This document shows, piece by piece, positions 1-64,000 of a stretch of 64,000 nucleotides of DNA. Position numbers and translations under genes: made by a program. Origin of the DNA: Alistipes senegalensis (lineage in GTDB: Bacteria > Bacillota > Clostridia > Oscillospirales > Ruminococcaceae); the NCBI GenBank assembly GCA_023665275.1, contig JAMPEF010000001.1, positions 104,924 to 168,923 on the forward strand, given 5' to 3'. How positions within the stretch are numbered: position 1 is the first letter of the stretch; each line of letters begins with the position of its first letter. Under the pieces are notes generated by a model. The model was not told the DNA's origin. It made no database searches and saw only the letters and a list, made by a program, of their open reading frames with translations.

Positions 1-100
1 GTGCTTAATGTTTAACCGCTGACTGTCTCACAGCTAATGACAGTCTCTCTGAAAACGGCGTTACGACATAAAGCCTTCCTCATCACAGATTTTATTTATT
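1..100 (-). ncRNA. T-box riboswitch leader, 5' part only
   Basis: Read on the minus strand, the transcript begins near 99 and shows the T-box stem I hallmarks: a GATGAGGAAGG element near 87-74, then CAGAGAGACTGTC (about 50-38) and GCTGTGAGACAGTC (about 34-21), matching the conserved AGAGAG and GCTGTGA elements. The specifier loop, antiterminator and gene lie beyond the left edge, so the amino acid cannot be read. T-boxes sense uncharged tRNA and usually control an aminoacyl-tRNA synthetase or an amino acid biosynthesis or transport gene. Confidence 0.8.
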
Positions 101-106
101 GAAATA

Positions 107-135
107 ATAATATCACATAATTACGGATTTGTCAA
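107..135 (-). promoter_or_regulatory. Promoter of the T-box transcript
   Basis: TTGACA (130-135) and TATTAT (107-112), with a 17-bp spacer ending in TGA (extended -10). It lies directly after the stop of the nfnB-like gene. Confidence 0.8.
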
Positions 136-151
136 GAGTTATTGAAAAAAT

Positions 152-1537
152 TTATTTATTCTGTATATATTCGTCTATAGCGGCTGCTGCTGTTTTACCC
201 GCACCCATAGCAAGTATTACAGTTGCTGCACCTGTGACGGCATCACCGCCGGCATAAACGCCCTCTTTTGAGGTAAGACCGTTTTCGTCTGCAATGATAC
301 CACCCCATTTCTGAGTATCAAGACCGGCTGTAGTGGATTTTATAAGCGGATTAGGTGAAGTGCCTATGGACATAATAACACTGTCAGTTTCTATTTCAAA
401 GAATGCGTCCGGAACAGGTACAGGCTTTGCACGTCCGGAGGCGTCCGGTTCAGAAAGTCTCTGCTCCTGACAGACTATGCTTTTTACCCAGCCTTTTTCG
501 TCGGCTTTTATTTCAACGGGATTAGTCAGGAACTTGAAAATAATTCCCTCTTCCTTAGCATGTTCGACTTCTTCCGCACGTGCTGGAAGTTCGTTTTCTG
601 TACGTCTGTAGACAACGTATACTTCCGCACCAAGTCTCTTGGCACAGCGTGCGGCGTCCATAGCGACATTGCCACCACCGACGATTACGGCTTTTTTTCC
701 AGCCTGTACGGGTGTTGAGGAATCCTGTTTATAAGCCTTCATTAAATTAATTCTTGTAAGAAATTCATTAGCAGAGTAAACACCGTTGAGGTTTTCGCCC
801 TTTATGTTCATGAAACGTGGCAGACCTGCTCCCGAACCTATGAAAACGCTTTCAAAACCCTCTTCTTCAATAAGTTCATCAGCGGAGATAGTCTTTCCGA
901 TTATTGTATTTGTTTCTATTTTGACACCAAGTTCCTTGAGACCGTCAATTTCTTTCTGTACTATGGATTTAGGAAGTCTGAATTCTGGTATACCATACGA
1001 AAGCACACCACCGGCAACGTGCAGAGCCTCAAATATTGTGACGTCATAACCTTTTTTAGCGAGGTCACTTGCACAGGCAAGCCCTGAAGGTCCTGAACCG
1101 ATTACGGCGACTTTATGTCCGTTTGAAACAGGTTTTTCAACTGGAGTTTCTGCCTGTGAATTATGCCGGTCAGCGACAAATCTTTCAAGGCGACCGATTG
1201 CGACGGGTTCGCCCTTTATACCACGTACACATTTAGCCTCACACTGTGTTTCCTGTGGGCATACTCTACCGCACACAGCCGGAAGAGAACTTGATTCCGT
1301 GATTATTTTATATGCCTCTTCAAAATTTCCCTCTGCAACCTGTGCGATAAATTCCGGAATTTTTATTTTTACCGGACAGCCATTCACACAAGGTTTATTT
1401 TTGCAGTGAAGACATCTTTTTGCTTCATCTATAGCCTGTTCTTCTGTGTAGCCGAGTGCCACTTCTTTAAAGTTTTTGTTTCTTAATTCCGGATTCTGTA
1501 CAGGCATTTCATTTTTTGTCTGTGACATATTAGCCAT
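152..1537 (-). CDS. nfnB: NADPH-dependent ferredoxin-NADP+ oxidoreductase large subunit (NfnB/GltD-like)
   Basis: A 461-residue flavoprotein of the glutamate synthase small-subunit family. The N-terminal region carries cysteine clusters (CLHCKNKPCVNGCPV and CGRVCPQETQC) for [4Fe-4S] centres. They are followed by an FAD-binding GSGPSG motif and an NAD(P)-binding GGGNVAMD motif. Together with the upstream gene it fits NfnAB, the electron-bifurcating NADH-dependent reduced ferredoxin:NADP+ oxidoreductase of anaerobes. Older annotations call it GltA/GltD or SudA, but no large glutamate synthase subunit is nearby, which favours Nfn. The start at 1537 is chosen because AGGGAGG lies 9 bases upstream; a longer frame reaches 1630 but lacks a site. 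It overlaps the stop of nfnA by 8 bases, suggesting translational coupling. Confidence 0.9.
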   Translation of the reverse strand: MANMSQTKNEMPVQNPELRNKNFKEVALGYTEEQAIDEAKRCLHCKNKPCVNGCPVKIKIPEFIAQVAEGNFEEAYKIITESSSLPAVCGRVCPQETQCEAKCVRGIKGEPVAIGRLERFVADRHNSQAETPVEKPVSNGHKVAVIGSGPSGLACASDLAKKGYDVTIFEALHVAGGVLSYGIPEFRLPKSIVQKEIDGLKELGVKIETNTIIGKTISADELIEEEGFESVFIGSGAGLPRFMNIKGENLNGVYSANEFLTRINLMKAYKQDSSTPVQAGKKAVIVGGGNVAMDAARCAKRLGAEVYVVYRRTENELPARAEEVEHAKEEGIIFKFLTNPVEIKADEKGWVKSIVCQEQRLSEPDASGRAKPVPVPDAFFEIETDSVIMSIGTSPNPLIKSTTAGLDTQKWGGIIADENGLTSKEGVYAGGDAVTGAATVILAMGAGKTAAAAIDEYIQNK

Positions 1538-2378
1538 TATTTTCAACCTCCCTGAAAAGATTACAAGTATCTTCATGTATCTTGCGTTCAAAAGGCTTGT
1601 ACATTGCGCCCCTTGCCATAGCTTCATCAAAATCTATAAGATGACCATCAAATTCAGGACCATCAACGCACGCAAATTTAGTCTCTCCGCCGACTGTGAG
1701 ACGACAACCACCGCACATACCCGTACCGTCAATCATAATTGGATTCATTGAAGCAACTGTCGGAATATTATAATTCTTTGTAAGCTGACATACAAACTTC
1801 ATCATAATAAGCGGACCTATTGTTATAACACGGTCATATTTTTCACCACTTTCAATCAGCTTTTTAAGGGCGTCGGTAACAAGACCTTTTTCACCAGCCG
1901 TGCCGTCATCTGACATAAGCACAAACTTTGAACTTACATTCCTGAATTCATCTTCCAGTATAACTAAATCTTTATTTCTGAAACCCACTATGGAATGAAC
2001 TTCTACACCAAGTTCATGGAGTTTCTTTGCTACGGGATATGCAATAGCACAACCCACACCACCGCCGACTACTGCCACTTTATTAAGACCTTCCGTTTCA
2101 GTAGCACGACCTAAAGGACCGGCGAAATCGTGCAGACAGTCGCCGACATTCATGCGGTTGAGTTTTTCTGTGGTAGCTCCTACAATCTGGAATATAATTG
2201 TAACCGTACCTTTTTCACGGTCAAAATCCGCTATTGTAAGCGGAATGCGTTCACCGTTATCATCAGTTCTCAATATAATAAACTGTCCGGGTTCGCATTT
2301 TTTAGCCACTCTCGGAGCGTTTATTTTCATAAGAGTTACAGTAGGATTCAAATTTTTCTTTTCTGAAATTTCAAACAT
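1530..2378 (-). CDS. nfnA: Sulfide/dihydroorotate dehydrogenase-like FAD/NAD-binding protein (NfnA)
   Basis: A 282-residue protein of the ferredoxin reductase fold: an FAD-binding beta barrel at the N-terminus (including RIPLTIADFD), an NAD-binding region with GGGVGCAIAYPVAK, and a C-terminal cysteine set (GMCGGCRLTVGG followed by FACVDGPEFDG) that binds a [2Fe-2S] cluster. Such proteins pair with the GltD-like subunit to form NfnAB, which couples NADH and reduced ferredoxin to NADP+ reduction in the cytoplasm. Start by AAAGGAAA before the ATG at 2378. First gene of a two-gene operon with its own consensus promoter. Confidence 0.9.
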   Translation of the reverse strand: MFEISEKKNLNPTVTLMKINAPRVAKKCEPGQFIILRTDDNGERIPLTIADFDREKGTVTIIFQIVGATTEKLNRMNVGDCLHDFAGPLGRATETEGLNKVAVVGGGVGCAIAYPVAKKLHELGVEVHSIVGFRNKDLVILEDEFRNVSSKFVLMSDDGTAGEKGLVTDALKKLIESGEKYDRVITIGPLIMMKFVCQLTKNYNIPTVASMNPIMIDGTGMCGGCRLTVGGETKFACVDGPEFDGHLIDFDEAMARGAMYKPFERKIHEDTCNLFREVENNG

Positions 2379-2418
2379 AAAAATTTTCCTTTCTTACGGG
2401 CTTTTTTACACTTTTAAA

Positions 2419-2447
2419 ATTATATCATAAAAAATTTTATATGTCAA
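2419..2447 (-). promoter_or_regulatory. Promoter of nfnAB
   Basis: TTGACA (2442-2447) and TATAAT (2419-2424), spacer 17 bp ending in TGA. The -35 begins a few bases past the stop of the upstream LysR gene. Confidence 0.85.
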
Positions 2448-2451
2448 TATA

Positions 2452-3402
2452 TTATCTGTATTCCGTGAAAGCCGTTTCATTGCGGACTTCATAGAATTTG
2501 TTTATAAGTTCAATTTCCATTCCGGAAAGTTTATGTCCGCCGGAATAGATAAGCAAATCTATGAAATGATTATCACGGAAAGTACATTTTCTTTGTACAA
2601 GGTTATATTTTCCGCAAAGACTTTCCGGTACAGGTGAATCAAGCATAAACGACTGTGGAACTGTCAGCAGGAAATCAAGCGCACTTCCACGGTCATACAG
2701 ACATAGTTTTCTGTATGGTATGCCAGCTGGACGGTTTTCAGAAAAAAGCCTTTCAACCGCTCCCGGAACGTATGGTATAGCATCATCACCCTGAGTTAGC
2801 TCTATATAATTGCATGAAAGGTCAGAATATGAAATACTTTCCTTTTTAGCCTCAGGGTGTTCGGCTGACATGACTGCTAACATCTCAAATTCACGGAGGA
2901 GCTGGTTTTTTATGCCTTTTTCTTCAAGGAAATCAATAAAATATTTTTCGTGTGACGCATTGAAGCGTATTATACCAAAATCATAGCCGTTTTCACGGAC
3001 GTTTTCTATTGTACGGAGGGAATTTGTTTCACAGAAATATACTTCCATATCTTCAGGGATTTTTGCAGCGGCGATATATTCAGAAAAAGCCTTTGAAACA
3101 TAACTGGTTCTTGGTACAGATATACGGAGATTTGTATTTCTTAATTTTTCCGGAGAGTGTATAGCCTCCATGTTGTTAATCTGTATAAGAACCTGTTTGG
3201 CATAGCCAAGAAATTTCAAGCCCTGTTCTGTAGGGATTACGCCCTTTGATGTGCGTCGGAAAATAGTTATTCCAAGTGTGCTTTCAAGTTCTTTTATAGC
3301 CTTGCTTAAGTTCGGCTGTGCCATGTAGAGATTTTCTGCTGCCTGTGTGATAGAGCGTGTTTTTTCAATTTCAACTGCATATCTGAAATGAAGTGTATTC
3401 AC
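2452..3402 (-). CDS. LysR-family transcriptional regulator
   Basis: A 316-residue protein. Residues 1-60 form the winged helix-turn-helix typical of LysR regulators (SITQAAENLYMAQPNLSKAI followed by LESTLGITIFRR). The remainder is a periplasmic-binding-protein-like effector domain. The start is GTG at 3402, with AAGGAGG 6 bases upstream. It is the last gene of the leftward operon that begins at 8276; no separate promoter is visible in the 30 bp before it. A 21-bp perfect palindrome sits just before its ribosome binding site. It is adjacent to nfnAB but on the same strand, so the usual divergent target arrangement is absent and the regulated gene is unknown. Confidence 0.9.
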   Translation of the reverse strand: MNTLHFRYAVEIEKTRSITQAAENLYMAQPNLSKAIKELESTLGITIFRRTSKGVIPTEQGLKFLGYAKQVLIQINNMEAIHSPEKLRNTNLRISVPRTSYVSKAFSEYIAAAKIPEDMEVYFCETNSLRTIENVRENGYDFGIIRFNASHEKYFIDFLEEKGIKNQLLREFEMLAVMSAEHPEAKKESISYSDLSCNYIELTQGDDAIPYVPGAVERLFSENRPAGIPYRKLCLYDRGSALDFLLTVPQSFMLDSPVPESLCGKYNLVQRKCTFRDNHFIDLLIYSGGHKLSGMEIELINKFYEVRNETAFTEYR

Positions 3403-3415
3403 TTTTTACCTCCTT

Positions 3416-3436
3416 ATAATTATTTGAAATAATTAT
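3416..3436. repeat. Perfect palindrome overlapping the acetyltransferase stop
   Basis: ATAATTATTT, one G, then AAATAATTAT: 10-base arms around a single base. In minus-strand RNA it forms a hairpin that abuts the AAGGAGG of the LysR gene. It could be an operator of the LysR protein or an RNA element limiting its translation. Confidence 0.55.
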
Positions 3437-4089
3437 TTTTTTACTTCCTCCACAGAATAGTGACGTACTTTTTTCTTTACGGGTTCTTCCGGAACGGGTT
3501 CAGGCTTTTCAGGTTCAGGGGGTATGAAATCACTTTCCGGAATATCTTTCACGGGCTTGCATGGATTTCCGACGGCAACAACACCCGACGGAATATCTTT
3601 AGTCACGACGCTACCGCCACCGATAACGACGTTATCGCCTATGGTCACACCTGGCATGACACAGACATTTCCACCAATCCATACATTACTTCCAACCTTG
3701 ATGGGCTTTGCGTATTCAAGACCGGCATTACGTGCCTTATAGTCAAGCGGGTGACCAGCCGTATAAAATCCACAGTTTGGACCTATAAAGACGTTATCCC
3801 CAAAAATTACCTCTGCACAGTCGAGGATTACAAGATTGTGATTTGAATAAAAATTATCTCCGATTATTATATTATAGCCGTAATCACAGAAAAAATTAGC
3901 TTCAATCCACGTATTTTCGCCTTTTAATGCAAGCAGTCTGCTGAGTAAACGCTCTTTTTTCTGAAAATCATTGTAGGTAGCGGAGTTGTATTCCGCACAT
4001 AATTTTTTAGCGTTTATTCTTTCGGCGACAAGTTCCTTGTCGTTGCCATTATAGAGTTCACCGGCTTGTTGTTTTTCCTTTTCGGTCAT
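3433..4089 (-). CDS. Sugar O-acetyltransferase, maltose/galactoside type, with Pro-rich tail
   Basis: A 218-residue left-handed beta-helix acetyltransferase. The N-terminal helical segment (EKEKQQAGELYNGND) is typical of the maltose O-acetyltransferase/nodulation L family. It is followed by hexapeptide repeats (IIIGDNFYSNHN, VIFGDNVFIGPN, VMPGVTIGDNVVIGGGSVVTKDI) and the catalytic histidine in GFYTAGHPLD. It would transfer acetyl from acetyl-CoA to a sugar hydroxyl. Family members are usually about 185 residues; this one adds about 35 residues rich in Pro, Glu and Lys. RBS AAGGAG before 4089. It lies 12 bases after ddl, so it is probably in the same operon. Confidence 0.88.
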   Translation of the reverse strand: MTEKEKQQAGELYNGNDKELVAERINAKKLCAEYNSATYNDFQKKERLLSRLLALKGENTWIEANFFCDYGYNIIIGDNFYSNHNLVILDCAEVIFGDNVFIGPNCGFYTAGHPLDYKARNAGLEYAKPIKVGSNVWIGGNVCVMPGVTIGDNVVIGGGSVVTKDIPSGVVAVGNPCKPVKDIPESDFIPPEPEKPEPVPEEPVKKKVRHYSVEEVKK

Positions 4090-4101
4090 ATGGATTCTCC
4101 T

Positions 4102-5292
4102 TTACATTTTACTGCCTTTGCTTCCCTTTGCTCCGAAACTTCCACCATTAGCAAGAATATTTGTATCAAACGAATAGTTTATTTTTTCACCCATTCTGTA
4201 GCGTTTAAGTGAAAGCTGTATCAGCTTTTCGAGGAGTTCAGGATATTTGACCCCTTTAGGTTGCCACAGATAGAATGCAAGCGAACCAGGGATAGTATTT
4301 ATTTCGTTTATGTATACTTTGTTATCATTCATATCAATCATGAAGTCTATACGTGTAACGCCGTTACAGCCGAGATAACGGAAAGCCTCTACAGCAGTTT
4401 TTCTTATAAATTCTTCCTGTTCCGGAGTGATGTCAGCCGGAATTTTTCTTGTAAGACTTGCCATGCCTTTACTACCCTTACTGCCATTTAAATACTTTTG
4501 TCCATAGCTTAGAATATCATCATTACTTGCCTGTATGGGTTCTTCACAAACGGAGGCTTCAGCTGATTCACTGTCGCCGACTACTGAGCAGTTTATCTCC
4601 TTGAGATTTACTACAGCAGGTTCTACTAAAATTCTGTCGGAAAAATCAAAAGCATTTTCCATTGATTTTATAAGACCGTCTCTGTCATTGGCTTTAGAAA
4701 TGCCCACGCTTGAACCTAAATTTATTGGTTTTACGATAACCGGATAGTCAAATTTCTTTTCTACCTTGTCGGCACATTGTTCGATTTTATCAATTTCAAA
4801 TGACGAAAAACGACAGCAGTCAAGAACAGGAAATCCAGCGTCTTTAAGTAAAATTTTCATAACGAATTTATCCATACCAACAGCCGAGGCGAGAACGTCA
4901 CAGCCCACGTATGGAATGTCAAGTGTCTGTAAATAACCCTGTAAAGCACCGTCTTCAACGTTAGTACCGTGTACTATCGGGAATGCTATGTCAACATCTG
5001 AAATCAGATTAGAACCGAATTTCTTCATTTTCTGTCGGATAAGCTGGACTTTACCCTCACTTCTCACGAAAACACAGGCGGTACATTCTTTAAGCATTTC
5101 CGGAATATTCTTGTATGAATTTATATCAAAAAGCTTTTCACCTGTCCAGAACTCGTTTTGTTTTGTCATGTAGACCGGAATTATATTATATTTTTCCTTG
5201 TTAATGCTTGTCATAGCCTGCACGGCTGAAATGACAGATACTTCATGTTCGACGCTTTTTCCGCCGAAAAGTACAGCAAGATTGATTTTCAT
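4102..5292 (-). CDS. ddl: D-alanine--D-alanine ligase
   Basis: A 396-residue ATP-grasp ligase making the D-Ala-D-Ala dipeptide for peptidoglycan. Visible motifs are LFGGKSVEHEVSVISA at the N-terminus, VIVKPINLGSSVGI for ATP binding, and VTRIDFMID plus INEINTIPGS for the metal-binding end. The omega-loop region reads SYGQKYLNG, so the tyrosine/lysine pattern suits D-Ala rather than D-lactate ligases, but this is only inferred. The start at 5292 has AAGGAGT upstream; a longer open frame to 5385 runs into the preceding gene. Two short Gly-Ser-Lys repeats (NGSKGSKG internally and AKGSKGSK at the C-terminus) are unusual. It follows the MurF-like gene by 28 bases, coupling synthesis of the dipeptide to its use. 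Confidence 0.93.
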   Translation of the reverse strand: MKINLAVLFGGKSVEHEVSVISAVQAMTSINKEKYNIIPVYMTKQNEFWTGEKLFDINSYKNIPEMLKECTACVFVRSEGKVQLIRQKMKKFGSNLISDVDIAFPIVHGTNVEDGALQGYLQTLDIPYVGCDVLASAVGMDKFVMKILLKDAGFPVLDCCRFSSFEIDKIEQCADKVEKKFDYPVIVKPINLGSSVGISKANDRDGLIKSMENAFDFSDRILVEPAVVNLKEINCSVVGDSESAEASVCEEPIQASNDDILSYGQKYLNGSKGSKGMASLTRKIPADITPEQEEFIRKTAVEAFRYLGCNGVTRIDFMIDMNDNKVYINEINTIPGSLAFYLWQPKGVKYPELLEKLIQLSLKRYRMGEKINYSFDTNILANGGSFGAKGSKGSKM

Positions 5293-5320
5293 AATAAAAA
5301 TTACTCCTTTTATATAAAAA

Positions 5321-6925
5321 TTAATAATTGTCGGGTAAATCGTTTTCAAGAAGAACGATTTTTTTCTTGTCGGTCTTGTATTCATTGACTTTAGCTATGG
5401 CTTCATTGAGACCGTCCGCCACATAGACGTTATCCATATTATAGCCAGTGGACTTTATACCGTTGTATATAGGTATAGTCTGATTTTTTCCGACGAGAAT
5501 AATATAGTCACAAGCCTTTGTAGCTTCCACACCGAACTCAAAATTAAGCTCTTCCTGTTTTGCACCTAATTCAACCATACCTGGTGTGACAAGTATTCTG
5601 CACGCATCGAAAAGACCAAGTACATTAAGTGCCGCACGACAGCCGTTAGGATTGGAGTTGTAGGCGTCGTCAATGTACGTAAGATTTCCGCCTTTATCAA
5701 GCAATTGCAATCTGTGCGGAACAGGGGATATTTTTCTGACCGGAAGTATTAACTTTTCCATTGGTACGCCTATACCGTGACAGTATGCAATAGCTCCTAA
5801 GACGTTCTGTACATTGTGTTCACCAAGTAATTTCATAGTAAAGCGACAGCTTTTACCGGACGGCGTTGTGACAGTAAATTCCGTTCCCCTGTCCGATACG
5901 GAAATGTCACACGCACGATAATCATTATGTTCTTTAAGTCCGTAAAGAAACACATTTTTATATTGTGCAGCTTTTTTCATTATTAAATCGTTGTCGCCGT
6001 TGAGATAGATTTTGCCACCGACTGATTGTACACTGTCGGCAAGTTCAAACTTTGTATTTAAGATGTTATCGATTGAACCGAAAGTCTCTAAATGCTGTTC
6101 GCCGACAGATGTAATAATAGCGTCGTGAGGGTGGGCGATTTCACAGAGTTCCTTGATTTCGTGTACACGTCTTGCACCCATTTCACATATGAAATATTCG
6201 TGTGTGGGTTTGAGGTGCTGACGTACTGTTATAGTCACGCCCATAGGTGTATTGAAACTTTCCGGAGTTTTGAGTGTGTTATACTGTGAACTCAATAACT
6301 CACTTAAATAAAATTTCATGCTTGTTTTGCCGTAACTTCCCGTAATTCCTATTTTGTGGAGGTCGGGCATTTCGGAGAGTATACGCTTAGCGTCGTTGAT
6401 GTACCAGTGTTGTATATATGTTTCAATGGGTTTGTTTATAAGGTTTGACAACGGCACAAGTATGGGAGTAAGCCATACTACAGTATTCATGATAAAATGC
6501 GGCGTATATATTACAAACGGAATATATTTATCTGCACCTACTTTGCCCTCTTTTGCAAGCAGAAAAGCCCATACAAAGCATACTGCAACTATTATGAAAA
6601 AAGTAGTCATCATTCGTTTAACACGTGCCGTATATTTGAGTGGCTTTTTGAATTTTTTTGAAGGCTTATTCAGCAGAGCAATTATTATATAAGCTATGCA
6701 GAATACCGGCAGAAAATAAGTCCATGCATCAAAAGCAAAGGGCAGACCGCCGGACAGTAACATAATTGCGGGAAAAATATATCTCTTAAAATTCTTTTTC
6801 ATCCACCACGAATGTTCAGGGGTTTTGTAGCCGTTAAGCTGTAGCATATGGAACTCTCTTAAACTGAAAAAGATAATTCCGACAAGTGCCACGACGGCAT
6901 ATATGCAGAAAAATATAGTATACAT
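5321..6925 (-). CDS. Membrane-anchored MurF-like Mur ligase
   Basis: A 534-residue protein in two parts. Residues 1-190 contain about four or five hydrophobic segments and take the place of the usual MurF substrate-binding N-terminal domain. From 190 on there is a Mur ligase central domain with the P-loop GSYGKTS (196-202), the ICEMGARR motif, TSVGEQHLETF, and a C-terminal domain with DDAYNSNPNG. It would add D-Ala-D-Ala (made by the next gene, Ddl) to the peptidoglycan tripeptide precursor, or act on a related substrate, at the inner membrane face. Its ATG overlaps the TAA of the preceding gene by one base, implying coupling. True MurF function is probable but not certain because the N-domain is replaced. 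Confidence 0.85.
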   Translation of the reverse strand: MYTIFFCIYAVVALVGIIFFSLREFHMLQLNGYKTPEHSWWMKKNFKRYIFPAIMLLSGGLPFAFDAWTYFLPVFCIAYIIIALLNKPSKKFKKPLKYTARVKRMMTTFFIIVAVCFVWAFLLAKEGKVGADKYIPFVIYTPHFIMNTVVWLTPILVPLSNLINKPIETYIQHWYINDAKRILSEMPDLHKIGITGSYGKTSMKFYLSELLSSQYNTLKTPESFNTPMGVTITVRQHLKPTHEYFICEMGARRVHEIKELCEIAHPHDAIITSVGEQHLETFGSIDNILNTKFELADSVQSVGGKIYLNGDNDLIMKKAAQYKNVFLYGLKEHNDYRACDISVSDRGTEFTVTTPSGKSCRFTMKLLGEHNVQNVLGAIAYCHGIGVPMEKLILPVRKISPVPHRLQLLDKGGNLTYIDDAYNSNPNGCRAALNVLGLFDACRILVTPGMVELGAKQEELNFEFGVEATKACDYIILVGKNQTIPIYNGIKSTGYNMDNVYVADGLNEAIAKVNEYKTDKKKIVLLENDLPDNY

Positions 6926-7497
6926 TAAGTAATCTCCTTATATTTTTTAGAAAAGGGTTTGTTGAGTATGTCAGAAAGACAGACAAGCAATGGTGTTAAA
7001 TACAATGCGAAATTTACTATCATAAACGGTATGATGCTACAAAACCAATACGATATTAAATCCATACCGCATTTGCACCGTATTTCGTCGCAACTCCAAA
7101 AAAAGCTGATTCTGAATATTATGACAGTCAGAATAAAGAAAATAATCATTATTCTTTTTGTATGCATATCAATTTTAAGCAGTTTCCGGAAAGGTCTGTT
7201 TAAAAGTGCTATAATAATATTGCATATCAGAAATAATAAACTTAATTCGTTATGCCAGTAAATTTCATCATATCTTGTTGCAAGCATGATAATCTGTCCC
7301 GCACAAAGTACAGACGGAAAAATATATTTTCTGTAATTTTTTGGTACTTGCCGGACGTATCCGGAAATTTTATAATCACATTCCTGAAAAATATATAATT
7401 CTCTCTTTAAATATGAAACTATTCCAAGAAACGTTATAAATGCGTATATGCAGAAAATTGTTACACCTGCTATAAATTCTTGTTTTTCCAGTGACAT
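6925..7497 (-). CDS. Small membrane protein homologous to the MurF-like membrane domain
   Basis: A 190-residue protein with several hydrophobic segments that aligns along its whole length with residues 1-170 of the MurF-like protein encoded next. Shared stretches are FCIYAFITFLGI versus FCIYAVVALVGI, KNYRKYIFP versus KNFKRYIFP, CNIIIALLNRP versus AYIIIALLNKP, and YLTPLLVCLSDILNKP versus WLTPILVPLSNLINKP. It ends where the ligase domain would begin. It therefore looks like a tandem duplication that kept only the membrane part. Function is unknown; a partner or membrane assembly factor for the ligase is a reasonable guess. Translational coupling on both sides. Confidence 0.8.
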   Translation of the reverse strand: MSLEKQEFIAGVTIFCIYAFITFLGIVSYLKRELYIFQECDYKISGYVRQVPKNYRKYIFPSVLCAGQIIMLATRYDEIYWHNELSLLFLICNIIIALLNRPFRKLLKIDMHTKRIMIIFFILTVIIFRISFFWSCDEIRCKCGMDLISYWFCSIIPFMIVNFALYLTPLLVCLSDILNKPFSKKYKEIT

Positions 7498-7502
7498 TTT
7501 GT

Positions 7503-8276
7503 TTATTCCTCAATTTTCATGAAAGAACACATTACACGGTTAAAAGTGAACTGCTGTTCAAGGAATGAATAATGTCCGGCATTTTCCAGCTTGACAAGTC
7601 CGGAATCTTTAATTAATTTTTCCATTTTTTCGCCGTCCGAAAGTGGTGTAGCAGTATCATTCACGCCCCATACAAGTAGTGTAGGACACTTTATATTAGG
7701 AATTAACGGTTCTAAATCTTCATTTACGACTTTTACAAGAACCTGTCTCATTAACGGTGAGGCAGCAGCATAATCGGCACTACCCATTTTCTTACGGAAG
7801 TTTTCCAGTGCGTCGGGAGCTATTTTCTGTACAAGTCCGGTTGACAGTACAGCTTTTCCGAATTTGTAGTAATAAGTCCGGAAACTCTTTTTATTTGATT
7901 TAGGTGGCATAATTCCGGCACTGTCGACAAGTATAACCTTGCTTATTTTAAATGACAGATTTTCACGGCTGTTCAGCTTTATAATTACACGTCCGCCGAA
8001 AGAGTGTCCTAAAAACATTATTTCTCTGTTATTGTAATCCTTAAGGAAATCAATTACAAAGTCCACATAATCATCTACACACCATGCGGACGGCGGTTCC
8101 TGACTCTCACCGAAACCGGGCATATCCATAGCCACAACGGTATATTTTTTTGAAAGTAAATCAATAAGGTTAGCGAAAAGTTTTATATTACTTCCCCAGC
8201 CGTGCAGAAGTACTATTAAATCACCAGAGCCTTTCTGTTCGTAATTTATCTTGATATTGTTTACTGTTTTGTACAT
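7503..8276 (-). CDS. Alpha/beta hydrolase
   Basis: A 257-residue cytoplasmic alpha/beta hydrolase. The oxyanion region is LLHGWGSN, the nucleophile elbow is GHSFGG (Ser92), the acid is the Asp of WGVNDTATP, and the base is the His of AGHYSF near the C-terminus. The complete triad suggests an active esterase, thioesterase or peptidase-like enzyme; the substrate cannot be told. It is the first gene of the operon leading to the MurF-like ligase and Ddl, so a cell-wall or cell-envelope substrate is possible. RBS TGGAGAT; 5 bases separate it from the next gene. Confidence 0.88.
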   Translation of the reverse strand: MYKTVNNIKINYEQKGSGDLIVLLHGWGSNIKLFANLIDLLSKKYTVVAMDMPGFGESQEPPSAWCVDDYVDFVIDFLKDYNNREIMFLGHSFGGRVIIKLNSRENLSFKISKVILVDSAGIMPPKSNKKSFRTYYYKFGKAVLSTGLVQKIAPDALENFRKKMGSADYAAASPLMRQVLVKVVNEDLEPLIPNIKCPTLLVWGVNDTATPLSDGEKMEKLIKDSGLVKLENAGHYSFLEQQFTFNRVMCSFMKIEE

Positions 8277-8353
8277 TATTTATCTCCAGAAAGTTTATTT
8301 TAAGGCATTTATACTTTATACGCAGAAATGCCCGTCAATATGCTGACAGATTA

Positions 8354-8382
8354 ATTATATCATGCATGGAATTTAATGTCAA
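8354..8382 (-). promoter_or_regulatory. Promoter of the hydrolase-murF-ddl operon
   Basis: TTGACA (8377-8382), 17-bp spacer ending TGA, TATAAT (8354-8359). Confidence 0.85.
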
Positions 8383-8439
8383 TCAACAATGATACAGAAA
8401 ATATCTTGTTTTTGACGCTGAATATGTGGAAATTTCCTG

Positions 8440-8973
8440 TTAAAAACCGAGTTCCGTATAATCTTCCCTGATAAAACGGTGATATGTTATGTGTAAATGA
8501 CCATCAATTTCCTCTTCGACGGTAAGGCAGTATAAATATTCGTCGGGTATTCCGTCCGTAAAATATACAAGATAATTAAATTCATTATTATTTTTTTCAT
8601 CAATGATTACATTATCAGAATATTTTTTAAATATGGAAATTACGTCCTCAACAGAAACTCCATGTTTCCGGACAGTATTTATAAATTCCGTAAGAAATTC
8701 ATACCCATCAAGATTATTAACGTAAGATGTTCCCACTGCTGAAATCGTCAGACAGTAACCATCTTTTATCTCACGGAAAGTTACTTCACCCAGTCTTTCA
8801 CGGACAATTACAGAAAATTTTTCAAGAGCTGTCCGGACATCATCAGTACGGAGCAGGTTTTTCAGCGAATTTTCCATATAATTAAGGCTGATAGGTCTGT
8901 TATCGAAACCGATTTTTATTTGTGCCTCTTTTATGTTGTCGGTGATGTTTTTTTCAAGTCTTTCAAAATTCAT
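8440..8973 (-). CDS. Conserved hypothetical protein, 177 aa (possibly DUF3877)
   Basis: A soluble mixed alpha/beta protein of 177 residues without signal peptide or membrane segment. I do not recognise a catalytic motif; the opening MNFERLEKNITDNIKEAQ and overall layout resemble a clostridial family of unknown function (possibly DUF3877). AAGGAGG lies before the ATG at 8973. It is monocistronic with its own promoter, and a perfect inverted repeat (CACGGTT/AACCGTG) covers the promoter spacer. Confidence 0.75.
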   Translation of the reverse strand: MNFERLEKNITDNIKEAQIKIGFDNRPISLNYMENSLKNLLRTDDVRTALEKFSVIVRERLGEVTFREIKDGYCLTISAVGTSYVNNLDGYEFLTEFINTVRKHGVSVEDVISIFKKYSDNVIIDEKNNNEFNYLVYFTDGIPDEYLYCLTVEEEIDGHLHITYHRFIREDYTELGF

Positions 8974-8999
8974 AAAAAATTCCTCCTTTTACAGATTAT

Positions 9000-9028
9000 A
9001 TTATAGCACGGTTTTCAGGAATATTCAA
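9000..9028 (-). promoter_or_regulatory. Promoter of the 177-aa gene with overlapping inverted repeat
   Basis: TTGAAT (9023-9028), 17-bp spacer ending TGC, TATAAT (9000-9005). An inverted repeat, CACGGTT (9007-9013) and AACCGTG (9027-9033), spans the spacer and -35, as an operator would. Confidence 0.7.
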
Positions 9029-9054
9029 CCGTGAAAATTAATTTTCTTATAATA

Positions 9055-9090
9055 TAAAAAGCTCCCTGCTTCTGAAAAACAGGGAGTTTT
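9055..9090 (-). terminator. Intrinsic terminator after the GH5 gene
   Basis: CTCCCTG (9062-9068) and CAGGGAG (9080-9086) form a 7-bp stem. T-rich tracts flank both sides, so it can act in both directions; it lies 12 bases past the GH5 stop. Confidence 0.85.
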
Positions 9091-9097
9091 TTTATAT

Positions 9098-11377
9098 TTA
9101 TTTTGCTATTGATTCAAGCTTTTCTGCGGTTGTCGGGAGGTCTTCAATGCTTAAAAGATTAATGTCAATCATCTGAATAGCAAGAGCGTCCATAGTTGTT
9201 ACACCATCACCATGGTTTACAACGTCAGCTGCGTCAACACATTCAGCTTTAATCTTGAACTCGTCAGGATTTGAGATAGCCTGCATTATAAGTACAGCGT
9301 CGGCAACACTGACTTTACCATCACCGTTAGCGTCACCGTATTTTATATTAGGGTTTTCTGAGGTAGTGGGGTTTGTATTGCCAGAAACGGAAACTTTAGC
9401 GGGTTTGTCAATGCCGGTGTCTGTAGCATTATCCCATACATTTGACCACCAAATCTGAATTTCAGCATTTTTTACAGATGACGGAATCTTTGAAATGTCA
9501 ACTTCCATTTCAAGTTTACCGTCCTTGCCTATGTTGCCATCCCAGTCAATTGATGCCCATTCACCGTCATCATAGCAGATGCCACCGCCGACTGATGCAG
9601 TAGGTGTACCCTCAACTGTAAATTTAATAGTCTTTTCACCAGTGAGTGTAATGGGAAGTTTTACAACTTCAAACTTGAAATCGTTCGGAACTGCTGTAGT
9701 TGTAGTAGTTGTACTGCTGTTTCCGGAAGCAGTAGTCTGTGTGGTAGTAGTTGAAGTTGATGTATTTGGCTTATTGGGTTTATCAACCACTACACCCTTA
9801 TTAACTATAGCAGCCTTTTCAACAGTAGTCTTGCCGTTCGCTCTTATGATAAAGCTGTTGAGAGATGAAACACTACCATTATTGCTTTCCCATGCTGTTT
9901 TTATGTCGTCAGATGAGAAGTAAGCTATACCGTTCTTTTCGTCGATATAGTAAGGCTTTACAGTCGTCCAGCCGCCCCATTCAGCGTCCATAAATGCAAG
10001 TTCAGGGTCACCGCCGGTGTACTTAACAGCTATTTCCTTGCCCTCAAATTCGGAGAATTTGATAACCTTAGCCGGTGAACCTTCCTTACCCTCTACACCA
10101 CTGTCGTAACTGCCGGCAACGCCATCTATTTCCTTACCTTTTGATATGTCATCATGGGTATACTGTTTCTGTGTTGTGAAGTCTTTTCCACCCCATTTGA
10201 TAGAATCATCAGCAAGTACGGCCATCATAGCGTCTACAACCTGACCGGAATCTTCATACCATGTATTAGTATCTCTGTCAAGATAGTCATGTGCTTCAGA
10301 CTGGTCGGAGTTGCCTCTTGCGTCGTTGTCCCAGAGTACGCACGGGAAACCATAGCTCTTTGCAAGTGAAATGAATGCCGTAGCCCATTCGCAACGTGCT
10401 TCCGTGTTGTTGTAGTTTGAGGCACTGAACTCACCAAGAATAACCGGAACATTGTTATCAATGAACTGCTTGCGGATAGTCTTTAAAATGCCCTCAAGGT
10501 CTGTAGCGTATGTTTCAGAGAATGTGCTATGGTCGCCGTCACCCATACAGAAATCATAAGGAGAATAAGCATGGAGAGATACCGCAATATACGGGTCGTT
10601 TGGCAGTTCAAGAGCGGACATCATGTTAATTTCAGTTCCTGATGCACAATAAGGCGGACAAGATAAAAGTCTTGTATCCTTATAAGGAGACTCAACACTT
10701 CTTACAGTATCCACAAAATCCTTATTCAGCTTGTTTATAACCTCAAATAGTTTTTCCTTAGGTGCAGACGGTGCTAACCACCATTCATAGTCTGTACCTG
10801 CTGCACGAGGTTCATTCATGCCCTCAAAGATAAGGTGCTGGTCATAGTCCTTGAACTCTTCAGCAATCTGTTTCCAAATAGCTTTCAGCTTGACGGACAT
10901 TTCATCATAAGCCGTATCAAAATCAGGTCTGTTAATCCATTCTTCGTGGTGTATGTTAAGTATAACATACATATCGTTCTTATAGCAGTAGTCAACTACT
11001 TCACGGACACGTGCCATCCATTCAGCATCAATCTTATTGTCTGCGTCCATGTGCTGAAACCACGTTGTGGGAAGACGTACAGTATTAAAGCCCTTAGCCT
11101 TTACAGCGTCCATAGTTTCCTGAGTAGCTTTCGGGTTGCCCCATGCTGTTTCAGTATCAAGACCGGCATGACCTGTACCGCTTGTAGCGTCAAGTGAGTT
11201 ACCATAGTTCCAGCCTATTTTCATATCCTGTGTGATTTCAAAAGCTGTCTTAATGTCATCAGCAGCATCAACGGTCATTTTATCGTTGAGTGGTGCGAAA
11301 TTAAGTGCGGACATCATGCATACGGCAGCAGCGGAAATGCTTACTATACGCTTGATTCCTTTAGATTTCTTGAACAT
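9098..11377 (-). CDS. Cellulosomal GH5 endoglucanase with beta-sandwich modules and dockerin
   Basis: A 759-residue secreted enzyme. A signal peptide (about 1-38, KKSKGIKRI then a hydrophobic core) is followed by a GH5 catalytic domain (about 45-390). The acid/base is E189 in FEGMNEP and the nucleophile E316 in ILGEFSA; HAYSPYDF and WDNDA are also family motifs (GH5 subfamily 4-like). Residues 405-525 and 565-668 look like two beta-sandwich carbohydrate-binding modules, separated by a Thr-rich linker (540-562). The C-terminus (679-745) is a dockerin with calcium loops GDANGDGKVSVADAV and a second repeat around HGDGVTTMDALAI, so the enzyme would plug into a scaffoldin cohesin outside the cell. 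Beta-1,4-glucan, xyloglucan or mixed-linkage glucan are likely substrates. RBS GGAGGG. Confidence 0.93.
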   Translation of the reverse strand: MFKKSKGIKRIVSISAAAVCMMSALNFAPLNDKMTVDAADDIKTAFEITQDMKIGWNYGNSLDATSGTGHAGLDTETAWGNPKATQETMDAVKAKGFNTVRLPTTWFQHMDADNKIDAEWMARVREVVDYCYKNDMYVILNIHHEEWINRPDFDTAYDEMSVKLKAIWKQIAEEFKDYDQHLIFEGMNEPRAAGTDYEWWLAPSAPKEKLFEVINKLNKDFVDTVRSVESPYKDTRLLSCPPYCASGTEINMMSALELPNDPYIAVSLHAYSPYDFCMGDGDHSTFSETYATDLEGILKTIRKQFIDNNVPVILGEFSASNYNNTEARCEWATAFISLAKSYGFPCVLWDNDARGNSDQSEAHDYLDRDTNTWYEDSGQVVDAMMAVLADDSIKWGGKDFTTQKQYTHDDISKGKEIDGVAGSYDSGVEGKEGSPAKVIKFSEFEGKEIAVKYTGGDPELAFMDAEWGGWTTVKPYYIDEKNGIAYFSSDDIKTAWESNNGSVSSLNSFIIRANGKTTVEKAAIVNKGVVVDKPNKPNTSTSTTTTQTTASGNSSTTTTTTAVPNDFKFEVVKLPITLTGEKTIKFTVEGTPTASVGGGICYDDGEWASIDWDGNIGKDGKLEMEVDISKIPSSVKNAEIQIWWSNVWDNATDTGIDKPAKVSVSGNTNPTTSENPNIKYGDANGDGKVSVADAVLIMQAISNPDEFKIKAECVDAADVVNHGDGVTTMDALAIQMIDINLLSIEDLPTTAEKLESIAK

Positions 11378-11434
11378 TTTTAAATACCCTCCAGTATTAA
11401 ATTTTTTTGAAGAACATAATTATATGTCATTTTA

Positions 11435-11463
11435 ATTTTATCACATTGGTAGAAAAAAGTCAA
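11435..11463 (-). promoter_or_regulatory. Promoter of the GH5 gene
   Basis: TTGACT (11458-11463), 17-bp spacer ending TGA, TAAAAT (11435-11440). The rest of the 323-bp gap 11378-11700 is AT-rich; apart from this promoter and the terminator at 11668-11690 nothing further is recognised. Confidence 0.75.
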
Positions 11464-11659
11464 TATAATATGTGCATTTTCTACAAATAACAGCGTACAA
11501 ATTTAGTAGTTATAATTTGTCAATATTGTATAAAGTTTTTTTTGCATAAAATCTGAAATAATTATCTGAATTTTAATATGAAAAATATTCTAACTTAAAG
11601 TATGACGTCATCAATAATGTTATATAACTTATATTATACGAAATACACTTTTTTATTAA

Positions 11660-11695
11660 TAAAAAAAATCCCCCGTCCGGTATGGACAGGGAATT
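11660..11695 (-). terminator. Intrinsic terminator after the YfhO-type gene
   Basis: On the minus strand CCCTGTCC, a 5-base loop and GGACGGGG form an 8-bp stem (one G-T pair), followed by GATTTTTTT. It starts about 10 bases after the stop. Confidence 0.85.
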
Positions 11696-11700
11696 TTTTA

Positions 11701-14700
11701 TTATTCTTCGTTGGGTTCAGGTTCTGGATTGTCTTCTTCTGTGTCATCATCAGTTTTTTTCTGAATGAGTTCCTGTTCAGCGACTGCCCCTTTTGTCTTG
11801 ATAATCTGAACTTTTTTCTTTGCTGATTCTTCTTTGTTTGCTGATTGCGGATTTTCCTTTTCTTTCTGAATTGCTATAAGAATTTCATTATTCTTTTTAT
11901 CATACATATAGAAAAGTATAATTATTCCGATACCAAGAATAAGCGTAAACATACCAAGATTAAATCCAGGTGGTGTATACTTCATAGTGATAGTATGCTC
12001 ACCGGCAGGGAGTTTAAGTCCGATAGTCGATTCAAGGGCTATAACTTTTCCGGTTTCTGCATCGGCGTCATTTTGATAACGTATAGTACCGTCTTCATTC
12101 TTGATTTCTGTTATAAGGTCATTGGCTTTTTTTCCGTCGATTTTAAGTGACCAGCCGTCTTCATAGGGAATTGTAGTAAATAACATCTGTCCTTCAGCGA
12201 TATTTACAGTGCCTTCAATATATCTGTCATTTGATTTTTCAGTATCAACTATAAACTGATGCTGTTTAAGCTGTTCAATATCGTTATGGAAAGCCTCGTA
12301 ATCAAGGTTATAAAGCTGTAAGCCACCGTTTTCCTTAAACATGAAGTGTTCATTTGAGCCGACGTAATTAGCACTTCCATCTGTCTTGGTGATGGTGAAA
12401 CGTACTTCAACTTCTGTACCGGCAGGATAAGAACCAAGTCTAACAATAGGTCTGATATGGTCTTTGAGGTAGTTGCCGTATTCCTGATGATTATAATAAT
12501 TTCCGTTTTCGTCCTTATCGGTGGAAACCCATATATTAACACCCTTATAGAAATCACTATCTATGTGCATATATAAAGGACCTTCATACTGTGTTGTGAT
12601 ATGCATATTTACAACAGGGTCAATAGCATTCGGTAGGGCGTCGTATGCGTGGTGTACCTTACTTGGAATGACGTTTCCGTTTTCGTCGGTAGGAGAGTAT
12701 ATACTATGTCTTACTTGATTAGGGTCAAATACAGAATCACCCTCGTATGCTTCCGGTTCAAGACGCTTATAATATTCCTTGAAACCGTTTATTAATATTG
12801 CACCTTCCTCTGTTGTCTGGAAATCTGTATTTCCCGTGAGTGTACTGAGTAAAATATTCATGCTGTTGAACTGGTTGTCGTTGCCGAGGTGTCCTAACAT
12901 GAGTAACTCTTCACTTGCACCATAAGCTATCGGGAGTGCGTCCTTGTTTTCGTATATATCAAGATTAGTTTCAACGCTGTTATTGTTGATGTAGGTTGTT
13001 TCAGTTACTTTTTCGTAATGTGGTTCAAGGAGTGAACGATTACCGGAATTTCTGTTAGGGTCATCAATGACATATTTTATACCTAAAAGAGAGTCGGCAA
13101 CGACATTATTTCCCTTGTACTGTGTTTCATAGCTTTGTGTGAAGTAACCTAAAGCATCGGCAAATTTGATAGCTTTTGCGTTCATTACGGAGCTTGAATG
13201 CGAAATACCTTTTAATCCGTATGCAAGATTATCATTTACACAACGCTGATATGTCTTTTCAGAACGGTAGAAGCCACTGTCATATTCCTCAAGATGTTTG
13301 ACAACGTCGGGAGCAGACATTATTTCAGCATATGTTGATTTGTCCGAGTATGCAACTTCTTTATTGATTTTCTTGAAAGTATCATATGCGTTATAGCCAG
13401 CCTCAAAGAATACAAGACAGGCAACGGCTATAGACATGGCATTTCTGGCAGTTTTTTTCTTTGCGTGACTGTAGAAGTACAGATAAATAAGATATACAGC
13501 CGCAAGAAGTACACCGAAAACAAGTGTACCTAGCCATAGTTCCTCGTGACTTTCACTGTGATATGTTTCAGTAGTCTTATATGGGACTGTTGCAACATAC
13601 TTGTATCTGTCTTCATTGTAGTTATATTTCGGCATACGTTCATTGAAGAACGCCACAAGAACAGCTATTCCCGTGAAAGTTCCTGCAACACTGCCTACTG
13701 AAAGTTTATAGCCGTCAAGATTGGAGAATGCTTCCGCTGCCATTGCAACAAATACGAATGACAACAGGAAAGAATATCTGTATGGCAGCCAGTTAGGGTC
13801 TTGTCCGCCGTGCCATAACATATTTATAGGCTTTACATACATACTTGTAATCATTATGAATGTTATAAGTCCGTAACCTATTTTGCGGTTTGTCTTTACT
13901 TTCTTGTTCATGAAGAAGAGCGGAAGAAGTACAAAAGTAAGCACACCACAGTAAATTTCCGGTCTGCCGTACAGTCTTGAAGTCTCATCAACGTTTACTG
14001 AATAATACTGGTTAGGGAGCATGATGGGGATAAGTTCCAGTAACTCAAACATATGCTTGTAGCTGTAATCAGGGTCAGAGAAGTTGAATTTACCGTTTGA
14101 AAGACCGTTGTATACTGGCAGTATCATGAATATACTGCACATCAGTACTACAATAGTTGCAAGCGCCATGCGACAGAAAGTCTTGAAATACTCTCCGGCA
14201 TTCTTGAACTTGCGTTTTGTTCCGAAAAACAGGTAGTAGAAGAAGTATATGGCAACAAAAATCGCAATCATGTAACCGATATAAAATTCAGCCACGAACA
14301 TTATTGCAAGCGGAATGATATAATTCAGTTTTCTGCCATCATCGATAAGATATTCCACACCTAATATTATCAGTGGTAAGAATACAGGACCATCAATCCA
14401 CATAGGGTCGATAAGCTGTATTGCAACATAACTCATCATGGCATACATTGTTGAAAAAAGTATTGACTGCAATGCCGGAACATTCTTTGATTTCTGTGCA
14501 TATATACAGAAAGTAAGTCCTGCCGCACCGACTTTGCATAACTGCATTATCATCATTGCTTCAAGCAGCATACTTCTTGGCATAAGAATGACAATCAGTG
14601 TAAAGGGGCTTGCAAGATAGTAACCTGTGATACCCATAAATTCACCGGATAGGTTACGACTCCAGTTATAGAACACACTGCCGTCACCCCAGAAAGCATC

Positions 14701-14934
14701 ACGGATAGCCTCAAAGTAGTAGATGTACTGTCCGTTGAGGTCAAGGGCAAGTACGGAGCGTTCGTCGAATGGGTAGATGCCGAAAAAGGCATATGCTATG
14801 AGTGTAAGCAGAGCAGGTATCAGAAATGCAGCGACATAATAAATCGGTTTGTACTTGACTTTTGTTTTTGCCGCAATGACATCTGATGCCGTAAATGCCG
14901 GCTTCTGCTTTGAGCCGGTTTTTGATTTAGACAA
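11701..14934 (-). CDS. YfhO-family multi-spanning membrane protein
   Basis: A 1077-residue protein with about a dozen transmembrane helices in the first 520 residues, a large extracytoplasmic domain (about 530-990), one more helix near 1000 and a charged cytoplasmic tail rich in Glu and Pro. The early loop with DLNGQYIYYFEAIRDAF and the following SGEFMGITGYYLASP match YfhO proteins, GT-C fold membrane proteins implicated in glycosylating teichoic acids or other surface polymers. The start is TTG at 14934, with AAAGGAGG upstream. Monocistronic with own promoter and terminator. The sugar donor and acceptor cannot be told from sequence. Confidence 0.88.
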   Translation of the reverse strand: MSKSKTGSKQKPAFTASDVIAAKTKVKYKPIYYVAAFLIPALLTLIAYAFFGIYPFDERSVLALDLNGQYIYYFEAIRDAFWGDGSVFYNWSRNLSGEFMGITGYYLASPFTLIVILMPRSMLLEAMMIMQLCKVGAAGLTFCIYAQKSKNVPALQSILFSTMYAMMSYVAIQLIDPMWIDGPVFLPLIILGVEYLIDDGRKLNYIIPLAIMFVAEFYIGYMIAIFVAIYFFYYLFFGTKRKFKNAGEYFKTFCRMALATIVVLMCSIFMILPVYNGLSNGKFNFSDPDYSYKHMFELLELIPIMLPNQYYSVNVDETSRLYGRPEIYCGVLTFVLLPLFFMNKKVKTNRKIGYGLITFIMITSMYVKPINMLWHGGQDPNWLPYRYSFLLSFVFVAMAAEAFSNLDGYKLSVGSVAGTFTGIAVLVAFFNERMPKYNYNEDRYKYVATVPYKTTETYHSESHEELWLGTLVFGVLLAAVYLIYLYFYSHAKKKTARNAMSIAVACLVFFEAGYNAYDTFKKINKEVAYSDKSTYAEIMSAPDVVKHLEEYDSGFYRSEKTYQRCVNDNLAYGLKGISHSSSVMNAKAIKFADALGYFTQSYETQYKGNNVVADSLLGIKYVIDDPNRNSGNRSLLEPHYEKVTETTYINNNSVETNLDIYENKDALPIAYGASEELLMLGHLGNDNQFNSMNILLSTLTGNTDFQTTEEGAILINGFKEYYKRLEPEAYEGDSVFDPNQVRHSIYSPTDENGNVIPSKVHHAYDALPNAIDPVVNMHITTQYEGPLYMHIDSDFYKGVNIWVSTDKDENGNYYNHQEYGNYLKDHIRPIVRLGSYPAGTEVEVRFTITKTDGSANYVGSNEHFMFKENGGLQLYNLDYEAFHNDIEQLKQHQFIVDTEKSNDRYIEGTVNIAEGQMLFTTIPYEDGWSLKIDGKKANDLITEIKNEDGTIRYQNDADAETGKVIALESTIGLKLPAGEHTITMKYTPPGFNLGMFTLILGIGIIILFYMYDKKNNEILIAIQKEKENPQSANKEESAKKKVQIIKTKGAVAEQELIQKKTDDDTEEDNPEPEPNEE

Positions 14935-15011
14935 ATTTTATGCCTCCTTTGTTATCGGGGAAATATTTTGAATTTTTGAAAAAGCCATAATCCCCTATTT
15001 TATCATTAACC

Positions 15012-15040
15012 ATTATACTATACTTTTTCCGATAATGCAA
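15012..15040 (-). promoter_or_regulatory. Promoter of the YfhO-type gene
   Basis: TTGCAT (15035-15040), 17-bp spacer, TATAAT (15012-15017). Confidence 0.75.
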
Positions 15041-15109
15041 GAGATTATTTCAATTTTCATATTATTTGACGTCCGGAATGTGAAAAACTCTCACATTGCG
15101 GATTATCCG

Positions 15110-15150
15110 GAAAGAAAAAACTTCCTGTTTATCGTCAGGAAGTTTTAAAA
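15110..15150 (-). terminator. Intrinsic terminator after the leucine-rich-like gene
   Basis: Minus-strand stem AACTTCCTG/CAGGAAGTT (CTTCCTG 15121-15127, CAGGAAG 15136-15142) followed by TTTTTTCTTT. Confidence 0.85.
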
Positions 15151-15163
15151 GTGATAAGAATAA

Positions 15164-15889
15164 TTATTCATTTTCAATAACAGAAATACCCTTGTCTTCT
15201 AATAATCTTTTATCATCTTCTGAAAGAGTGCCTTTATCAACTTCCAATACCTTTAGGGAGTCCATTTCAATAATTCCTGATATATCTTCTATTTTATCCA
15301 CAAATATTCTCAATTCTTCAACATAATCAAAAGACGCAAAAACAGAACTATCTTTCATAACATATTTATTATCTTCTACAACAATACAATTATCACATAC
15401 TGTTGCAAAACCTATAGTTATACTTTTAAGTGACTTACATTCTGATAATGATTTAAAATTTATAACCTTACTTTCTAAAAATCTTATACAAGAAACTATA
15501 TCACTATTAAAACCTTTAAAATCAATAACAGTATCACTACAAGTATCTAATTCCCTCAGATTATCAAACTGACTAATCTTTTCACAATCTGAACTGCTTA
15601 TCTCACAATGTCCTATTATTAAATCACTAAGATTATGAAAATTTCTGAGTTTAGAAAATGATTTTTCATTCGTTCCTGTTATAAAAAGTTCTTCGATTTC
15701 ACGGCATTTATTTAATTGTCTGATATTTTTATTGTTATCTAAATCCACAAAGTGTATTTCTTTGACATCAGTTTTAAATGTTCTACTATCAATTTTTGCA
15801 TAATGTGTATTGTAATATATATTCCCTAAAATTAAAATTAAAATAATTACAGCTTTAACATGGGAAATTTTAATTTCTCTAAATTTCAT
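15164..15889 (-). CDS. Membrane-anchored leucine-rich-like protein, unknown function
   Basis: A 241-residue protein with one N-terminal membrane helix (about residues 11-28, VKAVIILILILGNIYY) and an extracytoplasmic part that repeats a pattern of short hydrophobic strands about every 22-24 residues (IEELFITG, LSDLIIGH, LRELDTCS, LKSITIGF, VEELRIFV, LKVLEVDK), like leucine-rich repeats. No enzyme motif. Codon use is visibly more AT-rich than neighbours, suggesting an accessory gene. It follows corA by 46 bases, with an AT-rich spacer containing ATTATGAATTATGCATTATT, and probably shares the corA transcript. RBS AAGGGGGG. Confidence 0.65.
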   Translation of the reverse strand: MKFREIKISHVKAVIILILILGNIYYNTHYAKIDSRTFKTDVKEIHFVDLDNNKNIRQLNKCREIEELFITGTNEKSFSKLRNFHNLSDLIIGHCEISSSDCEKISQFDNLRELDTCSDTVIDFKGFNSDIVSCIRFLESKVINFKSLSECKSLKSITIGFATVCDNCIVVEDNKYVMKDSSVFASFDYVEELRIFVDKIEDISGIIEMDSLKVLEVDKGTLSEDDKRLLEDKGISVIENE

Positions 15890-15935
15890 ACTTATTCCCC
15901 CCCTTGAATTATGAATTATGCATTATTAATTATAT

Positions 15936-16862
15936 TCATTTGTTTTTCCATTTCAGCAGTATAAAAGCCGTCATACCGGTAAGAACTACCATAAGCAGAA
16001 TCGCAAACCATGTATAAGGTAACGGCAAATCTATTGTATTTATCCCATAGAACGCAAATATTATATTAGGTATCTCCAGTATGACTGTAATTATAGTAAG
16101 TCTCCACATGACTATATTCTGATTATTGGATATTATCGCTGAAAAGCCGTCCATCATGTGAGAGAGAATACTTGTATAGATGTTAGCCATTTCAATAGCC
16201 TGTTTCATTTCAATAAGGAGGTCTTCTAATAAATCCTGGTCTTCGTCGTAAAGACGTATGACACGTCCACGGAAAATTTTTTCAATAGTTGCTTCGTTGG
16301 CTTTAAGTGAAGTGGAAAAATATACAAGGGATTTTTCCAGTGCCAGCAGCTGCATAAGAAGTTCATTTTTCATAGCGTCATGAAGTTCCTGCTCTGCGGC
16401 AGATGAAATTTTATCAATCTGTTTTAGATAAAGCAGAAATAATGCCGCTATCCTTAACAATAATTGCAGGACAAATCTTGTCTTGAAAGCCGGTTTAAGA
16501 TTACGTATACTGCCGTCTGTTGCCTCTTTGAGTAACTGTGTTTCTTTCATTGAGATAGTAAAGACATTTTTTTCCGTAATGATAATACCCAGTGGCTGTG
16601 TATAGAAAAGTCTTGTTTCTTCGCCGTCCATAGCGGAAACAGGTGTATCAATAATAACAAGGGTCTGATTGTCTTCACATTCTATACGAGAAGATTCCTC
16701 CTCGTCGACAGAAGAACGAACAAAACCGCTGTCAAGTCCATAGACTTCAATTAATTCTTCAACCTCCTGTGGCGTGGGATTTATTACGGAAACCCAACAA
16801 CCATCCTGACGTTCATCACACGGACATAATACACCATTTTCGGATATGTAGAAATTTATCAT
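15936..16862 (-). CDS. CorA-like divalent cation (Mg2+) transporter
   Basis: A 308-residue CorA-family protein. It has a cytoplasmic N-terminal domain, a long helical stalk (about 150-245) and two C-terminal membrane helices. The signature after the first helix is YGINTIDLP, so the classical GMN reads GIN, a known kind of variant in CorA-like proteins. Mg2+ or another divalent cation is the likely substrate. The start is uncertain: the ATG at 16862 (MINFYISENG) has AAGGAG 14 bases upstream, rather far; an upstream GTG at 16886 lacks a site. The leader contains a short ORF with a perfect RBS and a hairpin, suggesting regulation after initiation of transcription. Confidence 0.85.
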   Translation of the reverse strand: MINFYISENGVLCPCDERQDGCWVSVINPTPQEVEELIEVYGLDSGFVRSSVDEEESSRIECEDNQTLVIIDTPVSAMDGEETRLFYTQPLGIIITEKNVFTISMKETQLLKEATDGSIRNLKPAFKTRFVLQLLLRIAALFLLYLKQIDKISSAAEQELHDAMKNELLMQLLALEKSLVYFSTSLKANEATIEKIFRGRVIRLYDEDQDLLEDLLIEMKQAIEMANIYTSILSHMMDGFSAIISNNQNIVMWRLTIITVILEIPNIIFAFYGINTIDLPLPYTWFAILLMVVLTGMTAFILLKWKNK

Positions 16863-16893
16863 ATTAAATTGTAATGCTCCTTTCACGGATTTT

Positions 16894-16932
16894 TCCGGTC
16901 AGAAGCATGGAGAGCAACAGTTTCTGTCCGGA
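16894..16932 (-). promoter_or_regulatory. Leader hairpin upstream of corA
   Basis: Arms TTCTGTCCGGA (16922-16932) and TCCGGTCAGAA (16894-16904) pair over 11 positions with one mismatch around a 17-base loop. It lies between the leader peptide and the corA RBS and has no T-tract, so it is more likely a translational or RNA-stability element than a terminator. Confidence 0.6.
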
Positions 16933-16933
16933 T

Positions 16934-16972
16934 TTAATTAATTTTTAAGCTCCCGCAAGGGTCAGAGTTCAT
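16934..16972 (-). CDS. Candidate 12-residue leader peptide of corA
   Basis: ATG at 16972 preceded by GGAGG (16979-16983) with 6-base spacing, the best RBS in the region, encoding MNSDPCGSLKIN and ending in TAA. It starts about 25 bases after the predicted transcription start. Leader peptides with Asp-Pro or Glu-Pro motifs sense low Mg2+ through ribosome destabilisation upstream of enterobacterial mgtA, and corA also has a leader peptide there. The Asp-Pro here is suggestive; a Mg2+-sensing role is inference. Confidence 0.55.
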   Translation of the reverse strand: MNSDPCGSLKIN

Positions 16973-17004
16973 AAAGTACCTCCATAAATTTTTTAGATGT
17001 TTTT

Positions 17005-17033
17005 ATTATAGCATATTTTATTTACTTTTGCAA
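17005..17033 (-). promoter_or_regulatory. Promoter of the corA transcript
   Basis: TTGCAA (17028-17033), 17-bp spacer ending TGC, TATAAT (17005-17010). It gives a leader of about 135 bases. Confidence 0.8.
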
Positions 17034-17046
17034 GTCCGAAAAAAAC

Positions 17047-17075
17047 TTTACATATCCGGCTTGAAATGATATAAT
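17047..17075 (+). promoter_or_regulatory. Distal promoter of glgP
   Basis: TTTACA (17047-17052), 17-bp spacer ending TGA, TATAAT (17070-17075). Confidence 0.7.
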
Positions 17076-17206
17076 ATATCCGTCGGGAATGGAAAATAAC
17101 TTAAATCAAAAACAGATAAAAGACATTTCACCGGCTTATGTTGATTTTTATTGCTTTTTTTGTTAATATCTGTAAATCGTTGAAAAAAATTTGTCAGTTT
17201 TTACAA

Positions 17207-17235
17207 TTGCAAAAATCACATAAACATGATAAAAT
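17207..17235 (+). promoter_or_regulatory. Proximal promoter of glgP
   Basis: TTGCAA (17207-17212), 17-bp spacer ending TGA, TAAAAT (17230-17235). The leader then contains a CTGTAA...TTACAG hairpin (from about 17287) enclosing GCC/GGC. Confidence 0.7.
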
Positions 17236-17323
17236 ATATAGTATACTCAATGTAAATATATTTCCGGTATTCTTTAAAAAAACTATCTGTAAAGCCATTC
17301 CGGCAATATACTTACAGTAAACC

Positions 17324-17349
17324 GCCGTCATATACGGCAGATTGGAGAA
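17324..17349 (+). promoter_or_regulatory. Hairpin plus CGGCAGATTGGAGAA motif before glgP
   Basis: GCCGT (17324-17328) pairs with ACGGC (17334-17338), followed directly by AGATTGGAGAA carrying the Shine-Dalgarno. The 15 bases 17335-17349 are identical to 22687-22701 before ppk, where they are also preceded by a GCCG arm. Confidence 0.6.
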
Positions 17350-17356
17350 AAAAATA

Positions 17357-19765
17357 ATGTCAGAAAAAAATGTTAATTCCATTATGGAAAAAATTGAACA
17401 GTCTTTCCCTGAAAAGCTGCACGCACTTTTTAATGTAACTCCGGAAGAGGCTTCCGACAAACAGGTATATCAGGTTCTTTCATCAATTATTGTTGATATT
17501 CTCGGTAAGAAGAGACAGAACTTCATGAATCATACTCACTCTGTAGGCGGAAAGCAGATTTATTATCTTTCAATGGAGTTCCTTATGGGTCGCTCACTCA
17601 AAACAAGCCTCTATAACCTTGGTATTGTTGACGACGTAAAAGCTATGCTTGCACATTCCGGCATAAACCTTGACAAAATCTATGACCAAGAACCAGATGC
17701 AGGTCTTGGAAATGGTGGTCTTGGACGTCTTGCCGCATGTTATCTTGATGGTCTTGCAACTACTGCAATGCCGGCTATGGGTCATTCTATCTGTTATGAA
17801 TATGGTATCTTCCAGCAGAAGTTACAGGACGGCTGGCAGACTGAACTTCCTGATAACTGGCTTCCTGGTGGTTCTGCATGGCTTGTGCCAAGACCGGAAC
17901 TTGCTATAGATGTTCACTTTGAGGGCGAACTTCAAGAGTACTGGGATAACAGTGGTCATTACATTTCACATGTAAACTATAATACAGTTATCGCTACACC
18001 ATATGATATGTACGTTTCCGGCTATGGTTCAGAGGGTGTTTCCGTACTTCGTCTGTGGTCTGCAAAAGCTCCTGGCTTTGATATGGAAATGTTTAATCAG
18101 GGATTCTATGACAAGGCTATTAACCAGAATGCTATAGCTAATGCTATTTCAAAAATTCTCTATCCTAACGACAATCACGCTGAGGGAAAATCTCTCCGTC
18201 TCCGTCAACAGTATTTCCTTTGTGCCGCCGCTGTCGGTGACATCGTAAACAATCACATGAACGTTTACGGTACACTTGAAAATCTTGCTGATAAAGTTGC
18301 AATTCATATCAACGATACACACCCGACACTTGCTATTCCCGAACTTATGCGTATACTCCTTGATGATTGTGGTTATTCATGGGAAAAGGCATGGGATATT
18401 GTGACTAAAACTTTTGCTTATACTAATCATACTGTTATGGCAGAGGCTCTTGAAAAGTGGGACGTTAATCTTGTAAAGAATGTCATTCCACGTATATTCT
18501 CTATCATTGTTGAAATCAATAACAGATACTGCCAGTCCCTTATGGAAAGCAACGGTCATGACAGTGCAAAAACAACCCGTATGTCCATTATCAAGGATAA
18601 TCAGATTCATATGGCTACACTCTGTGTTGTTGCCTCACATAGCGTGAACGGTGTTTCAAAACTCCATTCTGAAATTATCAAAGAATCTGTATTCCATGAT
18701 GAGTTCTGCAATACACGTGAAAAGTTCAAGAATGTTACTAACGGTATCGCCTACAGAAGATGGCTTTTACAGTCTAACAAGGGACTTACTGACCTTCTCA
18801 CTGAGACTATTGGCGATAAGTTCATTAAGGACGGTGCAGAACTTGAGAAGTTCCGTGCTTTTGAAAATGACAAGACTGTACTTGAAATGCTTACAGACGT
18901 AAAGAAAGAAAACAAGAAGAAGTTTTCTAAGTATGTCAAGCACAATATGGGCATTATTCTTAATCCTGAAAGCATTTTTGATGTACAGGTTAAACGTCTC
19001 CACGAATACAAGAGACAGCACCTCAATGTAATGAATATTCTTGCTGATTATGCATATCTTTCCGCAAATCCGGACGCTGATTATACACCTAAGACGTATA
19101 TTTTTGCGGCAAAGGCAGCCCCTGGTTACTACCTTGCTAAGCAGATTATCAAGCTGATATGGGCTATTTCGGAAGAAATCAGAAAAAATCCGAAAATCAG
19201 TCAGAAATTACAAGTTGTCTTCCTTGAAAACTACTGTGTTACACTTTCTGAGCTTCTTATGCCGGCTTCTGAAATTTCAGAACAGATTTCACTTGCAGGT
19301 ACAGAAGCATCAGGTACGGGCAACATGAAGTTTATGCTTAACGGTGCTGTAACTCTTGGTACTCTTGACGGTGCAAACATCGAAATCAACGAGGCAGCCG
19401 GTGAGGGTAATAACATTATCTTCGGTATGAAAACTCCGGAAGTAAATGCACTCAAGGCACGTGGCTACAGACCGGAAGAATATTTCAATAATAATCCGGT
19501 TATTCATGAAGCTATAGAGCGTATGTATCACGGTATAAACGGCTGTACTTTCAATGATGTTGCAAACTCACTCAGAGAACGTGACCCGTATATGGTTCTT
19601 GCTGATTTCGACGACTACAGACGTGCGCAGAAGTTCAGCACAGAATGTTACAACGATACTATGAAGTGGGCTAAAATGTCACTTAATAACATTGCTGGTG
19701 CTGGTATCTTCTCCGCTGACCGTGCTGTAACTGAATACGCTGAAAATATCTGGCATTTGAAATAA
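17357..19765 (+). CDS. glgP: Glycogen/maltodextrin phosphorylase
   Basis: An 802-residue GT35 phosphorylase that releases glucose 1-phosphate from alpha-1,4-glucans in the cytoplasm. Clear motifs are the N-terminal LSMEFLMGRSL, GLGNGGLGRLAACYLDG, HINDTHPTLAIPELMR, VKRLHEYKRQ and the pyridoxal phosphate site in EASGTGNMKFMLNGAVTLG. Length is normal for the family. The ATG at 17357 is chosen, with GGAG 9 bases upstream; the frame could start at a TTG at 17342, but that lies inside the RBS motif. Two tandem promoters and a structured leader suggest layered control. The downstream GH13 gene likely acts in the same glycogen pathway. Confidence 0.95.
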   Translation: MSEKNVNSIMEKIEQSFPEKLHALFNVTPEEASDKQVYQVLSSIIVDILGKKRQNFMNHTHSVGGKQIYYLSMEFLMGRSLKTSLYNLGIVDDVKAMLAHSGINLDKIYDQEPDAGLGNGGLGRLAACYLDGLATTAMPAMGHSICYEYGIFQQKLQDGWQTELPDNWLPGGSAWLVPRPELAIDVHFEGELQEYWDNSGHYISHVNYNTVIATPYDMYVSGYGSEGVSVLRLWSAKAPGFDMEMFNQGFYDKAINQNAIANAISKILYPNDNHAEGKSLRLRQQYFLCAAAVGDIVNNHMNVYGTLENLADKVAIHINDTHPTLAIPELMRILLDDCGYSWEKAWDIVTKTFAYTNHTVMAEALEKWDVNLVKNVIPRIFSIIVEINNRYCQSLMESNGHDSAKTTRMSIIKDNQIHMATLCVVASHSVNGVSKLHSEIIKESVFHDEFCNTREKFKNVTNGIAYRRWLLQSNKGLTDLLTETIGDKFIKDGAELEKFRAFENDKTVLEMLTDVKKENKKKFSKYVKHNMGIILNPESIFDVQVKRLHEYKRQHLNVMNILADYAYLSANPDADYTPKTYIFAAKAAPGYYLAKQIIKLIWAISEEIRKNPKISQKLQVVFLENYCVTLSELLMPASEISEQISLAGTEASGTGNMKFMLNGAVTLGTLDGANIEINEAAGEGNNIIFGMKTPEVNALKARGYRPEEYFNNNPVIHEAIERMYHGINGCTFNDVANSLRERDPYMVLADFDDYRRAQKFSTECYNDTMKWAKMSLNNIAGAGIFSADRAVTEYAENIWHLK

Positions 19766-19789
19766 TCAATAATTAAATATCTACCCGAC

Positions 19790-19830
19790 TAAAAAGGGGA
19801 CTGAATTAATTTTCCGTCCCCTTTATTTTG
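19790..19830 (+). terminator. Intrinsic terminator after glgP
   Basis: AAAGGGGAC (19793-19801) and GTCCCCTTT (19816-19824) form a 9-bp stem followed by ATTTT. The T-tract is modest, so some read-through into the GH13 gene is possible; no other clear promoter for that gene was seen. Confidence 0.75.
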
Positions 19831-19861
19831 ATGTATTTGATATAAAGGAGAGATTTTTTAT

Positions 19862-21742
19862 ATGAAACCTATCTATGATACATGGAATCTTAATTATAAG
19901 TCCATTTTCGGAGCTATAAAAAGAGCTGAAACTTGTAATTTTTCAATAAGACTTCCGAAAAATATAAGCCTTGATTTTCCACCGGTGCTTGTTCTTTTCC
20001 GAACCGGTTTCAAGGAACGTTTTCTTAACATGGAACTCACGGAAGAAAACGACGAGTACAAGCAGTATACAACAAGCTATACACCACGCTATACCGACGT
20101 GCATTATTATTACTTCTCCTATACAAGCGGTGGTATACGTCACTATATAAAGAAAATAAACTGTCACGAAGGAAACATTGATTACGGTGATTTGTTTCAG
20201 CTTACAGTTTACGACGAAAATTACAAAACTCCGGACTTCCTTAAAGGTGGCGTTATGTATCAGATTTTCCCTGACAGATTTTGTAAGAGCGGAAAAGTAC
20301 ATGAAAACGTACCATCAGACCGTATTATGCGTGAATGGGGTGAAACTCCATACTATAAGCCAGACCAGAACGGTCACGTATGGAATAACGACTATTTCGG
20401 CGGAGATTTTGCCGGTATACAATCAAAATTAGGCTATCTTAAGGATTTAGGTGTTACTTGCATATATCTTAACCCTATCTTTGAATCTCACGAAAATCAC
20501 CGCTATAATACCGCAAATTACATGAAAGCCGACCCGCTTTTAGGTACTAACGACGATTTTGAAGAACTCTGCACGGAAGCTAAGAAGTATGGTATTTCCG
20601 TAATTCTTGATGGTGTATTCTCACATACCGGTGCGGACAGTGTTTATTTTAATAAATTCAACAGGTATGAACCTATAGGAGCATTCAATACAAAGGAAAG
20701 CCCATACTATGAATGGTACAGCTTTATAAATTATCCGAATGTATACGAGGCATGGTGGGGAATTGATACCCTTCCGAATGTATGGGAAAACAACGAAAGT
20801 TACACGGATTTCATTTGCGGTGACGAGGGCGTACTTAAATACTGGCTCTCAAAGGGTGCAGCCGGCTGGAGACTTGACGTTGCCGACGAACTCCCCGACA
20901 AGTTCCTTATTAATCTGAGAAAAAGCGTAAAAGATTACAGTGAAGATAAAATAGTTATCGGTGAGGTATGGGAAGACGCCTCAAGCAAAGAAAGTTACGG
21001 TGTTAAACGTCGTTATCTTCTCGGACAGCAGCTTGATTCCGTAATGAATTATCCTTTCCGTGAGGCTATTATAAGCTATATAAAGGGTGGTAGTGTAAAG
21101 AATTTCATTTACTCCATAATGACTATCATTGAAAATTATCCGAAACCAACTATTGATGTTCTTATGAATTTTGTATCAACACACGACATTGAACGTGCTA
21201 TAAACCGTCTTGGCGGTGAAAACTGCGACGACAAAAGCAAAGACTGGATGGCTGAAAAATATCTTAACGAACAGCAGTACACCAACGGCAAAAATATGTT
21301 AAAAGCCGCTATGGCTTTGATGTTCTTCCTCCCCGGAGTACCCAGCATATATTACGGCGACGAAGCAGGCTTACAAGGCTATAAAGACCCATTCAACAGA
21401 AGATGTTATCCGTGGGGAAATGAAGACAAGGAACTGATTGAATACGTTTCAGAACTCAGTCGCATAAGGAAATCTCTTCCGACCATGAAAGAGGGAAGAA
21501 CTTATTTCGTCCTCAATGATACCGAAATAATCGATGAACGTGTTGTAGCTTTCACAAGACAAGGTGATGTGGATTCTATTATTTTTGTCAACAGAAGCTG
21601 TGACGACATCATAATTGAAAACATTCCGGAACTTATGCCAAGATTTAAAGATTTCAAGGCTATGTACGGTTATTTTGAAAATAATACAGTCGAGATAAAA
21701 CCATACGGATATACAATTATTTCCGCAAAATTCATAGGCTGA
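19862..21742 (+). CDS. Intracellular GH13 alpha-glucan hydrolase (neopullulanase/maltodextrin type)
   Basis: A 626-residue GH13 enzyme without signal peptide. An N-terminal beta-sandwich (1-120) precedes the catalytic barrel. Family motifs are DGVFSHTG (region I), GWRLDVADE with the nucleophile Asp, IGEVWED with the acid Glu, and FVSTHDIER with the third Asp. GGVMYQIFPDRFCKSG and YFGGDFAGI match the cyclomaltodextrinase/neopullulanase/maltogenic amylase branch. It probably opens branched or cyclic maltodextrins for glycogen phosphorylase encoded just before it. RBS AAGGAGAG. Confidence 0.9.
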   Translation: MKPIYDTWNLNYKSIFGAIKRAETCNFSIRLPKNISLDFPPVLVLFRTGFKERFLNMELTEENDEYKQYTTSYTPRYTDVHYYYFSYTSGGIRHYIKKINCHEGNIDYGDLFQLTVYDENYKTPDFLKGGVMYQIFPDRFCKSGKVHENVPSDRIMREWGETPYYKPDQNGHVWNNDYFGGDFAGIQSKLGYLKDLGVTCIYLNPIFESHENHRYNTANYMKADPLLGTNDDFEELCTEAKKYGISVILDGVFSHTGADSVYFNKFNRYEPIGAFNTKESPYYEWYSFINYPNVYEAWWGIDTLPNVWENNESYTDFICGDEGVLKYWLSKGAAGWRLDVADELPDKFLINLRKSVKDYSEDKIVIGEVWEDASSKESYGVKRRYLLGQQLDSVMNYPFREAIISYIKGGSVKNFIYSIMTIIENYPKPTIDVLMNFVSTHDIERAINRLGGENCDDKSKDWMAEKYLNEQQYTNGKNMLKAAMALMFFLPGVPSIYYGDEAGLQGYKDPFNRRCYPWGNEDKELIEYVSELSRIRKSLPTMKEGRTYFVLNDTEIIDERVVAFTRQGDVDSIIFVNRSCDDIIIENIPELMPRFKDFKAMYGYFENNTVEIKPYGYTIISAKFIG

Positions 21743-21747
21743 TAATA

Positions 21748-21778
21748 AAAACGGTTCTCTGCGGAGAACCGTTGTTTT
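21748..21778. terminator. Bidirectional terminator after the GH13 gene
   Basis: ACGGTTCTC (21751-21759), loop TGCG, GAGAACCGT (21764-21772). It is followed by TGTTTTAT on the plus strand and TTTTTATTATC on the minus strand, so it can end both the GH13 transcript and the leftward RNA from 21925. Confidence 0.85.
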
Positions 21779-21781
21779 ATA

Positions 21782-21810
21782 TTGACATTTTTGCAAACGT
21801 ATGATATAAT
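21782..21810 (+). promoter_or_regulatory. Consensus promoter of the rightward RNA
   Basis: TTGACA (21782-21787), 17-bp spacer ending TGA, TATAAT (21805-21810): a perfect extended -10 promoter. Predicted start near 21817. Confidence 0.85.
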
Positions 21811-21816
21811 GAATCA

Positions 21817-22004
21817 TAGAGCATACTGCTCGCCGTCCGGAAAAGGTTTGGCGACCTGAACCGAACACTAAAAACAAAAGTTCTAGCCAACTTTGTAATA
21901 GCTTGTATACAATACACTCTATGACTATATCATTATATCATAGTGTACGGAATTTGTCAAGACTTTTTTCACTGTTGGTAACTTTTGTTACTGACAGTTT
22001 TTTT
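21817..22004 (+). ncRNA. Predicted structured RNA/leader upstream of the ORF6N gene
   Basis: The interval from the promoter to a terminator is about 187 bases. CATAGAG (21815-21821) can pair with CTCTATG (21917-21923), closing a domain. Inside, TCGCC (21830-21834) pairs with GGCGA (21850-21854) and GGTTT (21845-21849) with GAACC (21858-21862), an H-type pseudoknot. AAAGTT/AACTTT makes another hairpin near 21880. It does not match T-box, 6S, SRP, tmRNA or the riboswitch classes I can recall. It may be a free RNA or an attenuating leader for the ORF6N gene, which has no other visible promoter. Confidence 0.5.
21932..21960 (-). promoter_or_regulatory. Consensus promoter of the leftward RNA
   Basis: TTGACA (21955-21960), 17-bp spacer ending TGA, TATAAT (21932-21937). 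Its -10 region and the following TCATAGAG mirror the rightward promoter, so both lie in imperfect inverted repeats. Confidence 0.8.
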
Positions 22005-22006
22005 GT
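21970..22006 (+). terminator. Terminator/attenuator before the ORF6N gene
   Basis: CTGT-TG-GTAAC (21972-21982), loop TTTT, GTTAC-TG-ACAG (21987-21997), then seven T. It lies about 40 bases before the ORF6N start. Confidence 0.75.
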
Positions 22007-22045
22007 TGCATAAAAATATTTTAATTATGAAAGGAATCATTAATT

Positions 22046-22591
22046 ATGTATGAGTTAATCAATGATGTACAAATCAAAGTAAAAGAGTACAAGGGACAGC
22101 GTGTTGTTACTTTTAAGGATATCGATACCGTCCACAACAGACCTGTCGGAACAGCTAAAAAACGTTTCAATGACAATAAAAAACGTTTCGTCGAGGGCGA
22201 GGACTACTTTAAAGTTTGTTGGTCCGAATTTCGGACTAACAAAGACTTCGATATATCGCCGAAAACTCACAGAGATATTATTTTTCTCACAGAATCCGGC
22301 TACCTTATGCTTGTGAAATCTTTTACGGATGACCTTTCATGGTCGGTACAGCGACAGCTTGTTAAAACTTATTTCAGGAGCAGTAAAATAATTTCGTCTA
22401 ACAATGATGCAGTGATAATCGAAAAGCTGGAACTTATAGAACACAAGATAGATATGCTTGAAAAAGAAATAAACACTCTTGATAAAAATTCCAAGAGCAG
22501 AACAGAGAACATAATAAAAACATTATTTGATATATCTAATAATATTATTGTTACAAGTTTTGAATTTATATATAACAAGTTTTTCCGATAA
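22046..22591 (+). CDS. ORF6N-domain protein (phage antirepressor type)
   Basis: A 181-residue protein. Residues 10-110 form an ORF6N domain (VVTFKDIDTVHNRPVGTAKK, FVEGEDYFKV, FLTESGYLMLVKSFTDD), a DNA-binding module found in phage antirepressors. The C-terminal part (118-150) is a predicted coiled coil (IEKLELIEHKIDMLEKEINTL) followed by a hydrophobic end. RBS AAAGGAA. No phage structural, integrase or repressor gene lies nearby, so it is a solitary copy. Its expression appears to depend on read-through of the structured leader and terminator at 21817-22004. Confidence 0.8.
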   Translation: MYELINDVQIKVKEYKGQRVVTFKDIDTVHNRPVGTAKKRFNDNKKRFVEGEDYFKVCWSEFRTNKDFDISPKTHRDIIFLTESGYLMLVKSFTDDLSWSVQRQLVKTYFRSSKIISSNNDAVIIEKLELIEHKIDMLEKEINTLDKNSKSRTENIIKTLFDISNNIIVTSFEFIYNKFFR

Positions 22592-22619
22592 ATATCTGAA
22601 TATCATTAAAAAAATCTTC

Positions 22620-22648
22620 TTGACATAAAGCCATAAAAGTTATATAAT
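22620..22648 (+). promoter_or_regulatory. Promoter of ppk
   Basis: TTGACA (22620-22625), 17-bp spacer, TATAAT (22643-22648). Confidence 0.85.
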
Positions 22649-22676
22649 AAAATTACATATCGAACTTATTATTTTT

Positions 22677-22701
22677 GCCGTAATTCCGGCAGATTGGAGA
22701 A
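22677..22701 (+). promoter_or_regulatory. Hairpin plus CGGCAGATTGGAGAA motif before ppk
   Basis: GCCG (22677-22680) can pair with CGGC (22687-22690); the 15-base block 22687-22701 containing the Shine-Dalgarno is identical to the one before glgP. Confidence 0.6.
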
Positions 22702-22705
22702 TTAT

Positions 22706-24856
22706 ATGGAATATCTCGAAAACAGGGAGCTTTCATGGCTTAAGTTTAATAAGCGTGTTCTTGAAGAGGCTTCCGACAAAAATAATCCCTTACTTGAAAG
22801 ACTTTCATTTTCCGCTATATATCAGAGTAATCTTGACGAATTTTTCATGGTACGTGTAGGCTCTATCACTGACGACGAAAAATCAGGCAGGAACAAAAAA
22901 GACAGCAAATCCGGTATGAATCCCTCACAGCAGCTTGACGCCATTTTCACTGCTGTAAGACGTTTACAACCGGTTGTTGAAGATACATACAGAAAAACCA
23001 TGTCTGAACTTTCTGAATATGGTTTTGAACACGTTTCCTTTGAGAACGCCACCAGTGAGGAACAGACTTTTCTTGAATTATATTTCAAGCGTGAAATAAA
23101 ACCGTTTATTTCCGGACTTGTCGTAAATAATTCACTGCCGTTTCCGTTCCTGAAAAACAAGGAACTGTATGCAGTTGTACAACTTAATGCTAAAAAAGGC
23201 GTATCTATAGGAGTTGTTCCTATAAGTCATGACCAGAACGAAAGAATTATACCACTCGGAGCAGGTGGAAAACGTTTTATACTGGAAGAAGAAGTGGTTT
23301 TACATTTTGCACATCTGCTTTTCAAGGGATATAAAGTTCTTGACAGGGCTATAATAAGAGTTACACGAAATGCCGATATAATGGTATCTGGCAAGGGTTC
23401 TGATTTCCGTGACCGTATGGAAGAACTCGTTGACAAAAGAAAAAAGCTCGCTACAGTAAGGCTTGAAATATCCGACGATTTCAGCAGAGAAGCTCTTGAT
23501 TACATCTGTAAGAAACTTAAAATAAAAAATGTCCGTGTTTTCACATCAAGAATACCTCTTGACCTGTCATATCTGTTTCAGTTGCAGGAGCTTGACGAAA
23601 ATCAGACACTTCATTACGTACAGCGTACACCAAGAAAACCCGCCATACTTGCGGAAAATCGTTCTGTATTCTCACAGGTGAAACAGAAAGACATGATATT
23701 AAGTTATCCGTTTGAGTCAATGAATATGTCATTTATACGTCTCTTACAGGAGTGTGCCACCGACCCTAAAGTGACATCTATAAAAATAACGCTCTATCGT
23801 CTTGCAAAAGGTAGTAAAATAATTGACGCATTATGTACCGCCTCCGAAAACGGCAAGGAAGTACTTGTAATGATTGAATTGCGTGCAAGATTCGACGAGG
23901 CAAATAATATTGAATGGTCTAAAGTTTTGCAGAAAGCCGGCGTAAAAGTAATTTATGGTATCAAAGATTACAAGACACATTCAAAACTTCTGCTTATAAA
24001 AAGAAAGTCCACTGGCAATAATTATGACTATCTCACACAGATAGGCACAGGCAACTACAATGAAAAAACTTCGACGCTTTATACAGACCTTATGTTCCTT
24101 ACTACAGACAGGGAAATTGCACAGGACGCCGAAAAAGTCTTTGATTGTTTAAGTAAAGGTACTTTCGTTGAAGAAACTGATAAATTACTTGTTGCACCAT
24201 TATGTTTAAGAAAAAAAATTCTTGCATTGATGGACGAACAGATAAATATTTCCCGAAACGGCGGACAGGGTTATATAGGTGCGAAAATAAACGCCTTATG
24301 TGATGGTACTATAATTAAAAAACTTGTTGAGGCTTCACAGGCTGGTGTTAAGATAGAGCTTGTTGTGCGTGGAATATGCTGTCTTATTCCGGACGTTGCA
24401 GGCTATACCGAAAATGTAACAGTCCGGAGCATTGTAGGACGTTTTCTTGAACACAGCCGTATATATATTTTCGGGGACGAAAAAACCGGACAAAAAATAT
24501 ATATCGGTTCAGCGGACTATATGTCAAGAAATACTGTCAGACGTGTTGAAGTCGCTGCACCTGTTGAAAACGATAAACTTAAAAAACGTCTGTGGGAAAT
24601 GTTCCGTACTCTTATGAACGACAACGTAAAAGCACATATCATGCAGAATGACGGAACGTATATACACGCCATTCCGGAAGAAAATAAGGAAATTATAAAC
24701 GCACAGGAATTTTTTTATGAACAGGCATACAAGAACATTGAAGACAAACAGAAACGTCAGGAACAGCTCCGCACAAACCGTGAAAATTCTGCAAAAAAGA
24801 AAACTACAACTAAAAAATCCACATCAAAAAAACAAAGAACTATTGAAAAAAACTGA
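22706..24856 (+). CDS. ppk: Polyphosphate kinase 1
   Basis: A 716-residue PPK1, which reversibly builds polyphosphate from ATP. The start motif ENRELSWLKFNKRVLEEA, the SNLDEFFMVRVG segment and the catalytic-histidine regions (YKTHSKLLLI and LEHSRIYIF) are all present, so the enzyme should be active. A Lys/Thr-rich tail of about 30 residues (KKKTTTKKSTSKK) extends beyond the usual end and may bind polyphosphate. The ATG at 22706 fits the GGAGA site; a TTG start at 22694 would lie inside it. It shares its leader motif with glgP, hinting at joint control of carbon and phosphate stores. Confidence 0.95.
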   Translation: MEYLENRELSWLKFNKRVLEEASDKNNPLLERLSFSAIYQSNLDEFFMVRVGSITDDEKSGRNKKDSKSGMNPSQQLDAIFTAVRRLQPVVEDTYRKTMSELSEYGFEHVSFENATSEEQTFLELYFKREIKPFISGLVVNNSLPFPFLKNKELYAVVQLNAKKGVSIGVVPISHDQNERIIPLGAGGKRFILEEEVVLHFAHLLFKGYKVLDRAIIRVTRNADIMVSGKGSDFRDRMEELVDKRKKLATVRLEISDDFSREALDYICKKLKIKNVRVFTSRIPLDLSYLFQLQELDENQTLHYVQRTPRKPAILAENRSVFSQVKQKDMILSYPFESMNMSFIRLLQECATDPKVTSIKITLYRLAKGSKIIDALCTASENGKEVLVMIELRARFDEANNIEWSKVLQKAGVKVIYGIKDYKTHSKLLLIKRKSTGNNYDYLTQIGTGNYNEKTSTLYTDLMFLTTDREIAQDAEKVFDCLSKGTFVEETDKLLVAPLCLRKKILALMDEQINISRNGGQGYIGAKINALCDGTIIKKLVEASQAGVKIELVVRGICCLIPDVAGYTENVTVRSIVGRFLEHSRIYIFGDEKTGQKIYIGSADYMSRNTVRRVEVAAPVENDKLKKRLWEMFRTLMNDNVKAHIMQNDGTYIHAIPEENKEIINAQEFFYEQAYKNIEDKQKRQEQLRTNRENSAKKKTTTKKSTSKKQRTIEKN

Positions 24857-24871
24857 AATCTGTGATATAAT
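24843..24871 (+). promoter_or_regulatory. Promoter of the pssA-like gene, inside the end of ppk
   Basis: TTGAAA (24843-24848), 17-bp spacer ending TGA, TATAAT (24866-24871). A hairpin CCGGAA.../...TTCCGG follows at about 24880-24903 in the leader. Confidence 0.75.
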
Positions 24872-24932
24872 ATTCAGTGCCGGAAATATACTCTATATTC
24901 CGGAAAATACGTTTTTTAAGGATTAATATAAT

Positions 24933-25574
24933 ATGATTGGTTATTATAACTATACAGTTATTCTTACATATATAAGTTTAATATCGTCAGTTCTGGGAAT
25001 ATTTTTCGCTATGGGAATAAATGGCAGTATTCAGCCGGAATATGCCATAGCCTGTCTTATGATTTCCGGACTGTGTGATATGTTCGACGGAAAAATAGCA
25101 CGTACCAAAAAAGACCGTACCGAAAATGAAAAGAAGTTCGGTATACAGATAGATTCACTTTGTGACGCTGTATGTTTCGGAGTTCTCCCATCTATAATCG
25201 GCTATTCAGTCGGCATGAACAAATGGTATGATGTTCCCGTACTGGTTGTCTTTCCGCTATGTGCGGTGATAAGGCTTGCATACTTCAACGTAAACGAGGA
25301 GGAACGTCAGAAAAACACATCTGATGTCCGGAAAGTATACGAGGGACTGCCGGTAACAAGTGTTGCACTTATACTGCCAGTTGTATACGCATTTCATAGG
25401 GAAATAAGCCCTGAATGGTTTCCGACAGTTTACGGAACTACACTTCTTCTTATAGCGATTGCCTTTATAACGCCGTTCAGACTGAAAAAACCTACTATGA
25501 AAAATATGATTATATTTATATTATTAGGTGCGCTTGAACTTGCATTCATGATGTACAAGACAAAAATGCGATAA
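24933..25574 (+). CDS. pssA: CDP-alcohol phosphatidyltransferase, phosphatidylserine synthase type
   Basis: A 213-residue integral membrane enzyme with about six helices. The CDP-alcohol phosphotransferase signature is visible as DMFDGKIAR, then G, D and D in FGIQIDSLCD, with 12 rather than the usual 8 residues between AR and G. FGVLPS after the motif and the overall layout match PssA, which makes phosphatidylserine from CDP-diacylglycerol and serine. A phosphatidylserine decarboxylase is encoded at 39787-40647, so the phosphatidylethanolamine route is complete within the window. RBS AAGGA. Confidence 0.85.
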   Translation: MIGYYNYTVILTYISLISSVLGIFFAMGINGSIQPEYAIACLMISGLCDMFDGKIARTKKDRTENEKKFGIQIDSLCDAVCFGVLPSIIGYSVGMNKWYDVPVLVVFPLCAVIRLAYFNVNEEERQKNTSDVRKVYEGLPVTSVALILPVVYAFHREISPEWFPTVYGTTLLLIAIAFITPFRLKKPTMKNMIIFILLGALELAFMMYKTKMR

Positions 25575-25615
25575 AACAAAAACCGTATACAGTAAAATGT
25601 ATACGGCTTTTATAT
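25575..25615. terminator. Bidirectional terminator between pssA and the flavin reductase gene
   Basis: CCGTATAC (25583-25590) and GTATACGG (25599-25606), flanked by CTTTTATATTT on the plus side and TTTTTGTTTT on the minus side. It serves both convergent genes. Confidence 0.85.
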
Positions 25616-26125
25616 TTACTCTCTAACGTAAACGGCTGTGATTTCTGAAATATATGCTCTGTGATAAGGGTCTGTACTGTAAAATTTTTCCTGTATTCCG
25701 TCATTTGTAGTGAAATTTTCGGCGGACTGGTCATATGTATAGAGCTTACGGCATACAAAAATCATGTCAGCTTCTTCAAAAGTCATACAGCCGTCGATTT
25801 CAACGGGAGTAAGTCCGGTTTCCCTGACCTTGTCACAGTCTCTGCCGGAATGTGAACCACAAAAAGCTAAAGCCTTGCGGTGTTCCTCACTGAAAAACGA
25901 TGCTGTGAAAAATTCACCGTTATCGACAAATTCATATGTATAACGGTTAGGACGGATATAACACGTAAAAACGTTTTTATTCCAGAGTACGCCTAACTGT
26001 CCCCATGAAGCCGTCATGGTATTGAATTTTTCAGCGTTTCCGCCTGTGAGTAACGTCCATTCCTTGCCTATTTTTTCAAACGGATTGAATGAAAGTTCAG
26101 AAATTTCAGTTTTCTTAAAAGCCAT
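25616..26125 (-). CDS. Flavin reductase-like FMN-binding protein
   Basis: A 169-residue protein of the flavin reductase/DIM6-NTAB family. The typical core is visible as EWTLLTGGNAEKFNTMTASWGQLG, the RPNRYTYEFVDNGEFFTASFF segment and SGRDCDKVRETGL. Such proteins bind FMN and reduce flavins or unknown electron acceptors in the cytoplasm. RBS AAGGAGG. It stands alone between Spo0A and a convergent gene, so context gives no substrate. Confidence 0.88.
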   Translation of the reverse strand: MAFKKTEISELSFNPFEKIGKEWTLLTGGNAEKFNTMTASWGQLGVLWNKNVFTCYIRPNRYTYEFVDNGEFFTASFFSEEHRKALAFCGSHSGRDCDKVRETGLTPVEIDGCMTFEEADMIFVCRKLYTYDQSAENFTTNDGIQEKFYSTDPYHRAYISEITAVYVRE

Positions 26126-26190
26126 CTGTAAAATTCCTCCTTATGTAGATTATTTATATACAATTCCGGAAGTTTACCGGCTTTTCAGTT

Positions 26191-26946
26191 TCAGACTTTA
26201 CGTAATGCCGATTTATAGCGTAAACGTAATTTGTCAGTGATAAGTGCGATAAATTCGGAATTTGTAGGCTTACCTTTTCCGGTATCTACTGTATAGCCGA
26301 AAAATGCATTGAGTGTATCAACATTTCCTCTGTCCCATGCTATCTCAATGGCGTGACGGATAGCACGTTCCACACGGGAAGATGTTGTATCGTATATGCT
26401 TGCAACGGTAGGATAGAGAAGTTTTGTCACGCTGTCCAGAAGTGTTTTATCTTCTATTGAATAGAGAATAGCAGTTCTTAAATAGTGATAGCCCTTTATA
26501 TGTGCCGGCACACCTAACTGGTGTATTATATCAGTGACGACAATTTCCATATCGTCGCTGAGGCTTGTTGCTCTGTCTCCGAGTGCTGAATTTATGGCAC
26601 TGCAAAGGTCATCAGCGTCATAAGGCTTTAAAAGGAACTTTGAAGCGCCGTTTTCCATGACCTGACGTTCTATAAATTCGTTGTCATAAGCAGAAGTTAC
26701 CACGAAAACAGGGAATTTTACCCCCTGCTCCCGTACCTTTTTCATAAGCGCAAGAACGTCACCATTTTGCAGTGTGATGTCAATCACAACGACATCGGGC
26801 GGGTCGTTCCTTATGGAATCAAGAATGACATTACAGTCCTTTCTTCTTGTGTATGCATACATACCTCTTTCACGGAGCTTATTTGCAACGCTTACACCGG
26901 TTTCGGCAGAATCGTCGCCAATAAGCACTCTTATCTTGTTATTCAT
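26191..26946 (-). CDS. spo0A: Spo0A, sporulation/stationary-phase response regulator
   Basis: A 251-residue protein: receiver domain (1-125) with acidic pocket D11/D12, phosphoacceptor D56, T84 or S85 and K107, then the Spo0A effector domain (about 140-251). The effector contains the nearly invariant helices [15 protein letters not shown] and [18 protein letters not shown] that bind 0A boxes. The receiver is divergent around D56 ([10 protein letters not shown] rather than the usual DLIMPxLDG). RBS AAGGAGG. Spo0A starts sporulation in Firmicutes and controls stationary-phase traits even in strains that no longer sporulate. Confidence 0.95.
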
Positions 26947-26976
26947 TTTTTGTACCTCCTTTTGTTCAGTAAATAT

Positions 26977-27006
26977 ATTCTATCACAGAAAATAAAGGAA
27001 GTGCAA
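26977..27006 (-). promoter_or_regulatory. Promoter of spo0A
   Basis: TTGCAC (27001-27006), 18-bp spacer ending TGA, TAGAAT (26977-26982). Confidence 0.6.
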
Positions 27007-27030
27007 CAGAATATTTTCAGTCTTTCAAGG

Positions 27031-27055
27031 TTTTCTGCACGGGAAATGCAGAAAA
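27031..27055. repeat. Perfect inverted repeat upstream of spo0A
   Basis: TTTTCTGCA (27031-27039) and TGCAGAAAA (27047-27055) with a 7-base loop. It sits between the spo0A promoter and the end of the HAD-like gene. There is no T-tract on the minus side, so an operator is as likely as a terminator. Confidence 0.45.
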
Positions 27056-27082
27056 ATGCAAGCCGTGAAAATAATTGTCGTT

Positions 27083-28345
27083 TTATAGGTGCGATTTAGC
27101 AAGAATCCTGTCCGCAATTGTCCTTACTTTAGTGCCGTGTGGAAAGAGTTTGTCGGCAAGCCTTGAAAGAGCGTTTTTCCTGACAGGTCTTGAATATACC
27201 GGCAAAATTTCGGGGTCTGTAATGTTTTCAGTCCATTTTTTATATATTCCGTCGGAAATACAAGCACGGAAAAACATTCTGTCAGCGGGTGCGGCATGGT
27301 TTTCAAGGAAAATGAACGGCAGTTCACAACCGGAGCAGGATATTTCATAATCACTGAAATATTTTTCAAATAAATTTTTAAAGTCATTCATACCCTGAAT
27401 TATTTTCGGATTTTTTTCAATAGAAGATAAAATTTCATTCTGTAATTCCGTTTCCGGCGTGAAGTTTTCAGTAAGACTTAACGTTCCGAAAACAATAAAG
27501 CCAATCATGTAAGCATTATTGCAGAAATCAGATTTTATAACTTTATTCTGTGGAACGTCAAAAGCGTACATTGAATACAGTCCGAAAGCACATCTTAAAG
27601 CCATATACTCCGGACTGTCTATGTCAAGGAGTTTTTCAGCTTGTATAAAACCCCTTAACCGTCCGGATTTTACCATTAAAGGCACTTCAGGAGACAGTAA
27701 CAAAGCCTTTGAACCCTTTAAGACAGGTGATTCAACGTCTTTTTCGACGTTTCCGCCTATATGCATGATTTCAGCAGGTGAAACGCCTGATTTTTCCAGT
27801 ACTTCGCCGAAATCGTCTGAAAAAATAATATCGTCATAATTGTTGTATCCGCAACCGGAAAGAATTTTTTTAATTAGTTCTTCCGGATATATTTTTTCAC
27901 AGACTATAATTATTTTCTTTTTATCAGATATTGCCTGACGATAGAGCATTTTTCCGCATTTTCTTGCTATTGTAAAATTTTCCATTAAAGTACATTCACA
28001 CTGCATAAGGGCGGAAGCATCTTTTATTTTTCCGGTTTTTGAAATAATTTTATATATATTTTCAAGACTGACGTCACCGGATTTTTTCTTAGCCGTATCA
28101 TATGCGGCTGTACGGATTTCAGCGAAATTTTTTCCTGATTTACTGAATTTCCTGAAATCCTCTTCCATAAGCATAAATATATCACGTTCAGCAGAAAACG
28201 GCGTTACTGTCAGAACGTCTTTCATGCGGAAACTTATCACCTGTATTTCCGGTCTGGAAATTTCATTCAGCATTTTATTTATAAGTTTTTCCTGTTCCGG
28301 AGTAAGTATCGTTTCAGGATTTTTCATAGAATTTTTTTTTACCAT
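27083..28345 (-). CDS. HAD-superfamily-like protein lacking catalytic residues
   Basis: A 420-residue protein resembling HAD hydrolases found in surface-glycan loci. The first motif, usually FDIFDTL, reads FRMKDVL, so the nucleophilic Asp is Arg40. The region usually SDMYLP reads CEKIYP, and the usual IGDN reads IGGN. The surrounding pattern (KKIIIVCEKIY, LIKKILSGCGYNNYDDIIFSDDFGE, EIMHIGGNVEKDV) keeps the fold. It is therefore probably an inactive phosphatase-like protein with a binding or scaffolding role. Third gene of the GH95-GH26 operon; its ATG overlaps the GH26 stop. An alternative start is the ATG at 28327. Confidence 0.65.
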   Translation of the reverse strand: MVKKNSMKNPETILTPEQEKLINKMLNEISRPEIQVISFRMKDVLTVTPFSAERDIFMLMEEDFRKFSKSGKNFAEIRTAAYDTAKKKSGDVSLENIYKIISKTGKIKDASALMQCECTLMENFTIARKCGKMLYRQAISDKKKIIIVCEKIYPEELIKKILSGCGYNNYDDIIFSDDFGEVLEKSGVSPAEIMHIGGNVEKDVESPVLKGSKALLLSPEVPLMVKSGRLRGFIQAEKLLDIDSPEYMALRCAFGLYSMYAFDVPQNKVIKSDFCNNAYMIGFIVFGTLSLTENFTPETELQNEILSSIEKNPKIIQGMNDFKNLFEKYFSDYEISCSGCELPFIFLENHAAPADRMFFRACISDGIYKKWTENITDPEILPVYSRPVRKNALSRLADKLFPHGTKVRTIADRILAKSHL

Positions 28346-30174
28346 TCACTGTACCCGTAATCGTATCCGTAATCATCATAGCCATAATCATAATAATCAT
28401 AGCCGTAATCATAGTTATAATCATAATTATAGTCTTCTGTATATTTTTCTTCGTCTTCAATGTAGCCGTATTCCTGAATTTCTTCTGTAGTGGGTTCTTC
28501 CTGTGCAAGTTTTTCATTGAAATTTCTTGTACCGGAAGGAAGTTCACCACCACCGGCAAGAATTTTATACTCGTCAAGAGTGAGTGAACCAACAGAATTA
28601 TATGCCTTTATAAGTTCATCTTTTGTGTTGTACTGTTCAGAGTAACCGCCGTTTCCGTCGGTGATATATTCACCGTTCCATAAGCCGAAGAAAGACCATA
28701 CGGCGTTATCTCTGAACATAGCGTCTATATCGGGGAGGTTATCACATTCACTGACGGCAATAATTTTGTTGTTTATGTATTTCTGTATTGCCATAAGCTG
28801 TTCTGAACGGCTGCCGAAATTTGCTGTATCGGTGTAGAGGTCATATGCGGCTATATCGTAAGTGGATGGATCAACGGAATAAACGTCGCTCATACCGTTC
28901 CATACCCATATAAGATTATCAAGCTCGAAATACTCCATATACCGATTATACATTAAATTCCATAGCCACTGATAAGGTTCAGCACCACCAGCACCCCACC
29001 AGTATACAGCGCCTTCTGATGTATCATAACCAAGCGACGCTTCATAAAGAGGTCGCCACAGAACCGGTACACCGTTTTCTTTCAGTGGGATAAGCTGTTT
29101 TTTAGCAAAATCGTCCATAGCTGTTATAAGATTATAGCAGTCGTCGGTAATTATTCCGTTTAAGTGCATATCGGATATTTCTTGTTCAGACAGCATTGAA
29201 ATATGATAATCTGTCATAGCGTTCCATATTGAAAAGTTGCTTTCTGTAGTATATACTGAAGAGGCTTTTGATGGTGAACTCCATTCCCATGTGATTCCGT
29301 TAATACCGCCGTTCTGATGCCATTGTATACAGGCATTGACGTTTGAAGTATCTTCCGTATTGCTGACTGCTGAAAATCTTATAGCCGGATATTGTCCGGT
29401 TATATCGTGGATAAGTTCCATTTCGGAATTGTCAGCACCGGAGACATACTGTCCGGTAAGTGTATATTTTCCGTAATTATCTGAAAGGAATTTTATAAGA
29501 TTATTTGCTTCAATTGAAATTCTCTGATTTACGGAAAAACCGTCAGTTTCATAGCTTATGCGGTTTATGGCGGAACTGTCCTGAACATTGAGATAGTCAA
29601 GCATTATTTCACCCTCAGGGATAACTTCAATAAATACAGAACCTTTTTCAAGGAATGCTCCATGATATGTTATTTTCTGAAATATTCCGTCTGAACTTGT
29701 CGTGAAATTATATAGTTCTGAACCATCAAGAAGTACACGACAATTAACATTGCTGTCAGCGGCAATGCCTATTGAAATATCATAATGCTGTGTAGCGGGA
29801 GAATCAATACGGAATTTAAGTGAATTTGTACCACCTGTGCCGAATCCGGTTACATATCCACCGCCACTGAACCCATCACGTTCATTAGTGGGGTGTAAGT
29901 TTCCGGAAAGGCGTTCACGTTCTGCCTCGTATAAGTCACCGGCGTATGAGTGTTGCATTTCCGGATATGATACCGGCGATTCTTCAAATGTCACAACCGG
30001 TGGTTCTGTGGTTTCTTCCGTTACGGGTTCGTTGAAAGTTTCCGTGACGATTTCTTCCGGTGTAACATTTTCAGAAGATTCTTCTTTTTTATTTTTATCT
30101 GAACTGCACGCCGTTACGGTCAGTACGGAGAGTGCCGCCGCAACAGTTGCAGATATATATTTCAGGATTTTCAT
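28339..30174 (-). CDS. GH26 beta-mannanase-like lipoprotein with CBM35-like domain and Asp/Tyr tail
   Basis: A 611-residue lipoprotein: signal peptide with lipobox LTVTAC (Cys23), an acidic linker (30-75), a CBM35-like module (about 78-198, opening with YEAERERL), and a GH26 domain (about 220-540). The general acid is E378 in WRPLYEASLGY (the usual His before Glu is Tyr) and the nucleophile E476 in AVSECDN; WWG at 392-394 is a typical GH26 subsite. It would cleave beta-mannan or glucomannan at the cell surface. The last 34 residues are almost only Asp, Tyr, Asn and Gly (NYDYNYDYGYDYY). RBS GGAGG. Second gene after the GH95 gene. Confidence 0.88.
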   Translation of the reverse strand: MKILKYISATVAAALSVLTVTACSSDKNKKEESSENVTPEEIVTETFNEPVTEETTEPPVVTFEESPVSYPEMQHSYAGDLYEAERERLSGNLHPTNERDGFSGGGYVTGFGTGGTNSLKFRIDSPATQHYDISIGIAADSNVNCRVLLDGSELYNFTTSSDGIFQKITYHGAFLEKGSVFIEVIPEGEIMLDYLNVQDSSAINRISYETDGFSVNQRISIEANNLIKFLSDNYGKYTLTGQYVSGADNSEMELIHDITGQYPAIRFSAVSNTEDTSNVNACIQWHQNGGINGITWEWSSPSKASSVYTTESNFSIWNAMTDYHISMLSEQEISDMHLNGIITDDCYNLITAMDDFAKKQLIPLKENGVPVLWRPLYEASLGYDTSEGAVYWWGAGGAEPYQWLWNLMYNRYMEYFELDNLIWVWNGMSDVYSVDPSTYDIAAYDLYTDTANFGSRSEQLMAIQKYINNKIIAVSECDNLPDIDAMFRDNAVWSFFGLWNGEYITDGNGGYSEQYNTKDELIKAYNSVGSLTLDEYKILAGGGELPSGTRNFNEKLAQEEPTTEEIQEYGYIEDEEKYTEDYNYDYNYDYGYDYYDYGYDDYGYDYGYSEW

Positions 30175-30205
30175 TTTATTTCCTCCAGTAAATTAATGGA
30201 TTTTT

Positions 30206-32515
30206 TCAAGTCCGGACTGTATACGTATAGCCGTTTACGGTCTTGAAAACTATAACGCCGTCTTCAATGCGTGAACCGACCGTTTCACCGTCGCAAACTA
30301 TGCTTACAACACAACCGGTACGGAGACGACATTCACCGTCATAATCAGATGTTATCCGTGCAGATTTAAGTTTACCGTTTTCCCATTCAATATCTATAGT
30401 AAATCCGCCTTTGGCACGGAGACCACATACATGACCGTTTTCCCATTCGTCCGGAAGTGCAGGCAAAAGAATTATTTCGCCGTCGACGCTCTGCATAAGT
30501 GCCTGAATTATTGCAGAAGTTCCGCCAAAATTTCCGTCTATTCTGAAATTCGGACTTTTATTTAGCATATTCGGACTTGTTGAGTATGCAAGGAGATTTT
30601 TAATATTTTCATATACCATACGGCTGTCGTAAAGTCTTGCCCACATATTAGCAATCCATGCACAGCTCCAGCCGGTATGACCTCCGCCATGTATAAGACG
30701 TCTTATCAGTGTGGCACGGGCGGCGTCGGCGAGTTTAGGAGTTTTATGCGGTGAAATCAAATCCGCCGGATAGAGTGCAAAAAGCTGTGATATATGTCTG
30801 TGACCGACTTCAACTTCATCATAATCAACAGCCCATTCTTTTATCTGACCATATTTACCGATTTCAATAGGTGGTAATTTTTCAAGCAGACCGGTTAATT
30901 TTTTTGCAAAAGTCTTGTCTTTGCCGAGAATTTCAGCGGATTTTATAACGTTCCTGAAAAGTACGGTTATTATCTGTGTATCCATAGATGCACCCATACA
31001 CAGACAGCCTTTCATACCGTCTGCTGTAAGATAGGTATTTTCCGGAGAGACTGACGGGCAAGTAACAAGTTTTCCGTCTTCATTTTCTATCAGATAGCTG
31101 ACAAAAAATTCAGCAGCTTCTTTCATGATATGATATTTTTCCGCAAGAAACTCTTTGTCAAGGGTATATTCATAATGTTCAAATATATGCAGTGCAAGCC
31201 ATGCACCACCGGAAATCCATATGGTTGACGGTAAAAACATATCTTGTGGTGCGGTATCGCCCCATATATCAGTATTATGATGACATACAAAACCTTTTTC
31301 AATGCCGTACATTTCCTTTGCGGTGATACGTCCGTTTTTGCAAACACGCTCCAGCAAGTCGAAAAGTGGTATATGGCATTCCGAAAGATTACAACTTTCA
31401 GCAATCCAGTAATTCATTTGTGTACTGAAATTAACACTATAGCGACTTCCCAGAGGTGCATTCATGTTGTCATTCCATATGCCCTGAATTGTCATCGGCT
31501 GACTTCCTGCACGACTTCCGGCAATCATAAGATAGCGGCTGTAATTGAAATATAATTCAATCAGCTTATTATCATGAATAAGTCGCTGACATTCCTTGTT
31601 ATCGAGTTCATTTCCACGGAGACGGGCAATTCTTCTGTCTGTAGTCAGTGCAGAAATATCATCATCACCGGAATTGTCATTCAATGAGAGTTCAACACGT
31701 TCAAAAAGTTCTTTGTAGTCGTTTACGTGCCTGTAGAAAAGTTCGTCATATTCACACTGTAAAGCCATTTCAGCGTCAATTTCAGCTGATTCAATGTAAT
31801 TTTTGCTGTAAAAACTTGTTTTAACGGAAAATACTATCATTACTTCGTCAGCGTTCCGGACAGATATTTTATTACCAAGTGTACGGATAGTTCCGCCGAT
31901 AGCCTTTGCGCCAAGAACTCCGGCAAACATTATACCCATGCCACCGGTATAAAGTATCATATTTTCGGCATATGGTCTGTTGTCGTCGTAATAGTCGTCT
32001 CTGCCGTCGATATGGCACGAAAGCGTAATCATTTCCGGTTCAGAGGACGTTATATGTATAACCATTACGTCGTCGGGTGCGGAGACAAACACTTTTCTTG
32101 TATATACAACGCCGTTGACGCTGAAAGAAGTTTCCGATACGGCATCGGAAATATCAAGGCAGCGTGAATATTCACGGGCTTTTCCGTTGAAGTCCATATC
32201 TATATATAAATTTCCGAGAGGCATATAACGGCGCATATCCGGAGTTACACCCTGCATTTTTTCAAAAGCGGTTTTTTCTGCTGCCGGAATATCTCCGGAT
32301 TTTATCAATTCCCTGACTTCCTTAAATCCTTCCTGTGCGTCGGGGTTAATGCGGTGACGGATATTACCAGACCATACAGAATCTTCATTCAGGGTTATGA
32401 CTTCATTTTTCGGTCTGCCGAAAATCATACCACCTATTCTTCCGTTGCCTACGGGACAAGCCCAGCCGGAATCTTCCGCCGGATTGTCATATTTCAGTAA
32501 AGTTTCATTGTTCAT
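30206..32515 (-). CDS. GH95 alpha-L-fucosidase/galactosidase family protein
   Basis: A 769-residue GH95 enzyme: N-terminal beta domain (1-240, DSGWACPVGNGRIGGMIFG and LNEDSVWSG), then an (alpha/alpha)6 barrel. Family motifs are STQMNYWIAES, TCPSVSPENTY with the presumed acid Glu, GHRHISQLFALYP, GHTGWSCAWIANMWARL and DGNFGGTSAIIQAL. In characterised members the first motif is N-x-N before T-x-MNYW; here the second Asn appears to be Ser, which may alter activity. There is no signal peptide, so it acts inside the cell on imported fucosylated or related oligosaccharides. RBS GGAG. First gene of the operon GH95-GH26-HAD. Confidence 0.9.
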   Translation of the reverse strand: MNNETLLKYDNPAEDSGWACPVGNGRIGGMIFGRPKNEVITLNEDSVWSGNIRHRINPDAQEGFKEVRELIKSGDIPAAEKTAFEKMQGVTPDMRRYMPLGNLYIDMDFNGKAREYSRCLDISDAVSETSFSVNGVVYTRKVFVSAPDDVMVIHITSSEPEMITLSCHIDGRDDYYDDNRPYAENMILYTGGMGIMFAGVLGAKAIGGTIRTLGNKISVRNADEVMIVFSVKTSFYSKNYIESAEIDAEMALQCEYDELFYRHVNDYKELFERVELSLNDNSGDDDISALTTDRRIARLRGNELDNKECQRLIHDNKLIELYFNYSRYLMIAGSRAGSQPMTIQGIWNDNMNAPLGSRYSVNFSTQMNYWIAESCNLSECHIPLFDLLERVCKNGRITAKEMYGIEKGFVCHHNTDIWGDTAPQDMFLPSTIWISGGAWLALHIFEHYEYTLDKEFLAEKYHIMKEAAEFFVSYLIENEDGKLVTCPSVSPENTYLTADGMKGCLCMGASMDTQIITVLFRNVIKSAEILGKDKTFAKKLTGLLEKLPPIEIGKYGQIKEWAVDYDEVEVGHRHISQLFALYPADLISPHKTPKLADAARATLIRRLIHGGGHTGWSCAWIANMWARLYDSRMVYENIKNLLAYSTSPNMLNKSPNFRIDGNFGGTSAIIQALMQSVDGEIILLPALPDEWENGHVCGLRAKGGFTIDIEWENGKLKSARITSDYDGECRLRTGCVVSIVCDGETVGSRIEDGVIVFKTVNGYTYTVRT

Positions 32516-32559
32516 ATAAATACTCCTTAAAGGTTATAGAGACTTTCTGTTATCAGTTT

Positions 32560-32588
32560 ATTATAACATACTTCATTCAGTTTTGCAA
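32560..32588 (-). promoter_or_regulatory. Promoter of the GH95-GH26 operon
   Basis: TTGCAA (32583-32588), 17-bp spacer ending TGT, TATAAT (32560-32565). Confidence 0.75.
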
Positions 32589-32601
32589 ACTTCCGGAGCA
32601 A

Positions 32602-32639
32602 TTCTGAAAAAATTCATAAATATTATAATTTTTTCAGAA
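32602..32639. repeat. Perfect 13-bp inverted repeat between the divergent GH95 and flippase genes
   Basis: TTCTGAAAAAATT (32602-32614) and AATTTTTTCAGAA (32627-32639), 12-base spacer. It lies just upstream of the GH95 -35 box. A regulator binding site is the most likely reading; no transcript should end there. Confidence 0.55.
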
Positions 32640-32740
32640 CGTGTTTTATATAAATGTACCATAAATAAGCCTTACAGCCGGAAAATGTCAAATAAAGTCA
32701 GCATTAAATTATTGTTTTATTTAAAAAAATCATGAAACTA

Positions 32741-32769
32741 ATGACAAATCCTAAAATATATGTTATAAT
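32741..32769 (+). promoter_or_regulatory. Promoter of the flippase gene
   Basis: ATGACA (32741-32746), 17-bp spacer ending TGT, TATAAT (32764-32769). Confidence 0.7.
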
Positions 32770-32810
32770 AAATTAAGTGTACCAAAATTTTCCGGAGTGT
32801 GAAAAATAAT

Positions 32811-34277
32811 ATGAACAAATATACAAATCTTGCAAAGAATACCCTTGTATTTGCAATAGGAAATTTCGGGTCTAAAATTCTTGTTATTCTCCTCACGAGG
32901 CTGTATTCAAACAATATCAATCCTGCTGACAGCAGTACAAAGGAACTTCTTGAAATTACTGCTAATTTTCTTCTGCCAATATTTACCTTTTCGATGTCCG
33001 AAGCTGTCATACGTTACGGACTTGACAGGAAATACAAAAAACAGGAAGTATTTACCACATCAATGATTCTGAACTGTCTTGGACTTGTCTTGATGTTTCT
33101 GTTATTTCCGGCGATACGGCGGATTTCGTTTCTTAGTTTTATAGATGGCTATTCAATGCTGCTGCTTGTATACGTATGTACTTCTTCCATACGTTCCATA
33201 TGTTCGCAGTTCCTCAGGGCAAGAGGTCGTGTTAAATTCTATGCATTTGATGGCGTTATTGCTACTCTGACTCTTTTCATATTCAATATTGTGTTTATCT
33301 CAAATATGAAAATGGGTGTAAAAGGCTTTATGCTTTCCGTAATATTGTCAGATGCCTTTTCAGCATTGTTGATATTCGGTGCGTCTGAAATGAAAAAATA
33401 TTTAAGTATAAAGTACTTCAATAAAAAACTTGCAAAAAGTATGATGCGGTTCGCCGTCCCTCTTATTCCGACGGTAATAATGTGGGTGATAACCGGTTTT
33501 TCAGACAGGCTTTTCATACGCTACATGAAAAGTGATACTGTTCAGCTTGGTGAAGACGCCGCCGGAATATACGGCTATGCCTCAAAGATTCCTAACCTTA
33601 TATCAATGATTTCAACTATTTTCTTTCAGGCATGGAATATGTCCGCCATACAGGAAAATCGCTCCAAAGACCGGAGCAGGTTTTATGAAAAGGTCTATAC
33701 GGCGTATGAAGCTATATTATTTATTGCCTCGGCTATACTTATTGCCGGAACAAAGGTAATAACGCCTCTTCTTGTAAGTGACAAAAAATTCAGCGCATAC
33801 GGCGACGTATACGTTTATACACCTGTTCTTGTGATTGCGGTACTCTTCATGTGTCTTGACCAGTTCTTAAGCAGTATATACACCGCTACAAAGCATACCA
33901 CAAATTCTTTCTGGACAAGTTTTGCGGCAAGTATTGCAAATATAATATTAAATTACTGTCTTATTCCCGTGTGGGGTATACAGGGTGCATCAATAGCAAC
34001 TTTCCTTAGTTACTATCTCTGTTTCTGGATAAGAATAATTGACGCAAGATATTATATAAAGTTTAAGTTTAACGGTGTGCGGTCAGTAGTAAATACAGTG
34101 CTTACGCTTCTTATGTGCTTATGCATGGCGAAAACACCTAAATTTTATGGTTTATGGACAACTGTTCTGCTGTTCTTCATACTTCTGATAAACTATAAGG
34201 CGTTGCTTTTGACCATAAGCAAATTTATGAAAAGATTCGTCAGAAGAACCAAAAGCAGAAAGCCTGTAAGAAAATAA
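32811..34277 (+). CDS. Polysaccharide flippase (Wzx/MOP superfamily)
   Basis: A 488-residue protein with about 14 predicted membrane helices. It opens KYTNLAKNTLVFAIGNFGSK and shows the conserved Arg-containing loop LTRLYSNN of MOP-family oligosaccharide exporters, with WVITGFSDRLFI and QFLSSIYTATKHT further in. It would flip lipid-linked oligosaccharide units across the cytoplasmic membrane. ATG at 32811 with CCGGAG 11 bases upstream; an earlier GTG at 32799 is too close to that site. Monocistronic, divergent from the GH95 operon. Confidence 0.88.
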   Translation: MNKYTNLAKNTLVFAIGNFGSKILVILLTRLYSNNINPADSSTKELLEITANFLLPIFTFSMSEAVIRYGLDRKYKKQEVFTTSMILNCLGLVLMFLLFPAIRRISFLSFIDGYSMLLLVYVCTSSIRSICSQFLRARGRVKFYAFDGVIATLTLFIFNIVFISNMKMGVKGFMLSVILSDAFSALLIFGASEMKKYLSIKYFNKKLAKSMMRFAVPLIPTVIMWVITGFSDRLFIRYMKSDTVQLGEDAAGIYGYASKIPNLISMISTIFFQAWNMSAIQENRSKDRSRFYEKVYTAYEAILFIASAILIAGTKVITPLLVSDKKFSAYGDVYVYTPVLVIAVLFMCLDQFLSSIYTATKHTTNSFWTSFAASIANIILNYCLIPVWGIQGASIATFLSYYLCFWIRIIDARYYIKFKFNGVRSVVNTVLTLLMCLCMAKTPKFYGLWTTVLLFFILLINYKALLLTISKFMKRFVRRTKSRKPVRK

Positions 34278-34311
34278 TATTTTATTAAATTATTAAAAAA
34301 TATCAGAAATG

Positions 34312-34340
34312 TTGAAATCCCTGTAAATATGTGGTATAAT
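34312..34340 (+). promoter_or_regulatory. Promoter of the 404-aa membrane protein gene
   Basis: TTGAAA (34312-34317), 17-bp spacer ending TGG, TATAAT (34335-34340). Confidence 0.75.
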
Positions 34341-34392
34341 AAAATATAATTACCTTAAACGGAAAAATCAGTAAAAAAGGAAGGGATATTCG

Positions 34393-35607
34393 ATGAAAAA
34401 GAAAAGGTTTTCAGTTCTGAGGTGCTTTATCTCAATAATATGTGTGCTGTTTATAATTACAGCTGTGGGAATTAATCTTGTCTACTCACAGAAAAAAACA
34501 CCTGACTTTATGGGAAGATACTTCTATATCGTCACGGAAAGAGATACCAATGGCATAAATGATGTTACACAAGGTTCGGCTATAATCGCAAAGGAAGCCT
34601 CCGAAATAAGCATAGCTCAGAAAGACCTTGTACTATGTTGTCCCGCTGGAGATGCCGATAATCTGAGATTGTGCGGAATATTCAACGTCATCACCGAAGA
34701 GGACGGCACAGAAAAATATCAGCTCTATTATGATGGTCATGAAGACAATACAGAACTTGTTACTAAAGACAGCATAAAAGCTATCTGCACTGGATATCCC
34801 GAAAGTGTGGAACTTGGAAATTTTATTACTTTCACAAGAAGTATTCCCGGCATAGTTGCTGAACTTATTATACCATGTATTATTTTACTTGTGTTCTTTA
34901 TTTCCCGTCTTGCCTCAAAAGACGACATGGACGAAGATGAAATACCAGATTTCAAGCCGGAAAACAAAAAAACTCCGGAAAAAAAGAAAACACAACAGCA
35001 GTCCGGAAATCCGCTGTTTGAACCCTCACAGGAAATAGATTCCGGCGAACTTGAAAGAAAAAAACAGTCTATAGCTGAAAATTTCAGTCAGAAAAAAGTC
35101 AATCCGGATTCACCATATCAGAAAGAAAAAGAGCGCACCATGCAATTTAAGGCAAGCCGTCCTGAAGGTGCAAAGAATATTCCACGTACATCACCTGCTC
35201 CCTCCGCTGACAAGATAAGGGAAGATTTACGCCGTAAAAATGACTATGAAGGCGCACATGTCAAAAAATCTGAAACTCCGGAAAGAGAAATCATACCTAA
35301 AACTGTAAAGCCTATATCTACAGTCAAGCCTGTTACGTCTTACGAAAAACCAAAAGCAACAGATGATACAGGTATTATTTCAACTGCACAGGTTGCAGAA
35401 TTGTCCTCCGTTCAGGAAAACACCAGAAACAGCGTTGAGGAAATCAAAAATAACATAAACAAAAAATATGAACCTAAAAAAAGCAGCTCTCCGGATATTT
35501 CCGATATTATAAGCAAATCTGAAACCAGCAGGCGTAAACGCAATGCCTCTGATATGTCCGTTGACGAACTTCTCAGAATTATTGAGGAAGAAAAGAAAAA
35601 ACTTTGA
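34393..35607 (+). CDS. Two-helix membrane protein with signal-peptidase-like outer domain and long charged tail
   Basis: A 404-residue protein. An N-terminal helix (about 10-32) is followed by an external domain (40-150) that resembles the S26/SipW signal peptidase fold (VTQGSAIIAKEASEISIAQKDLV, then FTRSIPGIVAE before the second helix at about 155-175). There is no recognisable catalytic Ser-Lys or Ser-His pair, so it is probably not a peptidase. The remaining 230 residues are a hydrophilic, Lys/Glu/Pro-rich cytoplasmic tail ending MSVDELLRIIEEEKKKL. Function unknown. RBS AAGGAAGGG. It has its own promoter and terminator. Confidence 0.6.
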   Translation: MKKKRFSVLRCFISIICVLFIITAVGINLVYSQKKTPDFMGRYFYIVTERDTNGINDVTQGSAIIAKEASEISIAQKDLVLCCPAGDADNLRLCGIFNVITEEDGTEKYQLYYDGHEDNTELVTKDSIKAICTGYPESVELGNFITFTRSIPGIVAELIIPCIILLVFFISRLASKDDMDEDEIPDFKPENKKTPEKKKTQQQSGNPLFEPSQEIDSGELERKKQSIAENFSQKKVNPDSPYQKEKERTMQFKASRPEGAKNIPRTSPAPSADKIREDLRRKNDYEGAHVKKSETPEREIIPKTVKPISTVKPVTSYEKPKATDDTGIISTAQVAELSSVQENTRNSVEEIKNNINKKYEPKKSSSPDISDIISKSETSRRKRNASDMSVDELLRIIEEEKKKL

Positions 35608-35612
35608 TTTTA

Positions 35613-35645
35613 TAAAAAAACCGTTCCGGCGGTTTTTTTTTATAA
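35613..35645 (+). terminator. Intrinsic terminator
   Basis: AAAAACCG and CGGTTTTT (around 35616-35637) with loop TTCCGG, then a run of T. Confidence 0.85.
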
Positions 35646-35696
35646 ATAATTTTATTTGGTCTGCGTATAATAACTTTACATAACCCGTAAACTGAC

Positions 35697-35725
35697 TTGA
35701 CAAATTATACCCTGTTATGTATAAT
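35697..35725 (+). promoter_or_regulatory. Promoter of the cyclophilin-like gene
   Basis: TTGACA (35697-35702), 17-bp spacer, TATAAT (35720-35725). Confidence 0.8.
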
Positions 35726-35764
35726 ATTATATGGTACTTTAAAATAATTTGTGAGGAAATCAGA

Positions 35765-36565
35765 ATGCATAATACTAAAAATAAAAACTTTACCAGAACA
35801 CTTATTATAATGATTGTCATTGCGGGTTTGCTTACTCTTGGAATGATGGTTCTTGAACAGGTGCGGAAAAACAATGATACTTACGTGACTATTGACCTTG
35901 ACAGCATGGAACTTGTTCAGCTTGACGGTGTAAAGAATGGCGACCCCATAGCTATAATTGAAACTACACTTGGTGAGATACGTTTTGTCTTATATCCGGA
36001 ATATTCACCGGAGGCTGTCGCAAACTTCACGGAACTTGCCGACAGCGGTTACTATGACGGAACATACTTCTATAACTCCGAAAGCGGTGTTTATTCTTCT
36101 GCCGGCTCAAAACAGAAAGACGGTTCATATCCGAAAGGCGACAAACACGAAAGAATAGAACGTGAACTCAATCAGAATTTATGGAGCTTTAAAGGTGCTG
36201 TATGTTGTGCCTCTACTGATTTTGACAGAAATTTCAGTGAAATGCTCCTTGGTGGCGGTACTCACTATTGCGGAAGCCGTCTTAATTTCCTGAATACTAT
36301 TGAATTTACAGACGAACTAAAAGAACAGCTGAGAGCTTCCGATACAAGTGAAGAACTTGTTGAGGCTTTTATAGAAAATGGCGGTATTCCGAACTTTTCA
36401 CAGCAGATGACTGTTATCGGTCAGGTTTATCAGGGTCTTGATGTCGTTGAAAAACTCGCCTCACTGGAATCAACAGACAACGGATATTATAAAATTCCGA
36501 ATGAAGATATTATGATTATTTCCGCAAAAACAGATGTATATTCTGATAAGGAAAAAATAGAATAA
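35765..36565 (+). CDS. Membrane-anchored cyclophilin-like protein with degenerate active site
   Basis: A 266-residue protein with an N-terminal membrane anchor (about 12-30) and an external cyclophilin-type domain (from ETTLGEIRFVLYPEYSPEAVANF). The catalytic segment that normally reads FHRVIxxFMIQGGD is replaced by FYNSESGVYSSAGSKQK, so the key Arg, Phe and Gln are missing. GGGTHYCGSRLNF stands where cyclophilins have NGSQFFI. Isomerase activity is doubtful. Start at 35765 by GAGGAAA; a longer frame to 35717 begins inside the promoter. The next gene encodes an intact double cyclophilin. Confidence 0.75.
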   Translation: MHNTKNKNFTRTLIIMIVIAGLLTLGMMVLEQVRKNNDTYVTIDLDSMELVQLDGVKNGDPIAIIETTLGEIRFVLYPEYSPEAVANFTELADSGYYDGTYFYNSESGVYSSAGSKQKDGSYPKGDKHERIERELNQNLWSFKGAVCCASTDFDRNFSEMLLGGGTHYCGSRLNFLNTIEFTDELKEQLRASDTSEELVEAFIENGGIPNFSQQMTVIGQVYQGLDVVEKLASLESTDNGYYKIPNEDIMIISAKTDVYSDKEKIE

Positions 36566-36641
36566 TTACGGCATTTCGGTAAAAATATTATACGTTTTTC
36601 CGGTGTCTTTGACAGATTGTTACAAATTTAACCGGAAACTA

Positions 36642-36670
36642 TTTACAAATAAAAAATTATGTTGTATAAT
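36642..36670 (+). promoter_or_regulatory. Promoter of the double-cyclophilin gene
   Basis: TTTACA (36642-36647), 17-bp spacer, TATAAT (36665-36670). Confidence 0.75.
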
Positions 36671-36714
36671 AAATAAGCAAATAAATTATCATTTCTGATA
36701 GGAGTTAAGAATTT

Positions 36715-38283
36715 ATGTTAAAAAAAATGCTGGCTGTTCTTGTCTGTACATTCACGATTACAAGTGTATTTTCAGCGTGCGGAAAAGAACCTGAAATAAG
36801 TGGAAATTCTGATGTTGAATCCGTTGATGATACAGTAAAGGCAAATGTTCCGGTTGCTAATTTTACCGCTCCGGAAAAAGATGATACTATAATTACTATG
36901 AATATCCGTGACTATGGTGCGGTAAAAATCAGACTTTTTCCAGAATACGCCGACAAGGGTGTTGAAAATTTCATAGGACTTGCCGAAAAAGGTTACTATG
37001 ACGGACTTACTTTCCATAGAGTCATAAACGATTTCATGATACAGGGTGGAGACCCTAACGGAAACGGTACGGGTGGTGAATCCATATGGGGTGGAAAATT
37101 CGACGGCGGAACAGACCCACATCTTATTCATGCTGCCGGTGCGCTTGCATATGCTAACAGTGGTGCAACGTCTACGAATGGAAGTCAGTTCTATATCGTG
37201 ACCGGTAAAGTCTGTACGGAAGATGACATTGAATATTACAAGGAAGCAGGCTATAATATATCCGATGAGGCAAAAGCTATATATACTACTGCTGGTGGTG
37301 TCCCGTATCTTGACGGAAATTATACGGTTTTCGGTCAGGTTTTTGAGGGACTTGATATTATTTTCCAGATACAGCAGGTTACTACTGATACCGGCAACGA
37401 CAAGCCTATGAAAGATGTCATAATAGATTCCGTAACCGTTGACAAGTACAACGGTGAAGACCTTAACTGGTACATTACCGACTATGAAAATTATAACACA
37501 CAATCTGCAAATGAAGAGGAATCTTTACCGGTTGAACAAGTTCCGGTTAAGAATTTCACTGAACCAAAAATAGGCGATAAAATAATAAGCATGACCCTTA
37601 AAGGCTATGAAGAATATGGTGATGTAAAAATCCGTCTGTTTCCGGAATATGCCGACAAGGGTGTTGAGAACTTTTTAGGACTTGCCGAACAGGGCTATTA
37701 TGACGGTCTTACATTCCATAGAATTATAAACGATTTCATGATACAGGGCGGTGACCCTGAGGGAACAGGTCGTGGCGGTGAATCCATATGGGGCGGAAGT
37801 TTCGAGGGTGGAACAGATGCACACCTTATCCATGCCGCCGGTGCTGTCGCTTACGCTAACAGTGGTGCAACCTCTACTAACGGAAGTCAGTTCTATATCG
37901 TGACCGGCGAGGTTTACGATGAAGAGGGCATGGCTATGTATGAAAATTACGGCTATAATTTCACCGACGAAGCTAAACAAATCTATGAAACAATCGGCGG
38001 TACACCTTTCCTTGATGGCGGTTATACGGTATTCGGTCAGGTTTATGACGGTCTCAACATTATATTTGAAGTGCAGAAAGTTACAACCAACGAAAATGAT
38101 AAGCCCGTTGAAGATGTCATAATAGAATCAATGAAAGTCGGCGAATATGACGGCAGTGGTGTTAGATGGTATCTTTCCGACTATCCAAGGGCTGTTCCGG
38201 CAACTGATAATAATATCATTGACGATACCACCATGACTGACGATACAGTTACAGACGGAATTTCAGAGGAAATCCCCGAATAA
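36715..38283 (+). CDS. Lipoprotein with two tandem cyclophilin (PPIase) domains
   Basis: A 522-residue lipoprotein (lipobox VFSAC, Cys22). Domain 1 (about 58-235) and domain 2 (about 288-475) are both complete cyclophilin-type peptidyl-prolyl isomerases with GLTFHRVINDFMIQGGDP and GLTFHRIINDFMIQGGDP, GGESIWGG, SGATSTNGSQFYIVTG and YTVFGQV. The two copies are highly similar, in both protein and DNA, indicating recent duplication. It would act as a folding catalyst on secreted proteins at the outer face of the membrane. The acidic Thr/Asp C-terminus has no known motif. RBS AGGAG. Confidence 0.92.
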   Translation: MLKKMLAVLVCTFTITSVFSACGKEPEISGNSDVESVDDTVKANVPVANFTAPEKDDTIITMNIRDYGAVKIRLFPEYADKGVENFIGLAEKGYYDGLTFHRVINDFMIQGGDPNGNGTGGESIWGGKFDGGTDPHLIHAAGALAYANSGATSTNGSQFYIVTGKVCTEDDIEYYKEAGYNISDEAKAIYTTAGGVPYLDGNYTVFGQVFEGLDIIFQIQQVTTDTGNDKPMKDVIIDSVTVDKYNGEDLNWYITDYENYNTQSANEEESLPVEQVPVKNFTEPKIGDKIISMTLKGYEEYGDVKIRLFPEYADKGVENFLGLAEQGYYDGLTFHRIINDFMIQGGDPEGTGRGGESIWGGSFEGGTDAHLIHAAGAVAYANSGATSTNGSQFYIVTGEVYDEEGMAMYENYGYNFTDEAKQIYETIGGTPFLDGGYTVFGQVYDGLNIIFEVQKVTTNENDKPVEDVIIESMKVGEYDGSGVRWYLSDYPRAVPATDNNIIDDTTMTDDTVTDGISEEIPE

Positions 38284-38410
38284 GCAAGTTATATAATTTT
38301 AATTTATATATATTCCTGCCTGTGTAGGCTTATATACAGAAATTTATTTCTGTAAGAAAAGATATTCAGGAGCAGAGAAAAAATTTCCTGAGATAAGGAG
38401 AGAGTGTATA

Positions 38411-39733
38411 TTGGATAAATTTGTTATAAAGGGTGGTCGCCGTCTTTCCGGTGAAGTTATAATCAGCGGTGCTAAAAATGCAGTAGTAGCAATACTTCCG
38501 GCGGTTATCCTTTCAGACCAGCCATGTATCATTGACAACGTACCTGACATAAGCGATGTAAGAATAAGTCTGAAAATTCTTCGTGAAATTGGTGCGGAAG
38601 TTTCAAGACTTGATAACTTTAAATACAGAATTGACCCCACAACTATAAAGAGATTCTGTGTTCCGTATGAAAGCGCAAAAAAAATGCGGGCTTCATATTA
38701 TTTTCTTGGTGCGCTTCTTGGAAAGTACAATCAGGCAAGAGTTTCAATGCCTGGTGGCTGTCCTCTCGGCGACAGACCCGTTGACCAGCATTTAAAAGCG
38801 TTTTCAAGTCTTGGTGCGGACTACACTTTAAGTCAAGGCATGATTGACCTGAAAGCCGAAAAATTAACCGGAAGTCAGATTTTCTTTGATGTGGTGACAG
38901 TCGGCGCAACCATGAACGCTATGTTAGCAGCTGTAAAGGCAGAGGGGTTGACGATAATTGAAAATGCTGCAAAAGAACCGCATATAGTTGACCTTGCAAA
39001 TTTCCTGAACTCAATGGGCGCTAATATCATGGGAGCAGGTACGGACGTTATCAAGATAAGAGGCGTTAATTATCTCCGTGGTACTGAATATTCAGTAGTT
39101 CCCGACCAGATAGAAGCAGGCACTTTCATGATTGCCGCTGCCGCTACAAAAGGTGATGTTACACTGAAAAATATCATTCCTAAACATCTTGAATCCATAA
39201 CAAAAAAACTTGAAAAAATCGGCGTGAATGTTGAATCTTTCGATGACAGTATGCGGGTATGGGTTGAAGAAGACGCACCGCTTGTGAAAGTCAATGTTAA
39301 GACTTCACCACACCCTGGGTTTCCTACTGATATGCAACCACAGATAGCTACACTTCTTACACTGGCAAGCGGGACAAGTATTGTCACGGAAAGCATATGG
39401 GACAAGCGTTTTGGTTACGTCGACGAACTAAGGCGCATGGGTGCGGATATTACTGTAAACGGTTCTGTGGCTCTTATAGAGGGTACGGGAAGACTTAACG
39501 GCGCACCCGTAAAGGCGTGTGACCTCAGGGCAGGTGCGGCGCTGATTATTGCCGGTCTTGCCGCAAACGGCGTTACCGAAATTGAAGATATTTTCCATAT
39601 TGAAAGAGGCTATGACAGCATGGAAATAAAACTCCGTCTGCTTGGTGCGGATATTGAAAAAATATCAGTTCCCGACGAAGTACAGACAAATCTTGAAAGA
39701 AGTAATTTAGCCGAAAGTGCAGAGGCTGTTTAA
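38411..39733 (+). CDS. murA: UDP-N-acetylglucosamine 1-carboxyvinyltransferase
   Basis: A 440-residue MurA, catalysing the first committed step of peptidoglycan synthesis. Motifs are ISGAKNAVVAILPA with the N-terminal Lys-Asn, MPGGCPLGDRPVDQHL with the active-site Cys that fosfomycin alkylates, TVGATMNAMLAA, and GFPTDMQPQ. Length and ends are normal. The start is TTG at 38411, with AAGGAG 10 bases upstream. The gap 38284-38410 holds no clear promoter or terminator. Confidence 0.95.
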   Translation: MDKFVIKGGRRLSGEVIISGAKNAVVAILPAVILSDQPCIIDNVPDISDVRISLKILREIGAEVSRLDNFKYRIDPTTIKRFCVPYESAKKMRASYYFLGALLGKYNQARVSMPGGCPLGDRPVDQHLKAFSSLGADYTLSQGMIDLKAEKLTGSQIFFDVVTVGATMNAMLAAVKAEGLTIIENAAKEPHIVDLANFLNSMGANIMGAGTDVIKIRGVNYLRGTEYSVVPDQIEAGTFMIAAAATKGDVTLKNIIPKHLESITKKLEKIGVNVESFDDSMRVWVEEDAPLVKVNVKTSPHPGFPTDMQPQIATLLTLASGTSIVTESIWDKRFGYVDELRRMGADITVNGSVALIEGTGRLNGAPVKACDLRAGAALIIAGLAANGVTEIEDIFHIERGYDSMEIKLRLLGADIEKISVPDEVQTNLERSNLAESAEAV

Positions 39734-39743
39734 AATCTGTTAA

Positions 39744-39782
39744 AAAACGGAGTATTTATTTTAAAATACTCCGTGTTTTTTA
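39744..39782. terminator. Bidirectional terminator between murA and psd
   Basis: ACGGAGTATTT (39747-39757) and AAATACTCCGT (39764-39774), an 11-bp stem with T-tracts outward on both strands. Confidence 0.9.
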
Positions 39783-39786
39783 TAAT

Positions 39787-40647
39787 TTAAAACGCTGTTC
39801 CGACTTTTTCGCCATAGTGTACTATAGTTTCAAAGCCCTCACGGGTGTTTTTTATTATGTCGTAATCCGGACGGACTGTGTTTTTTTCAAATAACTGTAC
39901 TATAGTAGAGCCTCCGAATTTAAACAAACCCTTTTCTTCACCCTTTACAAAATAATGCTCACCGTGATGATTGCATATTCTGCCTACCATAAGTGCGCCT
40001 ACTTCCATATGAACGACATCGCCGAAATTATCCGTATGCAGTACAGTATATTCACGACTGTTACGTTTATATATGTTGTAATGCCTGAGAGCTATGGGGT
40101 TTACTGTATGAAATTCCCCTTGAATGAAGACATTTTCCGTTTTTGAACCGTCATCAATATAGCAATATCTGTGATAATCATCTACTTCAAGACGGTATAT
40201 AAAGCAGTAACCACCTTCATAGCGCCGTGAAAGAAATTCATTAGCCAACAAGTCCGAAACCCTGTAAAGAGAATTCTTTATTTTAAATATGCTGTCACAG
40301 CTTATCCTGTATACAGAAAGTTTTGAATCACAAGGACTTATAAGATGGTCTGCATGGTAGTCTATGATACGTTTTCCGGGTTTTATCTTACGGGTGAAAA
40401 ATTCATTATATGAATTGAATCCCTTCATGACGTAATCCGAAGTATCAAGTTTGTGTTTCTTTATGAATTTCCTGATAAAAGGTACTGAAAACGGCGAATC
40501 CATAAATACACCTGCTGTCCGTGAAACAAACGGTACAACAAGGAATTTTAAAAGTATACGTCCGCTGAGAGTATCATAAAGTTTTGTGAGAATCCTGTTC
40601 TGTTCCTGATTTGTGGCGATAATTTCGCCTTTTCTGTTTTTTATCAT
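39787..40647 (-). CDS. psd: Phosphatidylserine decarboxylase
   Basis: A 286-residue pyruvoyl-dependent enzyme that makes phosphatidylethanolamine. The maturation site is GGST within KFGGSTIVQLF (LGST in many relatives), and the upstream motifs FNSYNEFFTRKIK, SPCDSKLSVY, YRLEVDDYHRYCYIDDG and VGALMVGRI are typical. It is the third gene of a leftward operon, 6 bases after the dehydratase-like gene, with no separate promoter. Its substrate would come from the PssA-type enzyme at 24933. Confidence 0.92.
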   Translation of the reverse strand: MIKNRKGEIIATNQEQNRILTKLYDTLSGRILLKFLVVPFVSRTAGVFMDSPFSVPFIRKFIKKHKLDTSDYVMKGFNSYNEFFTRKIKPGKRIIDYHADHLISPCDSKLSVYRISCDSIFKIKNSLYRVSDLLANEFLSRRYEGGYCFIYRLEVDDYHRYCYIDDGSKTENVFIQGEFHTVNPIALRHYNIYKRNSREYTVLHTDNFGDVVHMEVGALMVGRICNHHGEHYFVKGEEKGLFKFGGSTIVQLFEKNTVRPDYDIIKNTREGFETIVHYGEKVGTAF

Positions 40648-40653
40648 AATAAA

Positions 40654-41877
40654 TTACCTGTGTGCGTTGGCAAGCATAAGTTTTATGCGGTTTTCCTGAT
40701 TTACACGTGTTGCGCCGGGGTCGTAATCGACAGCAACAATATTAGCTTCCGGATTATCCTGTTTTATGGCTCTTGACATACCTTTTGCAACAATATGATT
40801 AGGCAGACACCCGAATGGCTGTGCGCATATGATATTTTTTACACCGGACTGTACCAGTGCACCCATTTCCGCCGGAATAAGCCAGCCCTCACCCATAACA
40901 ACACCCTGATTTATGTATTTATCGGCAAGACTCCGGAGGTGTTCAAAGTCGTGGAAAGGCTCAAAGCCACCGTGTTTTTCCATAATTCTGATTAATTTTT
41001 TCTGAAAACGATACATGACTTCATAACCGATATAATAAATTCCTGAATTTATATTCTCCTTGTCATAAATTTTTGCGTTATTGAATACCGCACTGGCTGT
41101 ATACATCACAAAATCAAGAAGTGCAGGAATAACAGGTTCACAACCCTCTGAAATAAGGAAGTCTTCCAGATTATTATTAGCAAGTGATGAATACTTGACA
41201 TATATTTCCCCGACAATTCCCACACGTATTTTTTTATCACTGGTTAACGGGATTTTTCCGAAATCGTCTAAAATATCCGTGCTTATCTTTTCAAGTTTAA
41301 GAAAGAATTTACTGTTTTTCCGGAACATATTTCCGATACGTTTTTCCCACTTTGAAAGGACTTTTTCAGAATCTCCCTTGTTTATTTCATAAGTCCGGCA
41401 CTTATTGTGACAGGTCATCAGCAAGTCGCCGTACATGACAGCGTATATCATTTTTAAAAACATTCCGGCAGTTATTCTGAATGCGCTGTCTTTTTCAAGT
41501 CCGCTGAAATTCAGTGAAACAACCGGTACTTGAGGAAAGTTCTTGTCAACAGCTTTTCGCAAAAGATGTATATAATTTGAGGCACGACAGCCACCGCCGG
41601 TCTGAGTAATCATAAGGGCGGTTTTATCGGGGTCATATTTACCACTTTTCAGTGCGTCCATGAACTGCCCTATAACAAGCAGTGCCGGATAACACGCATC
41701 ATTATGGACGTTTTTAAGTCCTTCATCAACTACTGCCCGTGAATCATTACGGAGAAGTTCCATATGGTAACCTTCCGCCTCAAATATGCTTATAATCAGT
41801 CTGAAATGTATCGGGAGCATATCCGGTACAAGTATAGTATGTGTTTTTATCATATCTTCCGTAAATTTAGCTGGCAT
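40654..41877 (-). CDS. 2-hydroxyacyl-CoA dehydratase-like/double-cubane cluster protein subunit
   Basis: A 407-residue protein matching the C-terminal part of the large activase-dehydratase family. Seen are NDACYPALLVIGQF, ALMITQTGGGCRASNYI, VGIVGEIYVKYSS, MGEGWLIPAEM and CAQPFGCLPNHIVAKG, with conserved cysteines in CYP, GGCRA and FGCLP that could hold an iron-sulfur cluster. In many clostridia this region is fused to the activase of the next-upstream gene as one chain of about 1400 residues; here it is separate. It probably carries out an ATP-driven low-potential reduction. RBS GGAGG, 16 bases after the activase gene. Confidence 0.8.
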   Translation of the reverse strand: MPAKFTEDMIKTHTILVPDMLPIHFRLIISIFEAEGYHMELLRNDSRAVVDEGLKNVHNDACYPALLVIGQFMDALKSGKYDPDKTALMITQTGGGCRASNYIHLLRKAVDKNFPQVPVVSLNFSGLEKDSAFRITAGMFLKMIYAVMYGDLLMTCHNKCRTYEINKGDSEKVLSKWEKRIGNMFRKNSKFFLKLEKISTDILDDFGKIPLTSDKKIRVGIVGEIYVKYSSLANNNLEDFLISEGCEPVIPALLDFVMYTASAVFNNAKIYDKENINSGIYYIGYEVMYRFQKKLIRIMEKHGGFEPFHDFEHLRSLADKYINQGVVMGEGWLIPAEMGALVQSGVKNIICAQPFGCLPNHIVAKGMSRAIKQDNPEANIVAVDYDPGATRVNQENRIKLMLANAHR

Positions 41878-41893
41878 AATATTACACCTCCGG

Positions 41894-44821
41894 TCATTTT
41901 TCTATAGCGGCGACAAGACTTCTTAAACGTATACGTGCCGCACCTAAATTGTTTATTTCGTCGATTTTCAGTTGTGTATATAGTTTTCCCTTGCTTTCAA
42001 GAATTTTCTGTACTTCATCACTTGTTACAGCGTCAATGCCGCACCCGAAAGAAACAAGCTGTACTAATTGCATATCCGGCTGTTTAGTGACGTATTCAGC
42101 AGCACGGAAAATCCTTGAGTGATAAGTCCACTGGTTCAGAACATTAAGGTGTGGTGTTTCAGCAAGTGCGGAAACGCTATCTTCCGTGATGACCGCCATT
42201 CCAAGACTTTTTATAAGTTTATTGATTCCGTGATTTATTTCCTTGTCAATATGGTAGGGTTTTCCGGCGACTACTATTATAGTACGTTTTTCAGCTCTTG
42301 CCTGCCATATTATTTTTTCAGCCTGTGCGGCTATGTCACTTCTGTGACGCTCCATAGCTCTGTATGCTTTTTCCACGGCAACAGGAATCCGACATCTTAA
42401 ATTATATCCTTTAAGGCATTTTTTAAGGACTTTTTCAATGTTTTTTCTTATGTTCAGGTCAATATAAGGGTGTATGAAATTATTTTCATTCAGACGTGGA
42501 TTATTAGCAAGCAATAACTCCGGATAATAAGCAACGACAGGGCAGTTGAAATGATTATCACTGTGACCTTCATCAATATTATAGCTCATACAGGGATAGA
42601 AAATAAAATCAACGTTTTTATCAAGAAGATTTTCAATGTGTCCGTGTGTTAGTTTCGCCGGATAACATACCGTATCCGACGGAATTGTATGCTGTCCGAG
42701 ATAATACATAGCTCTTGAACTTTCGGCGGAAATTACTGTTTTAAAACCTAATTCCGTAAAAAGCATATGCCAGAACGGAAGAAGTTCATAAAATCCAAGT
42801 GCAAGCGGAAGACCTACCGTACCTACCGGACGTTTCGGCTGATGTTTCTTTACAGTATTTATAATGCTGTCATATTTATATTCAAATAAATCGGGAACTG
42901 TATTTTTATTCGGATTTCCCGCACCTTTTTCACATCTGTTGCCTGAAATAAAGCGGTGTCCCTTGCCGAATTTAATAACATCAAGCTGACAGTGTGCCGT
43001 ACAGCCACCGCATTGTGCTGAACGTGATGTATATGTAAAATTTTCAATATCTTCCTGTGAAATAAGAGAGGATTTTTCAGCGGTTTGTTTTTCCTTTGCG
43101 TACAGCGCACAGCCGAAAGCTCCCATAAGTCCGGAAATTGCCGGTCTTATAACGTTTCTGCCGGTTTCTATCTCAAAAGAACGGAGTACCGCATCATTCA
43201 GGAAAGTTCCACCCTGTACTACTATATTTTTTCCTAATTCGTCCGGTGAGTTCGCACGGATAACTTTATATATGGCGTTCTTGATTATCGACATGGAAAG
43301 TCCCGCTGAAATGTCCTCAACGGTTGCACCGTCTTTCTGTGCCTGTTTTACAGAACTATTCATGAAAACCGTACATCTTGACCCTAAATCAACAGGGTGT
43401 TCCGCAAAAAGTCCGAGCTGTGAAAATTCGGAAATGTCATAGCCAAGTGCCATTGCAAAAGTCTGTATGAAAGAGCCACACCCTGAGGAGCAGGCTTCAT
43501 TTAGCATTATGCTGTCAATACTGTGGTTTTTTATCCGGAAACATTTTATATCCTGACCACCTATGTCAATTATAAAATCAACTTCGGGGCAGAAGTACGC
43601 CGCCGCCTTGAAATGTGCTGCTGTCTCAACAATGCCGAAATCTATTGAAAGTCCGGATTTTATCAGTTCTTCACCGTAACCCGTCACGGCGGAGGCTTTT
43701 ATATTTATATCCGGATTCATTTCACGATAGATATTTTTTACCTGATTTACGATTTTATCAAGTGGTTTTCCTAAATTTGAAGAATAATGATGATATAAAA
43801 TTTTTCCGTCATCAGTGATAAGGACTAATTTTGTTGTGGTAGAACCGGCGTCAATACCTAAATATGCATCGCCCTTGTATTTATGTATATCCGCATAACC
43901 TAAATCAAATTTACGGTGACGTTCTATGAAGTCGTCGTATTCAGAATGTGAGGCAAACAGAGGTTTTCCGGTAACTATGCCGTCAGATGCCCGTGCAGTG
44001 CTTATTTTTGAGATAATTTCACCTGTCGTGAGATAGTCTCCGGACGTTCCGGAATACAGCGCACAGCCATATGCCACAAATACCGGAGCTTCCTCCGGAA
44101 ATACGGCGTTTTCTTCATCTAAATCAAGGGTGCGGACAAATGCTTTTTTAAGTCCTTTAAGGAAAAATAAAGGACCTCCGAGGAATAATACTTTTCCTTC
44201 AATGGTGCGACCCTGTGCAAGTCCGGAAACAGTCTGGTCAACAACCGCCTGAAAGATACTGGCGGCAATGTCTTCACGACGTGCGCCCTGATTAAGCAGG
44301 GGCTGTATATCGGATTTTGCGAAAACTCCGCACCGTGAGGCTATGGGATATATTTTCTGTGAACGCATTGAAAGTGCGTCGAGTTCGTCGGCAGTTATGC
44401 CGAGAAGTGTCGCCATCTGGTCAATGAATGCACCAGTACCACCAGCACAAGAGCCGTTCATACGCTGTTCAACGCCACCAGTCAAAAAAATTATTTTAGC
44501 GTCCTCACCACCAAGTTCTATAACAGAATCGGCGTCCGGAAATTTTTTCTTTACCGCTAAAAATGCGGCATGGACTTCCTGAACGAAAGGTATTCCGGCG
44601 GAGTTCGCCAGTCCGAGACCTGCCGAACCCGTTATACATACTGTGAACAGGTCTTCCGGGTAGTCGGAACGTATTATTTTAAGCTGGTCAATAACAGTTT
44701 CCTTTACTCGTGAAAGATGCCGCTGATATTTTGAATATATAATATTGCCGTCGGGGTCTGCAATAACGGTCTTTACGGTTGTAGAGCCTATATCTATACC
44801 GAGAGATAATTTTTTATTCAT
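41894..44821 (-). CDS. Tandem ASKHA acyl-CoA dehydratase activase with DUF2229 region
   Basis: A 975-residue protein with two BadF/BcrA-type ATPase domains: 1-260 (GIDIGSTTVKTV, NGSCAGGTGAF, SRCGVFAKSD) and about 318-580 (GIDAGSTTTKLV, NEACSSGCGSF, SRCTVFMNSS). Each has a Cys for the bridging [4Fe-4S] cluster. The third part (about 600-960) is the DUF2229 type, with CGGCTAHCQLD and YPAKLTHGHIENLL. Such activases hydrolyse ATP to drive electrons into dehydratase or double-cubane partners; the partner here is the next gene. Oxygen-sensitive, cytoplasmic. The natural substrate is unknown. Confidence 0.88.
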   Translation of the reverse strand: MNKKLSLGIDIGSTTVKTVIADPDGNIIYSKYQRHLSRVKETVIDQLKIIRSDYPEDLFTVCITGSAGLGLANSAGIPFVQEVHAAFLAVKKKFPDADSVIELGGEDAKIIFLTGGVEQRMNGSCAGGTGAFIDQMATLLGITADELDALSMRSQKIYPIASRCGVFAKSDIQPLLNQGARREDIAASIFQAVVDQTVSGLAQGRTIEGKVLFLGGPLFFLKGLKKAFVRTLDLDEENAVFPEEAPVFVAYGCALYSGTSGDYLTTGEIISKISTARASDGIVTGKPLFASHSEYDDFIERHRKFDLGYADIHKYKGDAYLGIDAGSTTTKLVLITDDGKILYHHYSSNLGKPLDKIVNQVKNIYREMNPDINIKASAVTGYGEELIKSGLSIDFGIVETAAHFKAAAYFCPEVDFIIDIGGQDIKCFRIKNHSIDSIMLNEACSSGCGSFIQTFAMALGYDISEFSQLGLFAEHPVDLGSRCTVFMNSSVKQAQKDGATVEDISAGLSMSIIKNAIYKVIRANSPDELGKNIVVQGGTFLNDAVLRSFEIETGRNVIRPAISGLMGAFGCALYAKEKQTAEKSSLISQEDIENFTYTSRSAQCGGCTAHCQLDVIKFGKGHRFISGNRCEKGAGNPNKNTVPDLFEYKYDSIINTVKKHQPKRPVGTVGLPLALGFYELLPFWHMLFTELGFKTVISAESSRAMYYLGQHTIPSDTVCYPAKLTHGHIENLLDKNVDFIFYPCMSYNIDEGHSDNHFNCPVVAYYPELLLANNPRLNENNFIHPYIDLNIRKNIEKVLKKCLKGYNLRCRIPVAVEKAYRAMERHRSDIAAQAEKIIWQARAEKRTIIVVAGKPYHIDKEINHGINKLIKSLGMAVITEDSVSALAETPHLNVLNQWTYHSRIFRAAEYVTKQPDMQLVQLVSFGCGIDAVTSDEVQKILESKGKLYTQLKIDEINNLGAARIRLRSLVAAIEK

Positions 44822-44919
44822 TTTTTCAGTCTCCGTTTCTTAAAAAAATTCCGTTTTAAATATTATACTATATTTTTCTGCAAAAATAAAGCGGTAATTT
44901 CTGAATTTTTTTATTTTAT

Positions 44920-44952
44920 TATCAAAAGGGACGGTTGAAACCGTCCCCACCG
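44920..44952 (-). terminator. Intrinsic terminator after glyS
   Basis: Minus-strand GGGACGG and CCGTCCC (44928-44934 and 44941-44947), 6-base loop, followed by TTTTGATAATAAAA. Confidence 0.8.
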
Positions 44953-44954
44953 GA

Positions 44955-46361
44955 TTAAAATTCAATTTTCTTTTCGAGATAAGCCACAAGGTCATTTATA
45001 TTTACACGTTCCTGCTCCATTGTGTCACGGTCACGGACTGTAACACAGTTGTCTTTTTCGAGTGTGTCGAAATCATACGTAACACAGAACGGTGTACCGA
45101 TTTCGTCCTGTCTGCGATAACGTTTGCCGATTGTACCAGTTTCGTCAAAATCACACATGAACTTCTTTGAAAGCATTTCAAAAACTTCTTCTGCCTGTGG
45201 AGTGAGTTTCTTTACAAGAGGAAGTACCGCACACTTATACGGAGCAAGTGCGGGGTGAAGGTGCATTACTGTACGGATTTCCCGCTTTTCCTTGCCGTTC
45301 TTGTCAATGGTTACAAGTTCTTCCTCATCATAAGCTTCCGTAATGATTGAAAGGAAAAGCCTTTCAACGCCCAGTGACGGCTCTATAACATACGGGATAT
45401 ATTTTTCATTTGTTTCAGGGTCAAAATATTCAAGAGATTTTCCGCTTGTCTTTATATGCTGTGTGAGGTCATAATCTGTTCTGTCTGCGACGCCCCATAA
45501 TTCACCCCAGCCAAACGGGAAGAGATATTCAAAATCCGTTGTTGCTTTTGAATAGAAACAGAGTTCCTCAGGTGAGTGGTCACGGAGTCTTATATTTTCC
45601 TCTTTGAGACCAAGACTTAACAGGAAGTTTTTACAATAACTTCTCCAGTAGCTGAACCATTCAAGGTCTGTACCAGGTTTGCAGAAAAATTCAAGTTCCA
45701 TCTGTTCAAACTCACGTACACGGAATATGAAGTTTCCGGGGGTTATTTCGTTTCTGAAAGATTTTCCCACCTGTGCAACACCGAAAGGAACTTTTTTTCT
45801 TGTGGTACGCTGAATGTTTCCGAAATTAACGAAGATACCTTGTGCGGTTTCCGGACGGAGATATAATTCTGACTTGCTGTCTTCCGTTACACCCTGAAAA
45901 GTCTTGAACATAAGGTTAAATTGTCTTATATCAGTAAAATTATGTTTCTGACAGTTCGGGCAGGGTATTTCATGTTCTCTTATGTAAGCGGACATCTGTT
46001 CATTAGTCCAGCCTGCAACGTTTGTACCGTCGAAATCTTCAATAAGATTGTCCGCACGGTGACGGGTATTACATTCCTTGCAGTCCATCAGAGGGTCAGA
46101 AAAACCACCGATATGTCCGGAGGCAACCCATGTCTGTGGGTTCATAAGGATTGCGCTGTCAAGACCAACATTATATTTGTTTTCCTGAACAAACTTTTTA
46201 AGCCATGCCTTTTTGATGTTGTTTTTGAGTTCAACACCTAAAGGACCATAATCCCATGTATTAGCAAGACCACCATAAATTTCAGAGCCAGGGTATACAT
46301 AGCCTTTTGATTTACAGAGGTCAACGATTTTATCCATGATTTTTTCGCTGTTCTTAAGCAT
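44955..46361 (-). CDS. glyS: Glycyl-tRNA synthetase (homodimeric type)
   Basis: A 468-residue class II synthetase of the alpha2 type. Motif 2 is visible as [16 protein letters not shown] followed by [14 protein letters not shown], motif 3 as [14 protein letters not shown], and the anticodon-binding domain from [15 protein letters not shown]. Two zinc-ligand pairs (CKEC and CPNC) are present in the insertion. It charges tRNA-Gly. RBS AGAGG. The short leader of about 30 bases leaves no room for a T-box, so it is not under the tRNA-sensing control common for this gene in Firmicutes. Confidence 0.95.
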
Positions 46362-46399
46362 TTTTAAAATACCTCTTTTCGTGTAGATTTATCTATTAT

Positions 46400-46428
46400 A
46401 TTGTAACGGAAAACCGGAAGAATGTCAA
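46400..46428 (-). promoter_or_regulatory. Promoter of glyS
   Basis: TTGACA (46423-46428), 17-bp spacer, TACAAT (46400-46405). Confidence 0.75.
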
Positions 46429-46454
46429 TACTTTTACGGTAAAATATTATTTCT

Positions 46455-46492
46455 AAACTAAAAAAAGCCGTATCCGGTGAGAATACGGCAAG
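46455..46492 (-). terminator. Probable terminator downstream of deoD
   Basis: GCCGTAT (46467-46473) and ATACGGC (46483-46489), followed on the minus strand by TTTTTTT. It lies about 90 bases past the deoD stop; the stretch between is AT-rich without other signals. Confidence 0.75.
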
Positions 46493-46580
46493 GAACAAAA
46501 GATTAATAAAAGGGGAATTGGGAGATTTCTTAATCCTGTTTATATTATAAAATAAGATTCTTAAAATAATCTTAAATCAG

Positions 46581-47288
46581 TTATAAATTAACAGCAGTTT
46601 CAAGGGCAATTTCCATCATATCACGGAAACTGTTCTGTCTTTCTTCTGCTGTCGTGGAAAGGTTCTTTAAAGGACAGTCCGAAACCGTAAGTATACATAA
46701 TGCATTCTTGCCGGAGCGTGCGGCATTCATGTAAAGTGCAGCGGTTTCCATTTCTATACCAAGTACACCCATTTTCTGCCAGTATGAAAGATTGTCCGAG
46801 TCATTATAAAAAGTATCGCTTGAAAAGATATTTCCCACGTGATACGGTAGTTTTTTATTTTCCGTAACCTGAACAGCCTTTGAAAGAACATTCCATGAAG
46901 CAGTCGGGGCATACGTTCCGGGAAGATTATACTGTGAAGCATATGCAGAGTTTGTGCTTGCACTGATGGCAATAATAATATCCCTTAAACTGACGTTATC
47001 GGCGATAGCTCCCGCTGTGCCTGTTCTTATGATTGTCTGTACTCCGTATTCGTTGAAGAGTTCCCATGAATATATACCCATTGATGGCATACCCATACCG
47101 CTACCCTGTACGGAGATTTTCTTTCCCTTATAAGTTCCTGTATAACCATACATACAGCGGACTTCATTATAGCAGACAGGGTTTTCAAGATAATTTTCAG
47201 CTATGAATTTTGCTCTCAGAGGGTCACCTGGCATGATTACAACCGGTGCAATATCTCCGGTATTTGCGTTGTTATGTGGTGTTGCCAT
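46581..47288 (-). CDS. deoD: Purine-nucleoside phosphorylase DeoD
   Basis: A 235-residue member of the hexameric nucleoside phosphorylase family, converting purine (deoxy)nucleosides and phosphate to base and (deoxy)ribose 1-phosphate. Motifs are VIMPGDPLRAKFIAE (phosphate-binding Arg), IRTGTAGA, GIEMETAALY (ribose binding) and LTVSDCP (Asp that protonates the base). Normal length. RBS AAGGAG. Single gene with its own promoter. Confidence 0.95.
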   Translation of the reverse strand: MATPHNNANTGDIAPVVIMPGDPLRAKFIAENYLENPVCYNEVRCMYGYTGTYKGKKISVQGSGMGMPSMGIYSWELFNEYGVQTIIRTGTAGAIADNVSLRDIIIAISASTNSAYASQYNLPGTYAPTASWNVLSKAVQVTENKKLPYHVGNIFSSDTFYNDSDNLSYWQKMGVLGIEMETAALYMNAARSGKNALCILTVSDCPLKNLSTTAEERQNSFRDMMEIALETAVNL

Positions 47289-47316
47289 AAAAAAATCACT
47301 CCTTTTGTTTTTTTAT

Positions 47317-47345
47317 ATTATATCATAAGTTTCCGGAGTTTACAA
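47317..47345 (-). promoter_or_regulatory. Promoter of deoD
   Basis: TTGTAA (47340-47345), 17-bp spacer ending TGA, TATAAT (47317-47322). Confidence 0.75.
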
Positions 47346-47353
47346 GCGTATCA

Positions 47354-47390
47354 CAAAAAAGAACTGTCCTTTATGGACAGTTCTTCTTAT
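47354..47390 (-). terminator. Intrinsic terminator after secDF
   Basis: GAACTGTCC (47361-47369) and GGACAGTTC (47375-47383), then TTTTTTG on the minus strand. Confidence 0.9.
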
Positions 47391-47391
47391 A

Positions 47392-49734
47392 TTATTTTGA
47401 TTTTGCAGCGGAACGGGCTTTCCACCATGACCATGTGACAGGTGCTACAAAAATTGAAGAGTAAGTACCTGAAATAAGTCCGAACATAAGCGGTACGGAG
47501 AACGTCAGCAGTGAGCTGTAACCGCTTATTGCAACGACAATAGTTACTATAAGCATAGTTGCAATAGTAGTTATTGAAGTACGTATAGAACGTGTCATGG
47601 ACTGTGAACAGCCAGCGTTGATAAGTTCGTTGAGTGAGGCTTTCGGCATAAGTTTCTTATTTTCACGTATTCTGTCGTAAATAACGATAGTATTGTTGAT
47701 TGAGTAACCTAAAATCGTAAGGATAACTGCAACGGTGTTTGAATTGAACTCAAATCCGAAAATAACAGATATGGCAATTGCAACAAGCAAGTCATGCAGA
47801 AGTGCAAGCACTGAACATACACCAGCAGACCAGCCACCTATATTACGGAAACGTACAGCAATATAAATAATTACTATAATTGCCGCAAAGATTACAGCGA
47901 CAAGGCATTTCAAAAGAAATTCACGTCCAGAAGACGGGCTGACATCTGTTGAATCGAAAAGTACAATATTACTGTCCGGAAATTCTGCCTGAAGTGCTTC
48001 AGTCATTTCAACCTGTCTGTCGACATTCAGACCCTGTTCAGATGTGAATGAAACTACAATCTGTTTGCCACCTGAATCAATGCTTTCACCCTTACGTACA
48101 CTTACAGGAACATTCACAATATCATGTACGATATTTTCAGCCTGATTTGTATCAATTTCACCGGTATAGTCGTAAGTAATCATAGTACCACCACTGAATT
48201 CAAGTGCAAAGTTTCCGCCACCTCTTATAATCAGACCACCGGCAAAAACTACTACAACACCGATAAGTATTCCAAAAATCATTTTTTTCTTTCCGCAGAA
48301 ATTATAAGTCTTTATTTCACGGGCTTTTTCCTTATAACCATAGAGTTTTTTATTCTGGAAACACTTAAACTTGGAAAGAGATGTAACCATAACTCTTGAA
48401 AGGAATACACCCATAATGAAGTTAAGTACAACACCCGCAAGAAGTGTGATACCGAATGAATATACAACACCCTCAGCAGTTGCACCGAACATGAAGAAAA
48501 TGGTTTTATTAAGAATTTTTGAGAAGAAACTTGTCGGAACGCCGAAAGCTCCCATAAGTATAATGGCAATGATAACATTGGTTATATTACCATCAAGAAT
48601 AGCCGAGAATGCTCTTTTATAAGCCACTTTTATAGCGGAATCAAGAGATTTTCCGGACTGTATTTCTTCCTTGATACGTTCACCGGTGATGATGTTTGCA
48701 TCAACGCCCATACCTACAGCAAGGATTATACCTGCAATACCAGGGATTGTAAGTGTAGAACCGGGCATGAATCCGAACCAACCCGATACAACGGCGATAC
48801 TTCCGGCAATCTGTCCGCAAAGTGCAATAACCGAAATAACACCAGGCAGACGGTAAAGGCATATCATATATATTGCAATGAATATAAATGCAATAAGTGC
48901 CGCAAGAAGTATAGCGTCAAGTGAACCCTCACCCATTGTGGGGTCAATTGTCTTGAAGCTTGTTGTTTCCAGTTTGAACGGCAACGCACCTGAATTAATC
49001 TGATTTGCAAGTTTATTAGCGGATTCGTCGGTAAAATTACCCGTAATAACTGCACTGCCGTCAGTGATAGCACTGTTGACAGTAGGGTAAGAAATCATAG
49101 TGTTATCCATCCATATGGAAATAGGTGTACCAGTTCCGGCGAGTTCAGCGGTAGCCTCTGCAAATTTAGTCTTACCGGACGGATTGAGATTAAGTTCAAT
49201 AAGGTTTTCATACGTTCCGGAGTCGTCATTTGCACGGTATACGGCTCTTGCACTTGCAACGTCCGCACCCTCAATGACGATTTCACCGGTAGGAATTACG
49301 TTTCCGTCATCGTCGGTTATGCTGTCTGTACCCTTACGAAAAGTAAGGATTGCCATTTCACCGAGTTCCTTTACAGATGCCGACGGGTCAAAGTCACTCT
49401 CACCTGCTTGCCACGGGAAACGCACAATGATTCTGTCACTTTTTTCATCGCTGTAAACTTCGCTGTCCGTTATACCAAGTGCTGATAATCTTGTATCGAT
49501 AATAGCCGTGGCAGCTTTCAGCTGTTCGGGTGTAGCGTCAGCACCATCAGCCGGAGCAAAGGTAACATCAACACCGCCCTTGATGTCAATGCCAAGACGG
49601 ATATCGTCAACACCCTTGATAACGGTTGTTGTGTTATCGCCATAAAGGTAATCAAGCCCGATTACAGCCGATACAGCAAACAGCGTGATTAAAGCAACAA
49701 CAATGAAGAAAGTAGATTTTCCAATCTTTTTCAC
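47392..49734 (-). CDS. secDF: SecDF fusion, protein translocase accessory subunit
   Basis: A 780-residue fusion of SecD and SecF with 12 predicted helices. The SecD half has DIRLGIDIKGGVDVTF, a P1 outer domain and GVDANIITGERIKEE; the SecF half has NFALEFSGGTMITYDY, GYSINNTIVIYDRIREN and the last helices. The SecD/F family uses the proton or sodium gradient to pull secreted proteins through SecYEG. The start is placed at a GTG (49734): GGAGG lies 7 bases before it, whereas the ATG at 49740 is only one base from that site. Confidence 0.93.
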   Translation of the reverse strand: MKKIGKSTFFIVVALITLFAVSAVIGLDYLYGDNTTTVIKGVDDIRLGIDIKGGVDVTFAPADGADATPEQLKAATAIIDTRLSALGITDSEVYSDEKSDRIIVRFPWQAGESDFDPSASVKELGEMAILTFRKGTDSITDDDGNVIPTGEIVIEGADVASARAVYRANDDSGTYENLIELNLNPSGKTKFAEATAELAGTGTPISIWMDNTMISYPTVNSAITDGSAVITGNFTDESANKLANQINSGALPFKLETTSFKTIDPTMGEGSLDAILLAALIAFIFIAIYMICLYRLPGVISVIALCGQIAGSIAVVSGWFGFMPGSTLTIPGIAGIILAVGMGVDANIITGERIKEEIQSGKSLDSAIKVAYKRAFSAILDGNITNVIIAIILMGAFGVPTSFFSKILNKTIFFMFGATAEGVVYSFGITLLAGVVLNFIMGVFLSRVMVTSLSKFKCFQNKKLYGYKEKAREIKTYNFCGKKKMIFGILIGVVVVFAGGLIIRGGGNFALEFSGGTMITYDYTGEIDTNQAENIVHDIVNVPVSVRKGESIDSGGKQIVVSFTSEQGLNVDRQVEMTEALQAEFPDSNIVLFDSTDVSPSSGREFLLKCLVAVIFAAIIVIIYIAVRFRNIGGWSAGVCSVLALLHDLLVAIAISVIFGFEFNSNTVAVILTILGYSINNTIVIYDRIRENKKLMPKASLNELINAGCSQSMTRSIRTSITTIATMLIVTIVVAISGYSSLLTFSVPLMFGLISGTYSSIFVAPVTWSWWKARSAAKSK

Positions 49735-49787
49735 GGTCATGCCTCCTGAAAATATAATTTTGTTCTGTCTGTATGACAATTAATATT

Positions 49788-49816
49788 ATTTTACTATATA
49801 ATCCTTAAAAAGTCAA
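49788..49816 (-). promoter_or_regulatory. Promoter of secDF
   Basis: TTGACT (49811-49816), 17-bp spacer, TAAAAT (49788-49793). No clear terminator of the atp operon precedes it. Confidence 0.65.
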
Positions 49817-49842
49817 GTAGATATTAAAAATTTCCTGATAAT

Positions 49843-50253
49843 TTATTTAAAATGTTTCTGAGATATTTTCAGTCTGTTCATAGCTCTGTTGAGAGCCGCC
49901 TGTGTATGGTAGTATTCCATAATGCTTTGTTTTTGTCGGAGCTGTTCTTCTGCACGTTCACGGGCTTCCTCAGCACGCTTTATATCGATTTCCTCCGGCA
50001 GTTCACACGAATCGGCAAGAATTATTGAAGATTCCGGCATAACCTGTATGAAGCCCTCCGATATAGCAGCATAACGCCATTGACCGTCTACCATGTATTT
50101 AAGTTCACCCGTGGGCAGTGATGTGACAAGCGGTTCATGACCATACATAATGCCTATAAGTCCGTCAATAGCAGTTATGACAAGGTGTTCACAATCGCCC
50201 TGATAGAAAACTCTGTCAGTGGCGATTATTTCAAGGTGAAATGACTTAGCCAT
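49843..50253 (-). CDS. atpC: ATP synthase F1 epsilon subunit
   Basis: A 136-residue epsilon subunit: N-terminal beta sandwich (LEIIATDRVFYQGDCEHLVI, IGIMYGHEPLVTSLPTGEL, AAISEGFIQVMPESSIILADS) and C-terminal helical hairpin rich in Glu and Arg. It forms part of the central stalk and can inhibit ATP hydrolysis. Last gene of the atp operon, 11 bases after atpD. RBS AGGAGG. Confidence 0.95.
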   Translation of the reverse strand: MAKSFHLEIIATDRVFYQGDCEHLVITAIDGLIGIMYGHEPLVTSLPTGELKYMVDGQWRYAAISEGFIQVMPESSIILADSCELPEEIDIKRAEEARERAEEQLRQKQSIMEYYHTQAALNRAMNRLKISQKHFK

Positions 50254-50264
50254 ATGAACCTCCT

Positions 50265-51668
<1,404 letters not shown>

Positions 51669-52832
51669 TTACCTCCTTTTAAAGTCAAATATCTTGTCAC
51701 GATAGTATTCATATTGCTTTTTTCTTGCCGATATTTCGGCGGGTATACCGTTTGTGAGGTCATTACATAGAGTATCAAATTTGTAAAGTATTTTTACTAT
51801 TCTTACCTGCTCCTCAATCGGTGGAATTGGGATATTAATTTTAGATAATTTTTCACCAGTTGTTGTAGCTCTTGTGGTAAAAGAAGCATATTTTATTATT
51901 TGGCTTCTAACATTATGTGTAGAAAAATAATACGCACAAAATTTAGGAATTAATAAAGTTGTTATCGGTCTTGCTCTTAAAACAAAACCACTGAAAACAC
52001 AATCGGGTACATCTTCTATTAAAGTGCTTGACATACCAATATCTTCTTTAGTTTCAGATGTTCTTGTAAAAAAAACATCACCTTTTTTAGCACTATATCT
52101 TTTAATTTCATTAGGTGTAACATCAACAAGCCCTGAAAATGAATCTTTAGCCAACCACCTGTTTTTATATACATCAGTAAAATTAATTATTGGCTTTCCC
52201 TTGCCAAAAGCAGATTTTTCTTTATTAAGACCATTCTTGATTTTAAAAAGTTCTCCCAGTAGTTTACACTCAATGTCATTACCGAAATTCAACAGCTTAT
52301 CCCGATAATATGAATATTGTTTTTTTCTTAATTCAAGCTCTTTTTCAAGTAATTCTATACATTCGGTGAAAATGTCAAGTATACGAACTACTTCACGTTG
52401 TATCTCTATGGGTGGAGCAGGAATTAAAAAATTTTCAATGCTTGATATATGAACGTGCGGAACTCCTCCACCTTTTTTTGTGGTATAAATTTTATCTTGT
52501 ATACTGGAAAGAAAATAAAAGATATATTTAGTTAATAATTTTTCATTTCCTTTAACAGAAAACGCATCATTTACAAAAATTGGAGTATTCCAATATTGCA
52601 CATATCCTGCACTTGCCCCACTTCCAGCAACAGTAATTATTTCACCGGTACGGTTACTTCTATCACAATAAAAAGCCGGTTCTTTTCCACCTGAAATTAC
52701 AGGTATTAAACCTTTTAATAAATCTTTTTTTGTAGCCGATGTTCCTCTTTTCATTTCGGTAACAATACCAAGTTTTTTATACTCCACACCGTCGGGGCAT
52801 AGTCTTTCAATCATATCAAAAATGTTTTCCAT
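51669..52832 (-). CDS. hsdS: Type I restriction-modification specificity subunit (HsdS), inserted in the atp operon
   Basis: A 387-residue S subunit with two target recognition domains (about 15-155 and 200-345), each followed by a conserved helical region. The first is IPAPPIEIQREVVRILDIF...RKKQYSYYRDKLLNF, the second IPIPPIEEQVRIVKILYKF...RKKQYEYYRDKIFDF. Full length, no frameshift. HsdS directs the methylase (HsdM) and nuclease (HsdR) to a bipartite DNA site; neither is in the window. The ATG at 52832 lies 4 bases after the atpG stop, with GAGGAA inside atpG as RBS. The stop is 12 bases before atpD. The coding sequence is clearly more AT-rich than its neighbours, indicating transfer. Confidence 0.93.
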   Translation of the reverse strand: MENIFDMIERLCPDGVEYKKLGIVTEMKRGTSATKKDLLKGLIPVISGGKEPAFYCDRSNRTGEIITVAGSGASAGYVQYWNTPIFVNDAFSVKGNEKLLTKYIFYFLSSIQDKIYTTKKGGGVPHVHISSIENFLIPAPPIEIQREVVRILDIFTECIELLEKELELRKKQYSYYRDKLLNFGNDIECKLLGELFKIKNGLNKEKSAFGKGKPIINFTDVYKNRWLAKDSFSGLVDVTPNEIKRYSAKKGDVFFTRTSETKEDIGMSSTLIEDVPDCVFSGFVLRARPITTLLIPKFCAYYFSTHNVRSQIIKYASFTTRATTTGEKLSKINIPIPPIEEQVRIVKILYKFDTLCNDLTNGIPAEISARKKQYEYYRDKIFDFKRR

Positions 52833-52836
52833 TATG

Positions 52837-53745
52837 CTATTCCTCAATACTTGCCGCACCACCACAGACTTCCGTTATTTCCTGTGTAATGGCGGCTTGT
52901 CTTGCACGGTTATATAGCAGTGACAGGTCTTTTATAATATCCTTTGCACTTTTTGTAGCGGCGTCCATAGCGGTCATGCGTGCCTGTTGTTCGCAACAGA
53001 AAGCCTCAACCATTGCACCGTAAATAATACCCTTTGCAAAGTTCGGAATCAAATAAGCCATAACCTCTTCCGGTGACGGTACAAACGACGCCTTAGGAAG
53101 TTTTTTCATAGTACCATCGTCGGCTTTACCTAAATGTCTTCTGCTGAACGGCAAAAGCTGTACCGTTTTTACTTCAAACTGGCTTGAATTTGTCATCTGT
53201 GTATATATCAGATAAACTTCATCAAGTTCTTTTTTTTCAAATTTTTCAAGAACTATTTCAGCTATTTCCCTTGCCCTGTAGAGTGTAGGATTTTGTGTAG
53301 TATAAAGAAATTCCCCGTCTACATAAGCCTTTTTATCCTTTTTCATACGGTTCTGAAAGTACATTCTGCCGACGTGTCCCATGACAAACAGATAGCAGTT
53401 ATCAATATATGGTGTTTCAGATAATTTCTGTTCAGTATATCTTAGAATATTATGATTATAACTGCCACAAAGTCCCTTGTCAGCCGTAATGACGATATAG
53501 CCTTTTTTACGCTTATCGTCGGAAATTCCTTGTCTTTTATCGAAATAGAACTGTCTTGTATGTGGTGTATGTTCCAGAATACTTTCAATAGTGGACTGCA
53601 ATTTTTCAAAGTAAGGTGTGGTAGCGTCAAGAGATTTACGGGCTTTTTTGAGTTTTGAGGAAGAAATAAGGTACATGGCATTAGTGATTTTAAGTATCTG
53701 CTGTATACTTGCGATACGTTCACGAATTTCCCTGATATTAGCCAA
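52837..53745 (-). CDS. atpG: ATP synthase F1 gamma subunit
   Basis: A 302-residue gamma subunit, the rotating central shaft. N-terminal IREIRERIASIQQILKITNAMYLISSSKLKKA and C-terminal AMDAATKSAKDIIKDL followed by LYNRARQAAITQEITEVCGGA are typical, with ITADKGLCGSYN in the middle. Complete to its normal C-terminus despite the adjoining insertion. RBS AGGAGGGG at 13 bases after the delta-alpha gene. Confidence 0.96.
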   Translation of the reverse strand: MANIREIRERIASIQQILKITNAMYLISSSKLKKARKSLDATTPYFEKLQSTIESILEHTPHTRQFYFDKRQGISDDKRKKGYIVITADKGLCGSYNHNILRYTEQKLSETPYIDNCYLFVMGHVGRMYFQNRMKKDKKAYVDGEFLYTTQNPTLYRAREIAEIVLEKFEKKELDEVYLIYTQMTNSSQFEVKTVQLLPFSRRHLGKADDGTMKKLPKASFVPSPEEVMAYLIPNFAKGIIYGAMVEAFCCEQQARMTAMDAATKSAKDIIKDLSLLYNRARQAAITQEITEVCGGAASIEE

Positions 53746-53758
53746 AATTTACCCCTCC

Positions 53759-55777
53759 TTATTCCTCAAAAGCCGTTAAAATTCTTTCTATTCTTTCGGC
53801 GAGTTCGTCCGTAAGAACCTTTTTATTTTCGAGTTCCTCAATAATATCCTGCCCGTAACTGCGTATATAGTTCATAAGTTCCGTGCGATATTCCCTTATT
53901 TCTTTCAACGGAATATCCCTGAAAAATCCATGTTGTGCCGCATAAAGCAATATTACCTGTTCATAGTGCGGAAGCGGATTATATAACGGTTGTTTGAGTA
54001 ATTCTGTAAGCATACGTCCGTGATTGAGTAAATCAGTAGTGGACTTGTCTAACTCTGAAGAAAACTGTGTAAATATTTCCATTTCCTTGAACTGTGCCAA
54101 ATCTATACGAAGATTTCCGGCGGCTTTTTTCATAGCCTTAGTCTGTGCCGCACCACCTACACGTGATACAGAAAGTCCATAGTTTACGGCTGGTCGCTGA
54201 CCTGAATTAAATAATTCACTTTCAAGAAAAATCTGACCGTCCGTTATTGAGATTACATTTGTCGGGATATATGCAGAAATATCACCGGCAAGAGTTTCAA
54301 TAATCGGCAGTGCCGTGAGTGAACCTCCACCGTGTTCGTCGTCAAGACGGCTGGAACGTTCAAGAAGTCTTGAATGAAGATAGAATACATCACCAGGGTA
54401 CGCCTCACGTCCTGGAGGACGGTGCAGAAGTAACGACATTGCACGATATGCTACGGCGTGTTTTGATAAATCATCATATACTATTAAAACGTCCTTACCT
54501 TTTGACATGAAATATTCCGCCATAGCCGTGCCAGAATATGGTGCGATATACTGAAACGGTGCGGGTTCGCTTGCCGACGCTGAAACTACTACAGAATATT
54601 CCATAGCACCGTATTTTTTCAGATTATTCACTACCTGTGCGACAGTAGACGATTTTTGACCTATTGCAACGTATATACAAATAACGTCCTTGCCCTTCTG
54701 GTTTATTATAGTATCAACGGCAATTGAAGTTTTTCCGGTTTGTCTGTCGCCTATGATAAGTTCACGCTGTCCACGTCCGATAGGGAACATTGAGTCAATG
54801 GCAAGAATACCCGTCTGTAACGGAACATTTACGGATTTTCTTTCAATAACGCTTGGTGCTTCACGTTCGATAGGGAAGTAGTCTTCTGCTTTTATCGCAC
54901 CGAGTCCATCGATTGGAGAGCCGAGAGCATCAACTACACGTCCTAAAAGTTCATCACTTACGCCGACGCCGGCACGTTTTCCGGTACGTATAACGGAAGA
55001 ACCCTCTGTTAAACCCTGCTCCTGTCCGAGAAGTACCGCACCTACAGTTTTTTCCTCAAGGCTCTGGATAATACCACGCACACCGTTTTCAAATTCAACA
55101 AGTTCACCGTACATAACACCGGTCATTCCGTGAATACGTGCTATTCCGTCGCCTATACGGGTAATAAATCCTGTTTCAGTAGTGCCGGTCTTTGCGGTGA
55201 AATCTTTTACTTCAGTTTTGAGGACTGATATAATATCACCGGAACTTGTATTGTCGGATTCGGCAAGTTCAGTAGCTTTAGCCTGAAAACTTTCTTTCAT
55301 CATTTTAAGGCTTGTACGGTAACTTTTATCATATTCCACGTCACCGGCATTGAGAATGAAACCACCTATAATATCGGGGTCGTGACGGTATTCAATGGCA
55401 ACGTCTTCTTTGACGAATTTTTCCATAATGAATTTCCGCAAATCAGCCTGTTGTGTTTCGGTAAGAGGTGTAACGTATCTTACAACGGCACGAATACTGT
55501 TTTGTTTATCAAGGAGAATATCGCTGTATTCGTCGAAAATTTCAGACAGATTATCAATCATTCCGTCCTTTACGGCATTAATAAGAAATCTGTTTAAATT
55601 TTCGGGAAAAAGTTTTTTAATAATATTTCTTTTTTCGTCAAGAGTAACAAGCGGATTTGAAAGTGTGTCCGCAACGTCCGGACAGCCAGCGAAAATATTT
55701 CTTACTGAATCAATATCCTCCTGTGAAACTTCAAGCCGGACAAGTTCTTTCAGGAAATCTTTTTGATTATCTTTCAT
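53759..55777 (-). CDS. atpHA: ATP synthase delta-alpha fusion protein
   Basis: A single 672-residue frame combining two subunits that are normally separate. Residues 1-170 are delta (OSCP) subunit: [37 protein letters not shown] and [19 protein letters not shown]. Residues from about 178 are alpha subunit: [15 protein letters not shown], Walker [10 protein letters not shown] (343-351), [29 protein letters not shown] and [10 protein letters not shown]. Alpha is full length, so the join is at the alpha N-terminus, the region delta contacts on top of F1; the fusion fixes one delta to an alpha chain, which raises a stoichiometry problem (three alpha, one delta). ATG overlaps the atpF stop (ATGA). 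No separate delta gene is present. Confidence 0.93.
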
Positions 55778-56286
55778 GAATTATTTTCCTCCTCTGCGGA
55801 AAGAAATTCATCTACAAGCCGACGGTTTTTTTCGTCGTCGACGTTTTCCCCTATAATTTTAGATGCCGCTTCAATGGCAAGGTCTGCAATCTGTATCTGT
55901 GCCTGCTGAATAATTCTCCGGCGTTCATTTTCGATAGTTTTTCCGGCATCGCTTATAATTTCCGACGCTTCTTCCTGTGATTTTTTCAGGATAGCAGATT
56001 TTTCAGCCTCTGCCTCGTCGTGTGCCTTCATGATAATCTGCTGTGCTTCTTCTTTTGCATTGCTTATGCTTTCGGCGTATTGTTTTTTGAGTTCTTCAGC
56101 TTCCTGACGGGATTTTTCCGCCTTGTCCAAGTTATCCTGAATAGTTCTTGTACGTTCATTCATTATTTTGGTTATAGGCTTGAAAAGGAATATCCGGAGC
56201 AGAATAAACAATATTATGATATTTACCGCTGACCATATGAAATTCCATATATTTACGTCAAGCATTGTACCTTTTAATGCGTCCAT
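55774..56286 (-). CDS. atpF: ATP synthase Fo b subunit
   Basis: A 170-residue b subunit with one N-terminal helix ([23 protein letters not shown] split over residues 8-30) and a long charged helical stalk (40-150) forming the peripheral stator that holds delta. Normal length. RBS AAAGGAG. Overlaps the delta-alpha gene by 4 bases. Confidence 0.95.
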
Positions 56287-56326
56287 GTTACAACTCCTTT
56301 CATGTGATTATCACTGAAATAAATAA

Positions 56327-56548
56327 TTATTTAAGTATAAAGATAATCAGAATGGCTATAACAAAGCCGTAAATAGCTGTAGCCTCCGCCAGCGCACAAC
56401 CAAGCAGAAGCGCCTTGTTTATATCGCCCTTAGCCTCCGGCTGACGTGCTATAGCGTCAGCAGCCTTTGAAGTTGCTATACCTATACCGATACCTGCTCC
56501 CATACCTGTGAGAACTGCAAGACCTGCACCAATTGCTATTAATCCCAT
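56327..56548 (-). CDS. atpE: ATP synthase Fo c subunit
   Basis: A 73-residue hairpin proteolipid: helix 1 with GMGAGIGIGIATSKAA, the polar loop ARQPEAKGDI, and helix 2 with the ion-binding Glu in CALAEATAIYGF. Sodium-type c subunits have Gln in helix 1 and Glu-Ser-Thr in helix 2. Here the Gln position is Ile and the Ser is Ala, although Thr and Tyr remain, so proton coupling is more likely. RBS GGAGG. Confidence 0.95.
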   Translation of the reverse strand: MGLIAIGAGLAVLTGMGAGIGIGIATSKAADAIARQPEAKGDINKALLLGCALAEATAIYGFVIAILIIFILK

Positions 56549-56587
56549 GATAAATTACCTCCGAAAAAAATTTTTTAATAAATTTGT

Positions 56588-57274
56588 TTATTCGTTTTCC
56601 ATAGCCTCTGACATGAAAAGCGATGTTAAAAATACAAATACATAAGCCTGTATACAGCCGTCGAAAATATCAAAGTAAAAACTGAAAACTAACGGCAGAC
56701 CAACAGGAAGTATCATCTTGATAAGTTCCATTACGACAAATGCACCGAGAACATTTCCGAAAAGTCGCATACACAATGAAAGCGGTTTTATGACAAGTTC
56801 AAGAATGTTCATAGGTAGCATTAACGGCATAGGTTCTTTAAAACTTTTCAGCCAACCCCCGAAACCCTTTTCACGTATTCCGCTGAACTGTATCAGCAGT
56901 ATTGCGAAAAGTGCAAGTGTAGCCGTAACACCTAAGTCTTTTGTAGGTGGTCTCAGTCCGAAAAGCCCTATTATATTTGACATACCTATATATATAAGGA
57001 ATGTTTCCAGTATGGGAAGATATTTTTTTCCCTTATTGCCGAGAATTTCAAGAAAAAAATTATTCATCCATTCAATACCGGACTCTATAAGGCATTGTGT
57101 ACCGGTCGGAACAGTTTTCAGTTTCCGGACAAAAATTATTGACGCTATTACAAGTACAGCCATTATGACCCATGTTATCACGCATGATTCCGGAACAGGT
57201 ATTCCGTTAAAAACCGGTATCGTAAAAGCTACACGGCATTCAAGTTCTTCCATAAGTTTTTCTGCAATATCCAT
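56588..57274 (-). CDS. atpB: ATP synthase Fo a subunit
   Basis: A 228-residue a subunit with five or six helices. The essential Arg of helix 4 is in LSLCMRLFGNVLGAFVVME, and the helix 5 end reads FDGCIQAYVFVFLTSLFMSEA, with Gln in the usual place. It forms the ion half-channels against the c ring. The start is the ATG at 57274, with GAAGG upstream. First gene of the operon; no atpI precedes it. Confidence 0.95.
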   Translation of the reverse strand: MDIAEKLMEELECRVAFTIPVFNGIPVPESCVITWVIMAVLVIASIIFVRKLKTVPTGTQCLIESGIEWMNNFFLEILGNKGKKYLPILETFLIYIGMSNIIGLFGLRPPTKDLGVTATLALFAILLIQFSGIREKGFGGWLKSFKEPMPLMLPMNILELVIKPLSLCMRLFGNVLGAFVVMELIKMILPVGLPLVFSFYFDIFDGCIQAYVFVFLTSLFMSEAMENE

Positions 57275-57303
57275 ATATAACACCTTCTTTCAGATAATAA
57301 TAA

Positions 57304-57335
57304 AACGGAGACAGCACATGGCATAAATCTCCGTT
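57304..57335 (-). promoter_or_regulatory. Leader hairpin of the atp operon, possible attenuator
   Basis: AACGGAGA (57304-57311) and TCTCCGTT (57328-57335) pair in the atp leader; on the minus strand they are followed by TTATTATTATC. The T-tract is broken, so termination would be partial at best. Confidence 0.5.
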
Positions 57336-57409
57336 GATTTTGTCAGAAATAAGTACTGCAAAGTATATTGAAACAATACCCGACAGCCATATTTTTTACT
57401 GCCTTTATT

Positions 57410-57438
57410 ATAATATAACAAAAATTTTATAAAGTCAA
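57410..57438 (-). promoter_or_regulatory. Promoter of the atp operon
   Basis: TTGACT (57433-57438), 17-bp spacer, TATTAT (57410-57415). The leader is about 130 bases. The divergent gap 57275-57671 holds this promoter, the leader hairpin and the operators and promoter of the CPBP gene. Confidence 0.75.
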
Positions 57439-57475
57439 GTCAAAAATGAAAAATTTCACATTTCAAACAAAAAAA

Positions 57476-57495
57476 TTATAACAGACCTGTTATAA
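57476..57495. promoter_or_regulatory. Palindromic operator upstream of the CPBP protease gene
   Basis: TTATAACAG, two bases, CTGTTATAA: 9-base arms. It lies 5 bases before the -35 box of the CPBP promoter. A related AACAG-GT-CTGTT is at 57640-57651 by the RBS, and a partial AACAGGTCT follows the gene near 58582. The form suits a TetR or similar repressor, which is not encoded nearby. Confidence 0.6.
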
Positions 57496-57500
57496 AACCA

Positions 57501-57529
57501 TTGAAAGATGAAATGAAAATTGATATAAT
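57501..57529 (+). promoter_or_regulatory. Promoter of the CPBP protease gene
   Basis: TTGAAA (57501-57506), 17-bp spacer ending TGA, TATAAT (57524-57529). Confidence 0.7.
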
Positions 57530-57639
57530 AATAGGTAATTAGAAAAATTAAAAGAAAAAGATTAACAGAAACAAAACAACATTTGAAATAATTTTACAGC
57601 TTTGTTTAGATATAATAATTAACTATAATTAATTTATTA

Positions 57640-57651
57640 AACAGGTCTGTT
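57640..57651. promoter_or_regulatory. Second operator-like palindrome before the CPBP gene
   Basis: AACAG, GT, CTGTT; the core matches the operator at 57476-57495. It directly precedes the AGGAGG of the gene. Confidence 0.5.
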
Positions 57652-57671
57652 ACAGGAGGAAAATTAACAAT

Positions 57672-58577
57672 ATGTCGAAAATCACAAAATATCTTCTTTT
57701 TACATTTATAACCTCATGGACATTTCAAATAATAGGTTCGCATGATTTTAATTTAGAAAGTATTGCCGGAATGACAAGTTTCAGTCAGTCAGTGGCTTTG
57801 TGTATGCTTATGCCCACGTTTGGAGCTTTCTTTGCAAAAGCGGATATTCGTAATATGGGTTGGAAACTGAATTTTGAAGATAATAAAAAGCTGATACTCT
57901 TTGCGTGGCTGATGCCTACTGTTTTTGAGATTGCCGGAGCAACATTTTATTATATTATGTTTCCTGAAGATTTCGATACTTCCGGTGCTATTCTGAAAGA
58001 TATAGACCCCTCTGCTTTTGCAGAACTTGAAAAAACGGGGAGTTCCTATGGAGCTTATATTGCAAAAGAAATATTTTATTCATTGACTTCATTCTATACA
58101 TTTGTTGCTGTATTTATGGGACTTGGTGAGGAAATCGGCTGGAGAGGATTCCTCTTTCCTGAACTGAAAAAAAGTCTTGGCAGAACGAAAGGCGTTTTAA
58201 TTGGCGGAGTTATACATGGAGTGTGGCACTTTCCGCTGATGCTTTTTGTAGGTTACGAATACGGAAAAGATTACATAGGTGCACCACTGCTTGGACTGTT
58301 TACTTTCTGCATTTTTACCGTGACAACAGGAATTATTTCAGATTATCTTTACGAAAAATCATATAGCATATGGTTACCTGCAATTTTTCACGGCTTAATC
58401 AACTCTACAATAAATCCATGTCTGCTTAGAGGAAATGAACACACTGAACGTTCGATATTTGGTCCTGTAAGCATAGGACTGATATCAGTCATGCCAATGG
58501 CACTTTTCGCCGCCGGCATACTTTATATTGATTTCCGCTCAACCGACAGTATATCTGAAACTGATTTCCTTGATTGA
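57672..58577 (+). CDS. CPBP family intramembrane metalloprotease (CAAX protease-like)
   Basis: A 301-residue membrane protein with about eight helices. Motif 1 is GLGEEIGWRGFLFPEL (EExxxR), motif 2 is GVIHGVWHFPLM (HxxxH region), motif 3 is WLPAIFHGLINS. These are the glutamate and histidine ligands of CPBP/Rce1-type proteases, used in bacteria for bacteriocin self-immunity, peptide maturation or unknown tasks. RBS AGGAGG. Its promoter is bracketed by two palindromes, so it is probably repressed until induced. Confidence 0.88.
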   Translation: MSKITKYLLFTFITSWTFQIIGSHDFNLESIAGMTSFSQSVALCMLMPTFGAFFAKADIRNMGWKLNFEDNKKLILFAWLMPTVFEIAGATFYYIMFPEDFDTSGAILKDIDPSAFAELEKTGSSYGAYIAKEIFYSLTSFYTFVAVFMGLGEEIGWRGFLFPELKKSLGRTKGVLIGGVIHGVWHFPLMLFVGYEYGKDYIGAPLLGLFTFCIFTVTTGIISDYLYEKSYSIWLPAIFHGLINSTINPCLLRGNEHTERSIFGPVSIGLISVMPMALFAAGILYIDFRSTDSISETDFLD

Positions 58578-58593
58578 CAATTTCAGAACAGGT

Positions 58594-58995
58594 CTAATTA
58601 CTTTTGTTTTCTGCAATGGAAACGGCATTATTCAGACGGTCAATGGCACTGTTATTGAGTTTTGTTGAAAGTCTTACACGGTCAAGCTCTGCCTTTAATG
58701 ATTTCAATTCAACGGCGATATTTTTCATGGCGTTTGAGTGTTCAGCATTTATCTTGTTTATTGATTCAATCTGCTTGTCGGCAAGATGCCTGAGAGTTTC
58801 AGTAAGCTGTATATTCTGGTCTTCAAGAAAGCACACCCTTTTAATAAGTTCATTTATATTAGTTGCAAGTAAAATATTGGCTGTATTCTGTTTTTCGCCG
58901 AAATCCACCAGCCGTGAGGCTGTCTGAAAAGTTGATATTTTTTCATTACTGTCAAAAGTATTCATCTTTGCATTTGTTAGCTTTATATCTGACAT
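58594..58995 (-). CDS. Small coiled-coil protein, unknown function
   Basis: A 133-residue soluble protein, mostly helical. Heptad-like patterns run through NINELIKRVCFLEDQNIQL and KNIAVELKSLKAELDRVRL. No catalytic motif and no membrane segment. It follows the rmd-like gene by 9 bases, so it is the last gene of the polysaccharide operon and may organise or regulate the glycosyltransferases. RBS AAGGA, 13 bases from the ATG. Confidence 0.65.
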   Translation of the reverse strand: MSDIKLTNAKMNTFDSNEKISTFQTASRLVDFGEKQNTANILLATNINELIKRVCFLEDQNIQLTETLRHLADKQIESINKINAEHSNAMKNIAVELKSLKAELDRVRLSTKLNNSAIDRLNNAVSIAENKSN

Positions 58996-59004
58996 TTTAA
59001 TAAA

Positions 59005-59940
59005 TTATCCTTTCTTTTTTATTTTTTCACGCCAGTAATCAAGAGTATCTGAAATAGTTTTTTCTATGGAAATTTCGGCAGTCCAGCCGGTATCACTGAA
59101 AATTTCTGATGTATCGGGTTCAATGATGGGAATATCAGAAGCCCTTAAACGTTCAGGGTCAATTTTATGATTAATCGTCACAGCTGAAAGACTTAACGCC
59201 GTATTTAAAATATATTCTATACTTACGGCTTTTCCACGACCGACGTTATAAGTTTTTCCGGAAATACCATTTTCACCTAAAAGCCTGTAAGCCCTTACAA
59301 TGTCCCTGACGTCCGTGAAGTCTCTTTGTGCTGAAAGATTTCCGGTACATATTTCCGGCGGACGTAAGCCGTTTTCAATTTCGGCAATCTGTTTACAGAA
59401 ATCGGAAATAACGAAAGTTTCCGCCTGACCTGCTCCGGAATGATTAAAAGCTCTAACAATAATAATATCCTTGCCGTATGCACGGTGATATATTCTGCCA
59501 ATCATACCGGCACAAGCCTTTGAGACAGCATAGATATTAGCTGGATTCAGATTTTCAGTTTCCCTTATCGGACAGGCATTTTCCCTGATAAATCCGTATT
59601 CCTCACCTGAACCAATTAAAATAAGTCGCACACCGTCCGGCAGTGCCTCCATGACGTTTATTGACCCGATTATATTTATTTCGGCGGTAAGCTGAGGCTT
59701 TTTCCACGATAAAGCCACTGAACTCTGTGCCGCAAGGTGATATATTATATCCGGTTTTATTTCGTCGATAAGGCTTTTAATATCATCTTTCCGGAGAACG
59801 TCAAGAACGTGCCGGAAACATTCAGTATTAATTTTTTCGTCAGGTAAGTGCGTGGCATGGACTTCCCAGCCGGAGTTTACAAGCTCCCGTATCAGATAAC
59901 CTCCGGCAAACCCAGCACCTCCGATAATTAAAACTTTCAT
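59005..59940 (-). CDS. rmd: GDP-4-keto-6-deoxy-D-mannose reductase-like SDR
   Basis: A 311-residue extended short-chain dehydrogenase/reductase. The Rossmann motif is GGAGFAGGYL, the substrate region YHLAAQSSVALSW, and the catalytic pair is in IYAVSKA (Tyr and Lys) with GSGEEYG providing the Ser. It resembles Rmd, which reduces the product of Gmd to GDP-D-rhamnose; a GDP-fucose synthase would have other motifs. With gmd and manC upstream, the route mannose 1-phosphate to GDP-D-rhamnose is complete. Start overlaps the previous stop (ATGA). Confidence 0.82.
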   Translation of the reverse strand: MKVLIIGGAGFAGGYLIRELVNSGWEVHATHLPDEKINTECFRHVLDVLRKDDIKSLIDEIKPDIIYHLAAQSSVALSWKKPQLTAEINIIGSINVMEALPDGVRLILIGSGEEYGFIRENACPIRETENLNPANIYAVSKACAGMIGRIYHRAYGKDIIIVRAFNHSGAGQAETFVISDFCKQIAEIENGLRPPEICTGNLSAQRDFTDVRDIVRAYRLLGENGISGKTYNVGRGKAVSIEYILNTALSLSAVTINHKIDPERLRASDIPIIEPDTSEIFSDTGWTAEISIEKTISDTLDYWREKIKKKG

Positions 59941-61076
59941 ATATTCACCTCGTCAGTAATTATTTTATATAAATCCTGAATTATATTTTTTTGGTTGAAA
60001 TAATCAAGTACACGTTGACGCCCGTTATTTCCTAATCTTTCACGGAGATTTTTATTTTTCCGGAGTATATTTATTGCGTTGGCAAGTTCACGTGTATTAT
60101 ACGGCATGACCGTAATTCCCGTCTTTTCGTGTACGCTGACGCACGGTACACCCGACGGCAGACGGGTATTTATAACGGGTTTGTCGTAAATCATGGCTTC
60201 CAACTGTACTATGCCAAATGCTTCACTTCTTTCCACCGACGGCAAAACAAATATATCACAGTCGGAAAAAGCCTGTTTCAACTGTTCTTCCGGCAGAAAT
60301 CCTAAAAAATGTATACGGTCATTCATGCCGTATTTCCGGACTTTTTCTTTAAGTTCATTTTCAAGAATACCTGTTCCGGCAATAAATAACTCACAGTTAT
60401 TTTTTACTTGCCGGAAAGCCTCTATAAGAACATCAACGCCCTTATAGTAGACAAGTCTTCCGGTGAAAAAGACTTTTACACTTTCCGGATTTGTTGCTTT
60501 TTCCGTAAGAAACGGTATTTTTTTAATATTCAGGTAATTTTCCGGAGTTATTCCATAAGGAAGTATACGGCATTTATGACGATATTCCGGCAGAAATTCA
60601 GAGCCTGTTATATGACCCTCCGTTGCAACAAGAATACAGTCCGTACGGTTGAGTAAATATTTCATTAAAGGTCTGTAAAGCATTAAAAGTTTTTTCTGTT
60701 TCACAACATCGCTGTGCCATGATACTATTACTTTTCCGCTATATCCCGACAAAAGCAGTGCCAAATCAGCAAGCGGAAACGGTACGTGAATATGAACTAT
60801 ATCAGCATTTGCGGACATTTTCCGGAAAAGATTCAGAAACGACACCGACAGCGGACATGAAAAATAAGTTCCGAAACTTCCGGCACGGGTAAGCCGGACA
60901 CCGTTTATTTTTTCTGAATAAATTTTCCCACGTCCATCACGACATACAAGCGTGCGGACTTCAATATTTTTATACTTGTCCAGTTCTTCAGAATACTGTT
61001 TCACAAGCGTTTCTATACCGCCCGTATGCGGAGAATATGCCTTGTTTACCTCAAGGATTTTAATTTTTCTTTTCAT
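59937..61076 (-). CDS. Glycosyltransferase family 4
   Basis: A 379-residue GT-B glycosyltransferase: N-terminal domain opening ILEVNKAYSPHTGGIE and a C-terminal nucleotide-sugar domain with VFFTGRLVYYKGVDVLIEAF and the E-x7-E motif in ERSEAFGIVQLEAM. Probably transfers D-rhamnose or mannose from the GDP-sugar to a growing polysaccharide on the inner membrane face. It overlaps the previous gene by 17 bases; RBS GGGAG. Confidence 0.9.
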   Translation of the reverse strand: MKRKIKILEVNKAYSPHTGGIETLVKQYSEELDKYKNIEVRTLVCRDGRGKIYSEKINGVRLTRAGSFGTYFSCPLSVSFLNLFRKMSANADIVHIHVPFPLADLALLLSGYSGKVIVSWHSDVVKQKKLLMLYRPLMKYLLNRTDCILVATEGHITGSEFLPEYRHKCRILPYGITPENYLNIKKIPFLTEKATNPESVKVFFTGRLVYYKGVDVLIEAFRQVKNNCELFIAGTGILENELKEKVRKYGMNDRIHFLGFLPEEQLKQAFSDCDIFVLPSVERSEAFGIVQLEAMIYDKPVINTRLPSGVPCVSVHEKTGITVMPYNTRELANAINILRKNKNLRERLGNNGRQRVLDYFNQKNIIQDLYKIITDEVNI

Positions 61077-62217
61077 TTAATAGCTCCCTATAGATTTCGT
61101 GGAGTTTTTCGGCGGATTTTTCCCACGTGAAAAGCCTTGCACGTTCAAGACCTATACGGCTTAAATTTTTCCGCAAATCAGGATTTTTATAAAGTCTGTA
61201 AAGTTCTTCTGCAATGCTTTTAACGGAATACGCATCGCACATTACGGCACAATCACCGGTGACTTCTAGTAATGATGCTTCACCGGACGTCAGAACAGGT
61301 ACACCGCACGCCATAGCCTCTAATGGTGGCATTCCGAAACCTTCATACAGCGACGGAAACACAAAAGCCATAGCTCCGGAGATTAACGGGGTCATATCTT
61401 CTGCCGGAACGTATTTAGTAAAAATAACCTGTTTTTCAAGTGCAAGTTTTCTGACAAGTGTGTAAATACCATCGCATAACCAGCCTTTAGCACCCGCAAG
61501 AACAAGTTTCGGAGGATTTTGTACGTGGCGTGTTAGAACTTTATAAGCTCTTATCAGTCGTACTAAATTTTTGCGTGGTTCTATAGTTCCGACGTATAGA
61601 AAATATTCGCCGTCGATTTCAAGGGATTTCTTTACTTTTTTAATAGTATCAGGATTTTCACACGGTCTGAAACGTTCACAGTCCACACCGCACGGAACAA
61701 CACGTATTTTTTCTGAATACTCCGGAAAATATTTGATTATTTCCGTTCTTGAAAATTCCGAATCAGTAACAATAATATCGGCTCTTTTCATGGATTTTTT
61801 AAGTCCCGTTTCAAGCATGAAACGTGTACGACCTCTTACAGTTTCCGGAAAAGCCTTGTATACCATGTCATGAACAGTCACGACTTTTTTTCCGTGTACG
61901 AACGGCGGTACTATATAATTGAAAAAATGCGTAATATCGGATTTTTTCCCGAAAAACAGCGAATACGGCACGGGAATAAAAGTAGAAACTCCCCTATATA
62001 TATAGCCAGAAAATCCGGAGTAATTGAGTTTTATATTTTTTCCGGCGAAACTTCCGGCTTTTTCAATGCGTGAATGTTTCCCACTTGTAAAGAATGTATA
62101 TTCATAATTATTTTCCGGAAAAATTTTCGCTAAAGCCTGTGTTTGTCCGATTTCACACCAGCCTATGCCGGTTATTTTTTCGACAATTATCGGAACAGCA
62201 TCAAAAGTAATATTCAA
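61060..62217 (-). CDS. Glycosyltransferase family 4 (mannosyltransferase-like)
   Basis: A 385-residue GT4 enzyme. It opens NITFDAVPIIVEKITGIGW, contains VTVHDMVYKAFPE, DSEFSRTEIIKYFP, LYVGTIEPRKNLVRLIRAY and the E-x7-E motif in PSLYEGFGMPPLEAMACG. Similar enzymes are WbdB/WbdC-type mannosyltransferases for O-polysaccharides. The start is a TTG at 62217 overlapping the preceding TGA (TTGA), with GGGGGTGA as RBS; the frame is open upstream to 62262 but lacks a site. Donor is likely GDP-mannose or GDP-rhamnose. Confidence 0.88.
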   Translation of the reverse strand: MNITFDAVPIIVEKITGIGWCEIGQTQALAKIFPENNYEYTFFTSGKHSRIEKAGSFAGKNIKLNYSGFSGYIYRGVSTFIPVPYSLFFGKKSDITHFFNYIVPPFVHGKKVVTVHDMVYKAFPETVRGRTRFMLETGLKKSMKRADIIVTDSEFSRTEIIKYFPEYSEKIRVVPCGVDCERFRPCENPDTIKKVKKSLEIDGEYFLYVGTIEPRKNLVRLIRAYKVLTRHVQNPPKLVLAGAKGWLCDGIYTLVRKLALEKQVIFTKYVPAEDMTPLISGAMAFVFPSLYEGFGMPPLEAMACGVPVLTSGEASLLEVTGDCAVMCDAYSVKSIAEELYRLYKNPDLRKNLSRIGLERARLFTWEKSAEKLHEIYRELLNEKKN

Positions 62218-62567
62218 ATCAAAATCACCCCCGTGAAACAAAGTATCAGATAGACAAGCCATCCACCCGACAGCAAACAGAAAAATATATTTGCGTGTGT
62301 TATTTCAAGACATCTTTTATATTTCACTTTGCTTATGTCATCATCTGTAAAAAATCCGCTTTTTTTCAGATAACTGAATTTTTTTTCAAATATTATAGTT
62401 TCTTTAACATTGTGCAGAAAAAGAAACACAAAAGCAGACATAAAAGATACTAAAAACGGTATTCCACTGCCATCAAAAATCAAGCCATAAAGAAGTGTTG
62501 CCGTAACGATAAATATAACAAGAAGTATTTTCCATGTATCTTTAAAAAATTTCCTTATTCTCCACAT
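62214..62567 (-). CDS. Small membrane protein of the polysaccharide operon
   Basis: A 117-residue protein with about three hydrophobic segments (WKILLVIFIVTATLLYGLI, IPFLVSFMSAFVFLFL, and the C-terminal ILCFTGVILI). I do not recognise the family. It overlaps gmd by 13 bases and the next glycosyltransferase gene by 4 bases, so its position in the operon looks real and conserved translation is likely. It may help anchor the glycosyltransferases. Confidence 0.65.
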   Translation of the reverse strand: MWRIRKFFKDTWKILLVIFIVTATLLYGLIFDGSGIPFLVSFMSAFVFLFLHNVKETIIFEKKFSYLKKSGFFTDDDISKVKYKRCLEITHANIFFCLLSGGWLVYLILCFTGVILI

Positions 62568-63571
62568 TTTATTAAATCCATATCGTTTTTAACCATTCTT
62601 TCAACGAGTTCAGAGAATGATATTTCACGTTTCCAGCCGAGAATTTTTTCGGCTTTTTCAGGATTTCCTAAAAGTACATCTACCTCAGCAGGACGGAAAA
62701 ATTTCTTATTTACTTTAACAACGGTTTTTCCGGTAGCCTTGTTTATTCCGATTTCGTCAATGCCTTGTCCGTGCCATTCTATATCAATTCCGGCGTAATG
62801 GAATGCCAGTTCCGCAAATTCACGTACTGTGCGTGTTTCGTTTGTTGCAATAACAAAATCATCGGGCTTATCTTGTTGCAACATAAGCCACATTGCCTTT
62901 ACATAGTCTTTAGAATGTCCCCAGTCACGCTTTGAGTCGAGGTTTCCTAATTCAACACATTCTTTAAGTCCCATACTTATTTCAACGGCGGAATGGGTTA
63001 TTTTTCTTGTGACAAATTCTATACCACGTCTTTCGCTTTCGTGATTGAAAAGTATTCCGGAGCAGGCATAAAGTCCGTAACTCTCACGGTAATTTTTAGT
63101 AATCCAGTGACCGTATAATTTAGCTACACCATATGGACTTCTTGGATAAAATGGCGTTTTTTCAGTCTGTGGCATTTCCTGAACCAGTCCAAACATCTCA
63201 GAAGTAGACGCCTGATAGAATCTTGCTTCCGGCTTTACAATGCGGATAGCCTCCAGCATATTTGTAACACCTAAAGCATCGATTTCGGCAGTACTTAGTG
63301 GAGTGTCCCAGCTTGTCGCCACAAATGACTGTGCAGCGAGGTTATAGACTTCGTCCGCCTGTGAAATCTTCATGGCAGAAATCAGTGAAACGGGGTCAGT
63401 CATATCGGCATAAATTAATTTTACTTTGTCTTTAAGATGACCGATATTTCCGTAATCAACAGTTGCCTTGCGCCTCCATATGCCATAGACGTTATAACCC
63501 TTTTCAAGTAAGAGCTCAGCAAGATATGAACCGTCCTGACCGGTTATTCCTGTAATAAGTGCGTTTTTCAT
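62555..63571 (-). CDS. gmd: GDP-mannose 4,6-dehydratase
   Basis: A 338-residue extended SDR converting GDP-mannose to GDP-4-keto-6-deoxymannose. Motifs are ITGITGQDGSYLAELLLEKG (NADP binding), YNLAAQSFVATSW, STSEMFG (Thr/Ser and Glu of the active site), SPYGVAKLYG (Tyr and Lys) and NHESERRG, plus FFRPAEVDVLLGNPEKA. RBS AAAGGAG before 63571. A longer frame to 63691 overlaps manC and is ignored. Confidence 0.95.
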   Translation of the reverse strand: MKNALITGITGQDGSYLAELLLEKGYNVYGIWRRKATVDYGNIGHLKDKVKLIYADMTDPVSLISAMKISQADEVYNLAAQSFVATSWDTPLSTAEIDALGVTNMLEAIRIVKPEARFYQASTSEMFGLVQEMPQTEKTPFYPRSPYGVAKLYGHWITKNYRESYGLYACSGILFNHESERRGIEFVTRKITHSAVEISMGLKECVELGNLDSKRDWGHSKDYVKAMWLMLQQDKPDDFVIATNETRTVREFAELAFHYAGIDIEWHGQGIDEIGINKATGKTVVKVNKKFFRPAEVDVLLGNPEKAEKILGWKREISFSELVERMVKNDMDLIKCGE

Positions 63572-63584
63572 GATAAAATCTCCT

Positions 63585-64000
63585 TTAAATAAATTCTGTG
63601 CGGTTATCTTCTTTAAGTTTTGAGATGATTTTTTTAATATCCTGTGTACTGTTTTTAGAGCATACAAGCACGACATCATCAGTATCGACAATTACAATAT
63701 CTTCCACGCCTACGGCTGCTATAAGACGTTTTCCGCCACATATGGTAGTACGTTCACAGTTTTCAGCAATAACATCACCCTTAATGAAATTCCTGTTGTC
63801 GTCGGTTTCGTTTATGCGTTCAATAGCGAGCCAGCTTCCGACGTCGTCCCAGCCGAAACTAACGGGAATAGTGAAAATATTTTCCGCCTTTTCCATGATT
63901 CCGAAATCAATTGATTCAGACGGGAATTTATTATATTCAGTTTCAAGGACGTTTTCAAAATCGGGTGTTCCGTAAGCGTTTCCGATTTTTTCAGCACCGG
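63585..64000 (-). CDS. manC: Mannose-1-phosphate guanylyltransferase, C-terminal part (runs off the right edge)
   Basis: The last 138 codons of a mannose-1-phosphate guanylyltransferase; the frame stays open to the window end. SIDFGIMEKAENIFTIP and FGWDDVGSWLAIERI are the family's sugar-binding signature. The protein ends after KIISKLKEDNRTEFI, so it is the short ManC type without the isomerase domain. It makes GDP-mannose for the Gmd step encoded next. The true start is outside the window. Confidence 0.93.
   Translation of the reverse strand, partial: GAEKIGNAYGTPDFENVLETEYNKFPSESIDFGIMEKAENIFTIPVSFGWDDVGSWLAIERINETDDNRNFIKGDVIAENCERTTICGGKRLIAAVGVEDIVIVDTDDVVLVCSKNSTQDIKKIISKLKEDNRTEFI

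Follow-up and report, generated by a model that had tools for sequence, protein, structure and literature searches.

How does an intact gene for a type I restriction specificity subunit come to lie inside an ATP synthase operon with no HsdM or HsdR partner beside it, and what might it do there? The window analysed here is a stretch of 64,000 nucleotides within C37, a 702-kb contig of a 2.9-Mb genome in 125 contigs (G000), whose nearest named relatives by AtpG, at 98% identity and below, are Ruminococcus assemblies. The parts of the locus, in window coordinates, are the following.

51669..52832, minus strand: hsdS, a solitary type I restriction specificity subunit gene of family A, 387 aa
52332..52796 (C37:157255-157719), minus strand: first Methylase_S domain (TRD1 and its helix), a PF01420 profile match
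51729..52271 (C37:156652-157194), minus strand: second Methylase_S domain (TRD2 and its helix), a PF01420 profile match
52837..53745, minus strand: atpG, the upstream neighbour of hsdS, whole
50265..51656, minus strand: atpD, the downstream neighbour of hsdS, whole
52840..52845, minus strand: GAGGAA, presumed Shine-Dalgarno (SD) of hsdS, within the last atpG codons, as read in the sequence
51672..51677, minus strand: AGGAGG, presumed SD of atpD, within the last hsdS codons, as read in the sequence

A first-pass annotation of this DNA had described a full-length, in-frame hsdS in operon orientation between two whole genes, and the description holds in each respect. The frame runs from an ATG at 52832 to a stop at 51669-51671, with 4 bp between the atpG stop (52837-52839) and its start and 12 bp between its own stop and the start of atpD (51656). 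The two PF01420 domains of the protein score 139 bits against a cut-off of 22, a match to the EcoR124 S subunit (7bst) extends over 290 residues (E 6e-33), the TRDs vary between conserved N-terminal, central and C-terminal regions as expected of a type I HsdS, and a KKQYxYYRDK tail places the protein in family A. The arrangement of ribosome-binding sites was also read correctly, with GAGGAA standing 7 nt from the hsdS start and AGGAGG 15 nt from that of atpD, the latter a long spacing. The gene is as AT-rich as had been remarked, at 32% GC (21% at third codon positions) vs 44% for atpD and 39% for atpG. As for the missing partners, no hsdM or hsdR match lies within 3 kb, where a canonical hsdRMS operon would have one, and a profile search found no hsdM anywhere on C37; the partners are encoded elsewhere. 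The window holds no PF01420 match beyond this gene, and the next S gene on the contig lies some 219 kb off, so the locus is not of the inverting, phase-variable kind, in which a second hsdS would lie within about 30 kb.

Two other open reading frames of the window deserve a brief mention. A 672-aa ORF (53759-55777, minus strand) fuses the ATP synthase delta (OSCP, PF00213) and alpha domains, and this fusion looks genus-wide, because the alpha ORF exceeds 600 aa in 75 of the 76 relative loci in which one is recognisable. A 795-aa ORF (47392-49779, minus strand) is presumably a SecD-SecF fusion.

An assembly this fragmented, with two contigs (C20 and C24) that break off within an S gene, raises the thought that an hsdS contig was simply joined to the atp operon. 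The comparison of related atp operons that the first-pass annotation proposed speaks against such a chimera. The same atpG-hsdS-atpD junction, with like borders, recurs in 8 of 80 named relative loci, and is therefore the product of neither chance nor faulty joining; the window, moreover, is embedded in a very long contig, and 10 of the 11 solitary-S positions (slots) examined are filled in at least one genome other than G000. For the clade the chimera is thus refuted, and for the window itself it is barely conceivable.

The eight occupied loci all fall among the 15 whose AtpG is at least 86% identical to that of the window, while no S gene was found at this position in the remaining 65 of the 80; the contigs of L068 and L107 end before atpD, and L068 is included in the eight. 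The S gene is full-length in L067 and L078 and cut by the contig end in L068, whereas L069, L072, L077 and L079 carry half-length, one-TRD versions and L075 carries two half-S genes in tandem. Between the latter, at L075 5482-5566, the beginning of atpD meets the end of atpG across a short stretch that both have in common (CAGG and neighbours), a junction likely left by tandem duplication of S together with its flanks. Five close loci without S (L073, L074, L076, L080 and L081) have atpG-atpD gaps of just 17-27 bp. In L070, of genome G055, the gap holds instead a 118-aa ORF (4950-5306) of the 23S rRNA intervening-sequence protein family (PF05635), and in L071, of G068, a small ORF that matches the L070 ORF over 86 aa, the family search having been done on the L070 copy. 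These ORFs are flanked by AT-rich repeats and take the place of hsdS in both genomes, so the atpG-atpD gap accepts other small genes as well.

The genome at large puts the atp-slot gene in company that the first-pass annotation had missed, along with the clade-wide polymorphism of the slots and the broken state of the gene's own-family hsdM and hsdR. The search for further hsdS, hsdM and hsdR that it had suggested returned 33 PF01420 domain matches, a full-length S giving two, and 8 strong N6_Mtase matches. Thirteen S genes, the window copy included, are solitary, in the sense that none of 13 HsdM/HsdR queries matches within 3 kb, and the genome thereby shows many solitary hsdS and fewer cognate hsdM, as does a Mycoplasma-type scattered array. 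The genes beside the twelve others are mostly housekeeping genes and comprise, by NCBIfam naming, dtd; tgt and queA; valS; uvrB and secA; hflX and asnS; thiS and thiF; coaX; queC; hisA; the NAD(P)HX epimerase-dehydratase gene (nnr); and adhE, with the thirteenth solitary S gene lying on contig C90. Each of the 13 runs in the same direction as the gene downstream of it, and 11 overlap that gene or end within 20 bp of it, the exceptions being the valS slot (368 bp) and the adhE slot (62 bp). The majority are full-length with two TRDs, and the adhE-slot copy has a tail that appears frame-shifted. The queC-slot S genes of G000 (L024, near 7960) and G068 (L185) lack an ATG, GTG or TTG at the expected start and, in junctions read by eye, show an ATA there behind an SD-like run.

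A similar picture emerges from the 62 solitary S ORFs collected across the clade, a figure that includes 11 ORFs running off a contig or locus end and a few that are fragments of one and the same gene. Of the 62, 48 have a co-directional gene downstream and 8 a gene in the opposite direction, the neighbour being out of view for 6, and the gap is 30 bp or less in 40 of the 48 co-directional cases. The relatives add glmS, ribonuclease Z, uvrC, thiC, rubrerythrin and dapF to the list of neighbours, together with a GatD-like gene that scores below its curated cut-off. Carrying many S genes is a rare trait. Any PF01420 match was found in 35 of 60 genomes of the genus (G000 included), and at least 15 domain matches, besides G000, in G068 (33), G003 (19), G055 (18) and G072 (15); in a survey of 197 genomes of the order, which scored 17 of the 39 G000 candidates, 90 had any match and the top counts besides G000 were 12 and 11.

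When the 11 slots were followed through nine clade genomes, 34 of the 99 cells held an S gene, counted as one within 400 bp of a slot anchor, 60 held none, one was doubtful (a 17-aa match at the hisA slot of G072) and in 4 the anchors were not found. Four of the cells scored as filled rest on a weak match or on one far from the anchor (queA of G072, 348 bp off; queA and uvrB of G055, at about 40% identity; nnr of G068, at 33%), and some of the empty ones rest on short flanks, e.g., 355-488 bp in L355, L365 and L322. With G000 set aside, because the slots were chosen from it, an S gene is present in 23 of the 83 informative cells, and hisA is the only slot not filled in any other genome.

The borders of these slots show how an S gene can sit among core genes. 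At the hflX slot, the form without S has hflX overlapping the next gene (TATTTATGTTAG), while in the filled form the end of hflX overlaps the start of S, the next gene begins 19 bp past S behind a GGAGG, and AATATTTA is found on both sides of S. At the dtd slot, the stop codon of S and the start codon of dtd overlap (ATGA), and the S tail carries AAGGAG in G000, G072 and G003 and GAGGTG in G055. The gene upstream of dtd, for which no NCBIfam name was obtained, we take to be a glycosidase; an assignment as RelA was rejected, and the flank upstream of dtd matches between the filled slot of G000 and the empty one of G043. At the nnr slot of G068, S ends at the place where relatives lacking S have their SD region. 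Genomes lacking S at the hisA, nnr, queC and valS slots have other sequence between the anchors, so that the genes do not abut. The same kind of tail is present in complete family-A hsdMSR loci, where S ends with GAGGAG or AAGGAG and overlaps the hsdR start (in G055, G003 and the M-S fusion of G068), and such built-in coupling may be what lets an S cistron enter operons harmlessly. As a general rule, an SD within the S tail had to be abandoned. Among the 26 family-A solitary S genes whose 3′ end is complete, 17 have one, 9 of the 17 being at the atp slot; counted by slot the share is about half, against a background of 54 of 396 other ORFs and 46 of 190 with a close co-directional neighbour, and what remains is a tendency.

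Two routes of entry were considered and rejected. Transposon-like insertion does not fit, as a comparison of borders over the 11 slots, made by eye on alignments whose borders are rough, gave no common end sequence and no constant target duplication; by that comparison the S gene does not qualify as a transposon- or integron-like cassette, which would be expected to have terminal repeats, a target duplication or a recombinase of its own. A phage origin was discarded likewise, with 11 phage records matching the window S, all below 60% identity. By tblastn, 1464 plasmid records match it, again all below 60%.

What does vary within the slots is the target-recognition domains (TRDs). Judged from the aligned DNA, the sister genome G043, 98% identical in AtpG, keeps the ends of the atp-slot S gene and differs in both TRDs: in 40-base blocks, the S genes of the window and L067 are 90-100% identical at the gene start and 77-100% at the end, while central blocks drop to 60-80% and almost every TRD block to 25-60%. 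Turnover of TRDs behind kept ends is typical of selected S genes. L077 and L078 have TRD1 in common (blocks of 90-100%), and L078 has a second TRD. TRDs are also common to different slots, which shows past exchange. TRDs at the dtd and adhE slots of G000 are 85% identical over 185 aa, TRDs at the adhE and hflX slots of G055 83%, and those of the G043 atp allele and the G055 glmS half-S 80%; the first TRD of the hflX S in G000 resembles the second TRD of the glmS S in G072 (80%), and between the valS-slot S of G000 and the S of the complete MRS-A locus in the same genome the figure is 79%. Between G000 and G055, the two coaX-slot S genes have 98.3% DNA identity where nearly all flanking 100-base blocks are 78-96% identical, the mark of a recent, gene-sized exchange.

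The rate at which slot proteins change bears on whether they are used. Over aligned codons, dN/dS is 0.133, 0.085, 0.133 and 0.126 for atp-slot alleles sharing one TRD (overlapping pairs, L078 being compared by its first half), 0.204 for a full-length pair at the uvrB slot and 0.391, on 11 differences, for the coaX pair; five of the six pairs, drawn from two slots and exclusive of the window allele, thus lie between 0.085 and 0.204. Such low values suggest that slot proteins are under selection. The first-pass annotation had offered two uses for the gene, constant expression from a housekeeping transcript and storage for recombination with another hsdS. Both are compatible with the data, except that a purely silent store is the less likely form of the second, because the frames are intact, in coding orientation and near the next gene, and because the dN/dS of slot alleles is low. 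An archive of solitary genes that make no useful protein and only donate TRDs to the S of complete loci by homologous recombination would, to be sure, account for the TRDs common to slots and MRS loci, for the many half-length, single-TRD copies and for a broken cognate enzyme of the window's family in G000. We consider it unlikely, given that all 13 G000 copies are in coding orientation, 11 of them overlapping the next gene or within 20 bp of it, and that values of 0.09-0.20 in five of six slot pairs suggest protein-level selection in place.

The same values weigh against the idea that the S genes are non-adaptive passengers, copied into permissive gaps by illegitimate recombination and drifting there with their neighbours undisturbed. 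Patchy slot occupancy, the unrelated small gene at the atp slot of G055 and G068, one frame-shifted copy, broken cognate genes and a family-A S in G002 with no close hsdM are all what such drift would leave behind. Set against them are the low dN/dS in five of six pairs from two slots, the TRD turnover behind kept ends and the recognisable family tail in 12 of the 13 G000 copies, and drift of this kind seems to us quite improbable as the explanation.

By their tails, the solitary S genes of G000 fall into families A (5, the window copy included), B (5) and C (2); the frame-shifted adhE copy was assigned to family A by TRD similarity. An HsdM of each family is encoded in a locus with S of the same family: there is one such locus, broken, for family A, and there are two for B and one for C. 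On C55, the M, S and R genes of family C are all open. The hsdM copies of family B, 96% identical to each other, are on the short contigs C20 and C24 (L029 and L031), both of which end inside S in the same central repeat; S repeats thus break the assembly, and S genes may therefore be under-counted. The family-A locus, on C62 (L028 32-4137), carries two in-frame stops in hsdM, one in hsdS and at least two in the part of hsdR that is present, and no second close family-A hsdM was found in G000. Because all three genes of this locus carry in-frame stops, the window S is likely to be without a working cognate in its own genome at present.

Relatives retain what G000 has lost to differing degrees. 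G055 has intact family-A M, S and R genes in one locus, G003 has M on one contig and S with R on another, and G048 has an open hsdM. In G068 (C90, L193 3256-5457), HsdM is fused to a half-length HsdS in a 733-aa ORF followed by hsdR. The apparent stops in the hsdM matches of these four genomes fall, by their reading frames, ahead of the start. No close family-A hsdM was found in G043, G067 and G072, which are 81-90% complete, and in G002, which is 99% complete and has a family-A S at its atp slot, the best family-A-like hsdM is 39% identical. It could be proposed that solitary S proteins, full or half, capture HsdM from incoming or resident systems, changing or weakening their activity rather than adding specificities. 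Half-length genes do predominate in some genomes, such as G055, where five of six family-A solitary S genes are of 184-211 aa, but most of those in G000 are full-length with two TRDs; interference of this sort appears highly unlikely.

We consider it reasonably probable that the atp-slot hsdS, as one of 13 partner-less S genes, is an interchangeable specificity module for HsdM and HsdR encoded elsewhere, and that the solitary S genes together form a scattered collection of modules that recombine, are probably maintained by selection and are used in trans with matching HsdM. In its favour, slots are common to related species with or without S, TRDs vary behind conserved ends and recur between slots and in complete hsdMSR loci, and most inserts end within 30 bp of the downstream gene. 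Against it stand the broken family-A locus of G000, the S of G002 without a close hsdM, the frame-shifted adhE copy and the fact that four of the five low dN/dS values are overlapping pairs at one slot. The S module would be translated from the housekeeping transcript, and its conserved helices would dock on HsdM of the same family to form an M2S methylase of new specificity, which with HsdR would become a restriction enzyme of new specificity; recombination in the conserved ends and core-gene flanks would swap the specificity. Since the family-A locus of G000 is broken, the window copy is predicted to be a reserve for now, one that would become active once a family-A hsdM is regained.

A broader proposal can be made only tentatively. 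The hsdS cistron may be a mobile plug-in module that inserts at the start codon of a core gene or at its ribosome-binding site, in many cases with an SD in its own tail, and builds a population-wide library of specificities in essential operons, its alleles being exchanged through flanking core-gene homology without transposase or integrase. If so, the specificities of a restriction system could be distributed among essential operons and passed on with them, a single HsdM/HsdR could have many specificities simultaneously, and populations could trade these through routine homologous recombination within core genes. The sets of empty, filled and allele-swapped slots in this clade make it possible to test how S genes spread, how hosts tolerate more than a few specificities and whether S genes without partners persist as a reserve after their enzymes are gone. 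Software that searches for complete hsdRMS loci would overlook the majority of S genes in genomes of this type.

The general kind is already known, because scattered hsdS genes have been described in Mycoplasma and an extra S acting in trans has been inferred in Lactococcus. Mycoplasma pneumoniae has 10 hsdS in all sequenced strains, some truncated and varying by a 12-bp repeat, together with 2 hsdM and a broken hsdR, and the authors state that each HsdS can pair with an available HsdM (PMC4537597). The likeness to G000 lies in dispersed hsdS, few hsdM and broken hsdR; scattered S genes persist there beside a broken hsdR much as the window S does, but with hsdM kept (PMC4537597). Here, by contrast, slots are polymorphic between species, lie in or beside core operons and have whole TRDs replaced. 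Lactococcus lactis has a plasmid hsdS, the last gene of a repB-orfX-hsdS unit, which the authors infer to act in trans with chromosomal HsdM/HsdR and to raise phage resistance (PMC3138775); the S gene there is plasmid-borne, unlike the chromosomal core-operon slots described here. A complete orphan hsdS of Staphylococcus epidermidis works only with matching HsdM, follows a truncated hsdR outside housekeeping operons and is proposed by the authors to spread with SCC elements (PMC6918075).

Recombination within S genes has its own precedents. Inverting hsdS loci, or phasevarions, likewise exchange TRDs by recombination in conserved regions, but they do so among several S genes with inverted repeats in one type I locus (PMC7394358), whereas the nearest other S on the contig of the window is about 219 kb away. 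The domain movement described for Helicobacter pylori HsdS, in which a sequence shifts position within S (PMC3077401), finds a parallel in the first TRD at hflX in G000 and the second at glmS in G072, with the difference that in this clade TRDs move among dispersed slots and across species. A full-text search of non-subscription literature gave no description of hsdS embedded in housekeeping operons in the titles and abstract openings of the matches listed. What appears to be new in the present case is the use of core-operon slots, which are empty, filled or swapped across a Ruminococcus clade, are mostly harmless to their neighbours and turn over between species.
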